Part shown: positions 1 to 64,000 of the stretch, piece by piece
How the letters are laid out: each line of letters begins with the position of its first letter
How positions within the stretch are numbered: position 1 is the first letter of the stretch
NCBI RefSeq assembly: GCF_020524285.1
Contig: NZ_JAIVKX010000012.1
Span: 1-64,000, forward strand
Reading direction: 5' to 3'
Length of the DNA: 64,000 nucleotides
From: Alloyangia pacifica
Lineage (GTDB): Bacteria; Pseudomonadota; Alphaproteobacteria; Rhodobacterales; Rhodobacteraceae
Notes under the pieces: model-generated
Told to the model about the DNA's origin: nothing
Database searches by the model: none
The model's input: only the letters and a program-made list of their open reading frames with translations
Position numbers and translations under genes: made by a program

Positions 1-134
1 GGCACCTCGCCGCGCTCGAGCATCTCGATCTTGCGCGGGTCCTTGTCGACGCAGACCACCTCGTGGCCGAAGTCGGAGAAACACACCCCGGAGACAAGAC
101 CGACGTAACCGGTGCCGATGATCGCAATCTTCAT
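1..134 (-). CDS. ugd: UDP-glucose 6-dehydrogenase, N-terminal part (cut by window edge)
   Basis: Only the first 44 codons are inside the window. They read MKIAIIGTGYVGLVSG and so on, the Rossmann NAD-binding start (GxGYVGL) typical of UDP-glucose/GDP-mannose dehydrogenases, followed by FGHEVVCVDKD with the acidic residue that binds the NAD ribose. The enzyme oxidises UDP-glucose to UDP-glucuronate in the cytoplasm for polysaccharide synthesis. The ATG at 134-132 is the natural start. The UDP-glucuronate 4-epimerase at 3351 would use its product. The catalytic Cys lies outside the window, so a sister enzyme such as UDP-ManNAc dehydrogenase cannot be excluded. Confidence 0.85.
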   Translation of the reverse strand, partial: MKIAIIGTGYVGLVSGVCFSDFGHEVVCVDKDPRKIEMLERGEV

Positions 135-288
135 CGCAAAAAATCCTTAGAATAATAAAACAATAATCACGGTTTACCGCTCCGGCAGCACAACTCAAAG
201 CAGATTCGCCCTGCTGCGTCCCATTGCGGCATCCTGAGGGGAGGAAGTGGTGCCAGAGAGGCAGGCACCAAGGTATTTCCTGTGGCCG

Positions 289-1260
289 TCACTGCCGTTT
301 CAGCCGAAAATAGACCGGCTTGACCACGGCCCATTCCAGATCGGCCAGACGGGGATGGCGCGCCTTGATCAGCCGGCGCCGGTGGAGCGCCCGCGTCGCC
401 AGATCCGGCGTCACGCCCGGCGGCAGGGGCATGCCGAAGAGTTCCTGCAGCATGAGCATCTGCAGATCGAAGGCAAAGCGGAAGCCACGGTTCCGGCGCA
501 GCCCCAGAAGCCAGGGCCAGTCAAGCTCGGCCCTGTGGTCGCGGACCTGCGTGCGAAGCGGCAGCAGATAGCGCAGGCTGATGCCGCCCCGCGCGAGCCC
601 GGTGTGATGCAGCATGTCGTGGCTGATGTTGATGAGCAGGCGCATCGAAGCGTCGGGCACGTAGAATTTCAGACCGTCGCGATGCTGCAAGTCCCGTCTC
701 AATTCCCAGTCGCCCACCGTCAGATAGCGCGCGATGTCCGACTGCAGGCCCGCATGAAGATCAAGCGTGCCGACGTATCCTTCCTTCCAGAAGCTGCCGG
801 GCGAATGCGCGTATTCACTGTCCTCGAGCCGCTCGAAGCCGGCCCGCGCCAGCACCCTCTGTGCCAGCGTGACCTCCTCCGGCTCCACCAGAAGATCGAC
901 GTCGATCATCATGCGGTAGAAGTCCGACGGATCGTCCTGAAGGGCCATTTCGCTGGCCCCCTTGATCAGGGTCGGCACGATATCCGCCGCGTTGAGCAGA
1001 GCCGTGCATTCCGCAACCATGGCCCAGAGATTGCTGTTCCGACGACAATTGAGGGAATCGAGCTCTCCGAGATAGGCCATGGCCTCGGGTTCTGCTGCCG
1101 GGATGTCGCCCTGGCGCAGCCTGTGGAACAGAGCCGGGGTGACGAACTCATCGTTCGCGGTCCCGATAAGCCCTGCCCAGTCCGGCCCATGACCAAGGTC
1201 GCCGCAGAGCGCGCGACCGAGACTTTCCAGCGGGGAAGACGCTGCGATGTCTGCTTTCAT
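289..1260 (-). CDS. Nucleotidyltransferase family protein (NTP_transf_5 type)
   Basis: 323 aa, soluble. Residues 98-125 carry the family pattern LIKGASE followed by RMMIDVDLLV, in which D120 and D122 would be the metal-binding acidic pair of the polymerase-beta-like nucleotidyltransferase fold. Start ATG 1260 is preceded by GGAACAGG. It is the last gene of a minus-strand cassette after the 73-aa peptide gene (2536-2757) and the HPr-kinase-like gene (1398-2489), with a 137-bp gap upstream. Known for the family: such enzymes sit beside HprK-like kinases in peptide-modification loci, including some lasso peptide clusters. Transfer of a nucleotide onto a phosphorylated peptide or partner is inference. 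The substrate is unknown. Confidence 0.7.
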   Translation of the reverse strand: MKADIAASSPLESLGRALCGDLGHGPDWAGLIGTANDEFVTPALFHRLRQGDIPAAEPEAMAYLGELDSLNCRRNSNLWAMVAECTALLNAADIVPTLIKGASEMALQDDPSDFYRMMIDVDLLVEPEEVTLAQRVLARAGFERLEDSEYAHSPGSFWKEGYVGTLDLHAGLQSDIARYLTVGDWELRRDLQHRDGLKFYVPDASMRLLINISHDMLHHTGLARGGISLRYLLPLRTQVRDHRAELDWPWLLGLRRNRGFRFAFDLQMLMLQELFGMPLPPGVTPDLATRALHRRRLIKARHPRLADLEWAVVKPVYFRLKRQ

Positions 1261-1397
1261 GTGCCTGTTCCAATGCCGAAAAAAATTGGCGAAACGCGAT
1301 CGAAAATATGAACGCGGGATACTATAAAGAATTTGAAAAAATCACTTATCTACAATCACTTTCTACTAGAATTCCAATTACCATACCTCCACAGCGT

Positions 1398-2489
1398 TCA
1401 CTCTTCGCAGAACCGCGACACCTCGGCGAGGGCCCGCGGCAAATCAGAATAGGTCAGGCAGCCAAAGCGCGCGCCATGAAGGCATCCCGCCATCGCCTCG
1501 AAGACCTCCGGCGACATCGCCTCTTCGCCCGACCAGGCAGCACCCAGCATCGCCTGGAATGCCTCGGACAGCGACAGGTCCGACACCGAGGCCGGGCCGC
1601 TGTCCTGCCGGTCAAGCTTGAGCAGCCGGCCGACGTCCTTCCAGCCAGCGTCACCGCTAAGCCCAAGGTAGCGCACGCTCTGCGCGTCCGGGCGCAGGTG
1701 CTGCCCAGCGCCCTCGATCTCGGCGCGGCGATGCTCGAGCAGCGACCACGAGCCCTGCTTGAGCGTCACCGGAAACGGCAACGCAGAGACTTCGCCGCTG
1801 GGCGACAACAGCACGATGTCGTCGCTCAGCAGCCCGAAGCCCGCGCTTTCGAGGGCGGTGGCGAGCGTGCTCTTGCCGGCGCCGGCATCGCCGAGCAGCA
1901 ACAGGCAGCGCCCGGCTCTCTCGAGCTGCGCGGCATGCAGCATGACATAATTCGTATGATCGAAGAGGACCTCGGTCATCTTGATCTTGAGAAGCGGCAC
2001 CGCCTCATGCGGCGCCACCCAGTCGATTTCCTCGTCGCGGCGGGCGATGCCGATCCGGTCGCCCTCGCGCTGCACCACGATGTGATCGTCGCCCCGGCAG
2101 GGCGACACGGCAAGCTGTGCGAAGCTGGGCATCAGTTCCGTCCGAAGAAGCTCATCCTCGAAGGCAACGACGACCCGCACCCCGGCGAGGTCGAAAACTT
2201 CCCAGCACGCAACGCGCGCGGGGCCACCCGCTGTTGCCAGCGGCTCGAGCGCACCGATCTGCATCAAATCCAGGAGAATGCCGCCACCTGCGACAGCGGC
2301 GGCATCCGAGGGCACGGACGCAACGCCAAGTTCGAACCCTGCCCATGCCTCGGCCACTGGGGGAGTGGCCGAAAACAGAAGCTCCTTCTCTGGGACCAAG
2401 AGAAGATGCTGGCGGTTCACTTGCGCCAGCGTGACCCCTGCTGCGGGGAGGACAAAAAGGTTATCACTCAACGAAATACGTCTTTTCAA
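1398..2489 (-). CDS. HPr-kinase-related P-loop kinase (HprK-related kinase A type)
   Basis: 363 aa from a TTG start at 2489. The kinase half contains H185 (VMLHAAQLE, the HprK-like catalytic His region), a Walker A loop at 200-208 (GDAGAGKST) and a DD pair at 223-224 (LSDDIVLL), matching the order His, P-loop, Mg-binding Asp of HPr kinase/phosphorylase. Residues 1-85 resemble a degenerate PqqD-like winged-helix peptide-binding domain (inference). No HPr or PTS gene is near, so the target is probably not HPr; the small peptide gene 46 bp upstream is the obvious candidate. No good ribosome site precedes the TTG, so translation may be coupled or the start may be a second TTG at 2474. Confidence 0.7.
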   Translation of the reverse strand: MKRRISLSDNLFVLPAAGVTLAQVNRQHLLLVPEKELLFSATPPVAEAWAGFELGVASVPSDAAAVAGGGILLDLMQIGALEPLATAGGPARVACWEVFDLAGVRVVVAFEDELLRTELMPSFAQLAVSPCRGDDHIVVQREGDRIGIARRDEEIDWVAPHEAVPLLKIKMTEVLFDHTNYVMLHAAQLERAGRCLLLLGDAGAGKSTLATALESAGFGLLSDDIVLLSPSGEVSALPFPVTLKQGSWSLLEHRRAEIEGAGQHLRPDAQSVRYLGLSGDAGWKDVGRLLKLDRQDSGPASVSDLSLSEAFQAMLGAAWSGEEAMSPEVFEAMAGCLHGARFGCLTYSDLPRALAEVSRFCEE

Positions 2490-2535
2490 AAGGAAGAAAC
2501 ATCAGGACGCCTGAAAATGCCGGCGTCCGGTTGGC

Positions 2536-2757
2536 TTAGTGATACTTGCCGTACTTCTTCTTCATTTTGAACTTGTGCTTATGCTTGTGCTTCATGCCGC
2601 CCGACCGGAAGATACCGCCGGCATCTGCCTTCATCGAGGTGGAAAGAAGCGCCGTCACCGCCAGCGGGGTCACCGCTGCGTATTTCCCGGCCTTGCCAAG
2701 CAGTTCGCGACGGCCAGGGGATTCCAGGGAGTCCCCCTGGGGGGTCTTATCTGTCAT
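2536..2757 (-). CDS. Small peptide with twin-arginine-like leader and Lys/His-repeat tail (putative modified peptide precursor)
   Basis: 73 aa. The ATG at 2757 is chosen because AAGGAG lies 8 nt upstream; an in-frame ATG at 2778 lacks such a site. Residues 14-22 (PGRRELLGK) are Tat-like, followed by a mildly hydrophobic stretch to about 41 (KYAAVTPLAVTALLSTS) and a possible cleavage point after A44-D45-A46. The remaining segment is GGIFRSGG and a 19-residue tail, 55-73, with nine Lys and four His, including an alternating KHKHKHK at 56-62 and ending YGKYH. First gene of the cassette with the HprK-like kinase and nucleotidyltransferase. I infer a leader/core precursor or exported basic peptide; candidate phospho-acceptors are S39, T40, S41 and S52. 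I do not recognise a named family. Confidence 0.65.
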   Translation of the reverse strand: MTDKTPQGDSLESPGRRELLGKAGKYAAVTPLAVTALLSTSMKADAGGIFRSGGMKHKHKHKFKMKKKYGKYH

Positions 2758-3350
2758 CTTGAAAACTCCTTTTTTCAATGATTCGAACTATAGCGCAGCG
2801 GCGGAGGTCTGCCAATTATCTTTAAGGCTGTATTAACCTAACGCCCGAATGCACTTTCCCACGCCACTCGAGAAGAGGCGTTTAAGATGCCGGTTTCTGT
2901 CAAGATTTTACCTTCAAAGACAAGATGTAAGCGGGAAGCCCGGATGAAGAACGCGCGCGCGCCGTCACCGTCTCACCGGCGATCCGTTCAGAAAATAGGC
3001 AAACAACCGTTTCCAAAATGGAAACACAATCCGCGGAAGTTTCTGCCTCTGGCGCGGCTCGTCTTGCGGCGCGTCATGAAGACCATGCCCAAGACCAAGC
3101 AATGCCTCGCTCGAATCACTCAAATGCGGCACAGTTGCGGTCCGACGCGGTGGACCGCTCGGTGCCGTGCCACCCGGGAGGGACGCTTACAAGGCACGCT
3201 CACAAGGCAAGTCGCCATCCGAATGAGCAGGGCTGGCGGAGCACCGAGCAAAGACCTTCGCAGGGAAGAAAGCGCTTGCTTTGACCGCAGGCTGCGCACA
3301 AGAAAGTAGACATTATTTTTTGATTTTTAATACTTGGTAGGAGTTCATTG
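2758..3350. other. 593-bp intergenic region between the peptide cassette and the epimerase gene
   Basis: No convincing gene: the open frames here lack ribosome sites and have compositionally odd translations. The 2780-2840 part is AT-richer and should hold the promoter of the minus-strand peptide cassette. The last 50 bases before 3351 are AT-rich and hold the promoter and AGGAG (3339-3343) of the epimerase gene. A 7-bp perfect inverted repeat with a 3-bp spacer, GTTTCCA-AAA-TGGAAAC, lies at 3010-3026. Confidence 0.5.
3010..3026. promoter_or_regulatory. 17-bp inverted repeat, possible operator
   Basis: GTTTCCA and TGGAAAC are perfect complements around AAA. It stands alone in the long divergent intergenic region, so a regulator binding site is possible. 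No match to a known operator was recognised. Confidence 0.25.
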
Positions 3351-4412
3351 ATGCGCACCGCATTGGTCACTGGCTCTTCGGGCTTTATCGGCTACCACCT
3401 CTGCCAGCGACTGCTAGACGACGGGTTTCGCGTCCTGGGCATCGACAATCTCTCGGAATACTACGATGTGGATCTCAAGCTGCGCAGGCAGGCGCTGCTG
3501 CAGAAGCATCCGGATTTCTCCGTTCTCAACGGCGCAATCGAGACCAAGGGACTGCTTGCCGAGGTCTTCGCCCGCGAAACGCCCGACGTGGTCGTGCATC
3601 TGGCGGCGCAGGCCGGCGTCCGCCACTCGCTGGTCAACCCGCGCAGTTATCTAGAAAGCAATATGGCCGGCACCTTCGAGCTGCTCGAAGCGGCCCGCGC
3701 GGCACCTCCCGGCCACATGCTTCTGGCCTCGACCTCCTCGGTCTACGGCGCCAACACCGAGATGCCCTACACGGAAACCGACCGCACCGATCACCAGATG
3801 TCCTTCTACGCGGCAACGAAGAAGGCCACCGAGTGCATGGCGCACAGCTACGCGCATCTCTACGATCTGCCGGTGACGATGTTCCGCTTCTTCACGGTCT
3901 ACGGACCCTGGGGCCGACCGGACATGGCGCTGTTCAAGTTCACCAAGGCAATCCTCAGCGGCGCGCCGATCGACGTCTACAACCACGGCCAGATGATGCG
4001 GGACTTCACATATGTCACCGATCTCGTGCAGGGCATCCGGCTGCTGATCGACGTGATACCGCAGCGGCCCGAGGATGGCATTGTGCCCGCGGGAGACTCG
4101 CTGTCGCCGGTCGCGCCGTGGCGGGTGATCAATATCGGCAACTCGCAGGCGGTGCCGCTCGGCGACTTCATCGCCGCCATCGAAACCGCCACGGGGCTCG
4201 AGGCGAAGCGCAACCCGATGTGCATGCAGCCGGGCGACGTGCCGGCCACCTGGGCCGATGCGACGCTGCTGCACGAGCTGACCGGCTATCGCCCCGGCAC
4301 CAGCCTTGCCGAGGGGGTGCAATCCTTTGTCGACTGGTACCGCGAGTACTACGCGACCAACGACTGGGCGGAAACCTCCGCCGCGCCGCAAGACCTGCGC
4401 CGCATCTCCTGA
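3351..4412 (+). CDS. UDP-glucuronate 4-epimerase (NAD-dependent epimerase, extended SDR)
   Basis: 353 aa; ATG 3351 has AGGAG 7 nt upstream and is preferred to the adjacent TTG. Begins with the GxxGFIG nucleotide-binding loop (TGSSGFIGYHL), has the LAAQAGVRHS motif, the catalytic STSSVYG with YAATKK (Tyr-x3-Lys), and FRFFTVYGPWGRPDMAL, which is characteristic of capsule-type UDP-glucuronate 4-epimerases rather than UDP-glucose epimerases. Converts UDP-glucuronate to UDP-galacturonate in the cytoplasm, using the product of the dehydrogenase at the left edge. Likely serves LPS or exopolysaccharide synthesis. A dTDP-glucose dehydratase is unlikely given the WGRPDMA motif. Confidence 0.88.
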   Translation: MRTALVTGSSGFIGYHLCQRLLDDGFRVLGIDNLSEYYDVDLKLRRQALLQKHPDFSVLNGAIETKGLLAEVFARETPDVVVHLAAQAGVRHSLVNPRSYLESNMAGTFELLEAARAAPPGHMLLASTSSVYGANTEMPYTETDRTDHQMSFYAATKKATECMAHSYAHLYDLPVTMFRFFTVYGPWGRPDMALFKFTKAILSGAPIDVYNHGQMMRDFTYVTDLVQGIRLLIDVIPQRPEDGIVPAGDSLSPVAPWRVINIGNSQAVPLGDFIAAIETATGLEAKRNPMCMQPGDVPATWADATLLHELTGYRPGTSLAEGVQSFVDWYREYYATNDWAETSAAPQDLRRIS

Positions 4413-4466
4413 CGTCTCGGCGGGACACCCTCGGGCGCCCCCCCTATACCCTAGCTCCTCAGGCCC

Positions 4467-4874
4467 TCAGCGCAGCACGTGCACCGCGCAGTGGGCGTGG
4501 CGGACGACCACGGCCGCGGTCGAGCCCAGAAGATAATCGCTCATCGCCGGCTGGTGCGAGGCGATGATGATCAGATCGCAGCCGTTCTCCTCGCCGTATT
4601 CGAGGATCGACCGGCCGGAATGCCCTTCGATCACCATGCCCTTTGCGCCCGGCACTTTCGCCGCCATGTCTGCCAGTTCCTTCTCCAGCGCGGCACGGGA
4701 CTGCGTGAGGTACTCTGCGGGCAGATAGGAGATCGCGTAGCCGGGGATATGCTCCATGACATGCAGAAGCGTGATCTTGGCATCCGGCTCCGCAAGCGCC
4801 TGCGCGACCTCGATCGACTTGTGTGCCTTGGAATCACTGTCAAAGGCGATGGGCACGAGAATGTTCTTGTACAT
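4467..4874 (-). CDS. Universal stress protein (UspA family)
   Basis: 135 aa, the usual length of a single Usp domain. Starts MYKNILVPIAFD, with the conserved Asp after the first strand, and ends with LLGSTAAVVVRHAHCAVHVLR, the family C-terminal GS and strand. The canonical G-x2-G part of the ATP loop is weak (SHQPAMSDYLLGS), so ATP binding is uncertain. AAAGGAGG lies just upstream of ATG 4874. Convergent with the epimerase gene and alone in its transcription unit. Role: a cytoplasmic stress-related protein, substrate unknown. Confidence 0.85.
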   Translation of the reverse strand: MYKNILVPIAFDSDSKAHKSIEVAQALAEPDAKITLLHVMEHIPGYAISYLPAEYLTQSRAALEKELADMAAKVPGAKGMVIEGHSGRSILEYGEENGCDLIIIASHQPAMSDYLLGSTAAVVVRHAHCAVHVLR

Positions 4875-5154
4875 GCGAGGCCTCCTTTCCTGACCTGAGG
4901 TGACTATGCCCCCTGCAAAGGGATAGCACCTTGATACAAATCATCCTCCCAAGCCGCGGGCGGCAACACAATTCGGGCACAATTGCGCGCTACCTCTGGT
5001 TTCGGGCCGCAGAACGCGCCGCCCTTCCCTCCGGGCCCCAGGGCTCCACGGGAGGACCCGGTTTCGCCGGCAGACCTGAAAGAACGGTCCCCTTCCCCAA
5101 GAGACTGGATTTGTCGCCGGCCCGATGCCCGCGGCCCCTAGGAGGAGCACGCCC

Positions 5155-5850
5155 ATGCGTTACCTGATCGCCGAAACGACCTGGAAGATGATTGGCCTCG
5201 GCCATGCGCTGTCGCAGACCGGCACGCTGCTGACCCGATGCGAAGCCGCCGAGGACATCGAGGAATTCCACCGCATCGGCGCGCATGACCTCCTGGTGAT
5301 CGAGGCCGCCGTGCTGCGCAGCCAGACCACGCTGACCCGCCTGCGCGAGCTGAACCCCGAGGTGCCGATCGCGCTCATCTCGCGCCCGGTGGATGGTGCA
5401 CAGATCGCCGCCTGGCTGATGGCCGGGGCCGACACCGTGCTGCCTTCCGAAGCCTCCCCCGAGGAGATCCTCGCCCGGCTCGGCGCCGTCGCCCGCCGTG
5501 CGCATGGGGTCTCCGGGCCGATCAGCGACTGCGGCCCGCTGCGCCTCGATCTGGAAAAGCGCCGCGTGCATTTCGGCGCCACCACGCTCTCGCTTTCTCC
5601 CAAGCTTTACGAGATCCTAGAGTTTCTCGCCCTGCGCCCCAGTCGGCTTGCCACGCGCGAGACCCTTATGAACCACATCTACGGCTTCGAGAACGAGCCC
5701 GCGCCGCGGGTCTTCGACGTCTACATGTGCAACCTTCGCGCCCACCTCGCCCCGGTCGAGGCGGCGCTCAGCATCGAGACGGTGCGCGGCGAGGGCTACC
5801 GTCTGCGGGTCACCGAGCGCCGCGGCGCCGCGCGCACCATGGCGGCCTGA
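5155..5850 (+). CDS. OmpR/CtrA-type response regulator with degenerate receiver domain
   Basis: 231 aa; ATG 5155 preceded by AGGAGGAGC. N-terminal about 115 residues look like a receiver domain and residues about 125-225 like an OmpR-type winged helix (SLSPKLYEILEFLALRPS, then RETLMNHIYG and VFDVYMCNLRAHL), closest in feel to the CtrA C-terminus. The expected phospho-acceptor Asp is Glu at position 50 (HDLLVIEAAVL), and the conserved Lys near the end of the receiver is not visible. So it probably acts without phosphorylation or mimics the phosphorylated state. No histidine kinase is adjacent. It could be a CtrA- or FtcR-like regulator; targets unknown. Confidence 0.8.
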   Translation: MRYLIAETTWKMIGLGHALSQTGTLLTRCEAAEDIEEFHRIGAHDLLVIEAAVLRSQTTLTRLRELNPEVPIALISRPVDGAQIAAWLMAGADTVLPSEASPEEILARLGAVARRAHGVSGPISDCGPLRLDLEKRRVHFGATTLSLSPKLYEILEFLALRPSRLATRETLMNHIYGFENEPAPRVFDVYMCNLRAHLAPVEAALSIETVRGEGYRLRVTERRGAARTMAA

Positions 5851-5894
5851 GCCAGCCCCGATGCGCCCCGCTCGATGTGCCCTGGGAGGCGGTG

Positions 5895-6212
5895 TCAGTA
5901 GACCGCCGCCACCTCGTAGAGCACTGGCTCGAAACTCCTGCACAGCTCGTTGAAACGGCGGTTCCAAGAGCGCATCTCGGAACTGCGCAGCATGGCCAGG
6001 AAGTCCTCGCGGTGTTTCCACTGAGAGTAATTGGCGATCCGGGTCTGCGCGTCGTTCACGTGCAGGCCCGCCCCGACGAACCCCGGCTGCTTCGAGATGA
6101 AAGCGTCATACGCCTCTTCCAGCGCCTCGAGCAGGTCCTGGCAGGTGCCCGGGCTGGTCTCGAAAGTCGTGACGACCGTCTGGGCGGAGCTTGGATGGGT
6201 GATGGTGGGCAT
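5895..6212 (-). CDS. Antibiotic biosynthesis monooxygenase (ABM) domain protein
   Basis: 105 aa from ATG 6212, which follows GGAGGAGGATCC; a longer frame upstream has no ribosome site. A single ABM/dimeric alpha-beta barrel domain: VVTTFETSPGTCQDLLEALE, then PGFVGAGLHVNDAQTRIANYSQW and a helix HREDFLAMLRS. These small proteins act as cofactor-free oxygenases or as heme- or metabolite-binding dimers. No pathway neighbours define a substrate. Convergent with the response regulator gene. Confidence 0.75.
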   Translation of the reverse strand: MPTITHPSSAQTVVTTFETSPGTCQDLLEALEEAYDAFISKQPGFVGAGLHVNDAQTRIANYSQWKHREDFLAMLRSSEMRSWNRRFNELCRSFEPVLYEVAAVY

Positions 6213-6415
6213 GGGATCCTCCTCCTGTGCCCCGTGCAGTCTGCCAGAAATTCCCGCACGTCCAAAGCCTTCCCTTTGTTTCGCGGCCGTGCCGTCACAG
6301 CCTGCGGAAACACGCCGGTCGCCCGAGAAAAGGGGGCGCAATCGCGCAACGGACCTGATAAGCTCCCGGCAAAACACGGATCACCCGGAACAGGCACGGA
6401 CAGACCGGAACAGGC

Positions 6416-7120
6416 ATGAGCAGTCCCCGTATCGACGAGACGCTGCGCGAGCAGTTGCTCTCTCGCCCCGACATGATTCTCGATGACCGCGACCTGATGC
6501 AGGCGCTCATCGCGTCCAACGAACGCGCCATGGGCTCCAATATCGTGGACCTGCGCGGCATCGCGATGGAGCGGCTGGAGTCGCGCCTCGACCGGCTCGA
6601 GGACACCCACCGCAGCGTTATCGCCGCCGCCTACGAGAACCTCGCCGGCACCAACCAGATCCACCGTGCCATCCTGCGCATGCTTGATCCGGTGGCCTTC
6701 GAGCCCTTCCTGCGCGATCTCAACGGCGAGGTCGCGGCGATCTTGCGGGTCGATGTCATGCGGCTGGTGCTGGAAACCGGCCACCCCGACGACACCCGCG
6801 CCGTCAGCAAGCTCGGCGACGTGCTGTCGCTGGCCGAGCCGGGCTTTGTCTCCAGCTACCTCACCGAGCGCACCGACGCGCCGCTGCGGCAGGTCACCCT
6901 GCGCCAGCTCGGCGCCGGCGACACGCGCATCTTCGGCCCGCGCGCCGACCTAATCCGCTCCGAAGCCTGCCTCAAGCTCGACTTCGGCCCGCGCCGCCTG
7001 CCCGGCCTGCTGGTCATGGGCTCCGAGGATCCGCAGATGTTCACGCCGCAGCAGGGCACCGATCTGCTCGCCTTCTTCGGCGGCGTTTTCGAGCGCACCA
7101 TGCGGCGCTGGCTCTCGTGA
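6416..7120 (+). CDS. DUF484 family protein
   Basis: 234 aa. Pattern typical of DUF484: an N-terminal helical segment (IDETLREQLLSRPDMILDDRDLMQAL), a coiled region around residues 45-75, then a GAF-like domain ending with a bulk helix LLAFFGGVFERTMRRWL. Function is unknown in the family. It overlaps the start of xerC by 4 bp, a gene order seen widely in proteobacteria, so the two are translationally coupled and may be linked to chromosome dimer resolution or cell division. Confidence 0.85.
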   Translation: MSSPRIDETLREQLLSRPDMILDDRDLMQALIASNERAMGSNIVDLRGIAMERLESRLDRLEDTHRSVIAAAYENLAGTNQIHRAILRMLDPVAFEPFLRDLNGEVAAILRVDVMRLVLETGHPDDTRAVSKLGDVLSLAEPGFVSSYLTERTDAPLRQVTLRQLGAGDTRIFGPRADLIRSEACLKLDFGPRRLPGLLVMGSEDPQMFTPQQGTDLLAFFGGVFERTMRRWLS

Positions 7121-8043
7121 GCCTCGCGCTCACACCCGCCGCGCGCGACGCGCTGCAAAGCTGGCTGGAGCACGCCCGCGCGCTGAAGAACGCCTCCGAA
7201 AACACCATCACCGCCTATCGTGCCGACGTGGCCGAGTTCATTGCCTTCCAGACGATGCACCACGCCGAGCCGCAGGGGCTGAAGCCACTGGCCCGGATCA
7301 CCACCCCGGACATGCGCGCCTTCATGGCGCATCTGCACGCGGGCGGGGCTGCACCACGCTCCATGGCCCGCAAGCTCTCGGCGGTGAAGAGCTTCTACCG
7401 CTGGCTGGCCGAGCGCGAGGGCTTCGAGCCCACCGCCGTGCTCTCGGCCCGCGCCCCGAAATTCCAGAAGAAGCTGCCGCGCCCGCTCACCGAGGACGCC
7501 GCGCGCGCGATGATCGACACCGTCGAGATGCAATCGCGCGACGGCTGGGTCGGCGCGCGTGATGCGGCCGTCGTCACCCTGCTCTACGGCTGCGGGCTGC
7601 GCATCTCGGAAGCGCTGGGGCTGACCGGCGCCGACTGGCCCTTCGGCGAGTCGTTGCGGATCATCGGCAAGGGGGGCAAGGAGCGCATCGTTCCGGTCAT
7701 CCCCGTGACCCGCCGCGCGGTCGAGACCTACCTGCAGCTCTGCCCCTTCGAGATCACCCCCGAAAGCCCGCTGTTCCGCGGCGCGCGCGGCGGCAAGCTC
7801 AACGCCCGGCTGATCCAGTCGGTCACCGAGAAGGCCCGCATGCAGCTCGGCCTGCCCGCCAGTGCCACGCCCCACGCCATGCGTCACAGCTTCGCCACGC
7901 ACCTGCTGTCGGCCGGGGGTGATCTGCGCGCCATCCAGGAGCTGCTGGGGCACGCCTCGCTCTCGACCACCCAGGCCTATACCTCGGTGGACAGCGTGCA
8001 CCTGATGAAGGTCTACGAGGCGACCCACCCCAAAGCACGCTGA
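7117..8043 (+). CDS. xerC: Tyrosine recombinase XerC
   Basis: 308 aa from GTG 7117, overlapping the DUF484 stop. The N-terminal SAM-like core-binding domain (residues 8-105) is followed by a catalytic domain with R162 (GCGLRISEAL), K185 (GKGGKER), H253 and R256 (HAMRHSFATHLL), H279 (LLGHASLSTTQAY) and nucleophile Y288. Full length for XerC/XerD. It resolves chromosome dimers at dif with XerD. Pairing with DUF484 favours XerC over XerD or an integron/phage integrase. Confidence 0.92.
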   Translation: MSLALTPAARDALQSWLEHARALKNASENTITAYRADVAEFIAFQTMHHAEPQGLKPLARITTPDMRAFMAHLHAGGAAPRSMARKLSAVKSFYRWLAEREGFEPTAVLSARAPKFQKKLPRPLTEDAARAMIDTVEMQSRDGWVGARDAAVVTLLYGCGLRISEALGLTGADWPFGESLRIIGKGGKERIVPVIPVTRRAVETYLQLCPFEITPESPLFRGARGGKLNARLIQSVTEKARMQLGLPASATPHAMRHSFATHLLSAGGDLRAIQELLGHASLSTTQAYTSVDSVHLMKVYEATHPKAR

Positions 8044-8096
8044 CCCCACTCAGGCCCGCGCTTGCCCTGCCGCGCGCGAGAGCGCAGAACAGCGGC

Positions 8097-8726
8097 ATGA
8101 CTGGACCTGACACATCTTTCGAGTCGCCCTTCTGGGCCGAAGGCGCGCTGGTCGCCGGGGTGGACGAAGTCGGCCGCGGGCCCCTCGCCGGGCCGGTGGT
8201 CGCCGCCGCCGTGATCCTCGATCCGGCGCAGATCCCCCTCGGCCTCAACGACTCCAAGAAGCTCACCCTCAAACGCCGCGAAGCGCTGGAGCCGATCATC
8301 CGCGCGCAGGCGCAGGTCGGCCTCGGCGTGGCCTCGGTCGAGGAGATCGACGAGATCAATATCCTGCAGGCCACCTACCTCGCGATGCGCCGCGCCGTCG
8401 CCGCCCTGCCCGTGCAACCGGCGCACCTGCTGATCGACGGCAATCGCCTGCCGCCCGAACTGCCCTGCGCCGCGACACCTGTGGTTAAGGGTGATGGCAA
8501 GTCTGTGAGTATCTCGGCCGCTTCGATCGTCGCGAAGATATGGCGCGACAATCTGATGCGGGACTTGGCGCAACAGTATCCCCATTACGGCTGGGAAACG
8601 AACGCAGGGTACGGCTCCAAAAGACACATGGAAGGCCTCCGAGATTTCGGTGTGACCCCACACCATAGAAGATCCTTCGCACCCATACACAATATCTTGT
8701 ATCAAGACGCAAACGTAAGGTCCTGA
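8097..8726 (+). CDS. rnhB: Ribonuclease HII
   Basis: 209 aa. Contains VAGVDEVGRGPLAGPVV with catalytic D23 and E24, LNDSKKLTLKRRE, a later LLIDGNRL Asp and the C-terminal YGSKRHMEGLRDFGVTPHHRRSFAP motif. It removes ribonucleotides and RNA primers from DNA in the cytoplasm. Lies between xerC and ccrM, the order expected for a primary chromosome in this family. The last 60 codons are visibly AT-richer than the rest. Confidence 0.95.
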   Translation: MTGPDTSFESPFWAEGALVAGVDEVGRGPLAGPVVAAAVILDPAQIPLGLNDSKKLTLKRREALEPIIRAQAQVGLGVASVEEIDEINILQATYLAMRRAVAALPVQPAHLLIDGNRLPPELPCAATPVVKGDGKSVSISAASIVAKIWRDNLMRDLAQQYPHYGWETNAGYGSKRHMEGLRDFGVTPHHRRSFAPIHNILYQDANVRS

Positions 8727-8731
8727 TTTAA

Positions 8732-9928
<1,197 letters not shown>

Positions 9929-9990
9929 GTTTCAAGAACAAGACAAAGGTTTCACGACCGCCGGTGCCTGCTGCGGCAGGCACGAACTTG

Positions 9991-10024
9991 CCCCGCCAGC
10001 GCTTCCGCGCGGCGGGGTTTTTTC
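9991..10024 (+). terminator. Rho-independent terminator after ccrM
   Basis: CCCCGCC (9991-9997) pairs with GGCGGGG (10011-10017), followed by seven T. A second 8-bp hairpin, GTGCCTGC-TGCG-GCAGGCAC at 9964-9983, lies just before it. The remaining sequence to 10231 holds no gene that I can support. Confidence 0.85.
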
Positions 10025-10231
10025 TGTGTGACGCCGGAATGAAGCCAACCGAATCGAGGCCCGCAGCGCCGCCGTCCAGTGGCCGACCGCCCCCGGGCGG
10101 CCGCTATTGCATCGCCGCAGCGCGCGCAGACGCACGGCGGGATGTCACGACAAAGCGCCCCACCACACCCGTTGGAAGCGGCAGCCCGCGGTAACCTGCC
10201 GGCCTCCGCCGCTCTTGGAGAGCGTGTTGCC

Positions 10232-10774
10232 TCAGCGCCGCCCGGCCATCTTGCGCAGCGTGCCGTCGCGCCAGAGGCTCTCGTGCACGCCCACCATGGC
10301 GATATGGCCCGCGATCAGCACCGCCAGCACCCAGCCCAACTCGCCGTGCAGCAGCCCGGCAAGGCTGGTCGCCCATGCGATCTCAACCTCGCGCGGCGCG
10401 AAAACCTCGATGCCGAAGGGCGCAAACCCCCGCGTGCCGCCCCAGGCGCGCAGCAGGGCGAGCGTGGGAATGGCAATCATCAGCGCATAGAGCAGCCCGT
10501 GCCCCGCTGCCGCCGCCTTGGCGACCAGCCCGGAGCCATGATCTGGGCGGCGCTTACGGCTGGCCAGCGCCCAGAGCGCCCGGACCACCACCAGCCAGAA
10601 GATGACGAAGCCCACCGGCTGGTGCGTACCGACGAAGAAACCGACGAAATCATTGCGTCCGAAGATCAGCTTCAGCCCCATGCCGAGGAACTGCCAGAGG
10701 ATCAGCACCGCCACCGCCCAGTGCAGCAGCCGTGAGACCGCGCCGTATCGTTCAGAACTATCGAAAATCTCCAT
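10232..10774 (-). CDS. Cytochrome b561 family membrane protein
   Basis: 180 aa, four hydrophobic segments. Histidines in membrane context (SRLLHWAVAV, GTHQPVGF, AAGHGLLYAL, LIAGHIAMVG) match the bacterial cytochrome b561 di-heme pattern. It would move electrons from quinol or a periplasmic donor in the inner membrane. It lies 18 bp downstream of the siderophore ABC ATPase gene on the same strand, so is probably the last gene of that operon. A role in reducing ferric siderophore iron is inference. Confidence 0.8.
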   Translation of the reverse strand: MEIFDSSERYGAVSRLLHWAVAVLILWQFLGMGLKLIFGRNDFVGFFVGTHQPVGFVIFWLVVVRALWALASRKRRPDHGSGLVAKAAAAGHGLLYALMIAIPTLALLRAWGGTRGFAPFGIEVFAPREVEIAWATSLAGLLHGELGWVLAVLIAGHIAMVGVHESLWRDGTLRKMAGRR

Positions 10775-10792
10775 TGTAATCTCTCCTGAAAA

Positions 10793-11578
10793 TCAGGGCT
10801 GCGAGAGCCCGTCGACCATGACCATCACGCGCCCTTCCGAGCAGCGCTCGACCCGCGCATCGATGCCGTAGACCTGCGACAGGCTCTGCGGCGTCAGCAC
10901 CTCGCCCGGCGCGCCCGCGGCGCGCAGCGCGCCGCCCTCCAGCAGCACCACCCGGTCGGCCCATTGCGCCGCCAGCGCCAGATCGTGCAGCACGGCGATG
11001 ACGATGCGCCCCTCGCGGGCCAGCTTGCGCGCCTCCGACAGCAGGTGGAATTGCCGCGCCAGATCGAGCGCCGAGGTCGGCTCGTCGAGCAGCAGGAGCT
11101 TGGGGTCGCGGATCATCGCCTGCGCCAGACCCACCGCCTGCCGCTGCCCGCCCGAGAGCGCCGCCATCGGGCGCAGCGCCAGATCGGCGAGCCCGAAGCG
11201 CTCCAGCACCTCCAGCGCGTGACGCCCCGCTGCGGGGCCACGCAGCGCCCGCCCGGCCAGACCGCCACCGGCGTTCATCGCCACCATCAGGCTGTCGAGC
11301 ACGGTCAGCGCCGAGCGGCTCTCGAGGCTCTGGGGCATGAAACCCACCAGCTTCGCCTGCTCGGCGCGCGGCAGGGCATGCAGCGCCTGTCCTTCAAGCG
11401 CGATCTCGCCCGTCGACGGCAGCAGGCCGGCAATGGCCCGCAGCAGCGTCGACTTGCCCGCCGCATTGGGCCCGGCGATCACCGCGAATTCACCGACGGC
11501 GAAGGGCGGCAGGCTCAGCCCGTCGATGACCTTGCGCGGCCCGCGCGCAACGGTCAGATCCCGAATATCAAGGCTCAT
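10793..11578 (-). CDS. Iron-siderophore ABC transporter ATP-binding protein
   Basis: 261 aa from ATG 11578. Walker A GPNAAGKSTLLRAIAG near residue 36, Q-loop FMPQSLES, signature ALSGGQRQAVGLAQA, Walker B LLLLDEPTSALD and H-loop LHDLALAAQWAD, as in FecE/FepC/BtuD-like ATPases. Start overlaps the permease stop by 4 bp (ATGA), showing tight coupling. Cytoplasmic partner of the permease at 11575 and the periplasmic binding protein at 12615. Confidence 0.9.
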   Translation of the reverse strand: MSLDIRDLTVARGPRKVIDGLSLPPFAVGEFAVIAGPNAAGKSTLLRAIAGLLPSTGEIALEGQALHALPRAEQAKLVGFMPQSLESRSALTVLDSLMVAMNAGGGLAGRALRGPAAGRHALEVLERFGLADLALRPMAALSGGQRQAVGLAQAMIRDPKLLLLDEPTSALDLARQFHLLSEARKLAREGRIVIAVLHDLALAAQWADRVVLLEGGALRAAGAPGEVLTPQSLSQVYGIDARVERCSEGRVMVMVDGLSQP

Positions 11579-12618
11579 CGTGCCTCCCTCCGCAGCACCA
11601 GCGCAAAGAACACCGGCAGCCCGACCAGCGAGGTCACGATCCCCACCGGCAGCAGGATGCCGGGCACCAGAAGCTTCGAGGCGACCGAGGCCAGGGACAT
11701 CAGCAGCGCCCCGGTGAAGAGGCTCGCGGGCAGCAGGAAACGGTGATCCTCGCCCACCGCCATGCGCGCGATATGCGGCCCGGCGAGGCCGACGAAGCCG
11801 ATGACGCCGACCATCGAGACCGAGGCCGCTGCCAGCAGACTTACCCGCACCAGCGTCCAGCGCCGCAGGTGAGCAACGTCGAGCCCGAAGCCCTGCGCCT
11901 GATCGCTGCCGAGCCGCAGCGCCGTCAGCCGCCATGACGCGGCGAGCGAAAACGGCAGGCAGAGCGCCAGCACCAGCGCCAGCACCGCGATACCCTCCCA
12001 GCGAGCATTGACGAGGCTGCCCATGGTCCAGAACACCAGCTGCTGCAGCGCGTCGGGCGAGGCGACGAATTGCACCAGCGCCAGCAGCGCCGCGGCGGTG
12101 AAGTTGACCGCGATGCCGAGCAGGATGACTACCTCGGAGCCGCCGCCGCGCAGGGCCGAGGCGAGCTGAAGCAGCCCAAGCGCCAGCAGCGCGAAGACGA
12201 AGGCGTTGGCCGAGACCGACCACAGCGCGGGGATGCCCGGGATCGCAAGTCCGAGCACGATCGCCACCCCCGCCCCGAGCGCCGCCGAGGCCGAGATGCC
12301 CAGCGTGAAGGGCTCGGCCAGCGGGTTGTCGAGCACCGTCTGCATCTCGGCGCCCGAAAGCGACAGCGCCGCACCCACCAGCAACGCCATGACCGCCACC
12401 GGCAGGCGCACCTGCCAGACGATCACCTCGGCGGCCTTCGGCACATCCCCTGCCCCGGTCAGCGCGCCCAGCACCTGTTCGAGCGGCAGGCCCGACGGCC
12501 CCGACACCAGGTCCAGCAGAACAGAGGCCAGCGCCCCGACCCCCAGCAGCACCACGAGCAGCACCCGGCGCTGCGTGCGCCGCGACTGTTCGGCAAGAAT
12601 GGAATCGACCGCGCTCAT
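11575..12618 (-). CDS. Iron-siderophore ABC transporter permease (FecCD family)
   Basis: 347 aa, about ten membrane segments. Family motifs visible: RLPVAVMALLVGAALSLSGAEMQTVLDNPLAEPFTLGIS in pieces near residues 70-110 and GVIGFVGLAGPHIAR near 270, which is the coupling region of BtuC/FecD permeases. A single permease, so it must act as a homodimer. Overlaps the binding-protein gene and the ATPase gene by 4 bp on both sides. Confidence 0.9.
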   Translation of the reverse strand: MSAVDSILAEQSRRTQRRVLLVVLLGVGALASVLLDLVSGPSGLPLEQVLGALTGAGDVPKAAEVIVWQVRLPVAVMALLVGAALSLSGAEMQTVLDNPLAEPFTLGISASAALGAGVAIVLGLAIPGIPALWSVSANAFVFALLALGLLQLASALRGGGSEVVILLGIAVNFTAAALLALVQFVASPDALQQLVFWTMGSLVNARWEGIAVLALVLALCLPFSLAASWRLTALRLGSDQAQGFGLDVAHLRRWTLVRVSLLAAASVSMVGVIGFVGLAGPHIARMAVGEDHRFLLPASLFTGALLMSLASVASKLLVPGILLPVGIVTSLVGLPVFFALVLRREAR

Positions 12619-13748
12619 TCGGCGGAAATCCAGTAGCTGCCGGTCATCTCGACCGGCGAGAAGCGCTCCTCGAACTCGGCCATGGTGGCCATCGGGTCGA
12701 GGTCAGGGAAGAGGTCGGGATGGATGCGCTTGGCCAGCGCCTCGATCAGCGCGATATGCGCTGGAAAATCGTTGAACAGGTGCCAGATGCCGATCGCCCG
12801 CCCCTCCTGCACCGCGCGCAGGTCGGCAAAGCCGGGCGTCTCGAGCAGATCGGCAAAACTCTGCTCCGCCGTCTCGGTGTCGATGCCCGCCCCCAGCACC
12901 AGCCCGCCGCGCGCCTTCATATGCGCGCCGCCCGTGGCCAGATAGACATCCGGGTCCGAGGCCAGCAGGTTCTCCAGCCCGACATTGCCCATCACCCCCG
13001 GCACGCTGTCGCGCCCGATGTTGTAGCCGCCCGCCGCCTCGACGAACTCGTCGAAGACGCCCGGGCCGACGGTGGCGCAGCAATTGGTCGGCGCGGCGTG
13101 CACGTGGATGAAGACCCGCGGCGGCGCGGGCTGCGCCGCCTTCAAGCTGTTCCGCACCGCATCCAGATGATCATTGTAGAATTCGGCGAACTCTCCGGCC
13201 TTGTCCTCGGCGCCGGTGAGCTCTCCGATCAACTTCAGGCTCGGCAGGGTGTTCTCAAGTGGCGCTGTGAAGAAATCGACAAAGGCCACAGGGATGCCCG
13301 CCGCCTCGAGCTGGCGCAGCGGCATCTCCATCTGCGGGTCGCGCGCGTCCATCAGGCTCAGCAGCACAAGGTCCGGCATCAGCGCAATGGTGCTCTCGAC
13401 CGACAGCAGCCGGTTTCCCGCCCCCACGGGCGTGACGTCGGCCAGCGCCGGGAACTTGGCGAGATAGGCGTCATAGGTCGCCGGGTCGAGCCCCTTGTCC
13501 TGCCGCCAACCCGCCAGCAGCGCGACCGGATCGGCCTGCAGCATGCCGAGGACCGCCAGATGCCGGCCCTCGCCCAGGACGATCCGCTTTGCGGGCTGCT
13601 CCAGAACCACCTCGCGCCCGGCAAGATCGGTCACGCGGATCTCGGCCCGCGCGGACACCGTGCCAAGCGACATCACGAGAGCGACGAGGAGACTCACCAG
13701 CAGCCATTTCAAGAGGAGTGAATGCGGATGCCTGAGACGCAGCGTCAT
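12615..13748 (-). CDS. Periplasmic iron-siderophore binding protein
   Basis: 377 aa from ATG 13748, which has GAAAGGAC just upstream; a longer frame to 13793 is rejected. Signal peptide with a hydrophobic core (LLLKWLLVSLLVALVMSLG) and probable cut near SARAE. Mature part starts IRVTDLAGREVVLEQPAKRIVL, the standard opening of TroA/FepB-like type III binding proteins. First gene of the uptake operon, divergent from the esterase gene, with an iron-box-like palindrome between them. The exact ligand is not readable; the neighbouring siderophore is the natural candidate. Confidence 0.88.
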   Translation of the reverse strand: MTLRLRHPHSLLLKWLLVSLLVALVMSLGTVSARAEIRVTDLAGREVVLEQPAKRIVLGEGRHLAVLGMLQADPVALLAGWRQDKGLDPATYDAYLAKFPALADVTPVGAGNRLLSVESTIALMPDLVLLSLMDARDPQMEMPLRQLEAAGIPVAFVDFFTAPLENTLPSLKLIGELTGAEDKAGEFAEFYNDHLDAVRNSLKAAQPAPPRVFIHVHAAPTNCCATVGPGVFDEFVEAAGGYNIGRDSVPGVMGNVGLENLLASDPDVYLATGGAHMKARGGLVLGAGIDTETAEQSFADLLETPGFADLRAVQEGRAIGIWHLFNDFPAHIALIEALAKRIHPDLFPDLDPMATMAEFEERFSPVEMTGSYWISAE

Positions 13749-13803
13749 GGGAGTCCTTTCTTCGGCACGATCGGCCATTGCAGCCGGCGCCAAGGGAAAT
13801 TAC

Positions 13804-13820
13804 TTGAGTGGTATTGTCAA
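13804..13820. promoter_or_regulatory. Iron-rhodo-box-like palindrome
   Basis: TTGA, nine bases, TCAA (13804-13820) fits the TGA-N9-TCA iron-rhodo-box described for Rhodobacterales iron genes. It lies in the 96-bp gap between the divergent uptake operon and esterase gene and its left-facing strand contains TTGACA, so a repressor bound here would cover a promoter. Regulation by RirA-like or other iron regulators is inference. Confidence 0.55.
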
Positions 13821-13844
13821 CTAATAAGCCCGAGAGCGAACGTC

Positions 13845-14723
13845 ATGTGCGCAAGCGCCCCCAAGGCCCCTCTGCCGCCGCACCAAGGGCGGGAGGCGAC
13901 GCTGGAAATCCTTTCGGCCCCCGTTGCTTCGCATGTGCTGAGCAGCCGGGTGCTGCCGCGCGGGACCTGCGGGCCCACGGATCCCGAGGTGCCCGCAACG
14001 CGGCTCTTCCTCGCTGTGCCCAAGGCGCCCGCGCCCGAAGCCGGTTGGCCGATCCTCTACCTGCTCGATGGCAACGCGGCCTTCGATTTCCTGACCCCCG
14101 CGCTGCTCGAGGCCGCGCCGCGGCTGATCGTCGCCGGGATCGGCTATGACACCGACAAGCAGTTCGCCCGCGCGCATCGCATCTTCGACTACTCGCCGCC
14201 CGAGACCCCCGGCGCCGCGCCGCGCCCGGACCCGCATCACCCCGAGCGCCTTGCAGGCGGCGCCGAGGCCTATCTCGCGCGGCTGACCGGCGGCATCCGC
14301 GCCGAGGTGGAGCACGACCTGCCAGTCGATCCCGAGCGGCGCACGCTCTGGGGCCACAGCTTCGGCGGGCTCTTCACGCTCTTCACCGCGCTGACCCGGC
14401 CCGGGAGCTTCGCCCGCTTTGCGTCGATCAGCCCCTCGGTCTGGTGGGACGAGGCGCTGGTCACGCGGCTGGTCACGCAGCGCAGCATCGCGGAGGGCGC
14501 GCCGCGGCCACTGCACTTCGGCATGGGCGACAAGGAGAAGCGCACCGGCAGCGCCGGGCCGCAGCCCGAGGGGCCTCCGCCGCCCACCCTGCAGATGATC
14601 GAGCGGCTGCAGGCCGCGCCCGCCGGGCTGGAGATCGCGGCGCAGGTCTATCCCGGCGCGGTGCATATCGCCTCGCTGCCGGCCTCGCTGCCCGGCGCGC
14701 TGGCGCTGGCCTCCCGATCCTAG
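13845..14723 (+). CDS. Alpha/beta-hydrolase, siderophore esterase type (IroE/Fes-like)
   Basis: 292 aa from ATG 13845. Esterase D/IroE pattern: GWPILYLLDGNAAFDFL, a nucleophile elbow GHSFGG (WGHSFGGLFTLF) and a C-terminal HIASLPASLPGAL with the probable catalytic His. Such enzymes cut trilactone catecholate siderophores such as enterobactin to free iron. No signal peptide is evident, so it is probably cytoplasmic. The gene converges on the 3' end of the NRPS gene (28-bp gap), placing it in the siderophore locus. Confidence 0.78.
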   Translation: MCASAPKAPLPPHQGREATLEILSAPVASHVLSSRVLPRGTCGPTDPEVPATRLFLAVPKAPAPEAGWPILYLLDGNAAFDFLTPALLEAAPRLIVAGIGYDTDKQFARAHRIFDYSPPETPGAAPRPDPHHPERLAGGAEAYLARLTGGIRAEVEHDLPVDPERRTLWGHSFGGLFTLFTALTRPGSFARFASISPSVWWDEALVTRLVTQRSIAEGAPRPLHFGMGDKEKRTGSAGPQPEGPPPPTLQMIERLQAAPAGLEIAAQVYPGAVHIASLPASLPGALALASRS

Positions 14724-14751
14724 GAGACGCCGCGGGCGACCGCGCCGCAAC

Positions 14752-18627
<3,876 letters not shown>

Positions 18628-18628
18628 G

Positions 18629-18865
18629 TCAGGCCCCGGCGTGCTGGGCCGCGACGACGCCCCACCAGCCGGCAAAGGTCTGGTGCTCCCAGATCTCGGA
18701 AAGATCCGCATCCTCGGCCTCGTCCTGCCAGGTCATGACCAGCGACATCAGCCGCATCGAGTCGAGCCCCAGGTCGAAGAGGTTGGCCTCGGCGGTGATC
18801 TCCTCGGGGGCGATCTCCAGCGCCTCGGCGATATCGGCGCGCATTTTCTCTTGCGTGAGGCTCAT
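18629..18865 (-). CDS. Stand-alone aryl carrier protein
   Basis: 78 aa, one carrier domain. The phosphopantetheine site is LGLDSMRLM with S36. Overlaps the aryl-AMP ligase stop by 4 bp and is followed by the NRPS after one base, so all three are co-translated. In Escherichia coli the equivalent domain is fused to isochorismatase in EntB; here it is free. It would receive 2,3-dihydroxybenzoate or a similar aryl acid from the ligase and present it to the condensation domain. Confidence 0.87.
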   Translation of the reverse strand: MSLTQEKMRADIAEALEIAPEEITAEANLFDLGLDSMRLMSLVMTWQDEAEDADLSEIWEHQTFAGWWGVVAAQHAGA

Positions 18866-20496
18866 GCGGCGTCTCCTTTTTCCAGGTATTTCTCTTTCAG
18901 CGCGGCGCGCAGCGCCTTGCGGCTGACCTTGCCCACGGCGGTGGTCTCGAATTCGGGCACGAAGACGATCTGGTCGGGCACCTTGAACTCGGCGATGCCG
19001 CGACCGCGGACGAAGGCCTTGAGATCCTTCGACTGGACCTCGCCTTCTTCCGAGCGCACCACGAAGGCACAGGTCTTCTCGCCCAGGAAGCGGTCGGGCA
19101 AAGCCACCACCGCGGCGTCGAAGACGCCTGCGTGGGCGATCAGGTGATCCTCGACCTCCTCGGCCGAGATCTTCTCGCCGGCGCGGTTGATGTGGTCCCC
19201 GGCCCGGCCCCGCACCTCGAGATAGCCGCCGGGCAGGCGGCGCACCACATCGCCGGTGCGGTAGAACCCGTCGGGCGTGAAGCTGCGGGCGTTGGCCGAG
19301 GGCTCCTCGTGGTAGCCGCGGATGGTGTAGGGCCCGCGGGTGTAGAGATTGCCGGGCTCGCCCTCGGGCACCGGATTGCCGTCGTCGTCGAGCACCAGCA
19401 CCTCGTCGTCGGGGCTGATCGGGCGGCCCTGGGTATTGATGATGATCTCTTCGGGATCGTCGAGACGGGTGTAGTTCACCAGCCCCTCGGCCATGCCGAA
19501 GACCTGCTGCAGAGTGCAGCCGAGCACGGGGCGGACCTTTGCCGCCGCCTCGGGAATGAACTTCGCCCCGCCGACGCCAAGCACCTGCAGGCTCGACAGG
19601 TCGTGCTTGCTGCGCGGCGCGGCCTGCATCCAGAGCAGCGCCAAGGGCGGCACCAGGCCGGTGATCGTCACGCCGTGCTCGGCGATCAGGCGGAAGGCGA
19701 CCTCGGGCTGCGGGTTGGGGCTCATCACCACGGTGCCGCCCGCGTGCAGCGCGCCGAGATAGCCGGGCGAGCTCATCGGGAAGTTATGCGCCGCGGGCAG
19801 CGCGCAAAGGTACACGCTCGCGTCGCTCAGGCCGCAGATCTCGGCAGAGGCGCGAACGCTGTAGAGATAGTCGTCATGGGTGCGCGGGATCAGCTTCGGC
19901 AAGCCCGTCGAGCCGCCGGAGATCTGCAGGAAGGCAACTTCGCGCGGGTTGCGCGGAACCGGGGCGGAAAGCCCTGCGTCCCCAAGGCTGTCGAAGGCGA
20001 TGAACTCCGCCGCCTCGCCAGCGACGATCACCTGCGCGATGGCCTCGACCTCGGCCAGAACCCTACGCGCCAGCGGCAGGTAGTCGAAGCCGTCATGCCG
20101 GTCCGCGACCACGTAGGCGCGCGCGCCGGACTTGGCGGCCAGATGCAGCACCTCGGTTTCGCGATGCGCCGGCAACGCGTAGACCGGCACCAGCCCAGCG
20201 TAGAAGAGACCGAAAGCGGCGGCGAGGAATTCCGCCCGGTTCGGCAGCTGCACCAGTACCCGGTCGCCCGGCTCCAACCCGAGATCGGCGAACCCCTCGG
20301 CGGCGATGCGGGCGCGGCGGGCAAGCTCGGCATACGTCCAGCGGGTGTCCCCGGCGACAAGGGCGAGGCGCTCGGCGTGAGCCGCCGCCAGCCGGTCGAG
20401 CATCTGACCAAAGGTCTCGCCCTGCCAGTAGCCCTTTTCCACATAGCGCCGCGCGAAATCTTCGGGCCAAATCTGCTGGGGGATACTCATGGTCAT
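18862..20496 (-). CDS. Aryl-acid AMP ligase, 2,3-dihydroxybenzoate type (EntE/DhbE-like)
   Basis: 544 aa from ATG 20496 (AGAGG upstream; ATG 20490 also possible). Strongly DhbE-like: LQISGGSTGLPKLIPRTH, ALPAAHNFPMSSPG with the Asn that replaces the amino-acid-binding Asp, VFGMAEGLVNYTRLDDP, and FYRTGD. Pocket Ser (SSPG) and Val (GLVNYT) resemble 2,3-dihydroxybenzoate enzymes, while Phe after HN is more like salicylate enzymes. Loads the carrier protein next door. Genes that would make 2,3-dihydroxybenzoate (entCBA) are not in this window. Confidence 0.88.
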   Translation of the reverse strand: MTMSIPQQIWPEDFARRYVEKGYWQGETFGQMLDRLAAAHAERLALVAGDTRWTYAELARRARIAAEGFADLGLEPGDRVLVQLPNRAEFLAAAFGLFYAGLVPVYALPAHRETEVLHLAAKSGARAYVVADRHDGFDYLPLARRVLAEVEAIAQVIVAGEAAEFIAFDSLGDAGLSAPVPRNPREVAFLQISGGSTGLPKLIPRTHDDYLYSVRASAEICGLSDASVYLCALPAAHNFPMSSPGYLGALHAGGTVVMSPNPQPEVAFRLIAEHGVTITGLVPPLALLWMQAAPRSKHDLSSLQVLGVGGAKFIPEAAAKVRPVLGCTLQQVFGMAEGLVNYTRLDDPEEIIINTQGRPISPDDEVLVLDDDGNPVPEGEPGNLYTRGPYTIRGYHEEPSANARSFTPDGFYRTGDVVRRLPGGYLEVRGRAGDHINRAGEKISAEEVEDHLIAHAGVFDAAVVALPDRFLGEKTCAFVVRSEEGEVQSKDLKAFVRGRGIAEFKVPDQIVFVPEFETTAVGKVSRKALRAALKEKYLEKGDAA

Positions 20497-20568
20497 GTCG
20501 CCTCTGACTGTTCCAGAGCGACCGCGTGACCGGTCGCGCCACCTTGCGCTACCAATCACTACAAAAAT

Positions 20569-20574
20569 GGTCAA
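20569..20574 (-). promoter_or_regulatory. Possible -35 element upstream of the aryl-AMP ligase operon
   Basis: TTGACC read on the minus strand in the AT-rich gap between the ligase gene and the DMT pair. The facing -10 is weak, so this is tentative. The hexamer overlaps a half-conserved copy of the iron-box half found at 13804 (TTGACNAT). Confidence 0.25.
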
Positions 20575-20633
20575 CTTACAAGACCGTGTTTCTTAGACGG
20601 AATGCCAAGCCCCGTGCCGCGCGTCAGGTCGGC

Positions 20634-21053
20634 TCAGCCCCTGCGGCTCAGGTAGACCCCGAGCAGGATCAGCGCCACGCCCGAAATCTGCATCCACAGG
20701 ATCGCATCCACCCCGCGCAGCAGATCGAACGCGACGCTCGACAGCATCTGCCCGGCGACGAGGAGCCCGCCGGTGAGCGCCGCCCCGAGGCGTGGGATGA
20801 GCCAGCTTCCGCTGGCGACGAAGACCACCCCGATGGCGCCTCCGGCCCAGGCAAACCAATGCGCCGAGACAGCTTCGGCGGGCCACAGGCTGCCGGCGAG
20901 CAGCGCGCAGGGCACCAGCACGACGAAGCCGACCAGGTGATTCCAGAACGAGGACTGCATCGCCGAGGTCGAGAGCGCCAGCCGCCCGTTCAGCTGCCGC
21001 GACAGAGACACCAGCATGCCCGAGCCGATGCCGAGAAGCACCATCCAGATCAT
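20634..21053 (-). CDS. DMT-superfamily membrane protein, DUF606/YdcZ type (second of pair)
   Basis: 139 aa with four to five hydrophobic segments; opens MIWMVLLGIGSGMLVSLSRQLNGRLA, the DUF606 signature of a repeat GxNxxL-like region. Overlaps the upstream paralogue by 4 bp. These half-size transporters usually work as a pair. They lie upstream of, and on the same strand as, the siderophore synthesis genes, but a 137-bp gap with a possible promoter separates them. A role in siderophore export is possible but unproven. Confidence 0.7.
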   Translation of the reverse strand: MIWMVLLGIGSGMLVSLSRQLNGRLALSTSAMQSSFWNHLVGFVVLVPCALLAGSLWPAEAVSAHWFAWAGGAIGVVFVASGSWLIPRLGAALTGGLLVAGQMLSSVAFDLLRGVDAILWMQISGVALILLGVYLSRRG

Positions 21054-21553
21054 GCGCCGCTCCCCCGCGCGAAGATGATCAGCAGCGTGCCCACGATGAT
21101 CGCCGCCAGCGCCAGCAGATCGTTGCGTCGCGGCAGACGGCGCTCCAGTCCCAGCGCCCCGGTGGCGTCGAAGATCAGCGCCAGCGCCACCTGCCCCGCG
21201 AGACCCAGCGCCATCGTGCCGGTGAGCGCCAGCGAGGAGTTCACCACCACGGTCGAGACCACCACCGTCAGCGCCCCGGAAATGCCCCCCAGGTAGGCCC
21301 AGAGCGGGGCCCGACCGCCGGGCCCGCGCCGCAGCGCGGGCCGGCGGACCCAGAACACCCCCAGCAGCAGCACCGCCACCAGAGAGCCGACACCATGCGC
21401 CGTGAGCGAGGCAAAGATCGGCGTGGTGTGCGCCGCCATCATGCCGTTGCTGAGCAGCATGAGCGTCAGCAGGCTGCCGGCGCAGAGCGCGGCGAGAATC
21501 TCGAGCGGGTGCGGCCGGCGCGGCGCTTCGGCGCTGGAAGTGCGGGCTACCAT
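21050..21553 (-). CDS. DMT-superfamily membrane protein, DUF606/YdcZ type (first of pair)
   Basis: 167 aa from ATG 21553, which has GCAGGA 6 nt upstream; longer upstream extensions give non-membrane, poorly supported sequence. About five hydrophobic segments, with SGALTVVVSTVVVNSSLALTG typical of the family. Paralogue of the following gene and probably its dimer partner. Substrate unknown. Confidence 0.68.
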   Translation of the reverse strand: MVARTSSAEAPRRPHPLEILAALCAGSLLTLMLLSNGMMAAHTTPIFASLTAHGVGSLVAVLLLGVFWVRRPALRRGPGGRAPLWAYLGGISGALTVVVSTVVVNSSLALTGTMALGLAGQVALALIFDATGALGLERRLPRRNDLLALAAIIVGTLLIIFARGSGA

Positions 21554-21815
21554 AAAGTGTCCTGCTGTCTGGAATTCGCGTGCCACCTCCTTACCCATCG
21601 TAAGGGATGGACGTAAGCCCCCGGATGCACGCGGCGCGGCGCCAACCTTCCAATCGCGCAGGCTCGCATCGAGGCCGGAGAGGGCGGAACCGCGGCCCAA
21701 GCCGCCCCGCCCCGGCCCGCAAGAGCGTTGCCGCCGGGGCGCGCGGCGCTACCTCCCCCTTAGTCGTTACTCACGATGCCCGCGAAGACGGGCCGGTCGC
21801 ACAAGGGGAGAATTC

Positions 21816-22562
21816 ATGCGCATTGCTATCACTTCGATGACCATCGCGGCCGCCACGGCGGTCGGCACGGCGGCATTGGCCGAAGACGTGTCCTATACCG
21901 TCGATGATGAGACATTCACCGGATATTGGGCGGAAGCGGAATCTCCCAAGGGGCTCGTGCTGATCATGCACGACTGGGACGGCATGACCGACTACGAGCG
22001 TGAGAGAGCCAACATGCTGGCCGATATGGGCTACAACGCCTTCGCCCTCGACATGTTCGGCGACTCGACGCCGACGGAAACGATGGACCATCGGCGCGCG
22101 GCGACCGGTGCGCTCTACGAGGACCGGGAGCGGATGCGGACCCTGATCAAGGCCGGCGTGGATGAAGCCTTGTCACGCTCGAGCGTCGAGCAAATGGTGG
22201 TCGCGGGGTATTGCTTCGGCGGCGCGGTGGCGCTCGAAATGGCCCGCAGCGACATGGCTGACACGGCGAGCGGATACGCGACGTTCCACGGCGGCCTCAC
22301 CACCCCCGAGGGGCAATCCTGGGGCGGAGACGAGCCGCCGCTGCTCGTGCTGCATGGCGGGGCGGACACATCCATCAAGATGGAAGACGTCGCCACCCTC
22401 GCGACGGAACTCGAAGCGGCTGGCACGACCTACACGATTGAGGTGTTCTCCGGCGCGCCGCATGCGTTCACCGTATTCGGCTCCGACAGCTACCAGGAAC
22501 GCGCCGACGTCGCGAGCTGGGATGCCTTCAACAGCTTCCTGTCGGCGCAGCTTCCGGGCTGA
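21816..22562 (+). CDS. Exported dienelactone hydrolase family protein
   Basis: 248 aa from ATG 21816 with AAGGGGAG upstream. Signal peptide MRIAITSMTIAAATAVGTAALA and cut before EDVSY. Catalytic triad of the family is visible: Cys in VVAGYCFGGAV, Asp in LLVLHGGADTS and His in SGAPHAFTVFG. Dienelactone hydrolases act on lactone or ester substrates; most are cytoplasmic, so periplasmic export is notable. No aromatic degradation genes are near, so the substrate is unknown. Confidence 0.82.
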   Translation: MRIAITSMTIAAATAVGTAALAEDVSYTVDDETFTGYWAEAESPKGLVLIMHDWDGMTDYERERANMLADMGYNAFALDMFGDSTPTETMDHRRAATGALYEDRERMRTLIKAGVDEALSRSSVEQMVVAGYCFGGAVALEMARSDMADTASGYATFHGGLTTPEGQSWGGDEPPLLVLHGGADTSIKMEDVATLATELEAAGTTYTIEVFSGAPHAFTVFGSDSYQERADVASWDAFNSFLSAQLPG

Positions 22563-22611
22563 GGTCTTCATTGGATGGGGGAGAGGCAGGGCGAGCCCTG
22601 CCTTCTCGTCC

Positions 22612-22935
22612 TCAGGCCATCCCGCCGTACCCCATGAAGCCGACGGTGGGGTTGCTCCCATCGGACCCCACCGAGCATTGCCAAGGCGCGCCGCTGGGGC
22701 CGATCCGCATGTAGACGGAGCTTCGGGCGCCGGAGGATCGCGATCCAACGACCTTCAGCCGGCCCGAGGTTTCCGCCGCCAGTTTTGCCCGGCACGCGCG
22801 CACGGCCGCGTTGCTTGCAGAAAAGCGCCCTTCGACGAAGCCCGTGGAAAGGGGCTGAATCTGCGGCCCTCGGCCACAGGCACTTACGGCAACAAGGATA
22901 CTCACCATCGCGATAGTCCTGACCTTCTCGATCAC
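22612..22935 (-). CDS. Small putative lipoprotein, hypothetical
   Basis: 107 aa from a GTG at 22935, chosen because GGGAGG lies 6 nt upstream and because it gives a proper lipoprotein signal: VRTIAMVSILVAVSAC with a lipobox VSAC near residue 20. The mature part contains two further Cys and a Gly-rich end (GSNPTVGFMGYGGMA). No family recognised. Convergent with the dienelactone hydrolase gene. The 270 bp between 22936 and 23205 hold nothing else that I can support. Confidence 0.5.
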   Translation of the reverse strand: MIEKVRTIAMVSILVAVSACGRGPQIQPLSTGFVEGRFSASNAAVRACRAKLAAETSGRLKVVGSRSSGARSSVYMRIGPSGAPWQCSVGSDGSNPTVGFMGYGGMA

Positions 22936-23205
22936 CGGCAACCTCCCTCTCCATCGGCAGTCCCACGCAGCCTGATGCACACGGCGGCGCGTCTCAAGTG
23001 GGGCTGTCGAAATCGTGTCCCTTCCCTCCGGGCTTTGCCGCGCGGTCCAGAGCATGCCAAGCCCGCCCAACCGTCGAGGTGGCGTTGTGGCATGCGGTAG
23101 GTTTGCCAAGTGCCAGGCGGCGGGTTTGGGAAGCAGCCCCCCACGGCCTAAGAACACCAACATGGGGTCGGGGCTTGCGCGGACTTTCGTCGTCCTCCAC
23201 GGGAT

Positions 23206-23868
23206 CTACAGGAAGAGTTCCGGTCGTTCCTGCTGAAACTTGGCCATGCGAAGTCGCCCACGCGTGAGGTGCTCGCGCAGGATGGATTTCGCCTCACCCG
23301 CATCCCGCCGCCTGAGCGCCGCGACGATGCGCTTGTGATCGTCGAGCAAGAGCTGCGCGTTGCCCGCTTCGCCGAGGTTCAGGCGGCGAAGACGGTTCAA
23401 GTGACTGCTTCTTGTCTGGATGAGCGTCCAGAGGGGCAGCATTCCCACGGCCTCGAATTGGCCGCGGTGGAAGTCGGTATCGAGTTGGCTGAATTTGCCG
23501 AAATCCCCGATTTCCAAGGCGCTGGCCTGAGCGCGCAGGATCGCATCGAACTCCGGCCCGATGTCTTCCTCCATCCGGCAGGCCATCTCGACGACCTCAA
23601 GCTCCAACGACAACCTTAGGATGGCCGACAGCCGCACCTCTTCGAGGTCTATCGGGCTCACGATCGTGCGGGCTCTCGGGTGAATCGCAATCAGGCCCTC
23701 GCTGCTCAGCGCCTGCAGGGCATCGCGGACCGCGGTCGAACTCACGTTGAATTTCGCCTGCAAGGCTTTGCGGTTGAGCGGCTCTCCGGGCATCAGCCGC
23801 AGGGCGTAGATGTCCTCGCGCAATGTCTCCACGATCTTGTCCGATATTGGTTCGATTGCTGGCTTCAT
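23206..23868 (-). CDS. GntR-family transcriptional regulator, FCD subgroup
   Basis: 220 aa from ATG 23868 (ATG 23886 is an alternative). Winged helix with NRKALQAKFNVSSTAVRDALQAL and the wing SEGLIAIHPR in residues 20-75, then an all-helical FCD ligand domain with metal-type residues in DTDFHRGQF, DDHKRIV and REHLTRGR. Divergent from the PQQ dehydrogenase gene with a 268-bp gap, so it most likely controls that gene in response to an acid or sugar-acid ligand (inference). Confidence 0.85.
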   Translation of the reverse strand: MKPAIEPISDKIVETLREDIYALRLMPGEPLNRKALQAKFNVSSTAVRDALQALSSEGLIAIHPRARTIVSPIDLEEVRLSAILRLSLELEVVEMACRMEEDIGPEFDAILRAQASALEIGDFGKFSQLDTDFHRGQFEAVGMLPLWTLIQTRSSHLNRLRRLNLGEAGNAQLLLDDHKRIVAALRRRDAGEAKSILREHLTRGRLRMAKFQQERPELFL

Positions 23869-24136
23869 CGCGCACCGCCGGATCATTGAGCACTGGTCCA
23901 TTTCTCTAAAGCAGCGCGTCGGGGCGATCCATCCGCAACCGGCCCGCGATGTCATGAGGCACTCTGCCACATGCGACAATCTGTCTTGCAACTACCATAC
24001 CAGCGTGCGAAAGCGCATCTGATGCATCAGTTCCCCATGTTCCGATGCTCGCAATAACGAACCTCCCAGAGCTCCGTCGCACCTCCCCCTCGCAGGTCCG
24101 ACGCCTGTTTTGCAGATGGAGCGAAAGAACGGACCA

Positions 24137-26692
24137 ATGACCAACACAGAAAGATCCTTCCGCGGGTCGGGCATCCTCCTGCTCGTCTACGCAGTGCTGG
24201 CCCTGCTGACCGGGGCCGCACTCCTCTATCTTGGGGCGCGGCTCGCCCTCGCGGGCGGCAGCGTCTACTACATCCTCGCCGCCCTCGCGACGCTGGCCAT
24301 CGGCGTGCTGATCCTGCGCAAGTCCGCCCTCGCGGTCTGGCTGCTCTTCGCACTGTCCCTCGTCACCCTGATCTGGGGCCTTGTCGAAACCGGCTGGAAT
24401 GGCTGGGCGATGATCCCGCGCTTCGACTGGCTCATCGTCATGGGCCTGTTCATGGCGGCCCTCTGGCCGGTGTCCCGCCGCGTGTTCGGCAGCATCGAGA
24501 AACCGCTCGCCCGCGGACGCTACTTCGGGGCCACCCTGGCGGTGCCGGCGATCATGCTGGTGTGCATCCTGATCCCGATCTTCGCGAATCCGGAGGTTGA
24601 TCTGGCCGAGGCGGATCCCGCACGCACTTCGACCGGCTTCAGCCGCAGCAACCCCGAAAAGACCGATGGCGAAGTCGCCGCATCGCACGACGCGGAAAGC
24701 TGGACGGCCTATGGCGGCTCGAACCTGAGCCAGAAATACTCCCCCGCGGCGGAGATCACCCCGGCGAATGCCGCGGGCATGGTCAAGCTGTGGGAATTCC
24801 ACACCGGCGATTACCGCCCGGCAGGCGCCAAGTACGGCTACGCGGGCGAGAACACCCCGCTCAAGGTCGGCGACACGCTCTACATCTGCACCACCGGCCA
24901 GCAGGTCTTTGCGCTCGATGCCGGCACCGGCGCTGAGAAGTGGCACTTCGATCCCGAGGTCGACCCGGAAGCGCGCTTCACCAACGGCGTCACCATCTGC
25001 CGCGGTCTCGCCTATTACGAGGCCCCCGAGCCGGTCGCGGAATGCCAGACCCGCCTCATCTGGGGCACCATGGACAGCCGCCTCGTGGCAATCGACGCCG
25101 AGACCGGCGAAGCCTGCAGCGCGTTCGGCGAAAACGGCGCCTACGACCTGTCGCAGGACACCGACTCCGACGTGCCGGGCTTCATCGGCGTGACCACCGC
25201 ACCGACGATCATCGACGGGGTGGCCGTGGTGGGTCACAAGATCACCGACGGCCAGGACTACCGCGCCCCCGCGGGCGTCGTGCGCGGCATCGACGCGGTG
25301 ACCGGCGACATGCTCTGGGCCTGGGATCTTGGCCGCGAAGATCCGACCGCGCCGCTGGCCGAGGGTGAGCATTTCACCCATGCCACGCCGAACGTCTGGT
25401 CGCCGATGGCGGCCGACGCGGACCTGAACCTCGTGTTCGTCGGCACCGGCAACGCCTCGGGCGACTTCTACGGTGCCGACCGCACCGAGCGTGACGAGGA
25501 GTACACCGATGCGGTGATCGCGCTCGACGCGCGCACCGGCAAGGAACGCTGGCACTTCCGGACCGTGAACCACGACCTGTGGGACTTCGACATCGGTCCG
25601 GCGATGAACCTCGTCGACTGGCCGACCGAGACCGGCACCCGCCCGGCGATCATCCAGGCCACCAAGGCCGGGCCGATCTTCGTGCTGGACCGCGAAACCG
25701 GCGAACCGCTGGAGCCGATCGAGCAATACGACGCCCCGGACCAGCCCGGCGTGCCAGACGACTGGGTTGCCGACACGCAGCCGCTCTCGCCCAACATGCC
25801 CAACACCGTGGGCGCGCCCAACAAGGGCGACATGGAGCTGCTGACCGAGGCGGACGCATGGGGCATCTCGCCCTTCGACCACCTGATCTGCCGCATCCAG
25901 TTCAACCAGATGCGCTATGACGGGCTCTATACCCCGCCGACCACCGGCATCGGCTCGATCGGCTATCCCGGCAACCATGGCGGGATGAACTGGGGCGGCG
26001 GCGCCATCGACCCCGAGCGCGGCCTGATGCTCATCAACTCCGAGCGGCTGCCCTACCAGATCTACCTGATCCCGCGCGACACCATCCCCGACGCGAAATC
26101 GGTGGTCGACAAGCGCAACCACAAGGAGAGCTTCATGCCGCAGATCGGCCTGCCCTACGGCGCCAAGAAGGCCCCCTGGATGGGCCCGCTCGACATGCCT
26201 TGCGTTGCGCCGCCCTGGGGCTACGTGGCGGCGCTTGACCTGCGCTCGAAGGACGTGCTGTGGAAGCAGCCGATGGGCTCGGCGATGGATTCCGGTCCGC
26301 TGGGGATCAAGATGGGCCTGCCCATCACCATCGGCACGCCGTCCAACGGCGGCCCGCTGGCGACGGCCGGTGGCATGATGTTCATCGGCGCGGCGCTCGA
26401 CCAGTACATCCGCGGCTACGACAGCCTGACCGGCGAGCTGGTCTGGGAGGAGCGCACCGATGCGGGCGTCAACGCGAACCCGATGAGCTATGAGATCGAC
26501 GGCCATCAGTTCGTGGTCGCTCAGGTCGGCGGGCACTCGTCGATGGGCACCAAGACCGGCGACGGCTTCGTGGCCTGGGGCCTGCCGCCGGACGGCTACT
26601 CCGGCCCGAACATCGTCGAGTCGAGCGTCATCCTGTCCGGCGACACGGTCGATCGCGCCAAGCAGGGCGACGCCAACATGGCGGCCGAGTGA
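24137..26692 (+). CDS. Membrane-bound PQQ-dependent dehydrogenase (glucose/quinate/shikimate family)
   Basis: 851 aa from ATG 24137. Residues 1-150 hold five membrane segments, as in E. coli Gcd; the remainder is a periplasmic eight-bladed quinoprotein propeller with repeated W-motifs such as SWTAYGGSNLSQKYSP, AGTGAEKWHF, TGKERWHFRTVNHDLWDFDIG and HGGMNWGGGAIDP. Oxidises a sugar or cyclic polyol in the periplasm and passes electrons to ubiquinone. Substrate within the family (glucose, quinate or other) is not decided by sequence. No PQQ synthesis genes are in the window. A perfect 12-bp hairpin follows. Confidence 0.88.
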   Translation: MTNTERSFRGSGILLLVYAVLALLTGAALLYLGARLALAGGSVYYILAALATLAIGVLILRKSALAVWLLFALSLVTLIWGLVETGWNGWAMIPRFDWLIVMGLFMAALWPVSRRVFGSIEKPLARGRYFGATLAVPAIMLVCILIPIFANPEVDLAEADPARTSTGFSRSNPEKTDGEVAASHDAESWTAYGGSNLSQKYSPAAEITPANAAGMVKLWEFHTGDYRPAGAKYGYAGENTPLKVGDTLYICTTGQQVFALDAGTGAEKWHFDPEVDPEARFTNGVTICRGLAYYEAPEPVAECQTRLIWGTMDSRLVAIDAETGEACSAFGENGAYDLSQDTDSDVPGFIGVTTAPTIIDGVAVVGHKITDGQDYRAPAGVVRGIDAVTGDMLWAWDLGREDPTAPLAEGEHFTHATPNVWSPMAADADLNLVFVGTGNASGDFYGADRTERDEEYTDAVIALDARTGKERWHFRTVNHDLWDFDIGPAMNLVDWPTETGTRPAIIQATKAGPIFVLDRETGEPLEPIEQYDAPDQPGVPDDWVADTQPLSPNMPNTVGAPNKGDMELLTEADAWGISPFDHLICRIQFNQMRYDGLYTPPTTGIGSIGYPGNHGGMNWGGGAIDPERGLMLINSERLPYQIYLIPRDTIPDAKSVVDKRNHKESFMPQIGLPYGAKKAPWMGPLDMPCVAPPWGYVAALDLRSKDVLWKQPMGSAMDSGPLGIKMGLPITIGTPSNGGPLATAGGMMFIGAALDQYIRGYDSLTGELVWEERTDAGVNANPMSYEIDGHQFVVAQVGGHSSMGTKTGDGFVAWGLPPDGYSGPNIVESSVILSGDTVDRAKQGDANMAAE

Positions 26693-26712
26693 CCACCCGG
26701 ACCATCTAGAAG

Positions 26713-26742
26713 GGAAAGCGCCGGCATCGTCCGGCGCTTTCC
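26713..26742 (+). terminator. Hairpin terminator after the PQQ dehydrogenase gene
   Basis: GGAAAGCGCCGG (26713-26724) and CCGGCGCTTTCC (26731-26742) form a perfect 12-bp stem with a 6-base loop. There is no T-run, so it may be a weak terminator or transcript-end stabiliser. Confidence 0.6.
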
Positions 26743-27154
26743 ACGTCGTGGCCCGGGAAGGTGCGGTCTATTGACGAGGGCCCCTGCTCAGACACCGTTT
26801 GCCACTCTATTGGATGCCACCCACTTTGCCCGGCGCCCACCTCTCGACCCTCCGCGGGATTGGTGCTTTCACGGTGATTGAAGCATCTGAAGAATGGTTT
26901 CTCTCCATACGGCGTGAAAGAGTTGGCCTCCCAATGCTGGCCGAAACCGCTGCCCTGTGCGGAGACCGGTGGCCGTTTCACCGGCAACACGGCTCCCCCT
27001 AGGGAAGTTTCATTCTGTATTGATTTTGTCAGGTATTGAGCATCGCTTGCGTTCGTGACAGACAGGGCGACAATGGAGTCACATCTCCCCGTGCATGCCA
27101 GCCTCCGGAGACCCGAGGGCAAGCCTTTCTAGCCAAAGTCAGGAGACCCTAGTT
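26743..27154. other. Intergenic region before the TonB operon
   Basis: About 410 bp without a supportable gene. It is less GC-rich than the flanks. An open frame on the minus strand has no ribosome site and no family features. The promoter of the TonB operon should lie in the AT-rich part around 27000-27060. I did not find a TGA-N9-TCA iron box here. Confidence 0.4.
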
Positions 27155-27580
27155 TTGCGCATTCTCCGCATGACCCTGCCGCTTCTTGCGCTGCTGCCGC
27201 TGCCGCTGGCCGCCCAGGAGGCCGATACCGACGGCGCGCTGTCGCTCGAGCTGAACACCACCAAGAGCGTCGAAGCCGGCTGCCAGCTGAGCTTTCTCAT
27301 CCAGAACGGCCATGACACCGACATCGACGCGGCGGTCTACGAGACCGTGCTGCTGAACACCGAAGGGCAGGTCGACCGGCTGACCCTCTTCGATTTCGGC
27401 GCCCTGCCCGCGGGCCGCCCCCGCGTGCGGCAATTCGTGGTGCCGGGCACCGGCTGCGACGGGCTCGGACAAATTCTCATCAATGGCGCCAACCGCTGCG
27501 AAGCGGGCGGCGCGGACTCGGATCTCTGCATCAAGGGACTCGAGCTGAAGTCGCGCGGCGACGTGGAGGTGATCGGATGA
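27155..27580 (+). CDS. Unrecognised exported four-cysteine protein heading the TonB operon
   Basis: 141 aa from TTG 27155, chosen because AGGAG lies 9 nt upstream; the in-frame ATG at 27170 is too far from it. Signal peptide LRMTLPLLALLPLPLAAQ and cut near residue 20. The mature domain has Cys 43, 101, 115 and 125, enough for two disulfides, and a beta-rich look (CQLSFLIQN, TVLLNTEGQVDRLTLFDFG, RVRQFVVPG). Overlaps exbB by 4 bp, so it is part of the energy-coupling operon and periplasmic. No named family recognised; it may be an accessory of TonB-dependent transport. Confidence 0.65.
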   Translation: MRILRMTLPLLALLPLPLAAQEADTDGALSLELNTTKSVEAGCQLSFLIQNGHDTDIDAAVYETVLLNTEGQVDRLTLFDFGALPAGRPRVRQFVVPGTGCDGLGQILINGANRCEAGGADSDLCIKGLELKSRGDVEVIG

Positions 27581-28230
27581 TCGACATGATCCTGGACGGC
27601 ATCCGCCGCATCGCCGACCTCGGCGGGCCGGTGGTTTTGCTGCTCGTCGCCATCTCGCTGCTGACGCTTGCGGTGGTGCTCTACAAGTTCTGGCAATTCA
27701 CCGCCTCCGGCGTCGGCCGCCACGCCGCGCTGCGCGAAGCAGTTGAGGCCTGGGACCGCGGCGACCGCACCGGCGCGCGCGAGGCGCTGAACCGCTCGCG
27801 CTCCTACCTGCGCCCGGTGATCGACATGGCCATGTCCGGCCAGACCGACCCGGCGCGGCTCGAGGCCGAGGCAGAGACCCGCTTCGCCCGGCTGGAAAAG
27901 GGCTTCCGCCTGCTCGACTCCGTGGCGCAGCTGGCGCCGCTGCTGGGCCTCTTCGGCACGGTGCTCGGCATGATCTCGGCCTTCCAGTCGTTGCAGGACG
28001 CGGGCAGCCAGGTCGATCCGTCGATCCTCGCGGGCGGCATCTGGGTGGCGCTGCTGACCACCGCCGTCGGCCTCGTCGTCGCCATGCCCACCGCGGTGAT
28101 CCTGAGCTGGTTCGAGGCGCGCATGGAATCCGAGCGGGTGCTGGCCGAGCGCGCCGTGCACACCATCCTGTCGCCCACCGGCACCGGTGCCGAGGCGCTG
28201 CGGGCCGAGGGTGCCGCACGCCATGCGTAA
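27577..28230 (+). CDS. exbB: ExbB/TolQ/MotA-type proton channel protein
   Basis: 217 aa with three membrane segments: residues about 15-38, 110-135 and 150-175. The conserved LLDSVAQLAPLLGLFGTVLGMISAF and ILAGGIWVALLTTAVGLVVAMPT regions are diagnostic. Forms the pentameric inner-membrane channel that drives TonB with ExbD. Co-transcribed with two exbD genes and tonB, so ExbB rather than TolQ. Confidence 0.92.
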   Translation: MIDMILDGIRRIADLGGPVVLLLVAISLLTLAVVLYKFWQFTASGVGRHAALREAVEAWDRGDRTGAREALNRSRSYLRPVIDMAMSGQTDPARLEAEAETRFARLEKGFRLLDSVAQLAPLLGLFGTVLGMISAFQSLQDAGSQVDPSILAGGIWVALLTTAVGLVVAMPTAVILSWFEARMESERVLAERAVHTILSPTGTGAEALRAEGAARHA

Positions 28231-28615
28231 GATCCGCCGGCGGCGGAGGCTGTCGATGACCTCGCTCATCGACGTGATCTTCCTGCTGCTGCTCTTCTTC
28301 ATGCTGACCTCGACCTTCACCCGCTTTGCCGAGGTCGAGCTGGCCGCCGCCAGCTCCGGGGCCACCGCCTCGGACACCCGCCCGCTGTTCCTGCAGCTCG
28401 CACCCGAGACGATCCGCCTCAACGGCGCCGAGGTGACCCTCGAGGAGCTGCCGGCCAAGCTCGCCGAGACCCGAGGCGACGCCGCCGAGGAGGACGCATC
28501 GCAGCCACTCATCGTGGCGCTGCGCGGCGAGGTCAGCGCGCAACGGCTGACGGATCTGCTGGTCGCCCTGCGCGGCGTCAGCGGCTTCCGCGCCACGGTT
28601 CTGGGAGCCTCGTGA
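28223..28615 (+). CDS. exbD: ExbD biopolymer transport protein (first copy, intact Asp)
   Basis: 130 aa from ATG 28223, overlapping the exbB end by 8 bp. Short basic cytoplasmic start, then one membrane helix SLIDVIFLLLLFFMLTSTF in which D17 is the proton-carrying Asp equivalent to Asp25 of E. coli ExbD, then a periplasmic domain. Works inside the ExbB pore. Confidence 0.9.
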   Translation: MRKIRRRRRLSMTSLIDVIFLLLLFFMLTSTFTRFAEVELAAASSGATASDTRPLFLQLAPETIRLNGAEVTLEELPAKLAETRGDAAEEDASQPLIVALRGEVSAQRLTDLLVALRGVSGFRATVLGAS

Positions 28616-29001
28616 TGCGCCGCAGGAAACAGAAAACCGAGCGCGAACCGACGATCGCGCTGATCAACATCGTCTTCCTCATGCTGGTCTTCTTCCTCGT
28701 CGCGGGCACCGTCGCTCGGCCGCTCGATCCGACGCTGAACCTCGTGCACACCGCCGATCTCGAGGGCGCCGCCCCGGCAGACGCGCTGGTGGTCAACGCC
28801 GATGGTTCCATGTCCGTGCGCGGCGAGGCAATCGATGCGCCGGAAGACTTTCTCGAGGCGCTCGGTGACGAGGCGATGAGCCTCGCCCGCATCGTGCCGG
28901 ATCGCGAACTGCCGGCCGCCAAGCTGGTGGAGATCGGTCGCGCGCTGCGCGCCGCCGGGGCCGAGAAGGTGATGATCGTCACCGAAAGGGGGCTGGAATG
29001 A
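28615..29001 (+). CDS. Second ExbD-like protein lacking the proton-carrying Asp
   Basis: 128 aa from ATG 28615, overlapping the first exbD stop by one base (TGATG). Same layout, but the membrane helix reads IALINIVFLMLVFFLVAGT, with N18 where Asp is expected, while the rest of the helix and the periplasmic domain are preserved. A heterodimer with the first ExbD would carry a single acidic site in the ExbB pore (inference from the known ExbB5-ExbD2 structure). It could instead have a purely structural or regulatory role. Confidence 0.82.
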   Translation: MRRRKQKTEREPTIALINIVFLMLVFFLVAGTVARPLDPTLNLVHTADLEGAAPADALVVNADGSMSVRGEAIDAPEDFLEALGDEAMSLARIVPDRELPAAKLVEIGRALRAAGAEKVMIVTERGLE

Positions 29002-30077
29002 TCGCATCCTCGCGCAAGGTGAAACTCGCCGCCGCGGTGCTGGCGATTTCCGCCCATGGCGGCGCGCTTCTGGCGGTGATGCCACCGACCATGCAGGCCG
29101 AGATGGAGGGCATGGCGGGCGGCACCGACCTCGCCCTCGGGACCGATTTCGCCGACATGGCCATGGGCACGATCAGCGCCGACCCGGTCGAGGAGACCGC
29201 CGAGACGGTGCAGCCCGACCAGCGGGAGCCGATCCAGCCGCAGCAGGTCGAGCAGGCCCGGCCCGTGACCCCGCAACCCGTCGCCCCGGCGGTACCCGCA
29301 GAGGCCGAGCCGCTGCCCGAGCTGACCGCCGCCCTGCCCGTCGTCCCTGCGCTGGATGCCGAGCCGGTGCTGCCCGTCGCCCCGACCGAGCAGGTCCAAC
29401 CCGAGGAGCAGCCGGAACCGGAGGTTCTGGAAGCGCAGCCGCCCGAGACGGTGGACCAGCCCGATCCGGACGTGGCCGAGCCCGTGCAACCGGAACCGGA
29501 GACCCTCACCGCCGAGGCGCCGGACCCCGAGACGATCGAAGCCGAAGAGCAGGAGCCCGAGCCGGAGGAGGTCACCGAGGCCGCGCCGGAGCAATCTGCG
29601 CGTCCGAAGCTGCGCACGCCCGACGTCGCGCAGCGCGCACGGGAGCCCGACCCGCAACCCCGGCGTACGCCGGAGGCGAAACCCGAGCCGCGCCAGCAGG
29701 CCGCGCGTCCGCAGGGCAATGCCGAGCGCAACGCCACCGCCGGGGCGGCCACGGGCCGGGCCGGAGGCAGCTCCGCCACCGCCGGCAGCGGCGGCCAGGC
29801 CAGGGAGGCCGGCAATGCCGCGGCGAGCAACTATCCCGGACAGGTGATGCGCAAGCTCTCGCGCGTGCCGCGGCCGCGGGTGAACGCGCGCGGCGCAGCC
29901 GTCGTCGCCTTCCGGGTGTCCGGGAGTGGCAGTCTGGCAGCGGCCTCCGTAGCGCGCAGCTCGGGCTCTGCGGCGCTGGATCAGGCCGCCCTGCGTGTCG
30001 TGCGCAGCGCCTCGCCCTTCCCCGCGCCCCCGGCAGGGGCGCAGACAAGCTTCACGGTGCAGATCAAGGGACGCTGA
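28998..30077 (+). CDS. tonB: TonB energy-transducing protein
   Basis: 359 aa. N-terminal membrane helix about 9-28 with the conserved His in ISAHGGALL (H20), a long Pro/Glu-rich periplasmic spacer (about 60-215), an Ala/Gly-rich stretch (about 240-275) and a C-terminal TonB domain about 280-359 (YPGQVMRKLSRVPRPR, ending SFTVQIKGR). Longer than E. coli TonB because of the spacer. Overlaps the second exbD by 4 bp. No TonB-dependent receptor gene is in the window. Confidence 0.92.
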   Translation: MIASSRKVKLAAAVLAISAHGGALLAVMPPTMQAEMEGMAGGTDLALGTDFADMAMGTISADPVEETAETVQPDQREPIQPQQVEQARPVTPQPVAPAVPAEAEPLPELTAALPVVPALDAEPVLPVAPTEQVQPEEQPEPEVLEAQPPETVDQPDPDVAEPVQPEPETLTAEAPDPETIEAEEQEPEPEEVTEAAPEQSARPKLRTPDVAQRAREPDPQPRRTPEAKPEPRQQAARPQGNAERNATAGAATGRAGGSSATAGSGGQAREAGNAAASNYPGQVMRKLSRVPRPRVNARGAAVVAFRVSGSGSLAAASVARSSGSAALDQAALRVVRSASPFPAPPAGAQTSFTVQIKGR

Positions 30078-30118
30078 TCGGCGGGCGGCGGCGGGTCTCC
30101 CTGCCCCGCCCCAGTCGA

Positions 30119-30868
30119 TCAGAGCGACAGCACGCCGCGCGCCATGGCCAACGACAGGGCCTGTTCGGGCGCAGCCACGCCCAGCGTCCGGCAGGCGCTG
30201 AGCAGGTGACGCGCCGCCTCTTCCTCGGTGATGGTGAAGCGCTCGGCGACCTCATTCAGCCGCAGCCCATGGGCGAGGTAGCTCAGCACGTCCCGCTCGC
30301 GCGGGCTGAGCTGGGCCCATGGCGACTCGCAGGCCCATTCCTGCGCCATCTGGTCACCGGGCGGCAGGATCGCGTCATTGAGCATCGCCGAGACCGCCCG
30401 AAAGGCGCGACCCGTGCCCGGACCATAAAGATCCACCGGGTCGTCCTCGCATCCCAGAACGATCGTCCGCTCGGTCTCTCCGACAACCCATGTCTGGGTC
30501 AGGAAGTAGCGGAACCCGAAATCCATCAGGCAGCCGAACATGTCGCGGCTCCGCCTGTCCCGGATGGTCCGGAGCTTGTGCGGAATGTCGACGAACTGGC
30601 TCGGCACACCGGCCTTGCACGCGGCCAGAACGCTGTCGATCTCGTAGAAGCGGGCCTGCTGGTACTGTCGCAGCCAGCGCGGGTCCATGGAGCTGCGCAG
30701 CCAAGCCAGCTCGCGCGAATCGCGCATGATCGCCCCGCAGTTGAGATCCTTGGCGCCGATCCCACGACCGACATTTACCACCGCGTCCCATGCCTCCTGC
30801 GCCCCACGGGCACCGGCGAGGGCATCCGCGGTGTCGATCAACAGCTTCGCGTAGCGTGTCGAACCCAT
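30119..30868 (-). CDS. LuxR-type transcriptional regulator, solo
   Basis: 249 aa from ATG 30868. N-terminal autoinducer-binding-like domain (about 15-175, with WLRQYQQARFYEIDSV resembling the W-x3-Y-x7-D motif region) and a C-terminal GerE HTH (LSPRERDVLSYLAHGLRLNEVAERF). No luxI is adjacent. Convergent with tonB. Could sense an acyl-homoserine lactone or an unrelated small molecule. Confidence 0.82.
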   Translation of the reverse strand: MGSTRYAKLLIDTADALAGARGAQEAWDAVVNVGRGIGAKDLNCGAIMRDSRELAWLRSSMDPRWLRQYQQARFYEIDSVLAACKAGVPSQFVDIPHKLRTIRDRRSRDMFGCLMDFGFRYFLTQTWVVGETERTIVLGCEDDPVDLYGPGTGRAFRAVSAMLNDAILPPGDQMAQEWACESPWAQLSPRERDVLSYLAHGLRLNEVAERFTITEEEAARHLLSACRTLGVAAPEQALSLAMARGVLSL

Positions 30869-30952
30869 CCCACTCACATCTTTGTCTGCGTATCCCGCAA
30901 AGATGTGACCACGGGATTGCAACAAAGACCAGCGCGAATTTTGGTCCCTCTC

Positions 30953-32758
30953 CTAAAGAAATGGTTGCAGCAATATTCCGCCGAACACCACCCCGAGCCC
31001 CGCGGCGATGAGCAGCCCCCGCAGCGGCGCCGCGCGGCGCCCGATCAACCCGTAGGAGACCAGTGCCAGCCCCAGCCCGATGCGGACAAAGGCAAAGAGC
31101 GCCAGCGCCGGAGAGCTGGTCAGCTCGAGCACGCCGGGGTTGGCGACCATGCCGAGCGGGATGATGTAGAGCCCGATCCCCAGCGCCATCGCCGATCCGG
31201 CCACCTTCACCCAGTTCTCGCCGATCATCCCGGCCGCGATGAACACGGCGCCGCAGACCGGCGGGGTGATCGTCGACAGCAGCGCGAACCAGAAGACGAA
31301 CATATGCGCCTGCAGCGGCTCGAGGCCGAGCTGGGTCAGCGCCGGGCCCGCGACCGAAACACAGATCACATAGGCCGCGGTGGTCGGCACCTCCATGCCC
31401 AGCACGAGGCAGGCCAGCGCGGTGAGGATCAGCGACGGCCAGAGCAGCCCGCCCGAGCCCGACAGGATCAGCGAGGTGATCTTCACCCCGAGCCCGGTGA
31501 CCGCCAGCACCCCGATGACGATCGAGGCGCAGAGGATGATCGAGGCGATCATCGCCACCTGCTTGGCGGCGTTGACCAGCGCCTCGGTGACGCGCTCGGC
31601 GGTCTGGCGGGCATCGAAGGTGAGCCTGCCGTTGGTCAGCAGCAGCGCGGCCCCGGCAAGGATCGCGAGGCAGGCGGCGTATTGCGGCGTGTAGCCGACG
31701 CCGAACATGCCGATCATCAGCACGGTGAAGGGCACGAGGAAGAACAGCGAGGTGATCACCACGTCGCGTTTCGCCGGCCGGTCCTCGGCGGCGATGCCCT
31801 TGAGCTCGTAGCGCGAGGCATAGGCGTTGATGCCGACCCAGACCGCCCAGAAATAGAGGATCGCCGGCAGGATCGCCGCGCCCATGATCTGCGTGTAGGG
31901 CGTGCCGGTCAGCTCGACCATGACGAAGGCCCCCGCCCCCATCAGCGGCGGCATGATCTGCCCGCCCGAGGAGGCCACGGCCTCGACGCCTGCGGCCAGC
32001 CGCTTGGGATAGCCGAGCCGGGTCATCGCCGGCAGGGTGATCGCGCCCGTCGAGGCAACGTTGGCGCTGGCCGAGCCGGAGATCGAACCGAAGAGCGCCG
32101 AGGAGAGCACCGAGACCTTGGCCGCGCCGCCGGTCAGGCGCCCCGCCGCGGCCGCCGCGACGTTCATGAAGCCCTGCCCTGCCTCGCCGGCGTTCAGCAC
32201 CGCGCCGAAGATCACGAAGATCGACACCACGCCCACCGAAACCGCGGTCAGCGAGCCCCAGAGCCCGCCCTCGGCGATGGTCATCGTGCCGAGGAAGCTC
32301 TGGATCGGCGTGCCCGCGTGGCCGAATTCACCGGGGATGTGCTGGCCGAAGAGCGCGTAGGCCAGCGAAAGCACCGCCACCAGCGGCAGCGGCCAGCCGA
32401 TGGCGCACCGCGCCGCCTCGATCACGCAGACCAGCAGCACCACGGCGACGCCGATCTGGAAATTGCTTTCCAGGAAACCGTACTGATCGCCGAGCATCTC
32501 GTGGTTCAGCGCGATCCAGCCCGCCGCGCCGACGCCCAGCACGGTCAGCACGGCGCCAGAGATCATCTGCCACCGGCCCTTGGCCCCGAAGAGGAAGACC
32601 CAGGGCAGGGCCGTTGCCATGTGCAAGGGTCGGCTGACGAGGTTGGGCACGAGCCCCGAGAAGACCAGCCCGAGGTGATAGACCACCACCAGCGCCGCCA
32701 GCCCGATCCACACCGCCCGCTGCCATGCCGCGCGCGGCAATTGCGTCTCCAGAGCCAT
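30953..32758 (-). CDS. TRAP transporter fused 4TM/12TM permease (TAXI type)
   Basis: 601 aa from ATG 32758 with GGCAGGAC upstream. Many membrane segments; the large-subunit signatures GSISGSASANVASTGAITLP and EAVASSGGQIMPPLMGAGAFVM are clear. Fused DctQM permeases pair with TAXI-type binding proteins, and such a gene lies immediately upstream (32837). Sodium- or proton-driven uptake; the substrate cannot be read from sequence (dicarboxylate or amino-acid-like compounds in known cases). Confidence 0.9.
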   Translation of the reverse strand: MALETQLPRAAWQRAVWIGLAALVVVYHLGLVFSGLVPNLVSRPLHMATALPWVFLFGAKGRWQMISGAVLTVLGVGAAGWIALNHEMLGDQYGFLESNFQIGVAVVLLVCVIEAARCAIGWPLPLVAVLSLAYALFGQHIPGEFGHAGTPIQSFLGTMTIAEGGLWGSLTAVSVGVVSIFVIFGAVLNAGEAGQGFMNVAAAAAGRLTGGAAKVSVLSSALFGSISGSASANVASTGAITLPAMTRLGYPKRLAAGVEAVASSGGQIMPPLMGAGAFVMVELTGTPYTQIMGAAILPAILYFWAVWVGINAYASRYELKGIAAEDRPAKRDVVITSLFFLVPFTVLMIGMFGVGYTPQYAACLAILAGAALLLTNGRLTFDARQTAERVTEALVNAAKQVAMIASIILCASIVIGVLAVTGLGVKITSLILSGSGGLLWPSLILTALACLVLGMEVPTTAAYVICVSVAGPALTQLGLEPLQAHMFVFWFALLSTITPPVCGAVFIAAGMIGENWVKVAGSAMALGIGLYIIPLGMVANPGVLELTSSPALALFAFVRIGLGLALVSYGLIGRRAAPLRGLLIAAGLGVVFGGILLQPFL

Positions 32759-32788
32759 GTCCTGCCTGCCCTTCGTCTCAAAAGCGGT

Positions 32789-32814
32789 CGGGCCGGACAC
32801 ATCTGCCCGGCCCG
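32789..32814 (-). other. Hairpin between TAXI binding-protein and TRAP permease genes
   Basis: CGGGCCGG (32789-32796) pairs with CCGGCCCG (32807-32814). It sits after the binding-protein stop and before the permease start, where it could stabilise the upstream part of the transcript or cause partial termination. Confidence 0.5.
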
Positions 32815-32836
32815 CCTTGAATAATTTAGTCCGGAC

Positions 32837-33793
32837 TTACTTCTGAGCGTCGCTCAGCGCAATGCCCGCCTCTTCGTAGTAGCGCACGGCACCGGGGTGC
32901 AGCTTGCCACGAACGTTCTCCAGCAGCGCCGGGTCGACGCCGGTCCACCAGGGGGACTCCTCGCCCATCCGCGCCTTCTCTTCCCAGAAGGTCTTGGTGA
33001 GCTGGTAGGCGGTGTCCACGTCCATCTTCGTGGTGGTGTAGGCGACAACCGGCAGCGAGGTGGTGGTGATGTCCGCGTCCTGACCGGCATAGGTGCCCGC
33101 CGGGATCACCAGCTTGGCGCGGCCGGTATCGGCAACCTGTTCGTCGCTCAGCGAGAGCACGGTCACATCGGTCGAAGCCGCAGCCTCGACAACGTTCGGC
33201 GCCGGGAAGCTGCCGGCGGTGACGAAACCGTCGATCTGGCCGTTCTTCAGCGCCGGCACGGCGTTCGACAGCTCGACGTCGGCGATCTTCACCTTGCCGT
33301 CGAGGCCGAAGAGACCGAGGTATTTCTCGCCCTCGGAGGCGCCGAAGCTGCCCTTGCCGAGCAAGATGTTCTTACCTTCCATCCCGGCGAAGTCGGTGAC
33401 GCCGCTGTCGTTGGACATGACGAAATGCATGGTCAGCGACGGCAGCGGGAAGAGCGCGCGGATCTCGCCGAAGGCGGGGTTTTCCTTGCCCTCGAAGGCC
33501 CCCTTGCCGCCCTGCGCGGCCGCGACCAGCGCCGGCGGCGAGGTGAAGACGTAGTCGCCGCCGCGGGCGCGCACTTCCATCACGTTCTGCTGGCTGCCCT
33601 GGCTTTCCTCGACGGTGACGATCACGCCGCCGTCGGTGCCCGCCTTCATCGCCTCGGCGATCTGCACGCTCATCTGATAGTAGGAGGAGCCCGACTTCGC
33701 CGCCTTCAGCGTCACCCGGGTTTCCGCCTGCGCCGGCACCGCTGCCAGCAATGCAAGCCCAGCCGCCAGCGCGGCCTTGCCAAGAAAGTTCAT
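32837..33793 (-). CDS. TAXI-family TRAP solute-binding protein
   Basis: 318 aa from ATG 33793, preceded by GGAGGAGC. Signal peptide MNFLGKAALAAGLALLAAVPAQA. The mature domain opens TRVTLKAAKSGSSYYQMSVQIAEAM and has VEESQGSQQNVMEVRARGGDYVFTS in pieces, as in TAXI proteins. Periplasmic; delivers the ligand to the fused permease next door. First gene of a two-gene unit. Confidence 0.87.
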   Translation of the reverse strand: MNFLGKAALAAGLALLAAVPAQAETRVTLKAAKSGSSYYQMSVQIAEAMKAGTDGGVIVTVEESQGSQQNVMEVRARGGDYVFTSPPALVAAAQGGKGAFEGKENPAFGEIRALFPLPSLTMHFVMSNDSGVTDFAGMEGKNILLGKGSFGASEGEKYLGLFGLDGKVKIADVELSNAVPALKNGQIDGFVTAGSFPAPNVVEAAASTDVTVLSLSDEQVADTGRAKLVIPAGTYAGQDADITTTSLPVVAYTTTKMDVDTAYQLTKTFWEEKARMGEESPWWTGVDPALLENVRGKLHPGAVRYYEEAGIALSDAQK

Positions 33794-33948
33794 TTGTCCA
33801 GCTCCTCCAAAAGCTTCGCGCGACATAGACACCGCGTGTCCCGTGGGGTCAAGCAGATGCCGAGCGCGGTCTTCGCCCCCGCGGGGGCGCCTCCCGGCGC
33901 GAGCATGGCACAGGTGGCGCGGGTTTAGCGAGAGGCCCTCGCCGCCTT

Positions 33949-34995
33949 TCAGCGGATGCCGAAGGTGAAGCTCATCTCGGCGCGGCGGATCTCGCCCGGG
34001 CGCAGCACCGGGCTCTGCGCCCCCCAGCTCTCGGGCATGTTGATCGCATCGGGCCAGATTTGCGGCTCGAGGCAGATGGCGTCGTGCTTGCGGGCGGCAA
34101 AACCGCCCTTGCCCGGCACCGAGCCGTCGAGGAAGTTGCCGGTGTAGACCTGAAGCCCCGGCAGGTTGGTGGTCATCCGCATCAGCCGCCCGCTGGTCGC
34201 GTCATGCAGCTCGATCTCGCCGGGATCGAGGCAGAGGCAATGGTCGTACCCACCGAGCGCGCCGGAGCGCACCGCGGTCAGCGGCTGCCGCCCCTCGCGG
34301 AAGTCGAAGGGGCTGGCGCCGACCGGCGCGACGCCGCTGGGGATGAGCTGCGCGTCCACCGTCAGGTAGCGCGACGCGGGCACCTTCAGGCGGTACTCGA
34401 GCGCCGAGCGCGGGCGGGTCGGCAGCGCCGAGAGACCGGCCAGCGCAAAGAAGCTGTGATTGGTCATCGACACCAGCGTCGGCGCCTCGGCCTCGGCCTC
34501 GTAAGTGATGCTGAGACAGGGTCCCGCCGGGGTCTCGCGCAACGCGTAGATGGCGCGCGCGGTCAGCGTGCCGGGAAAGCCCTGATCTCCCGCATGGCTG
34601 ACCATCTCGAGCGTCACCGAGCAGTCTCCCAGTTCGGACACCGCCCAGTTGCGCCGGTCGAACCCGTCGGGCCCGCCGTGCAGCGTGGTCTCGCCCTCGT
34701 TCTGCGCCAATTGGTAGTCGCGCCCGTCGAGGGCGAAGCGCCCGCCCGCGATGCGGTTCGCCACGCGCCCCACCGAGGCGCCGAAGAACATGCGATGGTC
34801 GAGATAGCCCTGCAGATCGTCGAAGCCGAGCACGATGTCATCCACCCGGCCCTCGCGGTCCGGCACCCGCAGCGATTGCAGCGTGGCCCCGTAGGTGAGC
34901 ACCTCGGCGCTCACCTCGCCCGCGCGCAGCGCGATGCGCTCGACCGGCGTGCTCGAGCGCACGTGGCCGAAGGGGTGGCGCTCAGGGATCGTCAT
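33949..34995 (-). CDS. galM: Aldose 1-epimerase (mutarotase)
   Basis: 348 aa. Conserved catalytic parts: ANRIAGGRFALDGRDYQLAQNEG in pieces, TLHGG with a catalytic-region His, SMTNHSFFAL with the second His, and ICLEPQIWPDAIN with the catalytic Glu. Interconverts sugar anomers so the dehydrogenase receives the correct form. Its start overlaps the upstream dehydrogenase gene by 14 bp. Last gene of the arabinose/galactose operon. Confidence 0.9.
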   Translation of the reverse strand: MTIPERHPFGHVRSSTPVERIALRAGEVSAEVLTYGATLQSLRVPDREGRVDDIVLGFDDLQGYLDHRMFFGASVGRVANRIAGGRFALDGRDYQLAQNEGETTLHGGPDGFDRRNWAVSELGDCSVTLEMVSHAGDQGFPGTLTARAIYALRETPAGPCLSITYEAEAEAPTLVSMTNHSFFALAGLSALPTRPRSALEYRLKVPASRYLTVDAQLIPSGVAPVGASPFDFREGRQPLTAVRSGALGGYDHCLCLDPGEIELHDATSGRLMRMTTNLPGLQVYTGNFLDGSVPGKGGFAARKHDAICLEPQIWPDAINMPESWGAQSPVLRPGEIRRAEMSFTFGIR

Positions 34996-35917
34996 GGAAG
35001 GCCTCGACGCGGGACTGGGCGCCCAGCAGGAAGGCGTCGGCCACCAGTTGCAGCGGCGCCAGGTCGACGTCGGACTCGCCCGCCGCGATCAGCTCTGCGA
35101 AGCGGGCGTAAAGTCGGCGGTACTCGCGGTCCTCCGCCGAGATCCGCGCCTCGCCGCCGACAAAGAGCTTCGCCCCGCCCTCGCGCAGCAGCACCTCGGG
35201 ACCGTCGGTCTCGACGAGGATGTCCCAGGTCTGCGGGCCGGTCTGGCGCCAGTCGAACTCGGCGCCGACGGGCGCGCCGGAGGCGGTTTCCATCTCGAGC
35301 TTCGCGGCGATGGGGGCCTGCTTGTTTTCCGGCACTTCGAGGTGTGCCGCCACCGGGTGCACCGGCTCGGGCAGGATGCGGGTGAGGATCGACAGCGCGT
35401 TGATCCCCGGATCGAACACGCCGAGTCCGCCCGGCTGCCAGATCCATTCCTGCCCCGGGTGCCAATGGCGCACATCTTCCTTCCAGGTGATCGTCGCGCG
35501 CTTGATCTTGGCTCCTGCCAGCAATTCCCGCGCGTCCTCGACCGCCGCCGCCTCGCGCGAATGCCAGGTGGCAAAGAGCGTCACGCCCTTCTCCCGCGCC
35601 AGACGCGCCAGCCCCTCGACCTCCGACACGCTCGCCCCCGGCGGCTTTTCCAGCATCACGTGCTTTCCGGCGTTGATCGCCGCCACCGCCTGCGCGAAGC
35701 GCCCCTGCGGCGGGGTGCAGAGCGAAATGGCCTGCAGGCCCGGCGCCTTGGCCAGCATCTCGCCCACATCGTGGTAGGAGGGCAGCGTCTCATGCCCGGC
35801 GTGACGGCTGGCGATGGCGGCCAGTTGCAGCGCCGGCACGTCCTCGAGCGAGGGCAAGTGCTGGTTGCGCGCAATGGTGCCGAGGCCGACGAGGCCAAGC
35901 TGGATCGGATCGCTCAT
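34982..35917 (-). CDS. L-arabinose/D-galactose 1-dehydrogenase (Gfo/Idh/MocA family)
   Basis: 311 aa from ATG 35917. N-terminal Rossmann motif GLVGLGTIARNQHLP, then HVMLEKPPGA with the catalytic Lys of the family, ATWHSR, and WKEDVRHWHPGQ with GGLGVFDPGINALSI, which I recall from the Azospirillum NAD(P) L-arabinose 1-dehydrogenase and Pseudomonas galactose dehydrogenase. Oxidises the sugar to its lactone. Adjacent lactonase and dehydratase genes confirm the oxidative pathway. Confidence 0.85.
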   Translation of the reverse strand: MSDPIQLGLVGLGTIARNQHLPSLEDVPALQLAAIASRHAGHETLPSYHDVGEMLAKAPGLQAISLCTPPQGRFAQAVAAINAGKHVMLEKPPGASVSEVEGLARLAREKGVTLFATWHSREAAAVEDARELLAGAKIKRATITWKEDVRHWHPGQEWIWQPGGLGVFDPGINALSILTRILPEPVHPVAAHLEVPENKQAPIAAKLEMETASGAPVGAEFDWRQTGPQTWDILVETDGPEVLLREGGAKLFVGGEARISAEDREYRRLYARFAELIAAGESDVDLAPLQLVADAFLLGAQSRVEAFHDDP

Positions 35918-36792
35918 CAGGCGTCTCCCGTGTCGAGTATGAAGGCGGGCTCCGCCTTGCCCTGCCCTGCGCCGAGTTCGGCGAAGACCGCGCCGGAGCG
36001 CGGCGCCTCGGCCAGAGCGTCGGGGCCAAGGCCCTGCGTCGCGGTGGTGCAATAGAGCGTGGTGAAATCCGGCCCGCCAAAGGCCGGGCAGGTGCTGTGC
36101 GGGGCATCCATCTCGTGGCGCGGGCCGAGGCTGCCGTCGGGGGCGATCTCGATCACCGCGCCCTCTCCCCAGAGCGCCACCCAGAGCGTGCCCGCCGCAT
36201 CCGTCACCGCGCCGTCGGGGCTGAGCCCGGCGTGGCTGAAGTCGACGAAGACCTCCGGCGCGGCGGTGGGCCAACCCGAGCCATCCAACGCCACCCGGAA
36301 CAGCAGCCGCGCGTCGGTGTCGGCGAAGTAGCCGCAGCCGCGCGCCTGGTCGAAGCAGAGTGCGTTCGGGATGGTGATCCCGTCGACGATGGTGCGCAGT
36401 TCGCCTCCGTGATGACGGTAGATCGCCCCCGCGTGCGGCTCGGCGCTCTTGCCCATTGTGCCGATCCAGAAACCGCCCCAGGGATCCGCCCGCCCGTCGT
36501 TCGAGCGGGTCACGGCCTTGTCCTTCTCGAGATCCACGAGATGCGCAAAGACGCCCGTGGTCACGTCATAGGTCCACAGCCCGGTCTCCGAGGCCACCAG
36601 AAGCCGGTCGCGGTCGATCCAGGCCGCCGCCGAGCACATCTCGGTCAGCGGAACGGCGCGGGTATGCCCCGTGGCCGGATGGTGCGACAGCAGCCGCCTG
36701 CCGGTGATGTCGAACCAGAACAGCTCCTCGCGAAGGGGGTGCCAGAGCACCCCCTCGCCAAGCGCGCAGGTCCGGGCGTCGAAGACCTCCAT
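35917..36792 (-). CDS. SMP-30/gluconolactonase family lactonase (arabinono/galactonolactonase)
   Basis: 291 aa. Six-bladed propeller with metal residues in LGEGVLWHP (Glu), SNDGRADPWGGFWIGTM (Asn, Asp) and SPDGAVTDAAGTLWVALW (Asp). Hydrolyses the lactone made by the next enzyme to arabinonate or galactonate. Both ends overlap neighbours by a single base (TGATG), so the operon is tightly coupled. Confidence 0.87.
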   Translation of the reverse strand: MEVFDARTCALGEGVLWHPLREELFWFDITGRRLLSHHPATGHTRAVPLTEMCSAAAWIDRDRLLVASETGLWTYDVTTGVFAHLVDLEKDKAVTRSNDGRADPWGGFWIGTMGKSAEPHAGAIYRHHGGELRTIVDGITIPNALCFDQARGCGYFADTDARLLFRVALDGSGWPTAAPEVFVDFSHAGLSPDGAVTDAAGTLWVALWGEGAVIEIAPDGSLGPRHEMDAPHSTCPAFGGPDFTTLYCTTATQGLGPDALAEAPRSGAVFAELGAGQGKAEPAFILDTGDA

Positions 36793-38543
36793 CAGTGGCT
36801 GTCCTTGCCCACGTCGTTGCCGCGGCAGCCCTTGAGGAAGTCGAGGTCGGCGCCGGTATCGGCGCCCTCGACGTGGCTCTGGTGCAGCCAGGCGTAGCCG
36901 CTGCCCGGCAGGTCATGCGTCGGCTTCCAGGCGGCGAGACGCGCGGCCAGCTCCTCGTCGGGAATGTCGAGGTGCAGGCGGCGGCTCTCCACGTCGAGCT
37001 CGATCATGTCGCCGTCCTTCACCACCGCCAGCGGCCCGCCCGCCGCTGCCTCGGGCGAGGTGTGCAGGATCACCGTGCCGTAGGCGGTGCCCGACATGCG
37101 CGCGTCGGAGATGCGGATCATGTCGGTGATGCCCTTCTTCAGCACCTTCGGCGGCAGGCCCATGTTGCCGACCTCGGCCATGCCCGGGTAGCCCTTGGGC
37201 CCGCAGTTCTTCAGCACCATGATGCAGGTCTCGTCGATGTCGAGCGCCTCGTCGTTGATCTTGGCCTTGTAGTCGTCGATGTCCTCGAAGACGACGGCGC
37301 GGCCCTTGTGCTTCAGCAGGTGCTCCGAGGCCGCCGAGGGCTTCAGCACCGCGCCCTTGGGCGCGAGGTTGCCACGCAGCACGGCGATGCCGCCCTGCTG
37401 TGTCAGCGCCTTCTCGAGCGGCAGGATGACGTCCTCGTTGTGGTTCACTACGTCTTTGACCTCATCCCAGATGCTCTGCCCCGAGACCGTCAGCGCGTCC
37501 TTGTGCAGCTGGCCGCTCTCGCCAAGGCGCTTGAGCACCACCGGCAGGCCACCGGCGTAGAAGAACTCCTCCATCAGGTATTTGCCCGAGGGCATCAGGT
37601 TGACGATGGTCGCCACGTCGCGGCCGCAGCGGTCCCAGTCGTCGAGCGTCAGGTCGATGCCGACCCGGCCCGCCAACGCCAGCATGTGGATCACCGCATT
37701 GGTCGAGCCACCGATGGCGCCATTGGTGCGGATGGCGTTCTCGAAGGCTTCCTTGGTCAGAATATCCGACGGCTTAAGGTCGTCTTTCACCATCTGTACG
37801 ATGCGTCGGCCCGAGAGCTGCGCCATCACGCGGCGGCGGCTGTCCACTGCCGGGATCGCGGCATTGCCCGAGAGCGCCATGCCGAGCGCCTCGGCCATCG
37901 ACGCCATCGACGACGCCGTGCCCATGGTGTTGCAGGTGCCGGAGGAGCGGGACATGGACTGCTCCGCCTCGAGGAACTCCTCCTGCGTCATCTCTCCGGC
38001 CTTCACCATCTCCGAGAACTTCCACAGATGCGTACCGGAACCGACGCGCTCGCCCTGGAAATAGCCGTTCAGCATCGGCCCGCCGGTCACGACGATCGAG
38101 GGCACGTCGCAGGAGGCGGCGGCCATCATCAGCGAGGGCGTGGTCTTGTCGCAGCCGACCATCAGCACCGCGCCGTCGATCGGCTGGCCGCGGATGGTCT
38201 CCTCGATGGCCAGCGCCGCGAGGTTGCGGAACATCATCGCCGTAGGGCGGAAGGTGTTTTCCGAGGCCGAAAACACCGGCACCTCGACCGGGAAGCCGCC
38301 GGCTTCCCAGACGCCCGCCTTCACCTTTTCCGCCAGCTCGCGCAGGTGGCCGTTGCAGGGGGTGAGATCGGACCAGGTGTTGAGGATGCCGATGATCGGG
38401 CGCCCGTCGAACAGGTCGTGCGGGTAGCCCTGGTTCTTCAGCCAGCCGCGGTGGTAGATCGTGTCGCGCGAGTTGCCCGAGTACCAATGGGTCGAGCGCA
38501 GCTTGCGCGGCCAGGGGGCGGGGGTGAAATCCTTGACGGACAT
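36792..38543 (-). CDS. L-arabinonate dehydratase (IlvD/Edd family)
   Basis: 583 aa from ATG 38543; an open extension upstream overlaps the permease gene in another frame and is rejected. Iron-sulfur ligand cysteines are visible in DLTPCNGHLRE, MVGCDKTTPS and SGTCNTMGTASSM. Close in pattern to rhizobial 2Fe-2S sugar-acid dehydratases of about 580 aa. Converts arabinonate (perhaps also galactonate/fuconate) to the 2-keto-3-deoxy acid. The enzymes that use that product are not in the window. Confidence 0.87.
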   Translation of the reverse strand: MSVKDFTPAPWPRKLRSTHWYSGNSRDTIYHRGWLKNQGYPHDLFDGRPIIGILNTWSDLTPCNGHLRELAEKVKAGVWEAGGFPVEVPVFSASENTFRPTAMMFRNLAALAIEETIRGQPIDGAVLMVGCDKTTPSLMMAAASCDVPSIVVTGGPMLNGYFQGERVGSGTHLWKFSEMVKAGEMTQEEFLEAEQSMSRSSGTCNTMGTASSMASMAEALGMALSGNAAIPAVDSRRRVMAQLSGRRIVQMVKDDLKPSDILTKEAFENAIRTNGAIGGSTNAVIHMLALAGRVGIDLTLDDWDRCGRDVATIVNLMPSGKYLMEEFFYAGGLPVVLKRLGESGQLHKDALTVSGQSIWDEVKDVVNHNEDVILPLEKALTQQGGIAVLRGNLAPKGAVLKPSAASEHLLKHKGRAVVFEDIDDYKAKINDEALDIDETCIMVLKNCGPKGYPGMAEVGNMGLPPKVLKKGITDMIRISDARMSGTAYGTVILHTSPEAAAGGPLAVVKDGDMIELDVESRRLHLDIPDEELAARLAAWKPTHDLPGSGYAWLHQSHVEGADTGADLDFLKGCRGNDVGKDSH

Positions 38544-38587
38544 GGGTGCCTCCAGAGCGGCTTGGTATTGGGGGCTGAGCGCGCGGC

Positions 38588-39826
38588 TCAGCCCTGTTTC
38601 GATTTGTTGTAGACGTCGAAGATCACGGCGGCGAGCAGCACCAGACCCTTGATCATCTGCTGGTAGTCGATGCCGATGCCCATGATCGACATGCCGTTGT
38701 TCATCACGCCCATGATGAAGGCGCCGACCACCGCGCCGACGATCTTGCCCGAACCGCCCGCCATCGAGGCGCCGCCGATGAACACCGCCGCGATCACGTC
38801 GAGCTCCATGCCGAAGCCGGCCTTGGGGGTCGCGGTGTTGAGGCGCGCGGCGAAGACCAGACCCGCCAGCGCCGCCAGAACGCCCATGTTGACGAAGGCG
38901 AGGAAGGTCAGACGCTCGGTCTTGATACCCGAGAGCTTGGCCGCCTTGCGGTTGCCGCCAAGCGCGTAGATGCGGCGACCGATCACCGTCTTCTGGGTGA
39001 TAAAGGCGTATATGATAATCAGCACGCCCATGGTGACCAGCACGTTGGGCAGGCCGCGGAAGGTGGCGATCTTGAAGGTCAGGAAGAGCAGCGCGCCGCA
39101 GACGATGGCATTGCGCACCCAGAAGAAGTTCGCGGGCTCGCCCTCGATGCCATAGGCCTTGTCCCGCGCCCGCTCGCGCAGGCCGAGCCAGACGATGGCG
39201 ACGGCGGCGATGATGCCGACGCCCATGGCCAGCAGGTTGAAGTTGCGCGATCCGGCGATTTCGGCCAGCCCGGCGGTCATCTCGCGCGGGAAGAGGTCGG
39301 GCACGAAGCCGGTCGACAGCATCTGGAAGCCCGGCGGGAACGGCCCCACCGACTGCCCCTGCAGCAGCCACAGAGAGGCGCCGCGGAACACCAGCATGCC
39401 GGCCAGCGTCACGATGAAGGACGGGATCGACCAATAGGCCACCCAGTAACCCTGCGCCGCGCCGATCAGCCCGCCGACGACGAGACAGGCGAGAATGGTC
39501 AGGGGCACGGGCCAGCCCCAGTGCACGATCATCACCGCCGCCAGCGCGCCGATGAAGCCGAGCACCGAGCCGACCGACAGGTCGATATTGCCCGAGACGA
39601 TGACGATGAGCATCCCCAGCGCCATGATGATGATGTAGCTGTTCTGCAGGAACAGGTTGGTGATGTTCACCGGGCGCATCAGCGTGCCGCCGGTCACCGC
39701 CTGGAAGAACACCATGATGGCGATGAGCGCGAACAGCAGGCCGTATTCGCGCATGTGGTTGCGCAGGTAGTGCTTCAGGCCCTGGCCTTCGGACTGCCCT
39801 GCGGTTTCTGCCGTTTGAGTGGACAT
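38588..39826 (-). CDS. gguB: Multiple-sugar ABC transporter permease (GguB/MmsB)
   Basis: 412 aa, about ten or more membrane segments; contains NIDLSVGSVLGFIGALAAVM and GGNRKAAKLSGIKTERLTFLAF in pieces, typical of the larger GguB/XylH-like permeases. Pairs with the ATPase at 39840 and ChvE at 41457 for uptake of arabinose, galactose and related sugars. Also the gene just upstream of the degradative enzymes on the same strand (44-bp gap), so one operon is likely. Confidence 0.9.
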   Translation of the reverse strand: MSTQTAETAGQSEGQGLKHYLRNHMREYGLLFALIAIMVFFQAVTGGTLMRPVNITNLFLQNSYIIIMALGMLIVIVSGNIDLSVGSVLGFIGALAAVMIVHWGWPVPLTILACLVVGGLIGAAQGYWVAYWSIPSFIVTLAGMLVFRGASLWLLQGQSVGPFPPGFQMLSTGFVPDLFPREMTAGLAEIAGSRNFNLLAMGVGIIAAVAIVWLGLRERARDKAYGIEGEPANFFWVRNAIVCGALLFLTFKIATFRGLPNVLVTMGVLIIIYAFITQKTVIGRRIYALGGNRKAAKLSGIKTERLTFLAFVNMGVLAALAGLVFAARLNTATPKAGFGMELDVIAAVFIGGASMAGGSGKIVGAVVGAFIMGVMNNGMSIMGIGIDYQQMIKGLVLLAAVIFDVYNKSKQG

Positions 39827-39839
39827 GTCCCCTCCCCTC

Positions 39840-41357
39840 TCACTCGCTGACGATGAGCGACATGATGCGCTCCTGGCTGGCTTCCTCGGCGGAGAGTTCC
39901 CCGACGAAAGCGCCTTCGTTCATGACATAGATGCGGTCGCACATGCCCAGCAGTTCGGGCATCTCCGACGAGATCATCACAACGGCTTTGCCTTCGGCGG
40001 ACAGCTCGTTGATGATCGAATAGATTTCGTATTTCGCGCCGACGTCGATGCCGCGCGTGGGCTCGTCGAGGATCAGCACCTCGGGCTCGGTGAACAGCCA
40101 CTTGGCCAGAACCACCTTCTGCTGGTTGCCGCCCGATAGGTTGCCGACCTGCTGCATCACCGTGGGCGTGCGCGTGGCAAGCGCCTTGCGGTAGCGCTCT
40201 GCGACCTCGGTCTCCTCGGCCTCATTCAGCACGCCCTTGTCCGAAACACCGCCAAGGTTCGACAGCGTGGTGTTAAAGCGAATGCTCTCGTCGAGGATCA
40301 GCCCCAGAGATTTGCGGTCCTCGGTGACATAGGCGAGGCCGTTCGCGATCGCCCGGTCCACCTTCGACACGTCGATCGGCGTGCCGTGCAGCGACACTTC
40401 GCCCGAGATGTTCCGTCCCCAGCTCTGGCCAAAGATCGACATGGCCAGCTCGGTGCGGCCCGAGCCCATGACGCCGGCAATTCCGACGACCTCGCCCGCA
40501 CGGACGTTGAAATTGATGTTCTTGATAACCTGGCGCTCGGCATGCTCGGGGTGCCAGACGTTCCAGTCCTTCACCGCCATCACCACCTCGCCGGCGCGGC
40601 GCTCGCGGTCCGGGTAGCGCTGCGACATGTCGCGGCCCACCATGTCCCGCACGATCTGATCTTCCGAGAGGCCCTGCGAGGCATCAAGTTCGGACACTGC
40701 CATGCCGTCGCGGATCACAGTGACCGTGTCGGCGACATAGCGCACCTCGTTGAGCTTGTGCGAGATGATGATGCAGGTCACGCCCTGCGCCTTCAGCTCC
40801 AGCATCAGGTCGAGCAGCTTGCGGCTGTCGTTCTCCTGCAGCGCCGCCGTCGGCTCGTCGAGGATCAGCAGCTTCACATCCTTGGAAAGCGCCTTGGCGA
40901 TCTCCACGAGCTGCTGCTTGCCAACGCCGATGCTGTCGACCAGCGTGCCCGGCGCATCGCGCAGGCCGACCTTGGCCAGCAGTTCCTCGGTGCGGCGGAA
41001 GGTTTCCTGCCACTGGATCACGCCGCCGGCCTGCCGCTCGTTGCCCAGGAAGATATTCTCGGCGATCGAGAGCTGCGGCACCAGCGCCAGTTCCTGGTGG
41101 ATGATGACGATGCCCTTGTCCTCGCTGTCGCGCAGCGTCCTGAACTCGGCGAGCCCGCCATCGTAGTGGATTTCCCCGTCGTAGCTGCCCACGGGGTAGA
41201 CCCCGGAAAGCACCTTCATCAGGGTCGATTTTCCGGCACCGTTCTCGCCGCAGATCGCGTGGATCTCGCCCTCGCGGACCTGGAGGTTCACCTGGTCGAG
41301 CGCTTTCACCCCAGGGAATTCCTTGGTGATGCCGCGCATCTCGAGCAGAAGAGTCAT
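39840..41357 (-). CDS. gguA: Multiple-sugar ABC transporter ATPase (GguA/MmsA)
   Basis: 505 aa from ATG 41357; two nucleotide-binding domains. First: Walker [17 protein letters not shown], Walker [14 protein letters not shown]-loop ISHKLNEV. Second: degenerate Walker [17 protein letters not shown] and intact signature [16 protein letters not shown], normal for sugar importers of this class. Partner of GguB and ChvE. Confidence 0.92.
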
Positions 41358-41389
41358 GACCCGTACCTGCCTTGTATGAAGTGAGGGTC

Positions 41390-41413
41390 GGGGGAGGCCC
41401 ATGGGCCTCCCCC
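41390..41413 (-). other. 24-bp perfect palindrome between chvE and gguA
   Basis: GGGGGAGGCCCA and TGGGCCTCCCCC are exact complements, no T-run follows. It lies downstream of the binding-protein stop and upstream of the ATPase start, as a transcript hairpin that could keep chvE mRNA more abundant than the rest of the operon. Confidence 0.6.
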
Positions 41414-41456
41414 AATTCAGCGCCCCGGGAGCAAATGGGGCGCTCGGGAGGATCGC

Positions 41457-42521
41457 TTACTTGATCTGGTCTTCGGTGTAGTAACCGGAGCCGACCAGCA
41501 CCTCTTCCCAGTTCGAGGCGTCCACCGGGACGGGCTCGAGCAGGTAGGACGGGACGACCTTCACGCCGTTGTCGTAGGTCTCGGTGTCGTTGATCTCGGG
41601 CTCGGAGCCTTCCATCACCGCGTTGACCATGCCGACGGTGACGCGGGCGAGTTCACGGGTGTCCTTGAAGATGGTCGAGTATTGCTCGCCGGCGAGGATC
41701 GACTTCACCGACTGCACCTCGGCGTCCTGGCCGGTGACGATCGGCATCTTCAGATCGCCCGAGCCGTAGCCGACGCCCTTGAGCGAAGACAGGATGCCGA
41801 TGGACAGGCCATCGTAGGGCGCGAGCACGCCGTGGACTTCCTTGTCGGTGTAGTTGGCCGACAGGATGTTATCCATGCGCGCCTGAGCGACCGCGCCGTC
41901 CCAGCGCAGCGTGCCGACCTTGTCCATGCCCATCTGGCCGGACTGGATGACGATGTCGCCGCTGTCGATCAGCGGCTGCAGCACCGACATGGCACCGTTG
42001 TAGAAGAAGTAGGCGTTGTTGTCGTCCGGCGAACCGCCGAAGAGCTCCACGTTCCACGGCTTGCTGTCGGGGAAGCGCTCCTCGAGGCCCTCGACCAGCG
42101 AGGTTGCCTGCTGCACGCCGACCTTGAAGTTGTCGAAGGTGGCGTAATAGTCGACGTCGCCGCTGTCGCGGATCAGCCGGTCATAGGCGACGATGCGCAC
42201 GCCCGAAGCGGCGGCATTGGCCAGCGCGTTCGACAGGGTGGTGCCGTCGATGGCGGCGATCACCAGCACGTCGACGCCCTTGGTCACCATGTTCTCGATC
42301 TGCGCGAGCTGGTTGGGAATGTCGTCTTCTGCGTATTGCAGGTCGGTCGCGTAGCCGGCTTCTTCCAGCTGCTTGACCATGTTGTTGCCGTCGTCGATCC
42401 AGCGCGCCGAGCTCTTGGTCGGCATGGCGATGCCCACGGTGCCCTTGTCCTGGGCGAAGGCCGCGCTGGAAAGCGCAACAAGGCTTACCGCGAGCGCACC
42501 CGCGAGTTTCTTGAGTTTCAT
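41457..42521 (-). CDS. chvE: Periplasmic sugar-binding protein ChvE
   Basis: 354 aa from ATG 42521. Signal peptide ending SSAAFA before [19 protein letters not shown]. The mature protein is very like Agrobacterium ChvE as I remember it ([68 protein letters not shown]). Binds arabinose, galactose, glucose, xylose and similar sugars. First gene of the transport-catabolism operon and divergent from the LysR regulator, the gbpR-chvE arrangement. Confidence 0.93.
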
Positions 42522-42601
42522 CGGTATCCTCCCGTTGAAGGGGGCGTCTCCCGCACCCCGCTGGTCCCCGTTGGGGACGTCAAAAGTCCTACTTAATGGT
42601 G

Positions 42602-42654
42602 ACATACCGAACAAATACCAATATTCGTTATCCGCATAACTGAATTGGTATGTG
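42602..42654. promoter_or_regulatory. Nested inverted repeats in the chvE-gbpR intergenic region
   Basis: ATACCAAT (42615-42622) pairs with ATTGGTAT (42644-42651), GTTAT (42627-42631) with ATAAC (42636-42640), and ACATACC (42602-42608) with GGTATGT (42648-42654). The array ends just before the regulator start and covers the only AT-rich part of the gap, so it is the probable LysR-type operator for both genes. Confidence 0.6.
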
Positions 42655-42656
42655 AT

Positions 42657-43586
42657 ATGTCCGAGCTGCTGAGAAACCTGCGCCCCGCGCAGGTCCGCCT
42701 GATCGCGGCGATTGCCGAACACGGGCAACTGCAGGTGGCGGCCACCGCCTGCCGTATGACCCAGCCCGGTGCCTCGCGGATGCTCTCCGAGCTTGAACGC
42801 GCCATCGGCGCGCGGCTTTTCCAGCGCACGCCCAAGGGGATGGAGCCGACGCCCACCGGCGCGCTGCTCGCCCAGCACGCGCGGCGGATCGAGCACGACC
42901 TGCGGCGCATGGCCGAGGATTTCGACGACCTGCATTCCGGGCTTGGCGGCACGGTGCGGGTCGGGGCGGTGACCGGCCCGGCGCTCGGCCAACTGGTGCC
43001 GCAGGTGCAGCGGCTGAAGACGCTGTCCAGCTCCGTCGACGTCTCGATCGAGGTCGCGCCCTCGGTGGCGCTGGTACAGGCGCTGGAGCGCGGCGAGCTC
43101 GATTTCGCCCTCGCCCGGCTGCCGCCGCAGGTCAACGAGCGCGACTTCATCCTCGAACCGGCCCGGGACGAGATCGTGCAGCTTCTGGTGCGTGAGGGGC
43201 ATCCGATGCTCGGGCGCAGACCGGTCGCCATCGCCGACCTGCACGGCACGCGCTGGATCCTGCAACAGCGCGGCGCGCCGATCCGAGCCGCCATCGAGAC
43301 CGCCTTCCACGACGAGGGGATGACCGCCCCGCCGGACGTGATCACCACCTCCTCGCTGCTGGCAATCATCGCGCTGCTGAAGGATTCCGATGCCGTCGCG
43401 CCCATGTCGCAGGAGGTCATCGACCTCATGCTCGAGCCGCCGGTCTCGGCCGAGCTGCGGCGGCTGCAGTTGAACCGGCTGCTGACCGTGGAGCCCTACC
43501 TGATCATCCAGGCGCGCGGGCGACACATCTCAAAAGCCGCCGACCGGCTTCTGGGGATGGTGCAGGAAAGTATCCGCAGTTTCTGA
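42657..43586 (+). CDS. gbpR: LysR-family sugar-responsive regulator (GbpR-like)
   Basis: 309 aa from ATG 42657. LysR HTH in residues 10-65 ([28 protein letters not shown]) and a substrate-binding domain to the C-terminus. Divergent from chvE, as gbpR is in Agrobacterium and Azospirillum, where it activates the binding-protein gene in the presence of sugars. Likely controls the chvE-gguAB-catabolic operon through the palindrome in the gap. Confidence 0.87.
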
Positions 43587-43623
43587 CGGTATTCCCGGCT
43601 TCGGGAATATTTCTCACCGGAAT

Positions 43624-44352
43624 TCAACCCGCCCGGCGCACCCCGCCGGCGGGCGCATCCTTCACCACCTTTTCCATACAAAGGCGCGCGCGCTCCGGCA
43701 CCCCGGCACGGATCGCATCGACGATGGCGCGGTGCTTTTCGACGCTGCGGGCGAGATCGCCCGGATCCCGCGCCTCCTCGGCCTCGGCGATGAGCTGCGA
43801 GTAGAGCGCCGCCTGCACCAGATCGCCCAGCGACTGCAGGAAGCGGTTGTCCGAGAGCTGCAGGATCAGCTTGTGGAACTCCAGATCCGCCATGGCAAAG
43901 GCGGTGCGGCTGCCCGCATGCGCCAGCGCCTCACAGCTCGCCTCGAGCTTCGCGTGTTCCGCGGGCCCCGCCCGCTCGGCCACCAGCGCCGCCGCAGCGG
44001 GCTCGATGATCAGCCGGATCTCGTTCAGATCGGCGACGAAGCGCCCGGGCGTCTTCTGTTCGGAATGCCAGCGCAGCACGTCGGGGTCGAACATGTTCCA
44101 CTCGGACGAGGGCTGCACCCGCGTGCCGACCTTGGCCTTCGAGGCCAGCATGCCCTTGGCGATCAACGTCTTCTTCGCCTCGCGGATCACCGTGCGCGAG
44201 ACGCCGAACATCTCTTCGAGGTCCGGGTCGAGCGGGATCATCGCGCGCTCGGGATATTCCCCCGCGACGATGGCCAGCCCGAGCTGGTCCACCACATGGG
44301 TGGTATGGCTCTGGGCGCGGTCCGAAAACCCGCCGCCCGCCGTCAATGTCAT
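43624..44352 (-). CDS. GntR-family regulator (FCD) at the end of the ytf operon
   Basis: 242 aa from ATG 44352, overlapping the permease stop by 4 bp; a longer frame inside the permease gene is rejected. HTH with DLEEMFGVSRTVIREAKKTLIAKGML (residues about 35-65) and FCD metal residues in ADLEFHKLILQLS and EKHRAIVDAI. Co-transcribed with the furanose transporter genes, so probably an autoregulating repressor of that operon. Confidence 0.87.
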   Translation of the reverse strand: MTLTAGGGFSDRAQSHTTHVVDQLGLAIVAGEYPERAMIPLDPDLEEMFGVSRTVIREAKKTLIAKGMLASKAKVGTRVQPSSEWNMFDPDVLRWHSEQKTPGRFVADLNEIRLIIEPAAAALVAERAGPAEHAKLEASCEALAHAGSRTAFAMADLEFHKLILQLSDNRFLQSLGDLVQAALYSQLIAEAEEARDPGDLARSVEKHRAIVDAIRAGVPERARLCMEKVVKDAPAGGVRRAG

Positions 44353-45341
44353 GATCGCGCGTCTGATGCGGTCAGAAGCCTTATGCGCGCCGTCGTTGCC
44401 CAACCCAGTCCCTTTTGCAGCATGATGAAGGCGAAGAGCAGGCCCCCGATCACGATCTTCGTCCACCAGCTCGAAAGCGTGCCGTCGAAGACGATATACG
44501 TCTGTATCAGCCCCATGATGAGAATGCCAAAGAAAGTGCCCGCGACAAATCCGCTGCCACCGGTCAGCAGCGTGCCCCCGATGACCACCGCGGCGATGGC
44601 GTCGAGCTCGACGCCGACGGTCGCCAGCGAGTAGCCCGCCGAGGTGTAGAGCGTGTAGACGATCCCCGCGAGCCCGGCCAGACCGCCCGAAACGGCGTAG
44701 ATTCCGATGGTCGTCCGGGCCCGCGGCACGCCCATCAGCTGCGCGGTCTGCGCCGAGCCGCCGATGGCATAGACGTTCTGGCCAAAGCGCGTGCGGTGCA
44801 GCACGATCATCGCCGCGACATAGGTCAGCAGCATCAGCGCCCCGGTCAGCCGGAAGCGCCCGCCGCCCGGCGCCTTCCAGTAGAGCGACTGCAGCCAGTC
44901 GTAGAACTCATGGGTGATCGGCACGGACTCGGTCGAGAGCACATAGGCCAACCCGCGCATCAGGAACATGCCCGCGAGGGTGACGATGAAGGGCGGCATC
45001 TCGAGGTAGTGGATGATCCCGCCCATGGCGGCGCCGAAGCCGGTGGTGATCAGCAGCACCAGCGCAAAGGCCACCAGCGGATGGATCGAGGTCTCGCGCA
45101 GGATCACTGCGAGGAAGACCCCGGTGAAGGCGATCACCGATCCGACCGAGAGGTCGATGCCGCCGGACAGGATCACGAAGGTCATGCCGACCGCGGTGAT
45201 GCCAAGGAAGGCATTGTCGGTCAGCAGGTTGGCGACCACCCGCGTCGAGGCCATCGCCGGGTATTGCGCGGCGCAGAGCACGAAGGCCAACACGAAGGTG
45301 GCGAGCGTGATGTAGAGCGGAAGCTTGGTGGACTGGCTCAT
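44349..45341 (-). CDS. yjfF: Sugar ABC transporter permease (YjfF-like)
   Basis: 330 aa, about nine membrane segments. Contains TFVILSGGIDLSVGSVIAFTG and AIGGSAQTAQLMGV, the standard motif pair of ribose/galactofuranose-type permeases. Second of two permeases in the operon, overlapping the first by 4 bp, as YtfT-YjfF pair in E. coli galactofuranose uptake. Confidence 0.85.
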   Translation of the reverse strand: MSQSTKLPLYITLATFVLAFVLCAAQYPAMASTRVVANLLTDNAFLGITAVGMTFVILSGGIDLSVGSVIAFTGVFLAVILRETSIHPLVAFALVLLITTGFGAAMGGIIHYLEMPPFIVTLAGMFLMRGLAYVLSTESVPITHEFYDWLQSLYWKAPGGGRFRLTGALMLLTYVAAMIVLHRTRFGQNVYAIGGSAQTAQLMGVPRARTTIGIYAVSGGLAGLAGIVYTLYTSAGYSLATVGVELDAIAAVVIGGTLLTGGSGFVAGTFFGILIMGLIQTYIVFDGTLSSWWTKIVIGGLLFAFIMLQKGLGWATTARIRLLTASDARS

Positions 45342-46384
45342 GACTGACCCTCCTCTTGCGGGGTCCGCGGGGCCGGCTTCGGCCTTTCCCGCAGCACCGG
45401 CCCTGTCGAGGCGCGCAGCAGGTAGAGGCTGTGGCGCACGCGCGGGCTCTGGATGACGAGGATGGCGATGATGATCAGCGCCTTGATGACGAGGTTGAAC
45501 TCCACCGGCATGCCTGAGAGCAGGATCAGCGAATTCACCCCCTGGATGATCAGCGCCCCCAGCAGGGAGGCGGTGATCGAGAACCGCCCGCCCAGCAGCG
45601 AGTTGCCCCCGATGACCACGGCGAGGATCGCATCGAGCTCCATCCAGAGCCCGGCGTTGTTGGCATCCGCACCCTTGATGTCGGCGGCAACGATGACGCC
45701 CGCCAGCGCGGCGCAGAGCCCGGAGACGAGGTAGACCGCGATCAGCAGCACCCGCGCATTGATCCCGGCAAGGCGCGAGGAGGTCTGGTTGATCCCCACC
45801 GCCTCGATCAGCAGGCCAAGCGCAGAGCGGCGGATCACAAGGCCCACGGCGCAGGCCACGGCGATCCAGATCCAGATCGGTGTCGGGACGGCGGCGATGG
45901 TGCCGGCCCCCAGCCGGATCAGGCCGGGGTCATTGAAGGTCAGGATCGCGCCCTCGGTCAGCAGCTGCGCAATGCCGCGCCCGGCGACCATCAGCACCAG
46001 CGTGGCGACGATCGGCTGGATGCGGAAGATCGCCACCAGCAGCCCGTTCCACAGCCCGCAGGCCGCGCCCGCCGCCAGCGCCATGAGCACCGCCAGCGTC
46101 CAATGCGCGCCGCCCACCACGGCCGAGGCGGCGACTGCCCCGGCGATGGCCATCACGGCCCCGACCGAGAGGTCGATGCCCCGCGTGGCAATGACCAGCG
46201 TCATGCCGGTGGCCAGAAGCGCCGTCGGCGCACCGCGGTTGAGCACGTCGATCAGGTTGCCGAAAAGCCGCCCATGCTGAAACTCGATGTTGAAGAAGCC
46301 CGGGAACACCAGCACGTTGGCCGCCAGCACCAGCGCGAGGATGATGATCTGCGGCATGACCCGCTTGAGCGTGGATTTCATCAT
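45338..46384 (-). CDS. ytfT: Sugar ABC transporter permease (YtfT-like)
   Basis: 348 aa. Contains TLVIATRGIDLSVGAVMAIAGAV and INQTSSRLAGINARVLL in pieces, and ends with a basic cytoplasmic tail. Heterodimer partner of the YjfF-like permease. Overlaps the ATPase stop by 4 bp. Confidence 0.86.
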   Translation of the reverse strand: MMKSTLKRVMPQIIILALVLAANVLVFPGFFNIEFQHGRLFGNLIDVLNRGAPTALLATGMTLVIATRGIDLSVGAVMAIAGAVAASAVVGGAHWTLAVLMALAAGAACGLWNGLLVAIFRIQPIVATLVLMVAGRGIAQLLTEGAILTFNDPGLIRLGAGTIAAVPTPIWIWIAVACAVGLVIRRSALGLLIEAVGINQTSSRLAGINARVLLIAVYLVSGLCAALAGVIVAADIKGADANNAGLWMELDAILAVVIGGNSLLGGRFSITASLLGALIIQGVNSLILLSGMPVEFNLVIKALIIIAILVIQSPRVRHSLYLLRASTGPVLRERPKPAPRTPQEEGQS

Positions 46385-47883
46385 GCCGCGTCCTCCGCCG
46401 CGATGGCCTCGACGATGGCCTTGGTGGAAATCTCCGCCCCGCTCAGTTCCCCCACCTGCCGCCGGTCGCGCAGCACGACGATGCGCGAGGAATAAGCCAC
46501 CAGCTCCTCCATCTCCGAGGAGGCGACGATCAGCGCCATGCCCTTCTCGCGCAGGTCCTCGATCAGCGCGATGATCTCGGCGTGCGCCCCCACGTCGATA
46601 CCGCGGGTCGGCTCGTCGAGGATCAGCAGCTCGGGCTCTGTCGCCAGCCAGCGCGCCAGCAGCGCCTTCTGCTGGTTGCCGCCCGACAGCAGCCGGATCG
46701 GCATGTCGAGCGAAGCCAGCCGGATATCCAGCGCCTTGACGTAGTGCTGGGCGATTTCCTCGGCCTTGGCGCGGGGAATGGGACGATGCCAGCCCTGCCG
46801 CGCCTGCAGCGACAGGATGATGTTCTCGCGCACCGACAGGTCGCCGACGATGCCGTCGGTCTTGCGGTCCTCGGGGCAGAGCGCAAAGCGGTTGCGGATC
46901 GCCTCGCGCGGGTTGGTGATGCGCAGCCCCCTGCCCCGCAGCTCCGCCGTGCCCTGATCCGCCGCGACCACGCCGAAGACCACATTCGCGGTCTCGCTGC
47001 GGCCCGAGCCGAGCAGCCCGGCAAGGCCGACCACCTCGCCCTCGCGGATCTCCATGTCGAAGGGCTCGATGCTGCCGCCCTTGCCGAAGCCCTTGAGCGA
47101 CAGCAGCAATTCGCCGGGCTCGGAATGGGCGCGATGGTGCGTCGCTGCCTCGAGCTGGCGACCGAGCATCAGGGTGACGATCTCGGTCTGGCTGACGTCG
47201 GCGAGCCGCCGGGTGCCCACGACGCGGCCATTGCGCAGGATCGTAGCGCGGTCCGAGATGGCAAAAACCTGATCGAGGAAATGGGTGATGAAGACGATGG
47301 CCAGCCCCCTGCCCTTCAGCCGCTCGATCACCGAGAACAGCAGCTTTACCTCGTCGTGGTCGAGGCTGGCGGTGGGCTCGTCGAGGATCAGCACCTTGCC
47401 GGAAAGTTCGACGGCGCGGGCAATGGCGACGATCTGCTGGATGGCGATGGAATAGCTGTCGAGCAGCCGTCCCGGGTCAATGTCGAGCCCGTAGTCGCGC
47501 AGCACCTCGCGCGCCTCGCGCTTCATCCGCCGGTGATCGACCATGCCCCAGCGCATCGGCTGGCGGCCAAGAAACAGGTTCTCGGCCACCGTCAGGTTCG
47601 GCAGAAGGTTCACCTCCTGGTAGACGGTGCCGATGCCGAGCGCCTGGCTGTCCAGCGGATCGCGCGGGTCGATCTCGACGCCCGAGAGCGCGATCGTGCC
47701 GCCGTCGCGGGTGTAGGCCCCCGTCAGGCACTTGATCAGCGTGGATTTCCCCGCGCCATTCTCTCCCAGCAGCGCGTGCACCTCGCCGGGATAGAGCGCC
47801 AGCTCCACGTCATCGAGCGCGATGGCGCCCGGAAAGAATTTGCTGATGCCGCGCGCGTGCAGCACCGGTTCTGGCATGGCCAT
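46381..47883 (-). CDS. ytfR: Sugar ABC transporter ATPase (YtfR-like)
   Basis: 500 aa from ATG 47883 with GGGAGGG upstream. Two domains: [27 protein letters not shown] and ITHFLDQVFAI in the first; degenerate GLLGSGRSETANVVFG and [16 protein letters not shown] in the second. Matches the sugar importer class. The following permease genes overlap it by 4 bp. Confidence 0.88.
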   Translation of the reverse strand: MAMPEPVLHARGISKFFPGAIALDDVELALYPGEVHALLGENGAGKSTLIKCLTGAYTRDGGTIALSGVEIDPRDPLDSQALGIGTVYQEVNLLPNLTVAENLFLGRQPMRWGMVDHRRMKREAREVLRDYGLDIDPGRLLDSYSIAIQQIVAIARAVELSGKVLILDEPTASLDHDEVKLLFSVIERLKGRGLAIVFITHFLDQVFAISDRATILRNGRVVGTRRLADVSQTEIVTLMLGRQLEAATHHRAHSEPGELLLSLKGFGKGGSIEPFDMEIREGEVVGLAGLLGSGRSETANVVFGVVAADQGTAELRGRGLRITNPREAIRNRFALCPEDRKTDGIVGDLSVRENIILSLQARQGWHRPIPRAKAEEIAQHYVKALDIRLASLDMPIRLLSGGNQQKALLARWLATEPELLILDEPTRGIDVGAHAEIIALIEDLREKGMALIVASSEMEELVAYSSRIVVLRDRRQVGELSGAEISTKAIVEAIAAEDAA

Positions 47884-47913
47884 CCCGAGTTCCCTCCCCT
47901 GGAACAGGGTTGT

Positions 47914-47942
47914 GCGCCTCCCGGACCCCCTCCGGAAGGCGC
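47914..47942 (-). other. Hairpin between ytfQ-like and ytfR-like genes
   Basis: GCGCCTCCCGGA (47914-47925) and TCCGGAAGGCGC (47931-47942) pair at 11 of 12 positions around five C. No T-run. Same position in the operon as the hairpins after chvE and rhaS. Confidence 0.55.
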
Positions 47943-47975
47943 GTCTGGCAGGGGCATCGCCCCCGCCGCGCAGCG

Positions 47976-48929
47976 TCAGTATCCGAGATCCTTCTTGCTC
48001 TCGTAAATGGCCGCGTTGTCGTCATCGCTGGTGTAGAGCTTGGACTCGGTCTGGATCCACTTCGGCGGCATGGTGCCATCCGCCCAATAGGCCTCGAGCA
48101 CGTCGAAGGCCGGGCCCGCCATGTTCGGCGTCAGTTCCACCGTGGCATTGGCCTCGCCGGCCTTCATCGCCAGATGGATATCCGGCACCGAGTCGATGGA
48201 GACGATCTTGATGTCCTCGCCCGGCTTCAGCCCGGCTTCCTTGATCGCCTGGATCGCGCCAACGGCCATGTCATCGTTATGCGCATAGAGCGCGCAGATG
48301 TTCTCGCCGCCCTCGGACTTGAGGAAGCTCTCCATCACCACCTTGCCCTGCGCCCGGGTAAAATCGCCGGTCTGGCTGCGGGTGATGCTGATATTGTCTG
48401 CCGCGGCGATGGCCTCCTCGAAGCCCTTCTTGCGCGAGATGGCGGGCGACGAGCCGGTGGTGCCCTGCAGCTCGACCACCGGGCATTCGGCGTCGCCCAC
48501 GGCCTCGACCAGCCAGTTGCCGGCCACCATGCCCTCGTGCACCTGGTCCGATGTGACGGCGGTCATGTAGAGATCCTCCGGCGCGTCGATATTGCGGTCG
48601 AGCAGGATGACCGGAATGTCGGCGTCCTTGGCCTCTTCGAGCACTTCCTCCCAGCCGGTGGCGACCACGGGGGCCAGCAGGATCGCATCGACGCCCTGCG
48701 CGACAAAGCCGCGGATCGCCTTGATCTGGTTCTCCTGCTTCTGCTGCGCGTCGGCAAACTTCAGGGTAATGCCGCGCTCCTCGGCCTGTTGCTTGGTGAC
48801 CGTTGTCTCGGCGGCCCGCCAGCCGGATTCCGAGCCGATCTGGCTGAAGCCGACGGTCTCGCCCTCGGCCATGGCAACAGCGGGCACAAGGATAGCGGCG
48901 CTTGCGAGCAAGCTTTTCAGAATATTCAT
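47976..48929 (-). CDS. ytfQ: Periplasmic galactofuranose/arabinofuranose-type binding protein (YtfQ-like)
   Basis: 317 aa. Signal peptide MNILKSLLASAAILVPAVAMA. The mature domain opens EGETVGFSQIGSESGWRAAET, the hallmark of YtfQ, and has ILLDRNIDAPEDLYMTAVTSD in pieces. E. coli YtfQ binds galactofuranose; relatives bind other furanoses or arabinose. First gene of ytfQRT-yjfF-gntR, with an AT-rich promoter region at 48960-49000. Confidence 0.87.
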   Translation of the reverse strand: MNILKSLLASAAILVPAVAMAEGETVGFSQIGSESGWRAAETTVTKQQAEERGITLKFADAQQKQENQIKAIRGFVAQGVDAILLAPVVATGWEEVLEEAKDADIPVILLDRNIDAPEDLYMTAVTSDQVHEGMVAGNWLVEAVGDAECPVVELQGTTGSSPAISRKKGFEEAIAAADNISITRSQTGDFTRAQGKVVMESFLKSEGGENICALYAHNDDMAVGAIQAIKEAGLKPGEDIKIVSIDSVPDIHLAMKAGEANATVELTPNMAGPAFDVLEAYWADGTMPPKWIQTESKLYTSDDDNAAIYESKKDLGY

Positions 48930-49124
48930 GGTGTCCTCCCTTAGACCTCTCCTCAGGTCCTTCGGATATTAAGTATTACTTTATTACTATTGTAAAGCTT
49001 GCTGTGGTCGGGTGACACGGAGGTACCTGATATCAGTGGGTTACGCCGCACCCGGCTTGAGCTTTTCCAAGGCAGGCGCGACTCGGTGGAAGAGGATAGA
49101 GGGCTTGGGTGGGGCACGGAAAGC

Positions 49125-49190
49125 CGGGGGCTCTGCCCCCGTCGTCGCCTCCGCGACGACTCCCCCGGGATATTTGGGGCCAGACGAAGG
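49125..49190. repeat. Roseobacter-type short interspersed GC-rich repeat, copy 1
   Basis: The segment combines a GGGGGCTCTGCCCCC hairpin, CGTCGTCGCCTCCGCGACGACT and CCCCCGGGATATTTGGGGCCAGA-like parts. I recall nearly identical intergenic sequences in many Rhodobacteraceae genomes. A related inverted copy lies at 60506-60575. It is near the 3' side of the replication initiator gene, and may act as a bidirectional transcript end. Confidence 0.55.
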
Positions 49191-49214
49191 CGGCATGCCG
49201 GCCTACCGGCAGGG

Positions 49215-49925
49215 TCAGCCCGTGATCTCGATCCGGCGCAAGCCGGGAAATTCCTGCGCCGCCATGCCCTGCAGCGGGCGGAGGTGGTGGGTCAGAACGT
49301 ATTGCGCGGCAAAGGCCGAAGGCGCCCGGAGCAGCAGCAGCCCCTGCTCGAAACTGTCGAAGTCGAGCCCGGAGAACCAGCTTCTGTGCAGACCGGGATC
49401 GCTCTGCGACAGCCGCGACAGGGTGCGCGCCCAGGGGCCGCTGTCGGGCGTCGCTGCGGCGGCCGCCGCGGGTTCCGCGGCACGGGCGCCGAAGTCGACG
49501 CGGACCACCTTTTCGCCGGTAGCCTCAGGCTCGGGCTGCTGCACCTCCATGCGGGCGGTGAAATCAGGGCCGACGTTGTCCCAATGCGGCGCAGAAAGCC
49601 GGTAAACCTCGGAATAATTGAGCCGGTAGGCGGCCACCCTGCCCCGCACGCCTGGCCTGAGCTGGAGGAGGATCTCGGACTTCGTCAGGCGCTTGATCTC
49701 GCGTTTCACCGTGCGCTCATCAACCGACCAAAGCCGCGCCATCTCGCGCTGGCCCACCGTCAACTCGTCGTTGCGCCAATTGTAGCGGGCCGTGACGATG
49801 GCCACGAGCCGCAGCATCGAGGTCTGGAATCCCGGTGATCCGTTCAGCCCGGCAAGGGCCAACGCCGTCAACAAGTCATATTTCTGGGAACCTGCCTGAG
49901 GTCCCGTAAATCGTTTGAAGTCCAT
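49215..49925 (-). CDS. DnaA-like plasmid replication initiator
   Basis: 236 aa. Residues 55-110 look like a winged helix (TVGQREMARLWSVDERTVKREIKRL). Residues 164-236 resemble the DnaA N-terminal domain (WARTLSRLSQSDPGLHRSWFSGL then LLLLRAPSAFAAQYVLTHHLRPL). There is no AAA+ domain, so it is not chromosomal DnaA. This fits the DnaA-like replicases described for Rhodobacterales extrachromosomal replicons. Divergent from parA, with DnaA-box-like sites in the gap. Confidence 0.78.
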   Translation of the reverse strand: MDFKRFTGPQAGSQKYDLLTALALAGLNGSPGFQTSMLRLVAIVTARYNWRNDELTVGQREMARLWSVDERTVKREIKRLTKSEILLQLRPGVRGRVAAYRLNYSEVYRLSAPHWDNVGPDFTARMEVQQPEPEATGEKVVRVDFGARAAEPAAAAAATPDSGPWARTLSRLSQSDPGLHRSWFSGLDFDSFEQGLLLLRAPSAFAAQYVLTHHLRPLQGMAAQEFPGLRRIEITG

Positions 49926-50299
49926 GTCCGTCTGCTCTGCCGCCGAATTGGGACCGGCTTCATTGGCCGATTCCCCGTTGGCTTCGACACTGCTCGATTT
50001 TCCCGTCGTTTGTCAATGTGGACAAAAAAGCGGGACCGGAACCCTTATCCAAATTTATTTGGAAAAAATCGGTTCTTTGGTAATGGGTGACAGGCATGGT
50101 GACACCAATATAGGGGGTGTTTGTCACCTTATCCACCGGTTTGGCCCCAAAGCTGTCACCGAGTCTGTGCCTTGGGTGCCGCAGAAATCCCGTAATCCTG
50201 AAAATCTCCGCCGAAATACGAGAAATGCAAACTCTGGGTTTTGCCCTTTCCGCCATTCGCGTTATTGAAAGGACAGTAGCAGAAAACACGAGCAGGCTC
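49926..50299. other. Origin-like intergenic region with DnaA-box-like sites and repeats
   Basis: AT-rich by local standards. DnaA-box-like 9-mers: TGTGGACAA at 50017-50025 (minus-strand sense), TTATCCAAA at 50045-50053 and TTATCCACC at 50129-50137. GGTGACA occurs at 50086-50092 and 50098-50104, and its complement TGTCACC at 50122-50128 and 50154-50160. A TCCAAA-TTTA-TTTGGA hairpin lies at 50048-50063. Together with the adjacent initiator gene this is the best candidate for the replication origin and for the parA operator. Confidence 0.6.
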
Positions 50300-51610
50300 A
50301 TGAGAGACCATTCCGACCTTCAATCGATGAACGAACGCAGCCTCGCACAGCAGGCTGCGGTGCGGCGCGCGACCTTCTCCCCGGCAGAAGAGAAGATCCT
50401 CCGGCCCTTCTCCATCTGGGAGATCAGCCACTTCATGTTCGACGTGCCCGCGGACACGCTGCGCAAGAAGCTGGCCGACGATCCCTCGCTGCCGCAGGGC
50501 TCCGTCGAGGAGGACGGGCGCCAGCGCTGGTTCTCGCTGCAGGAGATCAACGAGCTGCGCCGCCGGCTGCGTTTCCGCGGCAAGTCGCTCCTGCCCCACC
50601 GCCCGGCCGGCCGCGCCATGCGCGTCGCGGTGTCGAACTTCAAGGGCGGCGTCGGCAAGACCGTTGTGGCCCAGCACCTCGCCAATGCCGCGGCGCTCGA
50701 CGGCTACCGCGTCCTGGTGATCGACTTCGACCCGCAGGCCACGATGACCCACTCAATGGGGCTGACCGAGGTGAAGGAGTGGAACACCGTCTGGGGCATC
50801 ATGTGCCGCGACCTCTGCCGCGAGGCGGACCGGATCGCCGCGGCCTACGATGACCCGGCCGACTGCCCCTACCCCACCGCCGACGAGCTGCCCGAGGATG
50901 TGCAGTCGATCGGCGCGCAGCGCATCCAGGACTTCATCCAGAAGACCGCCTGGCCGACCATCGACATCATCCCCTCCTGTGCCAACGCCGCCTTCGTCGA
51001 GTTCGCCTCGGCGCAGTACCGCGCCATGCACAAGGCCTGGAGCTTCTTCGGCTGCGTGTCGCGCTACCTCGACGAGCTGCCCGAGGATCAATACGACCTC
51101 ATTATCTTCGACTGCCCGCCGGCCATCGGCTACCAGTCGCTGAACGCGGCCTTCGCGGCGGACATCCTCTATATCCCCTCGGGCCCCGGCTACTGGGAAT
51201 ATGACTCCACCACCAGCTTCCTCGGCCAGCTCGGCGATGCGCTCGAGGATATCTCGGACGGCTTCGCCAAGGTCGCCGAGGATGCGGGCATCCGCCTGCC
51301 CAAGCGGTTCGAGGACGTGCGGCTGCTGATGACCCGCTTCGAACAGTCCAACCCGCTGCACGTCGCGATGATGGATGCCTTCCGCAATGTCTTCGGCGCC
51401 GACGTCTGCAAGCACGCGATCGAGATGACCCGCGCGGTCGAACAGTCCGGTCGCTTCCAGCAGTCGGTCTACGAGCAGGACTACCGGCAGATGACCCGCG
51501 AGACCTGGAAACGGGCACGGCAGAGTTTCGATGCCGCCTACGACGAGTTCAAGGAAGTGGTGCTGCGCGCGTGGGAAGCGAAAGGCGCGAAGGAAGAGGT
51601 TGAGGCATGA
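50300..51610 (+). CDS. parA: ParA/RepA-type partition ATPase
   Basis: 436 aa from ATG 50300 (ATG 50327 is an alternative). N-terminal about 100 residues form a DNA-binding helix region (FSIWEISHFMFDVPADTLRKKL) as in plasmid RepA/ParA type Ia. Deviant Walker A KGGVGKT at 115-121, Walker A' VIDFDPQATMTHSMG, Walker B DLIIFDCPPAIGY. It partitions the replicon with ParB and probably represses its own operon. Confidence 0.92.
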   Translation: MRDHSDLQSMNERSLAQQAAVRRATFSPAEEKILRPFSIWEISHFMFDVPADTLRKKLADDPSLPQGSVEEDGRQRWFSLQEINELRRRLRFRGKSLLPHRPAGRAMRVAVSNFKGGVGKTVVAQHLANAAALDGYRVLVIDFDPQATMTHSMGLTEVKEWNTVWGIMCRDLCREADRIAAAYDDPADCPYPTADELPEDVQSIGAQRIQDFIQKTAWPTIDIIPSCANAAFVEFASAQYRAMHKAWSFFGCVSRYLDELPEDQYDLIIFDCPPAIGYQSLNAAFAADILYIPSGPGYWEYDSTTSFLGQLGDALEDISDGFAKVAEDAGIRLPKRFEDVRLLMTRFEQSNPLHVAMMDAFRNVFGADVCKHAIEMTRAVEQSGRFQQSVYEQDYRQMTRETWKRARQSFDAAYDEFKEVVLRAWEAKGAKEEVEA

Positions 51611-52659
51611 GCAGCAAGAACAAGTTCGGTTTTGGTCCGATCGAGCCTGCACAGGTGAAACCGCGCCGCCGCGACGTGGGCCCGATGGGCGCCGCGGTGC
51701 GCGAGGCGGCAAGCAGCATGACCGAGAGCACCGAGAACCTCGTCGAGCAGCGGCGCCAGAACGCCACCGACGCCAAGGCGTTTCGCCTGGCCCAGGAAGA
51801 GGGCCGCGTGCTGGTCGCGATCCCGCTCGAGGACATCCGCACCGATGATCTGCCGCGCGACCGGCTCGACCTCAGCGGGGTGGCGACCTCGGACGAGATG
51901 GAGGAGCTCAAGGCCTCGATCCGCGAGCGCGGGCAGAAGGAGCCGATCGAGGTCTACCGCACCGAGACCGGCTACCAGCTGAAGAAAGGCTGGCGCCGGA
52001 TCACCGCGCTGGAGCAGCTTCTCACCGAAACCGGTGACGCGCGCTTTGCCAAGGCGGTGGCGCGTGTGGCGGAAGAGGCGGGCACGCGTATCGACCTCTA
52101 TATCGACATGGTCGAAGAGAACGTGATCCGTGAGGACCTGAGCTTCGCCGAGATGGCGCAGGTGGCGATCACCGCGGCGCAGGACGCCGGGCTCGACGGG
52201 ATGGGCGCCGAGGAACTCGTCGGCCGCATCTACGCGTCGCTGCACAAGATGAAGCGCTCCTACATCCGCAGCTTCGTCTACCTGCTCGAACAGCTCGAAG
52301 AAGCGCTGCCGTATCCGAAATCCGTGTCGCGCAACCTCGGTGTCGACGTGGCGCGCAAACTTCAGGCGGCACCGGAACGGGCAGGGGCGCTGCGCAGCGT
52401 GCTGTCGACGGTGAGCTCGGTCGAGGAGCAGGCCGAGGTTCTGAAGAAATTCGTGCAAAGCGCGGAACGCGCCGAGGCGAAGTCGCAGGACACGCCGCGC
52501 CAGCGCAGCGTGAAGTACGAGTTCCATGTCGGGCTGTCGAAGGTCACCGCGCGCAAGGGCGAGTGCCGGATCCTGTCGGAGATCGATTTCTCGTCGGTGG
52601 ACCGCAAGCGCCTGCAGCGCGCGGTGGAAGCCTTCGAGGCCGCGCTGCGCGACGGGTAA
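51607..52659 (+). CDS. parB: ParB/RepB-type centromere-binding protein
   Basis: 350 aa, start overlapping parA by 4 bp. ParB N-terminal domain at about residues 75-190 (IPLEDIRTDDLPRDR, IRERGQKEPIEVYRTETGYQLKKGWRR with the GxRR-like CTP-binding box, MVEENVIREDLSFAEMA), then a helical DNA-binding region (KMKRSYIRSFVYLLEQL). Its stop codon lies inside the first of three palindromes that are probably its binding sites. Confidence 0.92.
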   Translation: MSSKNKFGFGPIEPAQVKPRRRDVGPMGAAVREAASSMTESTENLVEQRRQNATDAKAFRLAQEEGRVLVAIPLEDIRTDDLPRDRLDLSGVATSDEMEELKASIRERGQKEPIEVYRTETGYQLKKGWRRITALEQLLTETGDARFAKAVARVAEEAGTRIDLYIDMVEENVIREDLSFAEMAQVAITAAQDAGLDGMGAEELVGRIYASLHKMKRSYIRSFVYLLEQLEEALPYPKSVSRNLGVDVARKLQAAPERAGALRSVLSTVSSVEEQAEVLKKFVQSAERAEAKSQDTPRQRSVKYEFHVGLSKVTARKGECRILSEIDFSSVDRKRLQRAVEAFEAALRDG

Positions 52660-52671
52660 CCCATGGGTTAC
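52656..52671. repeat. 16-bp palindrome, copy 1 (candidate parS)
   Basis: GTAACCCATGGGTTAC, a perfect palindrome that includes the parB stop codon (52657-52659). The same 16 bp recur at 52722-52737 and 52932-52947. Confidence 0.7.
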
Positions 52672-52716
52672 GGAGGCGGGGGGAGGTAACCCGACCTGAA
52701 AACAAAGGGCACGAGA

Positions 52717-52742
52717 GGCCGGTAACCCATGGGTTACCGGCC
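52717..52742. repeat. 26-bp palindrome containing the 16-bp core, copy 2 (candidate parS)
   Basis: The GTAACCCATGGGTTAC core is extended by GGCCG on one side and CGGCC on the other, still perfectly symmetric, and followed by TTTT, so it may also end parAB transcription. A half site GGTAACCC lies at 52685-52692. Confidence 0.7.
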
Positions 52743-52922
52743 TTTTGCTTGTCCAGCCCGAATGGGGTCGCGCGCGCATTGGCGGACAAGGGTGCCGGTT
52801 GGCGAGGAGGTCTTCTGCTCGCAGGTGCAAGCGGTCGATGCGCCTCGGGGCAGTCGCGCTGAGTCCGGATGCGGAAGCTCTGGTCGCGCACGGAGGTGGC
52901 GCCAGCGGCAGCGGTAGGAACA

Positions 52923-52956
52923 GGACTCTGGGTAACCCATGGGTTACCCAGAGTCC
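52923..52956. repeat. 34-bp perfect palindrome containing the 16-bp core, copy 3 (candidate parS)
   Basis: The core is flanked by GGACTCTGG and its exact complement CCAGAGTCC. The arms contain two GANTC sites (52924-52928 and 52951-52955), so CcrM could methylate this copy. Confidence 0.7.
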
Positions 52957-53299
52957 GCGGTGAGCCTTGGTGGCAGAGCCAGGCGGCTCCGGAGGCGCCT
53001 GCGGCGCCGAGCCGTGTCGCGCGAAAGAAGGCCCAACGGAGGAAAGGCTTGGAGGTGTGCGTCAGCCGTAGAGAGGGCGTGACGGGACAACCAGATCAAA
53101 CCGCGTGGCGCGCCGTGGGGCTGGGGGAGGGGGCGGAGCTACCGAGCGAAAGCGCCACGATCCGGAAGCGCGCGTATCGGGGAAGCGCGACTCCGCAAAA
53201 CACATAAAATCAGGGTGATTCGCCCCGAAAACACGGCGAATCAGGGGGTTAAAGCCGGAATTCAGCGCCGAATCGCCGCTAAATGTATGAGATAGAATG

Positions 53300-53328
53300 A
53301 AAAATCCCGGCAGATTTCGCTGCCGGGA
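53300..53328 (-). terminator. Rho-independent terminator for the rhaDI operon
   Basis: TCCCGGCAG (53305-53313) pairs with CTGCCGGGA (53320-53328). Read on the minus strand the stem is followed by a run of five T (53304-53300), placing it after the rhaI stop. Confidence 0.8.
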
Positions 53329-53365
53329 CGGGGATTTGTCTTTCAGGGCGGGATTTCGGGCGAAA

Positions 53366-54640
53366 TCAGACGATCCCGCCGCCCGCGCCGCTCACCTCGG
53401 GACGCTCCGCGGACACCTTGGCCCGGTAGTCCGAGGCACGATAGGCCGTCACGGGATCGATCGCCGCGCCGGCGTCCTGCCGCGCCATCGCGAGGATCGG
53501 CTCGACATCGACCCGGTAGGCGGCCTTCAGCGTGGCGGCGGCCATCAGGGCGTCGTTCTCCTGCTGGAAGCCTTTCAGGGCCTCACGATCCACCAGAAGA
53601 GCCTGAGCATAGGCCCGGCGCACCTCGTTCGCCGAGGAAATCAGGCTCTCGATCGGGTCGGTGACGTTGTGCGACTGGTCGAGCATATGCGCGGGCGCGA
53701 AGCCTTCCTTGCCCTCGGCGGGGACCAGCTCGTTGAACACCAGGAACAGGCGGAAGGGGTCGATGCTGCCGGTGTCGAGGTCGTCGTCGCCATACTTGCT
53801 GTCGTTGAAGTGGAAGCCGCCGAGCTTTCCGAACTGGATCAGCCGCGCCACGATCATCTCGATATTGGTGTTGGGCGCATGGTGGCCGAGGTCGACGAGG
53901 CAATAGGCCCGCTCGCCCAGTTCCTTGGCGATGAGGTAGTTCGTGCCCCAGTCCTGCACCACGGTGGAGTAGAAGGCGGGCTCGAACATCTTGTGCTCGG
54001 AGAACAGGCGCCAATCCTCGGGCAGGCCCTTGTAGATGTCCTGCATGGCAGAGAGATAGCGCTCGAACTGCGCCGTCAGATCGGTCTGTCCGGGGAAGTT
54101 CGAACCGTCGCCGATCCAGACCGTCAGAGCCTTGGACCCGAGTTTCGAGCCGATTTCGATACAGTCCAGGTTATGCTCGACGGCCTGCGCGCGCACTGCC
54201 GGGTCGGTGTGCGAGAGAGAGCCGTACTTGTAGCTGAGCTTCTGGCCGGGCTGGTCCTGAAAGGTGTTCGAGTTCATCGCGTCGAAGCCGAGCCCGAGCG
54301 AGGCGGCCTTTTCTAGTAGCGCCGACGGATCTTCCTTGTCCCACGGGATGTGCAGAGACACCGTCGGCGTGGCCGCCGTGAGCTGGTGAATGACGCCGCA
54401 GTCGTCGAGCTTGTCGAAGATGCCGCGCGGCTCGCCACCACCGGGGAAGCGGGCGAAGCGGGTGCCGCCGGTGCCCACGCCCCAGCTCGGCACGGCGACG
54501 CCATAGGAGCCGACTTTGCGCTTGATAGTGTCGATATCGATGTCGCGGCGGGCGAGCTGGGCGCCCAGCATCTCGTAGTCGAACTTGAGCGCCTCGGCGC
54601 GTGCCGCGTTTTCCGCGGCAATGAGATCGCTGTCGATCAT
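53366..54640 (-). CDS. rhaI: L-rhamnose isomerase (catabolic, rhizobial/pseudomonad type)
   Basis: 424 aa from ATG 54640 with GGGAGGA upstream. Xylose-isomerase-like barrel; metal-binding parts are visible in CLVDLGHHAPNTNIEMIV and GGFHFNDSKYGDDDLDTGSIDP. Longer frames and fold differ from E. coli RhaA, matching the RhaI type. Converts L-rhamnose to L-rhamnulose. Follows rhaD on the minus strand and ends in a terminator. Confidence 0.9.
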   Translation of the reverse strand: MIDSDLIAAENAARAEALKFDYEMLGAQLARRDIDIDTIKRKVGSYGVAVPSWGVGTGGTRFARFPGGGEPRGIFDKLDDCGVIHQLTAATPTVSLHIPWDKEDPSALLEKAASLGLGFDAMNSNTFQDQPGQKLSYKYGSLSHTDPAVRAQAVEHNLDCIEIGSKLGSKALTVWIGDGSNFPGQTDLTAQFERYLSAMQDIYKGLPEDWRLFSEHKMFEPAFYSTVVQDWGTNYLIAKELGERAYCLVDLGHHAPNTNIEMIVARLIQFGKLGGFHFNDSKYGDDDLDTGSIDPFRLFLVFNELVPAEGKEGFAPAHMLDQSHNVTDPIESLISSANEVRRAYAQALLVDREALKGFQQENDALMAAATLKAAYRVDVEPILAMARQDAGAAIDPVTAYRASDYRAKVSAERPEVSGAGGGIV

Positions 54641-54716
54641 GAAATCCTCCCGTGCCGCCTCTCCATGGCGGCGTCAAAAAGGCGGCACGAGGGTCTCGCG
54701 CCGCCGGAACAGGGTC

Positions 54717-56816
54717 TTATCGCGTGAAGGCTTCCTTGTTGCCCGCATCGACGTTGAGGATGTTGCCGGTGGACTTGGCCGAGAGGTCGGAGGCCAGGAA
54801 GTAGGCCGCCTCGGCAATGTCCTCGGGCAGCACCGAGCGTTTCAGCATCGAGCGGTTGCGGTACATCTCCTCGAGCCCCGCCTTGTCGGTACCGTAGGTC
54901 GAGGCGCGCTGGTCGAGCCATTCGCCCTCCCAGATGCGCGAGCCGCGCAGCACCGCGTCGGGGTTCACCACGTTGACCCGGATACCATGCTCGGCGCCCT
55001 CCAGCGCGAGGCAGCGGGCGAGGTGCAGCTCGGAGGCTTTCGCCGTGCAATAGGCCGAGGCATTGGGCGAGGCGGCGAGGCCGTTTTTCGACCCTATGAA
55101 GACGATCGATCCACCCAGTCCCTGCTTGCGCAGCAGTCCGAAGGCCTCGCGCGAGACAAGGAAGTAGCCGGTGGACAGGATATCCATGTTGCGGCTCCAG
55201 AGCGCCAGCGAGGTCTCTTCGACGGGGGCCGACGACGCGATGCCGGCGTTCGACACCAGGATATCGACCCCACCGAATGCCACAGACGCCTCTGCATAGG
55301 CTCTGGCAACGGCGTCTTCGCGGGTCACGTCCACGGACACGGACCGCACGACATCCCCCGAATAGAGACTGGAAAGCTCCGCGCCGACCTTCTCGGCGGC
55401 GGCAAGGTCAATATCGGCCAGCACCACGCAGGCGCCCTCGCGCAGCAGCCGTTCGGCGGTCGCCGCGCCGATGCCGCCGCCACCGCCGGTGACCAGCGCC
55501 ACGCGGCCCGCCAGCGACTTCGGTTTCGGCATGCGCTGCAGCTTCGCTTCCTCCAACAGCCAGTACTCGATATCGAAAGCTTCCTGTTCGGGCAGCCCCT
55601 GGTACTCGCTGACCGCCGAGGCGCCGCGCATCACGTTGATGGCGTTGACGTAGAACTCGCCGGAGATACGCGCCGTGGCCTTGTCCTTGGCAAAGGTGAT
55701 CATGCCGACGCCGGGAACCAGATAAACCACCGCGTTAGGGTCGCGCAGGGCAGGGGAGTCAGGTCGCTTGCAGCGCGCGTAGTAGGCGGCGTAGCTCTCG
55801 CGGTAGGCTTCGACCTGCGCCGGAAGGCTGGCAAGCACGGTGTCCAGATCCGGCTTGTTAGGGTCGAAATTCACCACCAGCGGCGCGATCTTGGTGCGCA
55901 GGAAGTGGTCCGGGCAGGAGGTGCCCATCGGGGCGAGGGTGTCCAGCGCGTTGGAATTGACGAAGTCCAGCACGGCCTCCTGGTCGTCGAAATGGCCGAC
56001 CATGTGCTGGTTGCCCGAGACCATGCCGCGGATCGCCGGCATCAGCGCCGCCGCTACTTCGCGACGGGCTTCGGGGGCGAGGCTCTGCAACTTGGCGCCG
56101 CCGAAGGCCGGCTTGCCGTCGGTCCTGGCCTCGAGCCAGGCAATGGCCTCGTTGATGATCTCGATGGTGGTGGCGTAGCAGCTCTCGGCGGTGTCGCCCC
56201 AGGTGAAGAGACCGTGGCTCTCCAGCACGACGCCGTCGGCCTCGGGGTTCTCGAGGCAGAACTTCTCCAGCCAAAGACCCAGCTCGTAGCCGGGGCGCTT
56301 CCAGGGCAGCCAGCCGATGCGCTCGCCGAAGATCTCGCGGGTCAGAGCCTTGGAATCTTTCGAGGCGGCGATGGCGATGATCGCGTCGGCGTGCATGTGG
56401 TCCACATGGGCGCGCGGCACATAGGCGTGCAGCGGCGTGTCGATCGAGGCGGCGCGGGGGTTCAGGTTGAAGGTGCAATGGGGCAGGTAGCCGACCATCT
56501 CGTCCTCGGACTCCACCCCGCGGTAGACACCTTTCAGCGCGCGCAGCTTGTCCATGTAGAGGGTCGAAAACCCGTCCAGCTTCATCGAGCCGACGTCGCC
56601 GCCGGAGCCCTTGACCCAGAGCACCTCGGCCTCTGCGCCGGTGAGCGGGTCGCGCTCGATGACCTTGGCCGAGGTATTGCCGCCACCGTAGTTTGTGATT
56701 CGCTTGTCCGACCCCAGAAGGTTGGACCGGTAGAGCAGCTTTTCCGGCTCGCTCATCCCCGCAGCCTTGCCGCTATCCCACAGATTTTGCAGGCGGTCCT
56801 TGGCCCGTGTCAGCAT
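54717..56816 (-). CDS. rhaD: Bifunctional rhamnulose-1-phosphate aldolase/short-chain alcohol dehydrogenase
   Basis: 699 aa with GGAGGATCACC before ATG 56816. N-terminal class II aldolase domain (to about 420) with the zinc motif HVDHMHADAIIAIAAS; C-terminal SDR domain from about 435 with ALVTGGGGGIGAATAE and the catalytic YCTAK near ASAYCTAKASELH. Splits rhamnulose-1-phosphate to dihydroxyacetone phosphate and lactaldehyde and oxidises or reduces lactaldehyde. First gene of the rhaDI operon, divergent from rhaR. Confidence 0.92.
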   Translation of the reverse strand: MLTRAKDRLQNLWDSGKAAGMSEPEKLLYRSNLLGSDKRITNYGGGNTSAKVIERDPLTGAEAEVLWVKGSGGDVGSMKLDGFSTLYMDKLRALKGVYRGVESEDEMVGYLPHCTFNLNPRAASIDTPLHAYVPRAHVDHMHADAIIAIAASKDSKALTREIFGERIGWLPWKRPGYELGLWLEKFCLENPEADGVVLESHGLFTWGDTAESCYATTIEIINEAIAWLEARTDGKPAFGGAKLQSLAPEARREVAAALMPAIRGMVSGNQHMVGHFDDQEAVLDFVNSNALDTLAPMGTSCPDHFLRTKIAPLVVNFDPNKPDLDTVLASLPAQVEAYRESYAAYYARCKRPDSPALRDPNAVVYLVPGVGMITFAKDKATARISGEFYVNAINVMRGASAVSEYQGLPEQEAFDIEYWLLEEAKLQRMPKPKSLAGRVALVTGGGGGIGAATAERLLREGACVVLADIDLAAAEKVGAELSSLYSGDVVRSVSVDVTREDAVARAYAEASVAFGGVDILVSNAGIASSAPVEETSLALWSRNMDILSTGYFLVSREAFGLLRKQGLGGSIVFIGSKNGLAASPNASAYCTAKASELHLARCLALEGAEHGIRVNVVNPDAVLRGSRIWEGEWLDQRASTYGTDKAGLEEMYRNRSMLKRSVLPEDIAEAAYFLASDLSAKSTGNILNVDAGNKEAFTR

Positions 56817-56894
56817 GGTGATCCTCCATTGTCGCGGTCCGGAATGGCCGCCTCCTCGCCCTGAAAGCTGCGGCTCGCCCCGCGTTCTGTCAAC

Positions 56895-56935
56895 CAGAAA
56901 CGATCAGAAACGATCATGCGGCAGCGCAGCATGAT
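56895..56935. promoter_or_regulatory. Tandem repeat and inverted repeat in the rhaD-rhaR gap
   Basis: CAGAAACGAT occurs twice head to tail (56895-56904, 56905-56914). ATCATGC (56913-56919) and GCATGAT (56929-56935) form an inverted repeat immediately after. Tandem sites of this kind suit a DeoR-type repressor such as RhaR acting on both divergent operons. Confidence 0.55.
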
Positions 56936-57002
56936 TGAAACTGAAAAATGATGATTGACTTGATCGGGGATTCGTCCAATCTGAACCGAACGGGAGGACC
57001 AG

Positions 57003-57803
57003 ATGCACGAAACCGAACGCCACAGGATCATTCTTTCCGCCGTCCAGGAGCGGCCGATCGTGACGGTGTCCGAGCTCGTCGCGCTGACCGGGACCTCCGA
57101 GGCGACGATCCGGCGCGATATCGCCACGCTGCATGGCGCCAAGCGGCTGCGCCGGGTGCGCGGCGGCGCCGAGGCGCTGACGCCGCCGCCGCTGCCGGGG
57201 CTGGCCGGACGGCCCTTCGCGGTGAACCAGGCGATCAACATCGACCAGAAGCAGGCCATCGCGCGCGAAGCCGTGGCGCTCTGCGACGATGGCGAGGCGA
57301 TCATCATCAACGGCGGCACGACGACCTTCCAGATGGTCCACCCGCTGGCCAACCGCCGGCTGCAGGTGCTGACCAACAGTTTCCCGATCGCCGAGCACCT
57401 GCTGAAGAATTCCAAGAACACGGTGATGCTGCCCGGTGGCGCGCTCTACCGCGAGCAGAACATCATCCTGTCGCCCTTCGCCAACGACATGACGCGGCAC
57501 TATTACGCCAAGCGCATGTTCATGGGCGCCCATGCGCTCGGGCCGATCGGGTTGATGGAGGCGGACCCGCTGCTGATCCAGGCCGAGGAAAAGCTCATCG
57601 ACCAGGCCGACGAGCTGGTGGTCCTGGTCGACAGCACGAAATTCGACAACCGCTCGAGCCTGGTGCTCTGCCCGCTCGAGCGCATCGACATCGTCATCAC
57701 CGATGACGGCATTTCCGACCGCACCGCCTCGATGCTGGAGGCAGCCGAGATCCGGCTGATCGTGGCGCAGACCGGACGGGCGAAAACCGCCGGGGCAGGG
57801 TGA
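57003..57803 (+). CDS. rhaR: DeoR-family rhamnose regulator
   Basis: 266 aa from ATG 57003 (GGGAGGACC upstream). N-terminal DeoR HTH (VSELVALTGTSEATIRRDIATL) and a C-terminal sugar-phosphate sensor domain (IIINGGTTTFQMVHPLANRRLQVLTNS in pieces, VDSTKFDNRSSLVLCPLERID). Heads the rhaRSTPQUK operon and is divergent from rhaDI, as in Rhizobium leguminosarum. Named RhaR here by that locus, not after the AraC-type E. coli RhaR. Confidence 0.88.
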   Translation: MHETERHRIILSAVQERPIVTVSELVALTGTSEATIRRDIATLHGAKRLRRVRGGAEALTPPPLPGLAGRPFAVNQAINIDQKQAIAREAVALCDDGEAIIINGGTTTFQMVHPLANRRLQVLTNSFPIAEHLLKNSKNTVMLPGGALYREQNIILSPFANDMTRHYYAKRMFMGAHALGPIGLMEADPLLIQAEEKLIDQADELVVLVDSTKFDNRSSLVLCPLERIDIVITDDGISDRTASMLEAAEIRLIVAQTGRAKTAGAG

Positions 57804-57848
57804 CCGCCCCGCGCGATACGTGAACGCTCATAAATCAGGGAGGATACC

Positions 57849-58847
57849 ATGGGCATTTCGAGACGACTTTTCGGAGGGACCGCGCTGGCCGCGATGATGC
57901 TGGCCGGCGGTGCCGCGCAGGCGCAGGACAATGTGCGCATCGCACTGGTGGTCAAGGCGCTCGGCATCGGCTTCTTCGAGGCCGCCGCCAAGGGCGCAGA
58001 GGAGGCCGCCGCCGAGCTGGGCAATGTCGAGGTGATCTACACCGGCCCCACCGACACCACCGCCGAAGGCCAGATCGAGGTGATCAATTCGCTGATCGCG
58101 CAGAACGTCGATGCGATCGCGGTCTCCGCCAATGACACCGACGCGCTGGTGCCCGCCTTGAAGAAGGCGATGCAGCGCGGGATCACCGTGATCTCCTGGG
58201 ACAGCGGCGTCGCCCCCGAGGGGCGGCAGCTCCACCTCAACCCCTCGTCGAACCCGCTGATCGGCAACATGATCATCAAGCTCGCCGCCGACAACCTGCC
58301 CGACGGCGGCGAGGTCGCGGTGCTCTCGGCCACCACCACCTCGACCAACCAGAACATCTGGATCGACGAGATGAACAAGGTGATGGGCGACTACCCGGGC
58401 ATCGAGGTGGTCACCACGGTCTACGGCGACGATCTCGCCGACAAGTCCTACCGCGAGGCGCAGGGCCTGATGCAGACCTACCCGGATCTCGACGCGATCA
58501 TCGCGCCGACCTCGGTGGGCATCGTCGCCGCCGCCCGTGCCGTCGAGGATGCCGGCAAGGTCGGCGAAGTGAATGTCACCGGCCTCGGCCTGCCGTCCGA
58601 GATGGCCGGCGCGATCGAGAGCGGCGCGTCGAAGAGCTTCGCGATCTGGAACCCGATCGATCTGGGCTACTCGGCCACCTATCTCGCCTACGAGCTGGCC
58701 ACCGGCGATGCCGAGGCCGCGCCGGGCGCCGAGATCCCCATGGGCCGCATGGGCACGCTGACCCTCGACGACAACAACGAGGGCGCCATGGCCGATCCCT
58801 TCGTCTACGACAGCAGCAATATCGACGAGTTCAAGAGCATCTTCTGA
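57849..58847 (+). CDS. rhaS: Periplasmic rhamnose-binding protein
   Basis: 332 aa with AGGGAGGATACC before ATG 57849. N-terminus MGISRRLFGGTALAAMM carries SRRLF, a twin-arginine motif, before a cut near AQAQ. Type I periplasmic binding fold (VRIALVVKALGIGFFEAAAKGAEEAA in pieces, VISWDSGVAP, LDAIIAPTSVGIVAAAR). Binds rhamnose for the RhaTPQ importer. Followed by a hairpin. Confidence 0.9.
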   Translation: MGISRRLFGGTALAAMMLAGGAAQAQDNVRIALVVKALGIGFFEAAAKGAEEAAAELGNVEVIYTGPTDTTAEGQIEVINSLIAQNVDAIAVSANDTDALVPALKKAMQRGITVISWDSGVAPEGRQLHLNPSSNPLIGNMIIKLAADNLPDGGEVAVLSATTTSTNQNIWIDEMNKVMGDYPGIEVVTTVYGDDLADKSYREAQGLMQTYPDLDAIIAPTSVGIVAAARAVEDAGKVGEVNVTGLGLPSEMAGAIESGASKSFAIWNPIDLGYSATYLAYELATGDAEAAPGAEIPMGRMGTLTLDDNNEGAMADPFVYDSSNIDEFKSIF

Positions 58848-58864
58848 TCCGCTCCTGACCTGAG

Positions 58865-58888
58865 CCCCGGCGCGCGTTTGCGCCGGGG
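58865..58888 (+). other. Hairpin between rhaS and rhaT
   Basis: CCCCGGCGC (58865-58873), loop of six, GCGCCGGGG (58880-58888): perfect 9-bp stem without a T-run, placed as the hairpins in the other three transporter operons. Confidence 0.6.
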
Positions 58889-58919
58889 TCCCACCCAAAC
58901 CCACTTATCGGGGGCCTCG

Positions 58920-60476
58920 ATGCAAGTCAGCCTCACCACCCCGCCCGTCGCCGAGTCACGCAACGGGGCGACGGCCGATGCCGCGCCCGTGCTGCGGCTC
59001 GAGGGGATCACCAAGACATTCCCGGGGGTGAAGGCCCTCGACGGCGTCACGCTCGAGCTCTACCCCGGTCAGGTCACCGCGCTGGTGGGCGAGAACGGCG
59101 CGGGCAAGTCGACCATCGTCAAGACGCTCACGGGCATCTACCAGCCCGACGGCGGCACGATTTCCCTTGGCGGGGAGCCGGTGCACTTCGCCACCGCCCA
59201 GGACGCCACCGCCGCCGGGATCACCGCGATCCACCAGGAGACGGTGCTCTTCGACGAGCTTTCCGTCGCCGAGAACATCTTCATCGGCCATGCGCCGCGC
59301 GGGCGGTTCGGCCTGATCGACTGGTCGAAGATGCGCCGTGATGCCCAGGAGATCCTGTCGCGCATCGACGCCGATCTCGACCCCGACATGCCGTTGCGCG
59401 AGCTCGGGATCGCCTCGAAGCACCTCGTGGCCATCGCCCGCGCGCTCTCGGTGGACGCCCGCGTCGTCATCATGGACGAGCCCACCGCCGCGCTCTCGCA
59501 CAAGGAGATCGAGGAGCTCTACGAGCTGGTCGAGCGCCTGCGCGCCGAGGGCCGCGCCATCCTCTTCATCTCGCACAAGTTCGACGAGATCTTCCGCATC
59601 GCCGACCGCTACACGGTCTTCCGTGACGGGCAGCACGTGGGCTCGGGCCTTATCGCGGACGTGGACGAGGCCGAGCTGGTGCGCCTGATGGTGGGCCGTT
59701 CGGTGGACCAGATCTTCCCGCAGCGCGCCCACAACGTCGGCGACGAGGTGCTTAAGGTCGTGGGCTACGCCCATCCCACCGAGTTCGACGAGATCAACTT
59801 CACCCTGCGCCGCGGCGAGATCCTCGGCTTCTACGGGCTGGTCGGGGCAGGGCGCTCCGAGGTCATGCAGGCGCTCTTCGGGGTCACCCGGCCCAGCAAG
59901 GGCGCGGTGCGCATCGACGGGCAGGTGCGGGTGATCCGCTCTCCGGCCGAGGCGGTCGAGAATGGCATCGTCTACGTCCCAGAGGACCGCGGCAGGCAGG
60001 GGGCGGTGATCGGCCTGCCGATCTTCCAGAACGTCACGCTGCCCTCGTTGGCGCAGACCTCGCGGGGCGGCTTCCTGCGCCTGTCCGAGGAGTTCGCCCT
60101 CGCGCGCGAATATACGGAACGGCTCGACCTGCGTGCCGCGGCGCTGGATCAGGACGTCGGCAACCTCTCGGGCGGCAACCAGCAGAAGGTGGTGATCGCC
60201 AAGTGGCTGGCGACGAAACCCAAGGTGATCATCCTCGACGAGCCCACCAAGGGCATCGACATCGGCTCCAAGGCGGCGGTGCACGGCTTCATGGCCGAGC
60301 TCGCGGCGCAGGGCCTGTCGGTGATCATGGTCAGCTCCGAGATCCCCGAGGTGCTCGGCATGTCCGACCGCGTCATCGTCATGCGCGAGGGGCTCATCGC
60401 CGCCGAGCTCGAGGGCGAGGCGCTCACCCCGGAAAACCTCGTGCGCCACGCCGCCGGCATCGGGGCGCAGCCATGA
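58920..60476 (+). CDS. rhaT: Rhamnose ABC transporter ATPase
   Basis: 518 aa from ATG 58920. Two domains: [28 protein letters not shown] and ISHKFDEIFRI in the first; degenerate GLVGAGRSEVMQALFG and [16 protein letters not shown] in the second. Position between the rhamnose-binding protein and two permease genes identifies it as RhaT of the ABC type (not the E. coli symporter of the same name). Confidence 0.9.
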   Translation: MQVSLTTPPVAESRNGATADAAPVLRLEGITKTFPGVKALDGVTLELYPGQVTALVGENGAGKSTIVKTLTGIYQPDGGTISLGGEPVHFATAQDATAAGITAIHQETVLFDELSVAENIFIGHAPRGRFGLIDWSKMRRDAQEILSRIDADLDPDMPLRELGIASKHLVAIARALSVDARVVIMDEPTAALSHKEIEELYELVERLRAEGRAILFISHKFDEIFRIADRYTVFRDGQHVGSGLIADVDEAELVRLMVGRSVDQIFPQRAHNVGDEVLKVVGYAHPTEFDEINFTLRRGEILGFYGLVGAGRSEVMQALFGVTRPSKGAVRIDGQVRVIRSPAEAVENGIVYVPEDRGRQGAVIGLPIFQNVTLPSLAQTSRGGFLRLSEEFALAREYTERLDLRAAALDQDVGNLSGGNQQKVVIAKWLATKPKVIILDEPTKGIDIGSKAAVHGFMAELAAQGLSVIMVSSEIPEVLGMSDRVIVMREGLIAAELEGEALTPENLVRHAAGIGAQP

Positions 60477-60505
60477 CCCAAGCGCCAACCCAAGCCACTT
60501 CTTCT

Positions 60506-60575
60506 CTTTCCAAATACGCCGGGGGTGAATTCGCGCAGCGAAGAGGGGGCAGCGCCCCCCAGCCCCCCTCACCAG
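60506..60575. repeat. Roseobacter-type short interspersed repeat, copy 2
   Basis: TTCCAAATACGCCGGGGGTGAA, then CGCGCAGCGAAGAGGGGGCAGCGCCCCCC: the same parts as the copy at 49125 in inverse orientation but diverged. It fills the only sizeable gap inside the rha operon, between rhaT and rhaP. Confidence 0.5.
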
Positions 60576-60588
60576 CAGGAGCCGCCCT

Positions 60589-61569
60589 ATGACCCAGTTC
60601 CTGAAATCCCGCGAGGCGATCCTGTCGGCCGCGATCCTCGCGCTGCTGATGCTGATCGCCAGCCGCTTCCCGGCCTTCGTGGCGCCCAGCAACCTCGCGC
60701 GGGTCTTCACCGACACCTCGCCGCTGATCCTGCTGGCGCTGGGGCAGACGGTGGTGATCCTCACCCGCTGCATCGACCTGTCGGTGGCCGCCAACCTCGC
60801 GCTCACCGGCATGGTCTGCGCCATGCTCAACGCCACCTACCCGGGCGTGCCGGTGGCGGTGATCCTGGTGCTCGCGCTCGTCATGGGCGCGGTGATGGGC
60901 ATGGTCAACGGTCTGCTGGTGTGGAAGCTGAACATCCCGCCCATCGTGGTGACGCTGGGCACGATGACCATCTACCGCGGCATTATCTTCGTCATCTCCG
61001 GCGGCGCCTGGGTCAACGCTCACGAGATGAGCCATGCCTTCACCGGCTTCCCGCGCGCAGAGCTGCTCGGCCTGCCGGTGCTGGCCTGGATCGCCATCCT
61101 CGTCACCGGGCTGTTCTTCCTCGGCATCGCGCGCACCCCGCTGGGCCGCGCCTTCTACGCCGTGGGCGGCAACCCGCATGCGGCGGTCTATACCGGCATC
61201 GATGTCGGGAAGACCCAGTTCATGGCCTTCACCATCTCCGGCATGCTCGCGGGGCTTACGGGCTATCTCTGGGTCGCCCGCTACTCGGTGGCCTATGTCG
61301 ACATCGCCGGCGGCTTCGAGCTGGAGGTGGTCGCCGCCTGCGTCATCGGCGGCATCTCCATCGCCGGCGGGGCGGGGACCATCCTCGGCACGCTGCTCGG
61401 CGCGCTCTTCCTCGGCATCGTCAAGAACGCCCTGCCGGTGGTCGACATCTCGCCGTTCTGGCAGCTCGCCATCTCGGGCACGGCGATCATCGTCGCGGTG
61501 GCCTTCAACACCCGTTCGGGCCGCAACAAGGGCCGCATCATCCTCAAGCGCGCGGAGGGCCACGCATGA
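60589..61569 (+). CDS. rhaP: Rhamnose ABC transporter permease
   Basis: 326 aa, AGGAG upstream of ATG 60589. About nine membrane segments with [20 protein letters not shown] and [16 protein letters not shown], the permease motif pair. First of two permeases, overlapping rhaQ by 4 bp. Confidence 0.9.
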
Positions 61570-62567
61570 CCGAGACCGCATCCCACGGGCAGGCGCCCCG
61601 CCACATCCCCGACCGGCTGCAGGGCCCGGGCGCGCGGCTGCTGAAGAGCTGGGAGCTGCTGCTCTTCGCCGTCGCCGTGGCCATCTTCGTCGCCAACAGC
61701 TTCGCCTCGCCCTATTTCCTCAACGCCTGGAACCTCAGCGACGCCACCTTCAATTTCACCGAAAAGGCGATGATCGCCTTTGCCATGGCGCTGCTGATCA
61801 TCAGCGGCGAGATCGACCTCTCGGTCGCCTCGATTATCGCGCTTTGCTCCACCGCCATGGGGGCGGCGGTGCAATACGGCGCGGGCACGCCCGAGATCGT
61901 GCTGATCGGCCTGGCCACGGGTCTCGCCTGTGGCGCCTTCAACGCGGTGCTTGTGACGAAGATGGGGTTGCCGTCCATCGTGGTGACCATCGGCACGATG
62001 AGTCTCTTCCGCGGCATTTCCTACATCGTGCTCGGCGATGGCGCCTACCGCGGCTACCCGGCGGACTTCGCCTACTTCGGGCAGGGCTACGTCTTCTGGG
62101 TGATCTCCTTCGAGTTCGTGCTCTTCGCCCTCTTGGCGGTGCTCTATTACATCCTGCTGCACCGGACCAACTTCGGGCGCATGGTCTATGCCATCGGCAA
62201 CAATGCCACCGCCGCCAGCTTCTCGGGCATCCGGGTGGCGCGGGTGAAGTTCATCCTCTTCCTGCTCACCGGGCTCATGTCGGGCGTCGCGGCGATCTGC
62301 CTGACCTCGCGGCTCGGCTCGACGCGTCCGTCCATCGCCTTCGGCTGGGAGCTCGAGGTGGTGACCATGGTGGTGCTCGGCGGCGTGTCGATCCTCGGCG
62401 GCTCGGGCTCGATTCCCGGCGTGGTGATCGCCGCCTTCGTCATGGGGCTGGTGACCTTCGGGCTGGGGCTGCTGAACGTGCCGGGCATCGTCATGTCGAT
62501 CTTCATCGGCCTGCTGCTGATCGGGGTCATCGCCCTGCCGCGGCTCTGGGCCATGTGGAGGCGCTGA
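61566..62567 (+). CDS. rhaQ: Rhamnose ABC transporter permease
   Basis: 333 aa from ATG 61566. About nine membrane segments with [19 protein letters not shown] and [19 protein letters not shown]. Partner of RhaP. Its stop overlaps the mutarotase start by one base (TGATG). Confidence 0.9.
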
Positions 62568-62881
62568 TGGAGAAATACGCCTTCCGCATGGAGCTGAACC
62601 CCGGCTGCGCCGAGGAGTACAAGCGCCGCCACGACGCGATCTGGCCCGAACTGGTCACGCTGCTGAAGGAGGCCGGGGTCGAGGATTACTCGATCCACCT
62701 CGATCCCGAGACGAACCATCTCTTCGGTGTGCTCTGGCGGCGCGAGGACCACGGCATGGACGCGCTGCCGCAGACCGAGGTCATGCAGCGCTGGTGGGCG
62801 CATATGGCCGACATCATGCGCACCCATCCGGACAACGCGCCGGTGGCGGTGCCGCTCGAGCCCATGTTTCACATGAAATGA
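62567..62881 (+). CDS. rhaU: L-rhamnose mutarotase
   Basis: 104 aa, the normal length. [34 protein letters not shown] with catalytic-region H22, and [18 protein letters not shown] are family hallmarks. Interconverts rhamnose anomers in the cytoplasm. Lies seven bases before the kinase gene. Confidence 0.93.
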
Positions 62882-62888
62882 GATCGCG

Positions 62889-64000
62889 ATGACCAAGCCG
62901 CCCCGCCCGAGCCCCCGTCATGTCGCCGTCTGGGACATCGGCAAGACCAACGCCAAGCTCGCCGTCGTCGACATTGCCAGCATGTCCGAGATCGGCGTGC
63001 GGACCCTGCCGAACAGGGTACTGCGTGACGGCCCCTATCCGCATTACGACATCGAAGGGCTCCGGGCCTTCCTGCTGGAGGGGCTGACCGCGCTTCAGCG
63101 CGAGCACGGCATTGACGCGATCAGCATCACCACCCATGGCGCCTCGCTGGTGCTGCTCGATGGGGCAGGGGCGCTGGCCTGCCCGGTGCTGGATTACGAA
63201 CATGACGGGCCGGACGGGCTGGCCGATGCCTACGATCAGCTCCGCCCGGACTTTGCCCTCACCGGCTCGCCGCGCCTGCCGATGGGGCTGAACGCGGGCG
63301 CGCAGCTGCATTGGCTGCTGGAAACCCGGCCCGGGCTGCGCGAGCGGCTGGCGCAGGTGGTGACCTATCCACAGTACTGGTCGGGTTTGCTCACCGGGCG
63401 GTTCGGCTGCGAATACACCTCGCTCGGCTGCCACACCGACCTGTGGCAACCGCGCGAGGGGCGTTTCTCTGCGCTGGTCGCCGCGCTCGGGCTCGAGGGG
63501 AAGATGGCACCGTTGGCCCATGCGGGCGATGTGGCCGGGACGCTGCTGCCGGAGATCGCCGCGCAGACGGGGATCGCGCCGGAGACGCCGGTGCTCTCGG
63601 GCATCCACGATTCCAACGCCTCGCTGCTGCCGCACCTCAAGGCGCTGCCACAGCCCTTCGCGGTGGTCTCGACCGGCACCTGGGTGATCTCCATGGCCGT
63701 CGGCGGCGCGCAGGTGCCGCTCGATCCGGCGCGCGACCTGCTGATCAACGTGAACGCGCTTGGCGGCCCGACCCCCTCGGCCCGCTTCATGGGCGGGCGC
63801 GAGTACGAGAGTCTGAAGCCCGAGACCGGCCCGCACTCGGACCGCGACGTGAGCGCCGTTCTGCAGCGGCAGGCCATGTTGCTACCCTCGGTCGAGACCT
63901 CCTCCGGCCCGTTTCCCGGGCGGCACGGCGGTTGGTCCGAGGCGATGTCGCCCGGCGAGAAATCCGTGGCGTTGGCCTTTTACCTCGGGCTGATGACCGC
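62889..64000 (+). CDS. rhaK: Rhamnulokinase-type FGGY kinase, C-terminus beyond the window
   Basis: At least 370 codons from ATG 62889. Opens HVAVWDIGKTNAKLAVVD, the FGGY phosphate-binding loop, with later HDSNASLLPHL and VVSTGTWVISMAVGG. FGGY kinase of the type found at the end of rhaRSTPQUK, expected to phosphorylate rhamnose or rhamnulose. The gene has no stop before the right edge, so the end is missing. Confidence 0.88.
   Translation, partial: MTKPPRPSPRHVAVWDIGKTNAKLAVVDIASMSEIGVRTLPNRVLRDGPYPHYDIEGLRAFLLEGLTALQREHGIDAISITTHGASLVLLDGAGALACPVLDYEHDGPDGLADAYDQLRPDFALTGSPRLPMGLNAGAQLHWLLETRPGLRERLAQVVTYPQYWSGLLTGRFGCEYTSLGCHTDLWQPREGRFSALVAALGLEGKMAPLAHAGDVAGTLLPEIAAQTGIAPETPVLSGIHDSNASLLPHLKALPQPFAVVSTGTWVISMAVGGAQVPLDPARDLLINVNALGGPTPSARFMGGREYESLKPETGPHSDRDVSAVLQRQAMLLPSVETSSGPFPGRHGGWSEAMSPGEKSVALAFYLGLMT

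Follow-up and report, generated by a model that had tools for sequence, protein, structure and literature searches.

The window analysed here comprises 64,000 nucleotides of Alloyangia pacifica (contig NZ_JAIVKX010000012.1, positions 1 to 64,000). At positions 289–2757 we found three minus-strand genes in a row, encoding a small peptide, an HprK-type kinase and an NTP_transf_5 enzyme, exactly where a preliminary description of this DNA had placed them. The features of the locus and its flanks are as follows.

2536..2757, minus strand: 73-amino-acid precursor peptide (plus stop codon), with a conserved, Tat-like leader at about residues 1–46 and a variable Lys/His tail
2707..2712, minus strand: twin-arginine codons R16-R17, invariant in 18 of 18 aligned leaders
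2602..2604, minus strand: Ser52 codon, the best candidate phospho-acceptor, invariant in 18 of 18 aligned leaders
1398..2489, minus strand: HprK-type kinase with an N-terminal RRE-like domain, TTG start
2217..2462, minus strand: RRE/PqqD-like domain, kinase residues 10–91, divergent in the window's genus
1419..1958, minus strand: HprK-like kinase domain, about residues 178–357, with H185, K206, D223 and D224
289..1260, minus strand: PF14907 NTP_transf_5 enzyme of nucleotidyltransferase fold
2766..2770, minus strand: Shine-Dalgarno-like AGGAG, 8 nt ahead of the peptide ATG at 2757
2787..2815, minus strand: promoter-like site TTGGCA-17-TATAGT upstream of the peptide, a 10/12 consensus match only
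3..134, minus strand: start of a UDP-glucose dehydrogenase gene cut by the contig end; flank, outside the module
3351..4412, plus strand: NAD-dependent sugar-nucleotide epimerase family protein; divergent flank

Promoter-like sites of this quality occur twice in 3.4 kb, against 0.8 expected. The true start of the kinase is probably the TTG at 2471, since a TGA interrupts the reading frame upstream of it in genomes G408 and G410.

The peptide gene is real, with a leader under strong purifying selection and a variable tail. Across leader codons 1–54 in seven genomes of the genus, pS was 0.447 and pN was 0.024, and 38 of the 54 codon columns varied synonymously only. The peptide matched no family in Pfam and NCBIfam scans. 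Directly after the twin arginines, the leader carries a conserved motif consisting of an aromatic residue and then [TV]PPxVxxLLS, and an AxA site was present in 19 of the 21 peptides examined. Judged by sequence, the leader thus has the features expected of a Tat signal (twin arginines, a moderate hydrophobic stretch and the AxA site), which bears out the twin-arginine leader first described, and TatC is encoded in the window's own genome. The tails ranged in net charge from +17 to −18 across peptides, so the original label of 'basic peptide' holds for the window clade but not elsewhere.

The kinase scored 66.8 bits against TIGR04352 (HprK_rel_A), far below the cut-off of 200, and 23.5 bits against Hpr_kinase_C, below the cut-off of 33.3, and its profile matched the HPr kinase structures 3tqf and 1ko7. 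The His and Asp residues of HprK type noted earlier proved conserved: all 10 aligned kinases had H185, K206, D223 and D224, with D224 dropping off the invariant list in a larger set of 15. A profile of the RRE-like N terminus built from 14 kinases matched the lasso RRE structures 5v1u (5e-7) and 6jx3 (8e-6), and a PqqD domain was detected in 8 of 15 kinases. The window kinase itself gave no PqqD match in a direct scan, its N-terminal domain was missed by a profile built from distant RRE-kinases, and hhalign with the window-type domain from Rhodobacterales sequences alone returned a probability of only 28%. The RRE-like domain is clear in relatives of the kinase; in the window's divergent copy we infer it through intermediates. 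A PqqD relative of the kind mentioned in the preliminary description thus appears to be present, fused to the kinase as its N terminus; it was overlooked there. AlphaFold models of the kinase and the transferase, built from four close sequences each, had mean pLDDT values of 39.6 and 40.4, respectively, too low for the models to be of use.

The third gene product matched PF14907 (NTP_transf_5) at 75.0 bits (cut-off of 31.2). Residues K100, R116, D120, D122 and D167 were invariant in 8 of 8 sequences, and the transferase profile matched no solved structure. In the portions of the published work considered here, PsmK phosphorylates and PsmN hexosylates pseudomycoidin (PMC9266682, PMC8498205). 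Because of this PsmN precedent, addition of a hexose by the window's transferase would be at least as likely as addition of a nucleotide.

A full-length kinase was found in 7 of 20 genomes of the genus, all seven of which also contained the peptide and the transferase. The leader also lies beside a kinase and a transferase in G101, Parasedimentitalea, Leisingera, Ensifer, S. meliloti and Novosphingobium, as well as in G755, G790, G497, G595 and G1001, and G938 has a kinase–transferase pair with a leader match downstream; homologous peptide and kinase genes are neighbours in several orders of alphaproteobacteria. Among 385 genomes, there were strong leader matches in 10 and strong kinase matches in 10, with 7 shared (Fisher P = 6e-11), a count that includes G489 and G702, whose peptides have Cys- or Pro-rich tails. 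The overlap persisted when the window's genome was omitted (384 genomes; leader 9, kinase 9, shared 6; P = 1.6e-9), when G489 and G702 were omitted (leader 8, kinase 10, shared 6; P = 1.3e-9) and when all three were omitted (leader 7, kinase 9, shared 5; P = 3.8e-8). Among 61 genomes of another family, just two carried the leader, G768 and G1001, and no others gave kinase matches below 1e-90; the same search returned kinase matches without a leader match in G1013 and G867. G524, G532 and G702 have the leader peptide but no good kinase, and the peptides of G768 and G489 are not adjacent to the kinase. G489 and G702 encode peptides in tandem, with Cys-rich tails in G489 and Pro-rich tails in G702; these we rejected as family members because their tails differ and no kinase is linked to them. 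In a plasmid search with the peptide, Parasedimentitalea was the sole match (E = 0.9), accepted despite this value because it adjoins a kinase. The association of peptide, kinase and transferase is a conserved module and not chance. The preliminary description had staked its case on co-occurrence of peptide and kinase in relatives, and this is what we found, across the genus and across orders. Polysaccharide genes, such as those for UDP-glucose dehydrogenase or glycosyltransferase, are neighbours of the module in the window clade, Parasedimentitalea and Leisingera.

We consider it probable that these genes form a minimal RiPP-type system for peptide phosphorylation, in its logic an alphaproteobacterial counterpart of the linear polyphosphorylated peptides (LPPs). 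The kinase's RRE-like N terminus would bind the precursor through the conserved leader, and the HprK-type domain would use ATP to place at least one phosphate on a serine close to where the leader is cut, S52 being the likeliest. A hexose or a nucleotide would next be added to the phosphate by the PF14907 enzyme. The modified precursor would then be exported by Tat and cut at A-x-A by signal peptidase I, which would free a short peptide, modified at its head and variable in its tail (polycationic in the window clade). Sequence evidence for this scheme comes from the gene association, the constraint on the leader, the RRE homology (for the window's copy, through intermediates), the HprK homology, the catalytic residues and TatC; the chemistry of each step, the serine acted on, the sequence of the steps, export and a possible role near acidic exopolysaccharide are inferences. 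Of the phosphorylation/nucleotidylation system first proposed, the module and its twin-arginine leader stand, whereas its basic peptide does not hold beyond the window clade.

The LPP system (LppA/K/B/S/D/N; Popov et al. 2026) is described as restricted to Bacillota (PMC13381572). As far as the parts of that account considered here extend, both systems have a linear precursor with a conserved N terminus and a variable C terminus, an RRE or RRE-like domain, an HprK-like kinase and no lasso cyclase, and both are patchily distributed, often near capsule loci, with a serine close to the cleavage site; LppK phosphorylates core S3, adjacent to the leader (PMC13381572). Both clusters contain an NTP transferase, a likeness by enzyme label, the window's being PF14907; the closest studied partner enzyme, LppN, had no activity in a heterologous host (PMC13381572). 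By sequence and on the same partial account, the window system differs in phylum (Alphaproteobacteria rather than Bacillota), in having its RRE-like domain fused to the kinase rather than as a discrete protein, and in its Tat-type leader. The YxxPx spacing of LPP leaders is not matched: all 18 aligned leaders have an aromatic residue with a proline after it, but 16 of them follow the pattern [YF]xxx[TV]P. LPP clusters also encode the SipW-like peptidase LppS and an MsbA-like exporter, whereas we found neither type among 10 window genes (1–8043, Pfam) or the incompletely annotated flanks in Parasedimentitalea and Leisingera.

Pseudomycoidin and paeninodin, in the portions of their descriptions considered here, share with the window system as proposed here an HprK-like kinase (PsmK, PadeK) with His-Lys-Asp-Asp residues acting on a peptide and, for pseudomycoidin, a nucleotidyltransferase-type second partner. 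Their substrates, however, are lasso peptides modified at a C-terminal serine and accompanied by B and C proteins; the window peptide has no C-terminal serine, and, in agreement with the preliminary description, we found no Asn-synthetase-like cyclase or B2 peptidase in the 10 window genes or in five flanking genes of genus loci (L011, L010). The HPr-rel-A system (TIGR04352/TIGR04353) shares the best-scoring NCBIfam kinase model, the transferase partner and a PqqD-like domain, which is a separate gene there but fused to the kinase here. Eleven HPr-rel-A kinases formed their own group in a tree (99/97); 9 of them had a separate PqqD-like match nearby, none was found for the other 2, and the family's leader peptide was not found around the 11, the flanks searched reaching mostly 1.5 kb to either side. 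Bufferins and other MNIO-modified RiPPs (PMC12452194), as far as the account considered here goes, also have a precursor leader that is an export signal peptide, but it is a Sec signal, and their cysteine-containing motifs and iron enzymes make the chemistry unrelated.

The same module could instead phosphorylate S39/T40 in the leader, or another residue, with a phosphate that gates export or cleavage and does not stay on the product. All nine peptides of set A2 have S39 and T40, as do both peptides of G089 (not among the 18 aligned), one of which lacks S52. S52 is the best conserved of the sites first suggested (S39, T40, S41 and S52) without being universal. Inefficient cleavage of the unphosphorylated LPP precursor, in the part of that account considered here (PMC13381572), would also fit a gating role. 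However, peptides of G497 and G595 have lost S39 and T40 though their kinases are nearby, S39 sits within the hydrophobic stretch of the export signal and the window tail has no Ser or Thr beyond S52. We regard this alternative as unlikely.

The peptide might also be an ordinary small, cation-rich Tat-exported protein, sharing its locus by chance or regulation with enzymes that act on a different substrate, for instance a polysaccharide precursor. The polysaccharide genes beside the module and the peptides without a good kinase would suit such an arrangement. Against it, the association persists across orders in unrelated flanks, and the family's kinases carry a fused domain of a leader-binding type. 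A Tat signal should need less conservation than this leader shows, and long-frame matches, presumably ordinary Tat proteins, were no better than 3.0e-4 when the window peptide was the query and 6.9e-5 when the leader profile was. Together these observations make this explanation quite improbable. A role of the kinase in carbon regulation, as a paralogue of HPr kinase/phosphorylase, would account for its HprK-type P-loop, His and Asp residues, but we consider it very improbable indeed: the kinase scored 23.4 bits against a cut-off of 240 for the hpr-ser model, and a separate weak HprK-like match lies on contig C7, in the same 15-kb stretch (L026) as an ORF that we take by eye to be HPr-like, so the HPr kinase role seems to be filled elsewhere. 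A toxin–antitoxin reading was dropped because of the leader peptide and the RRE.

Returning to peptide phosphorylation, we suggest, tentatively and with more doubt than conviction, that the module may represent a new RiPP family. Its leader would be both the docking site of the RRE–HprK kinase and a Tat signal, housekeeping export and signal peptidase would replace a dedicated protease and transporter, and the product would be a secreted phosphoglycosylated polyelectrolyte, possibly bound to charged surface polysaccharide. Relatives seem to be scattered across alphaproteobacteria, and this variant of the LPP peptide class appears to be new. If the scheme is true, it would add two features, the fusion of an RRE with an HprK kinase and the use of a RiPP leader as a Tat signal; neither was found in a literature search that covered subscription journals thinly, and the word 'kinase' does not occur in the main texts of two RRE papers. 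With two enzymes and one peptide, the module is small enough for reconstitution, and the role of nucleotidyltransferase-type partners becomes testable in it. Phosphate-based tailoring of linear peptides would then extend from Bacillota to alphaproteobacteria, including the root-nodule genera Sinorhizobium and Ensifer.

The three genes that the preliminary description placed in a minus-strand row were all found at 289-2757:

2536-2757, minus, peptide of 73 aa with an RR leader (window sequence)
1398-2489, minus, HprK-type kinase (family match)
289-1260, minus, PF14907 nucleotidyltransferase (family match)

By reading the sequence, we observed an AGGAG 8 nt 5' of the peptide ATG; a promoter-like site lies immediately upstream of the gene. 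The kinase probably starts at a TTG at 2471, because a TGA closes the frame upstream of that codon in two genus genomes (G408 and G410). A short terminator-like hairpin (2502-2514, minus) lies between the peptide and kinase genes and could allow excess peptide production; the 3.4 kb contain 10 such sites versus 3.4 expected. Because the window begins at the start of contig C12, the neighbouring UDP-glucose dehydrogenase gene is cut off on its far side; in the related locus L011, glycosyltransferase and sulfotransferase genes lie beyond it. Two other relatives have a large ORF at that place (L024:468-3221 in G408 and L025:820-3528 in G410), with a right-handed beta-helix region in the L024 copy. 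The opposite flank holds a plus-strand sugar-nucleotide epimerase-type gene, followed among the window genes scanned by a universal stress protein, a Trans_reg_C regulator, an ABM monooxygenase, a DUF484 protein and an integrase-family protein. No lasso or sortase gene is among these. Farther along (~11575-19902, minus), ORFs judged by eye resemble an iron-transport and non-ribosomal peptide synthetase (siderophore) cluster.

A kinase match at E 1e-5 was present in 8 of the 20 genus genomes, seven full-length (E < 1e-177) and one weak (G395); the stretches L009, L010 and L011 were treated as G399, G400 and G403 and not counted twice. The preliminary description had proposed checking co-occurrence, and we found the peptide beside the kinase in all seven genomes with a full-length kinase, always upstream and with the transferase downstream, as well as in relatives beyond the genus. 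The genus peptide search covered these seven genomes and G088, in which no peptide was found at E 0.01. The leader protein is nearly invariant while its DNA varies: across codons 1-54, pS was 0.447 and pN 0.024, with pN = 0 across codons 46-54 and 38 of 54 codon columns showing no variation other than synonymous changes. The tail differs among the genus peptides (KHKHKHKFKMKKKYGKYH, KHKKKYKMKKKYGHYKH and NCKPGRKYKMKKKYGVN).

Kinase, transferase and homologous peptide also occur together in G101, Parasedimentitalea plasmid pQS-1, Leisingera, Ensifer, Sinorhizobium meliloti, Novosphingobium, G755, G790, G497, G595 and G1001. The peptide is downstream of the transferase in Ensifer and S. meliloti, and upstream, divergent or convergent elsewhere. 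G089 has two tandem peptides ahead of one kinase (L006:37-723), one with the tail GRRGRRGRRGRRR and the other DDDEYDDDEEDDEEDDE; one tail is strongly basic, the other strongly acidic. In G768 and G790, additional peptide copies are remote from the kinase, as would fit a single enzyme acting on several precursors. The kinase is rare in the family (5 of 394 genomes at E 1e-10, the window's own included), and G832 and G836, from the genus of G938, have neither leader peptide nor kinase. A leader search of 200 genomes across the phylum gave six matches at E 0.001: the three strong matches were all from alphaproteobacteria, and the others lay in frames of >430 residues. Peptides in L112, L113, L115, L116, L117 and L118 have a common tail motif, ~NNGxGNGxxDGxPGxSG.

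One sample of 385 alphaproteobacterial genomes was searched with both profiles: 37 matched the leader profile at E 0.01 (at most 17 candidates scored per genome) and 28 the kinase profile at E 1e-15 (5 scored per genome). At strict cut-offs set after the lists were seen (leader E 1e-6, kinase E 1e-30), 10 genomes had the leader, 10 the kinase and 7 both (p 6e-11, kinship ignored). With these same post-hoc cut-offs and related genomes counted as independent, the counts were 9, 9 and 6 of 384 without the window's genome (p 1.6e-9), 8, 10 and 6 without G489 and G702, which have other tails (p 1.3e-9), and 7, 9 and 5 without all three (p 3.8e-8). Leader and kinase lie within ~3 kb in five of the seven genomes with both, and are separate in G768 and G489; a weaker leader match adjoins the kinase in G642, G777 and G721 (contig end). 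Among the 61 genomes of G768's family, two had the leader at E 1e-5 and four the kinase at E 1e-20, and the two with a kinase below 1e-90 were the two with leaders. Counting against the module, three genomes with a leader peptide (G524, G532 and G702) gave a best kinase match no better than 2.4e-10. Small peptides whose RR leader is related also occur in tandem, with Cys-rich tails (CEPCSTCTPCD) in G489 (L119:6427-7338 and L120:5432-5632) and proline-rich tails in G702 (L122:6028-6456); they possibly represent another modified-peptide family.

The kinase profile matched HPr kinases of known structure. The preliminary description had overlooked a PqqD-like domain resembling an RRE, a leader-binding domain, at the kinase N terminus, which relatives show. 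It is clear in Methylobacterium (36.9 bits versus a cut-off of 23.4), and of 15 other kinases, 8 gave a PF05402 match at E 0.1, the best at 2.4e-10. A profile of 14 kinase N termini matched TbiB1 (5e-7) and TfuB1 (8e-6), lasso-peptide RREs of solved structure, and also, with 97% hhalign probability, an alignment built from the Methylobacterium domain plus two PqqD proteins. With a profile lacking the near Rhodobacterales, the N terminus of the window's genus did not rise above shuffles, and a five-sequence Rhodobacterales profile gave 28% hhalign probability. Against a profile of all extra-genus kinases, the window N terminus outranked every one of 10,000 shuffles (E 0.0035), and it matched a profile of its three nearest relatives at 1e-12. 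Because these intermediate profiles connect the divergent N terminus to relatives, we infer that it is a divergent RRE. A tree was built from 37 kinase domains, labelled by hand, with 8 sequences dropped by a pattern filter. Of its 17 peptide-linked fused kinases, 11, including the window's, fell in a 12-member group (support 87/87), four in a group of six (93/90) and two in a group of three (91/86); 11 kinases whose PqqD is separate, or for which none was found, formed their own group (99/97). On a Sphingomonas parapaucimobilis plasmid (L047:6921-7454), a different small RR-leader protein lies directly 5' of a separate HPr-rel-A PqqD, kinase and transferase, and is a possible substrate of that system.

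Besides the start, R16, R17, L20, G24 and S52 are invariant in 18 aligned leaders; T30 occurs in 17, and position 26 is aromatic in all. A Tat signal requires little more than arginines, a hydrophobic stretch and a cleavage site, so the other conserved residues should serve the RRE and kinase. TatC is encoded in the window's genome. Of the 21 peptides examined, 19 have an A-x-A site. The conserved serine follows it at +2 in nine peptides and at +6 in the seven window-clade peptides and Parasedimentitalea; in G089 it is at +1 in one peptide and absent from the other. In the linear polyphosphorylated peptides (LPPs), the kinase LppK is described as adding up to four phosphates to the precursor at core S3, which S3A abolishes (PMC13381572). 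S52 is therefore the natural candidate site, which the kinase would phosphorylate. For the transferase, PsmN is reported to modify the phosphoserine of the lasso peptide pseudomycoidin with one or two hexoses, with nucleotidylation plus a host enzyme given as a possible alternative route (PMC9266682, PMC8498205); lppN deletion is described as having no visible effect in a heterologous host (PMC13381572). The chemistry, modification site and export of the peptide are those that we infer.

In its working, the module would resemble LPPs or the tailoring half of phosphorylated lasso systems. However, the RRE is a separate protein in LPPs and not in the module; the SipW-like peptidase and MsbA-like transporter of LPPs are both missing among the neighbours checked; and the module's leaders lack the spacing of the LPP YxxP motif. 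LPPs are described as restricted to Bacillota and often near capsule loci (PMC13381572). By the published description, the module is not an LPP. In likeness to LPPs, the module has UDP-glucose dehydrogenase close by in the window clade, and in Parasedimentitalea and Leisingera its neighbours include polysaccharide genes; flanks look ordinary in Ensifer, S. meliloti and several other genomes, the latter judged by eye. MNIO-modified RiPPs are described with signal-peptide leaders of Sec type (PMC12452194), in contrast to the Tat-type leader here. Our literature search found no HprK-RRE fusion and no Tat-type leader of this sort, and 'kinase' is absent from the main texts of PMC12710340 and PMC7470986. 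A Paracoccus sp. MC1862 plasmid carries a lasso peptide cluster within an exopolysaccharide region (L048:4869-10524), annotated with PqqD, B2, an asparagine synthase-related protein, a serine kinase and an ABC transporter. The module is real, conserved and more widespread than the preliminary description could see, and its function is predicted from sequence.
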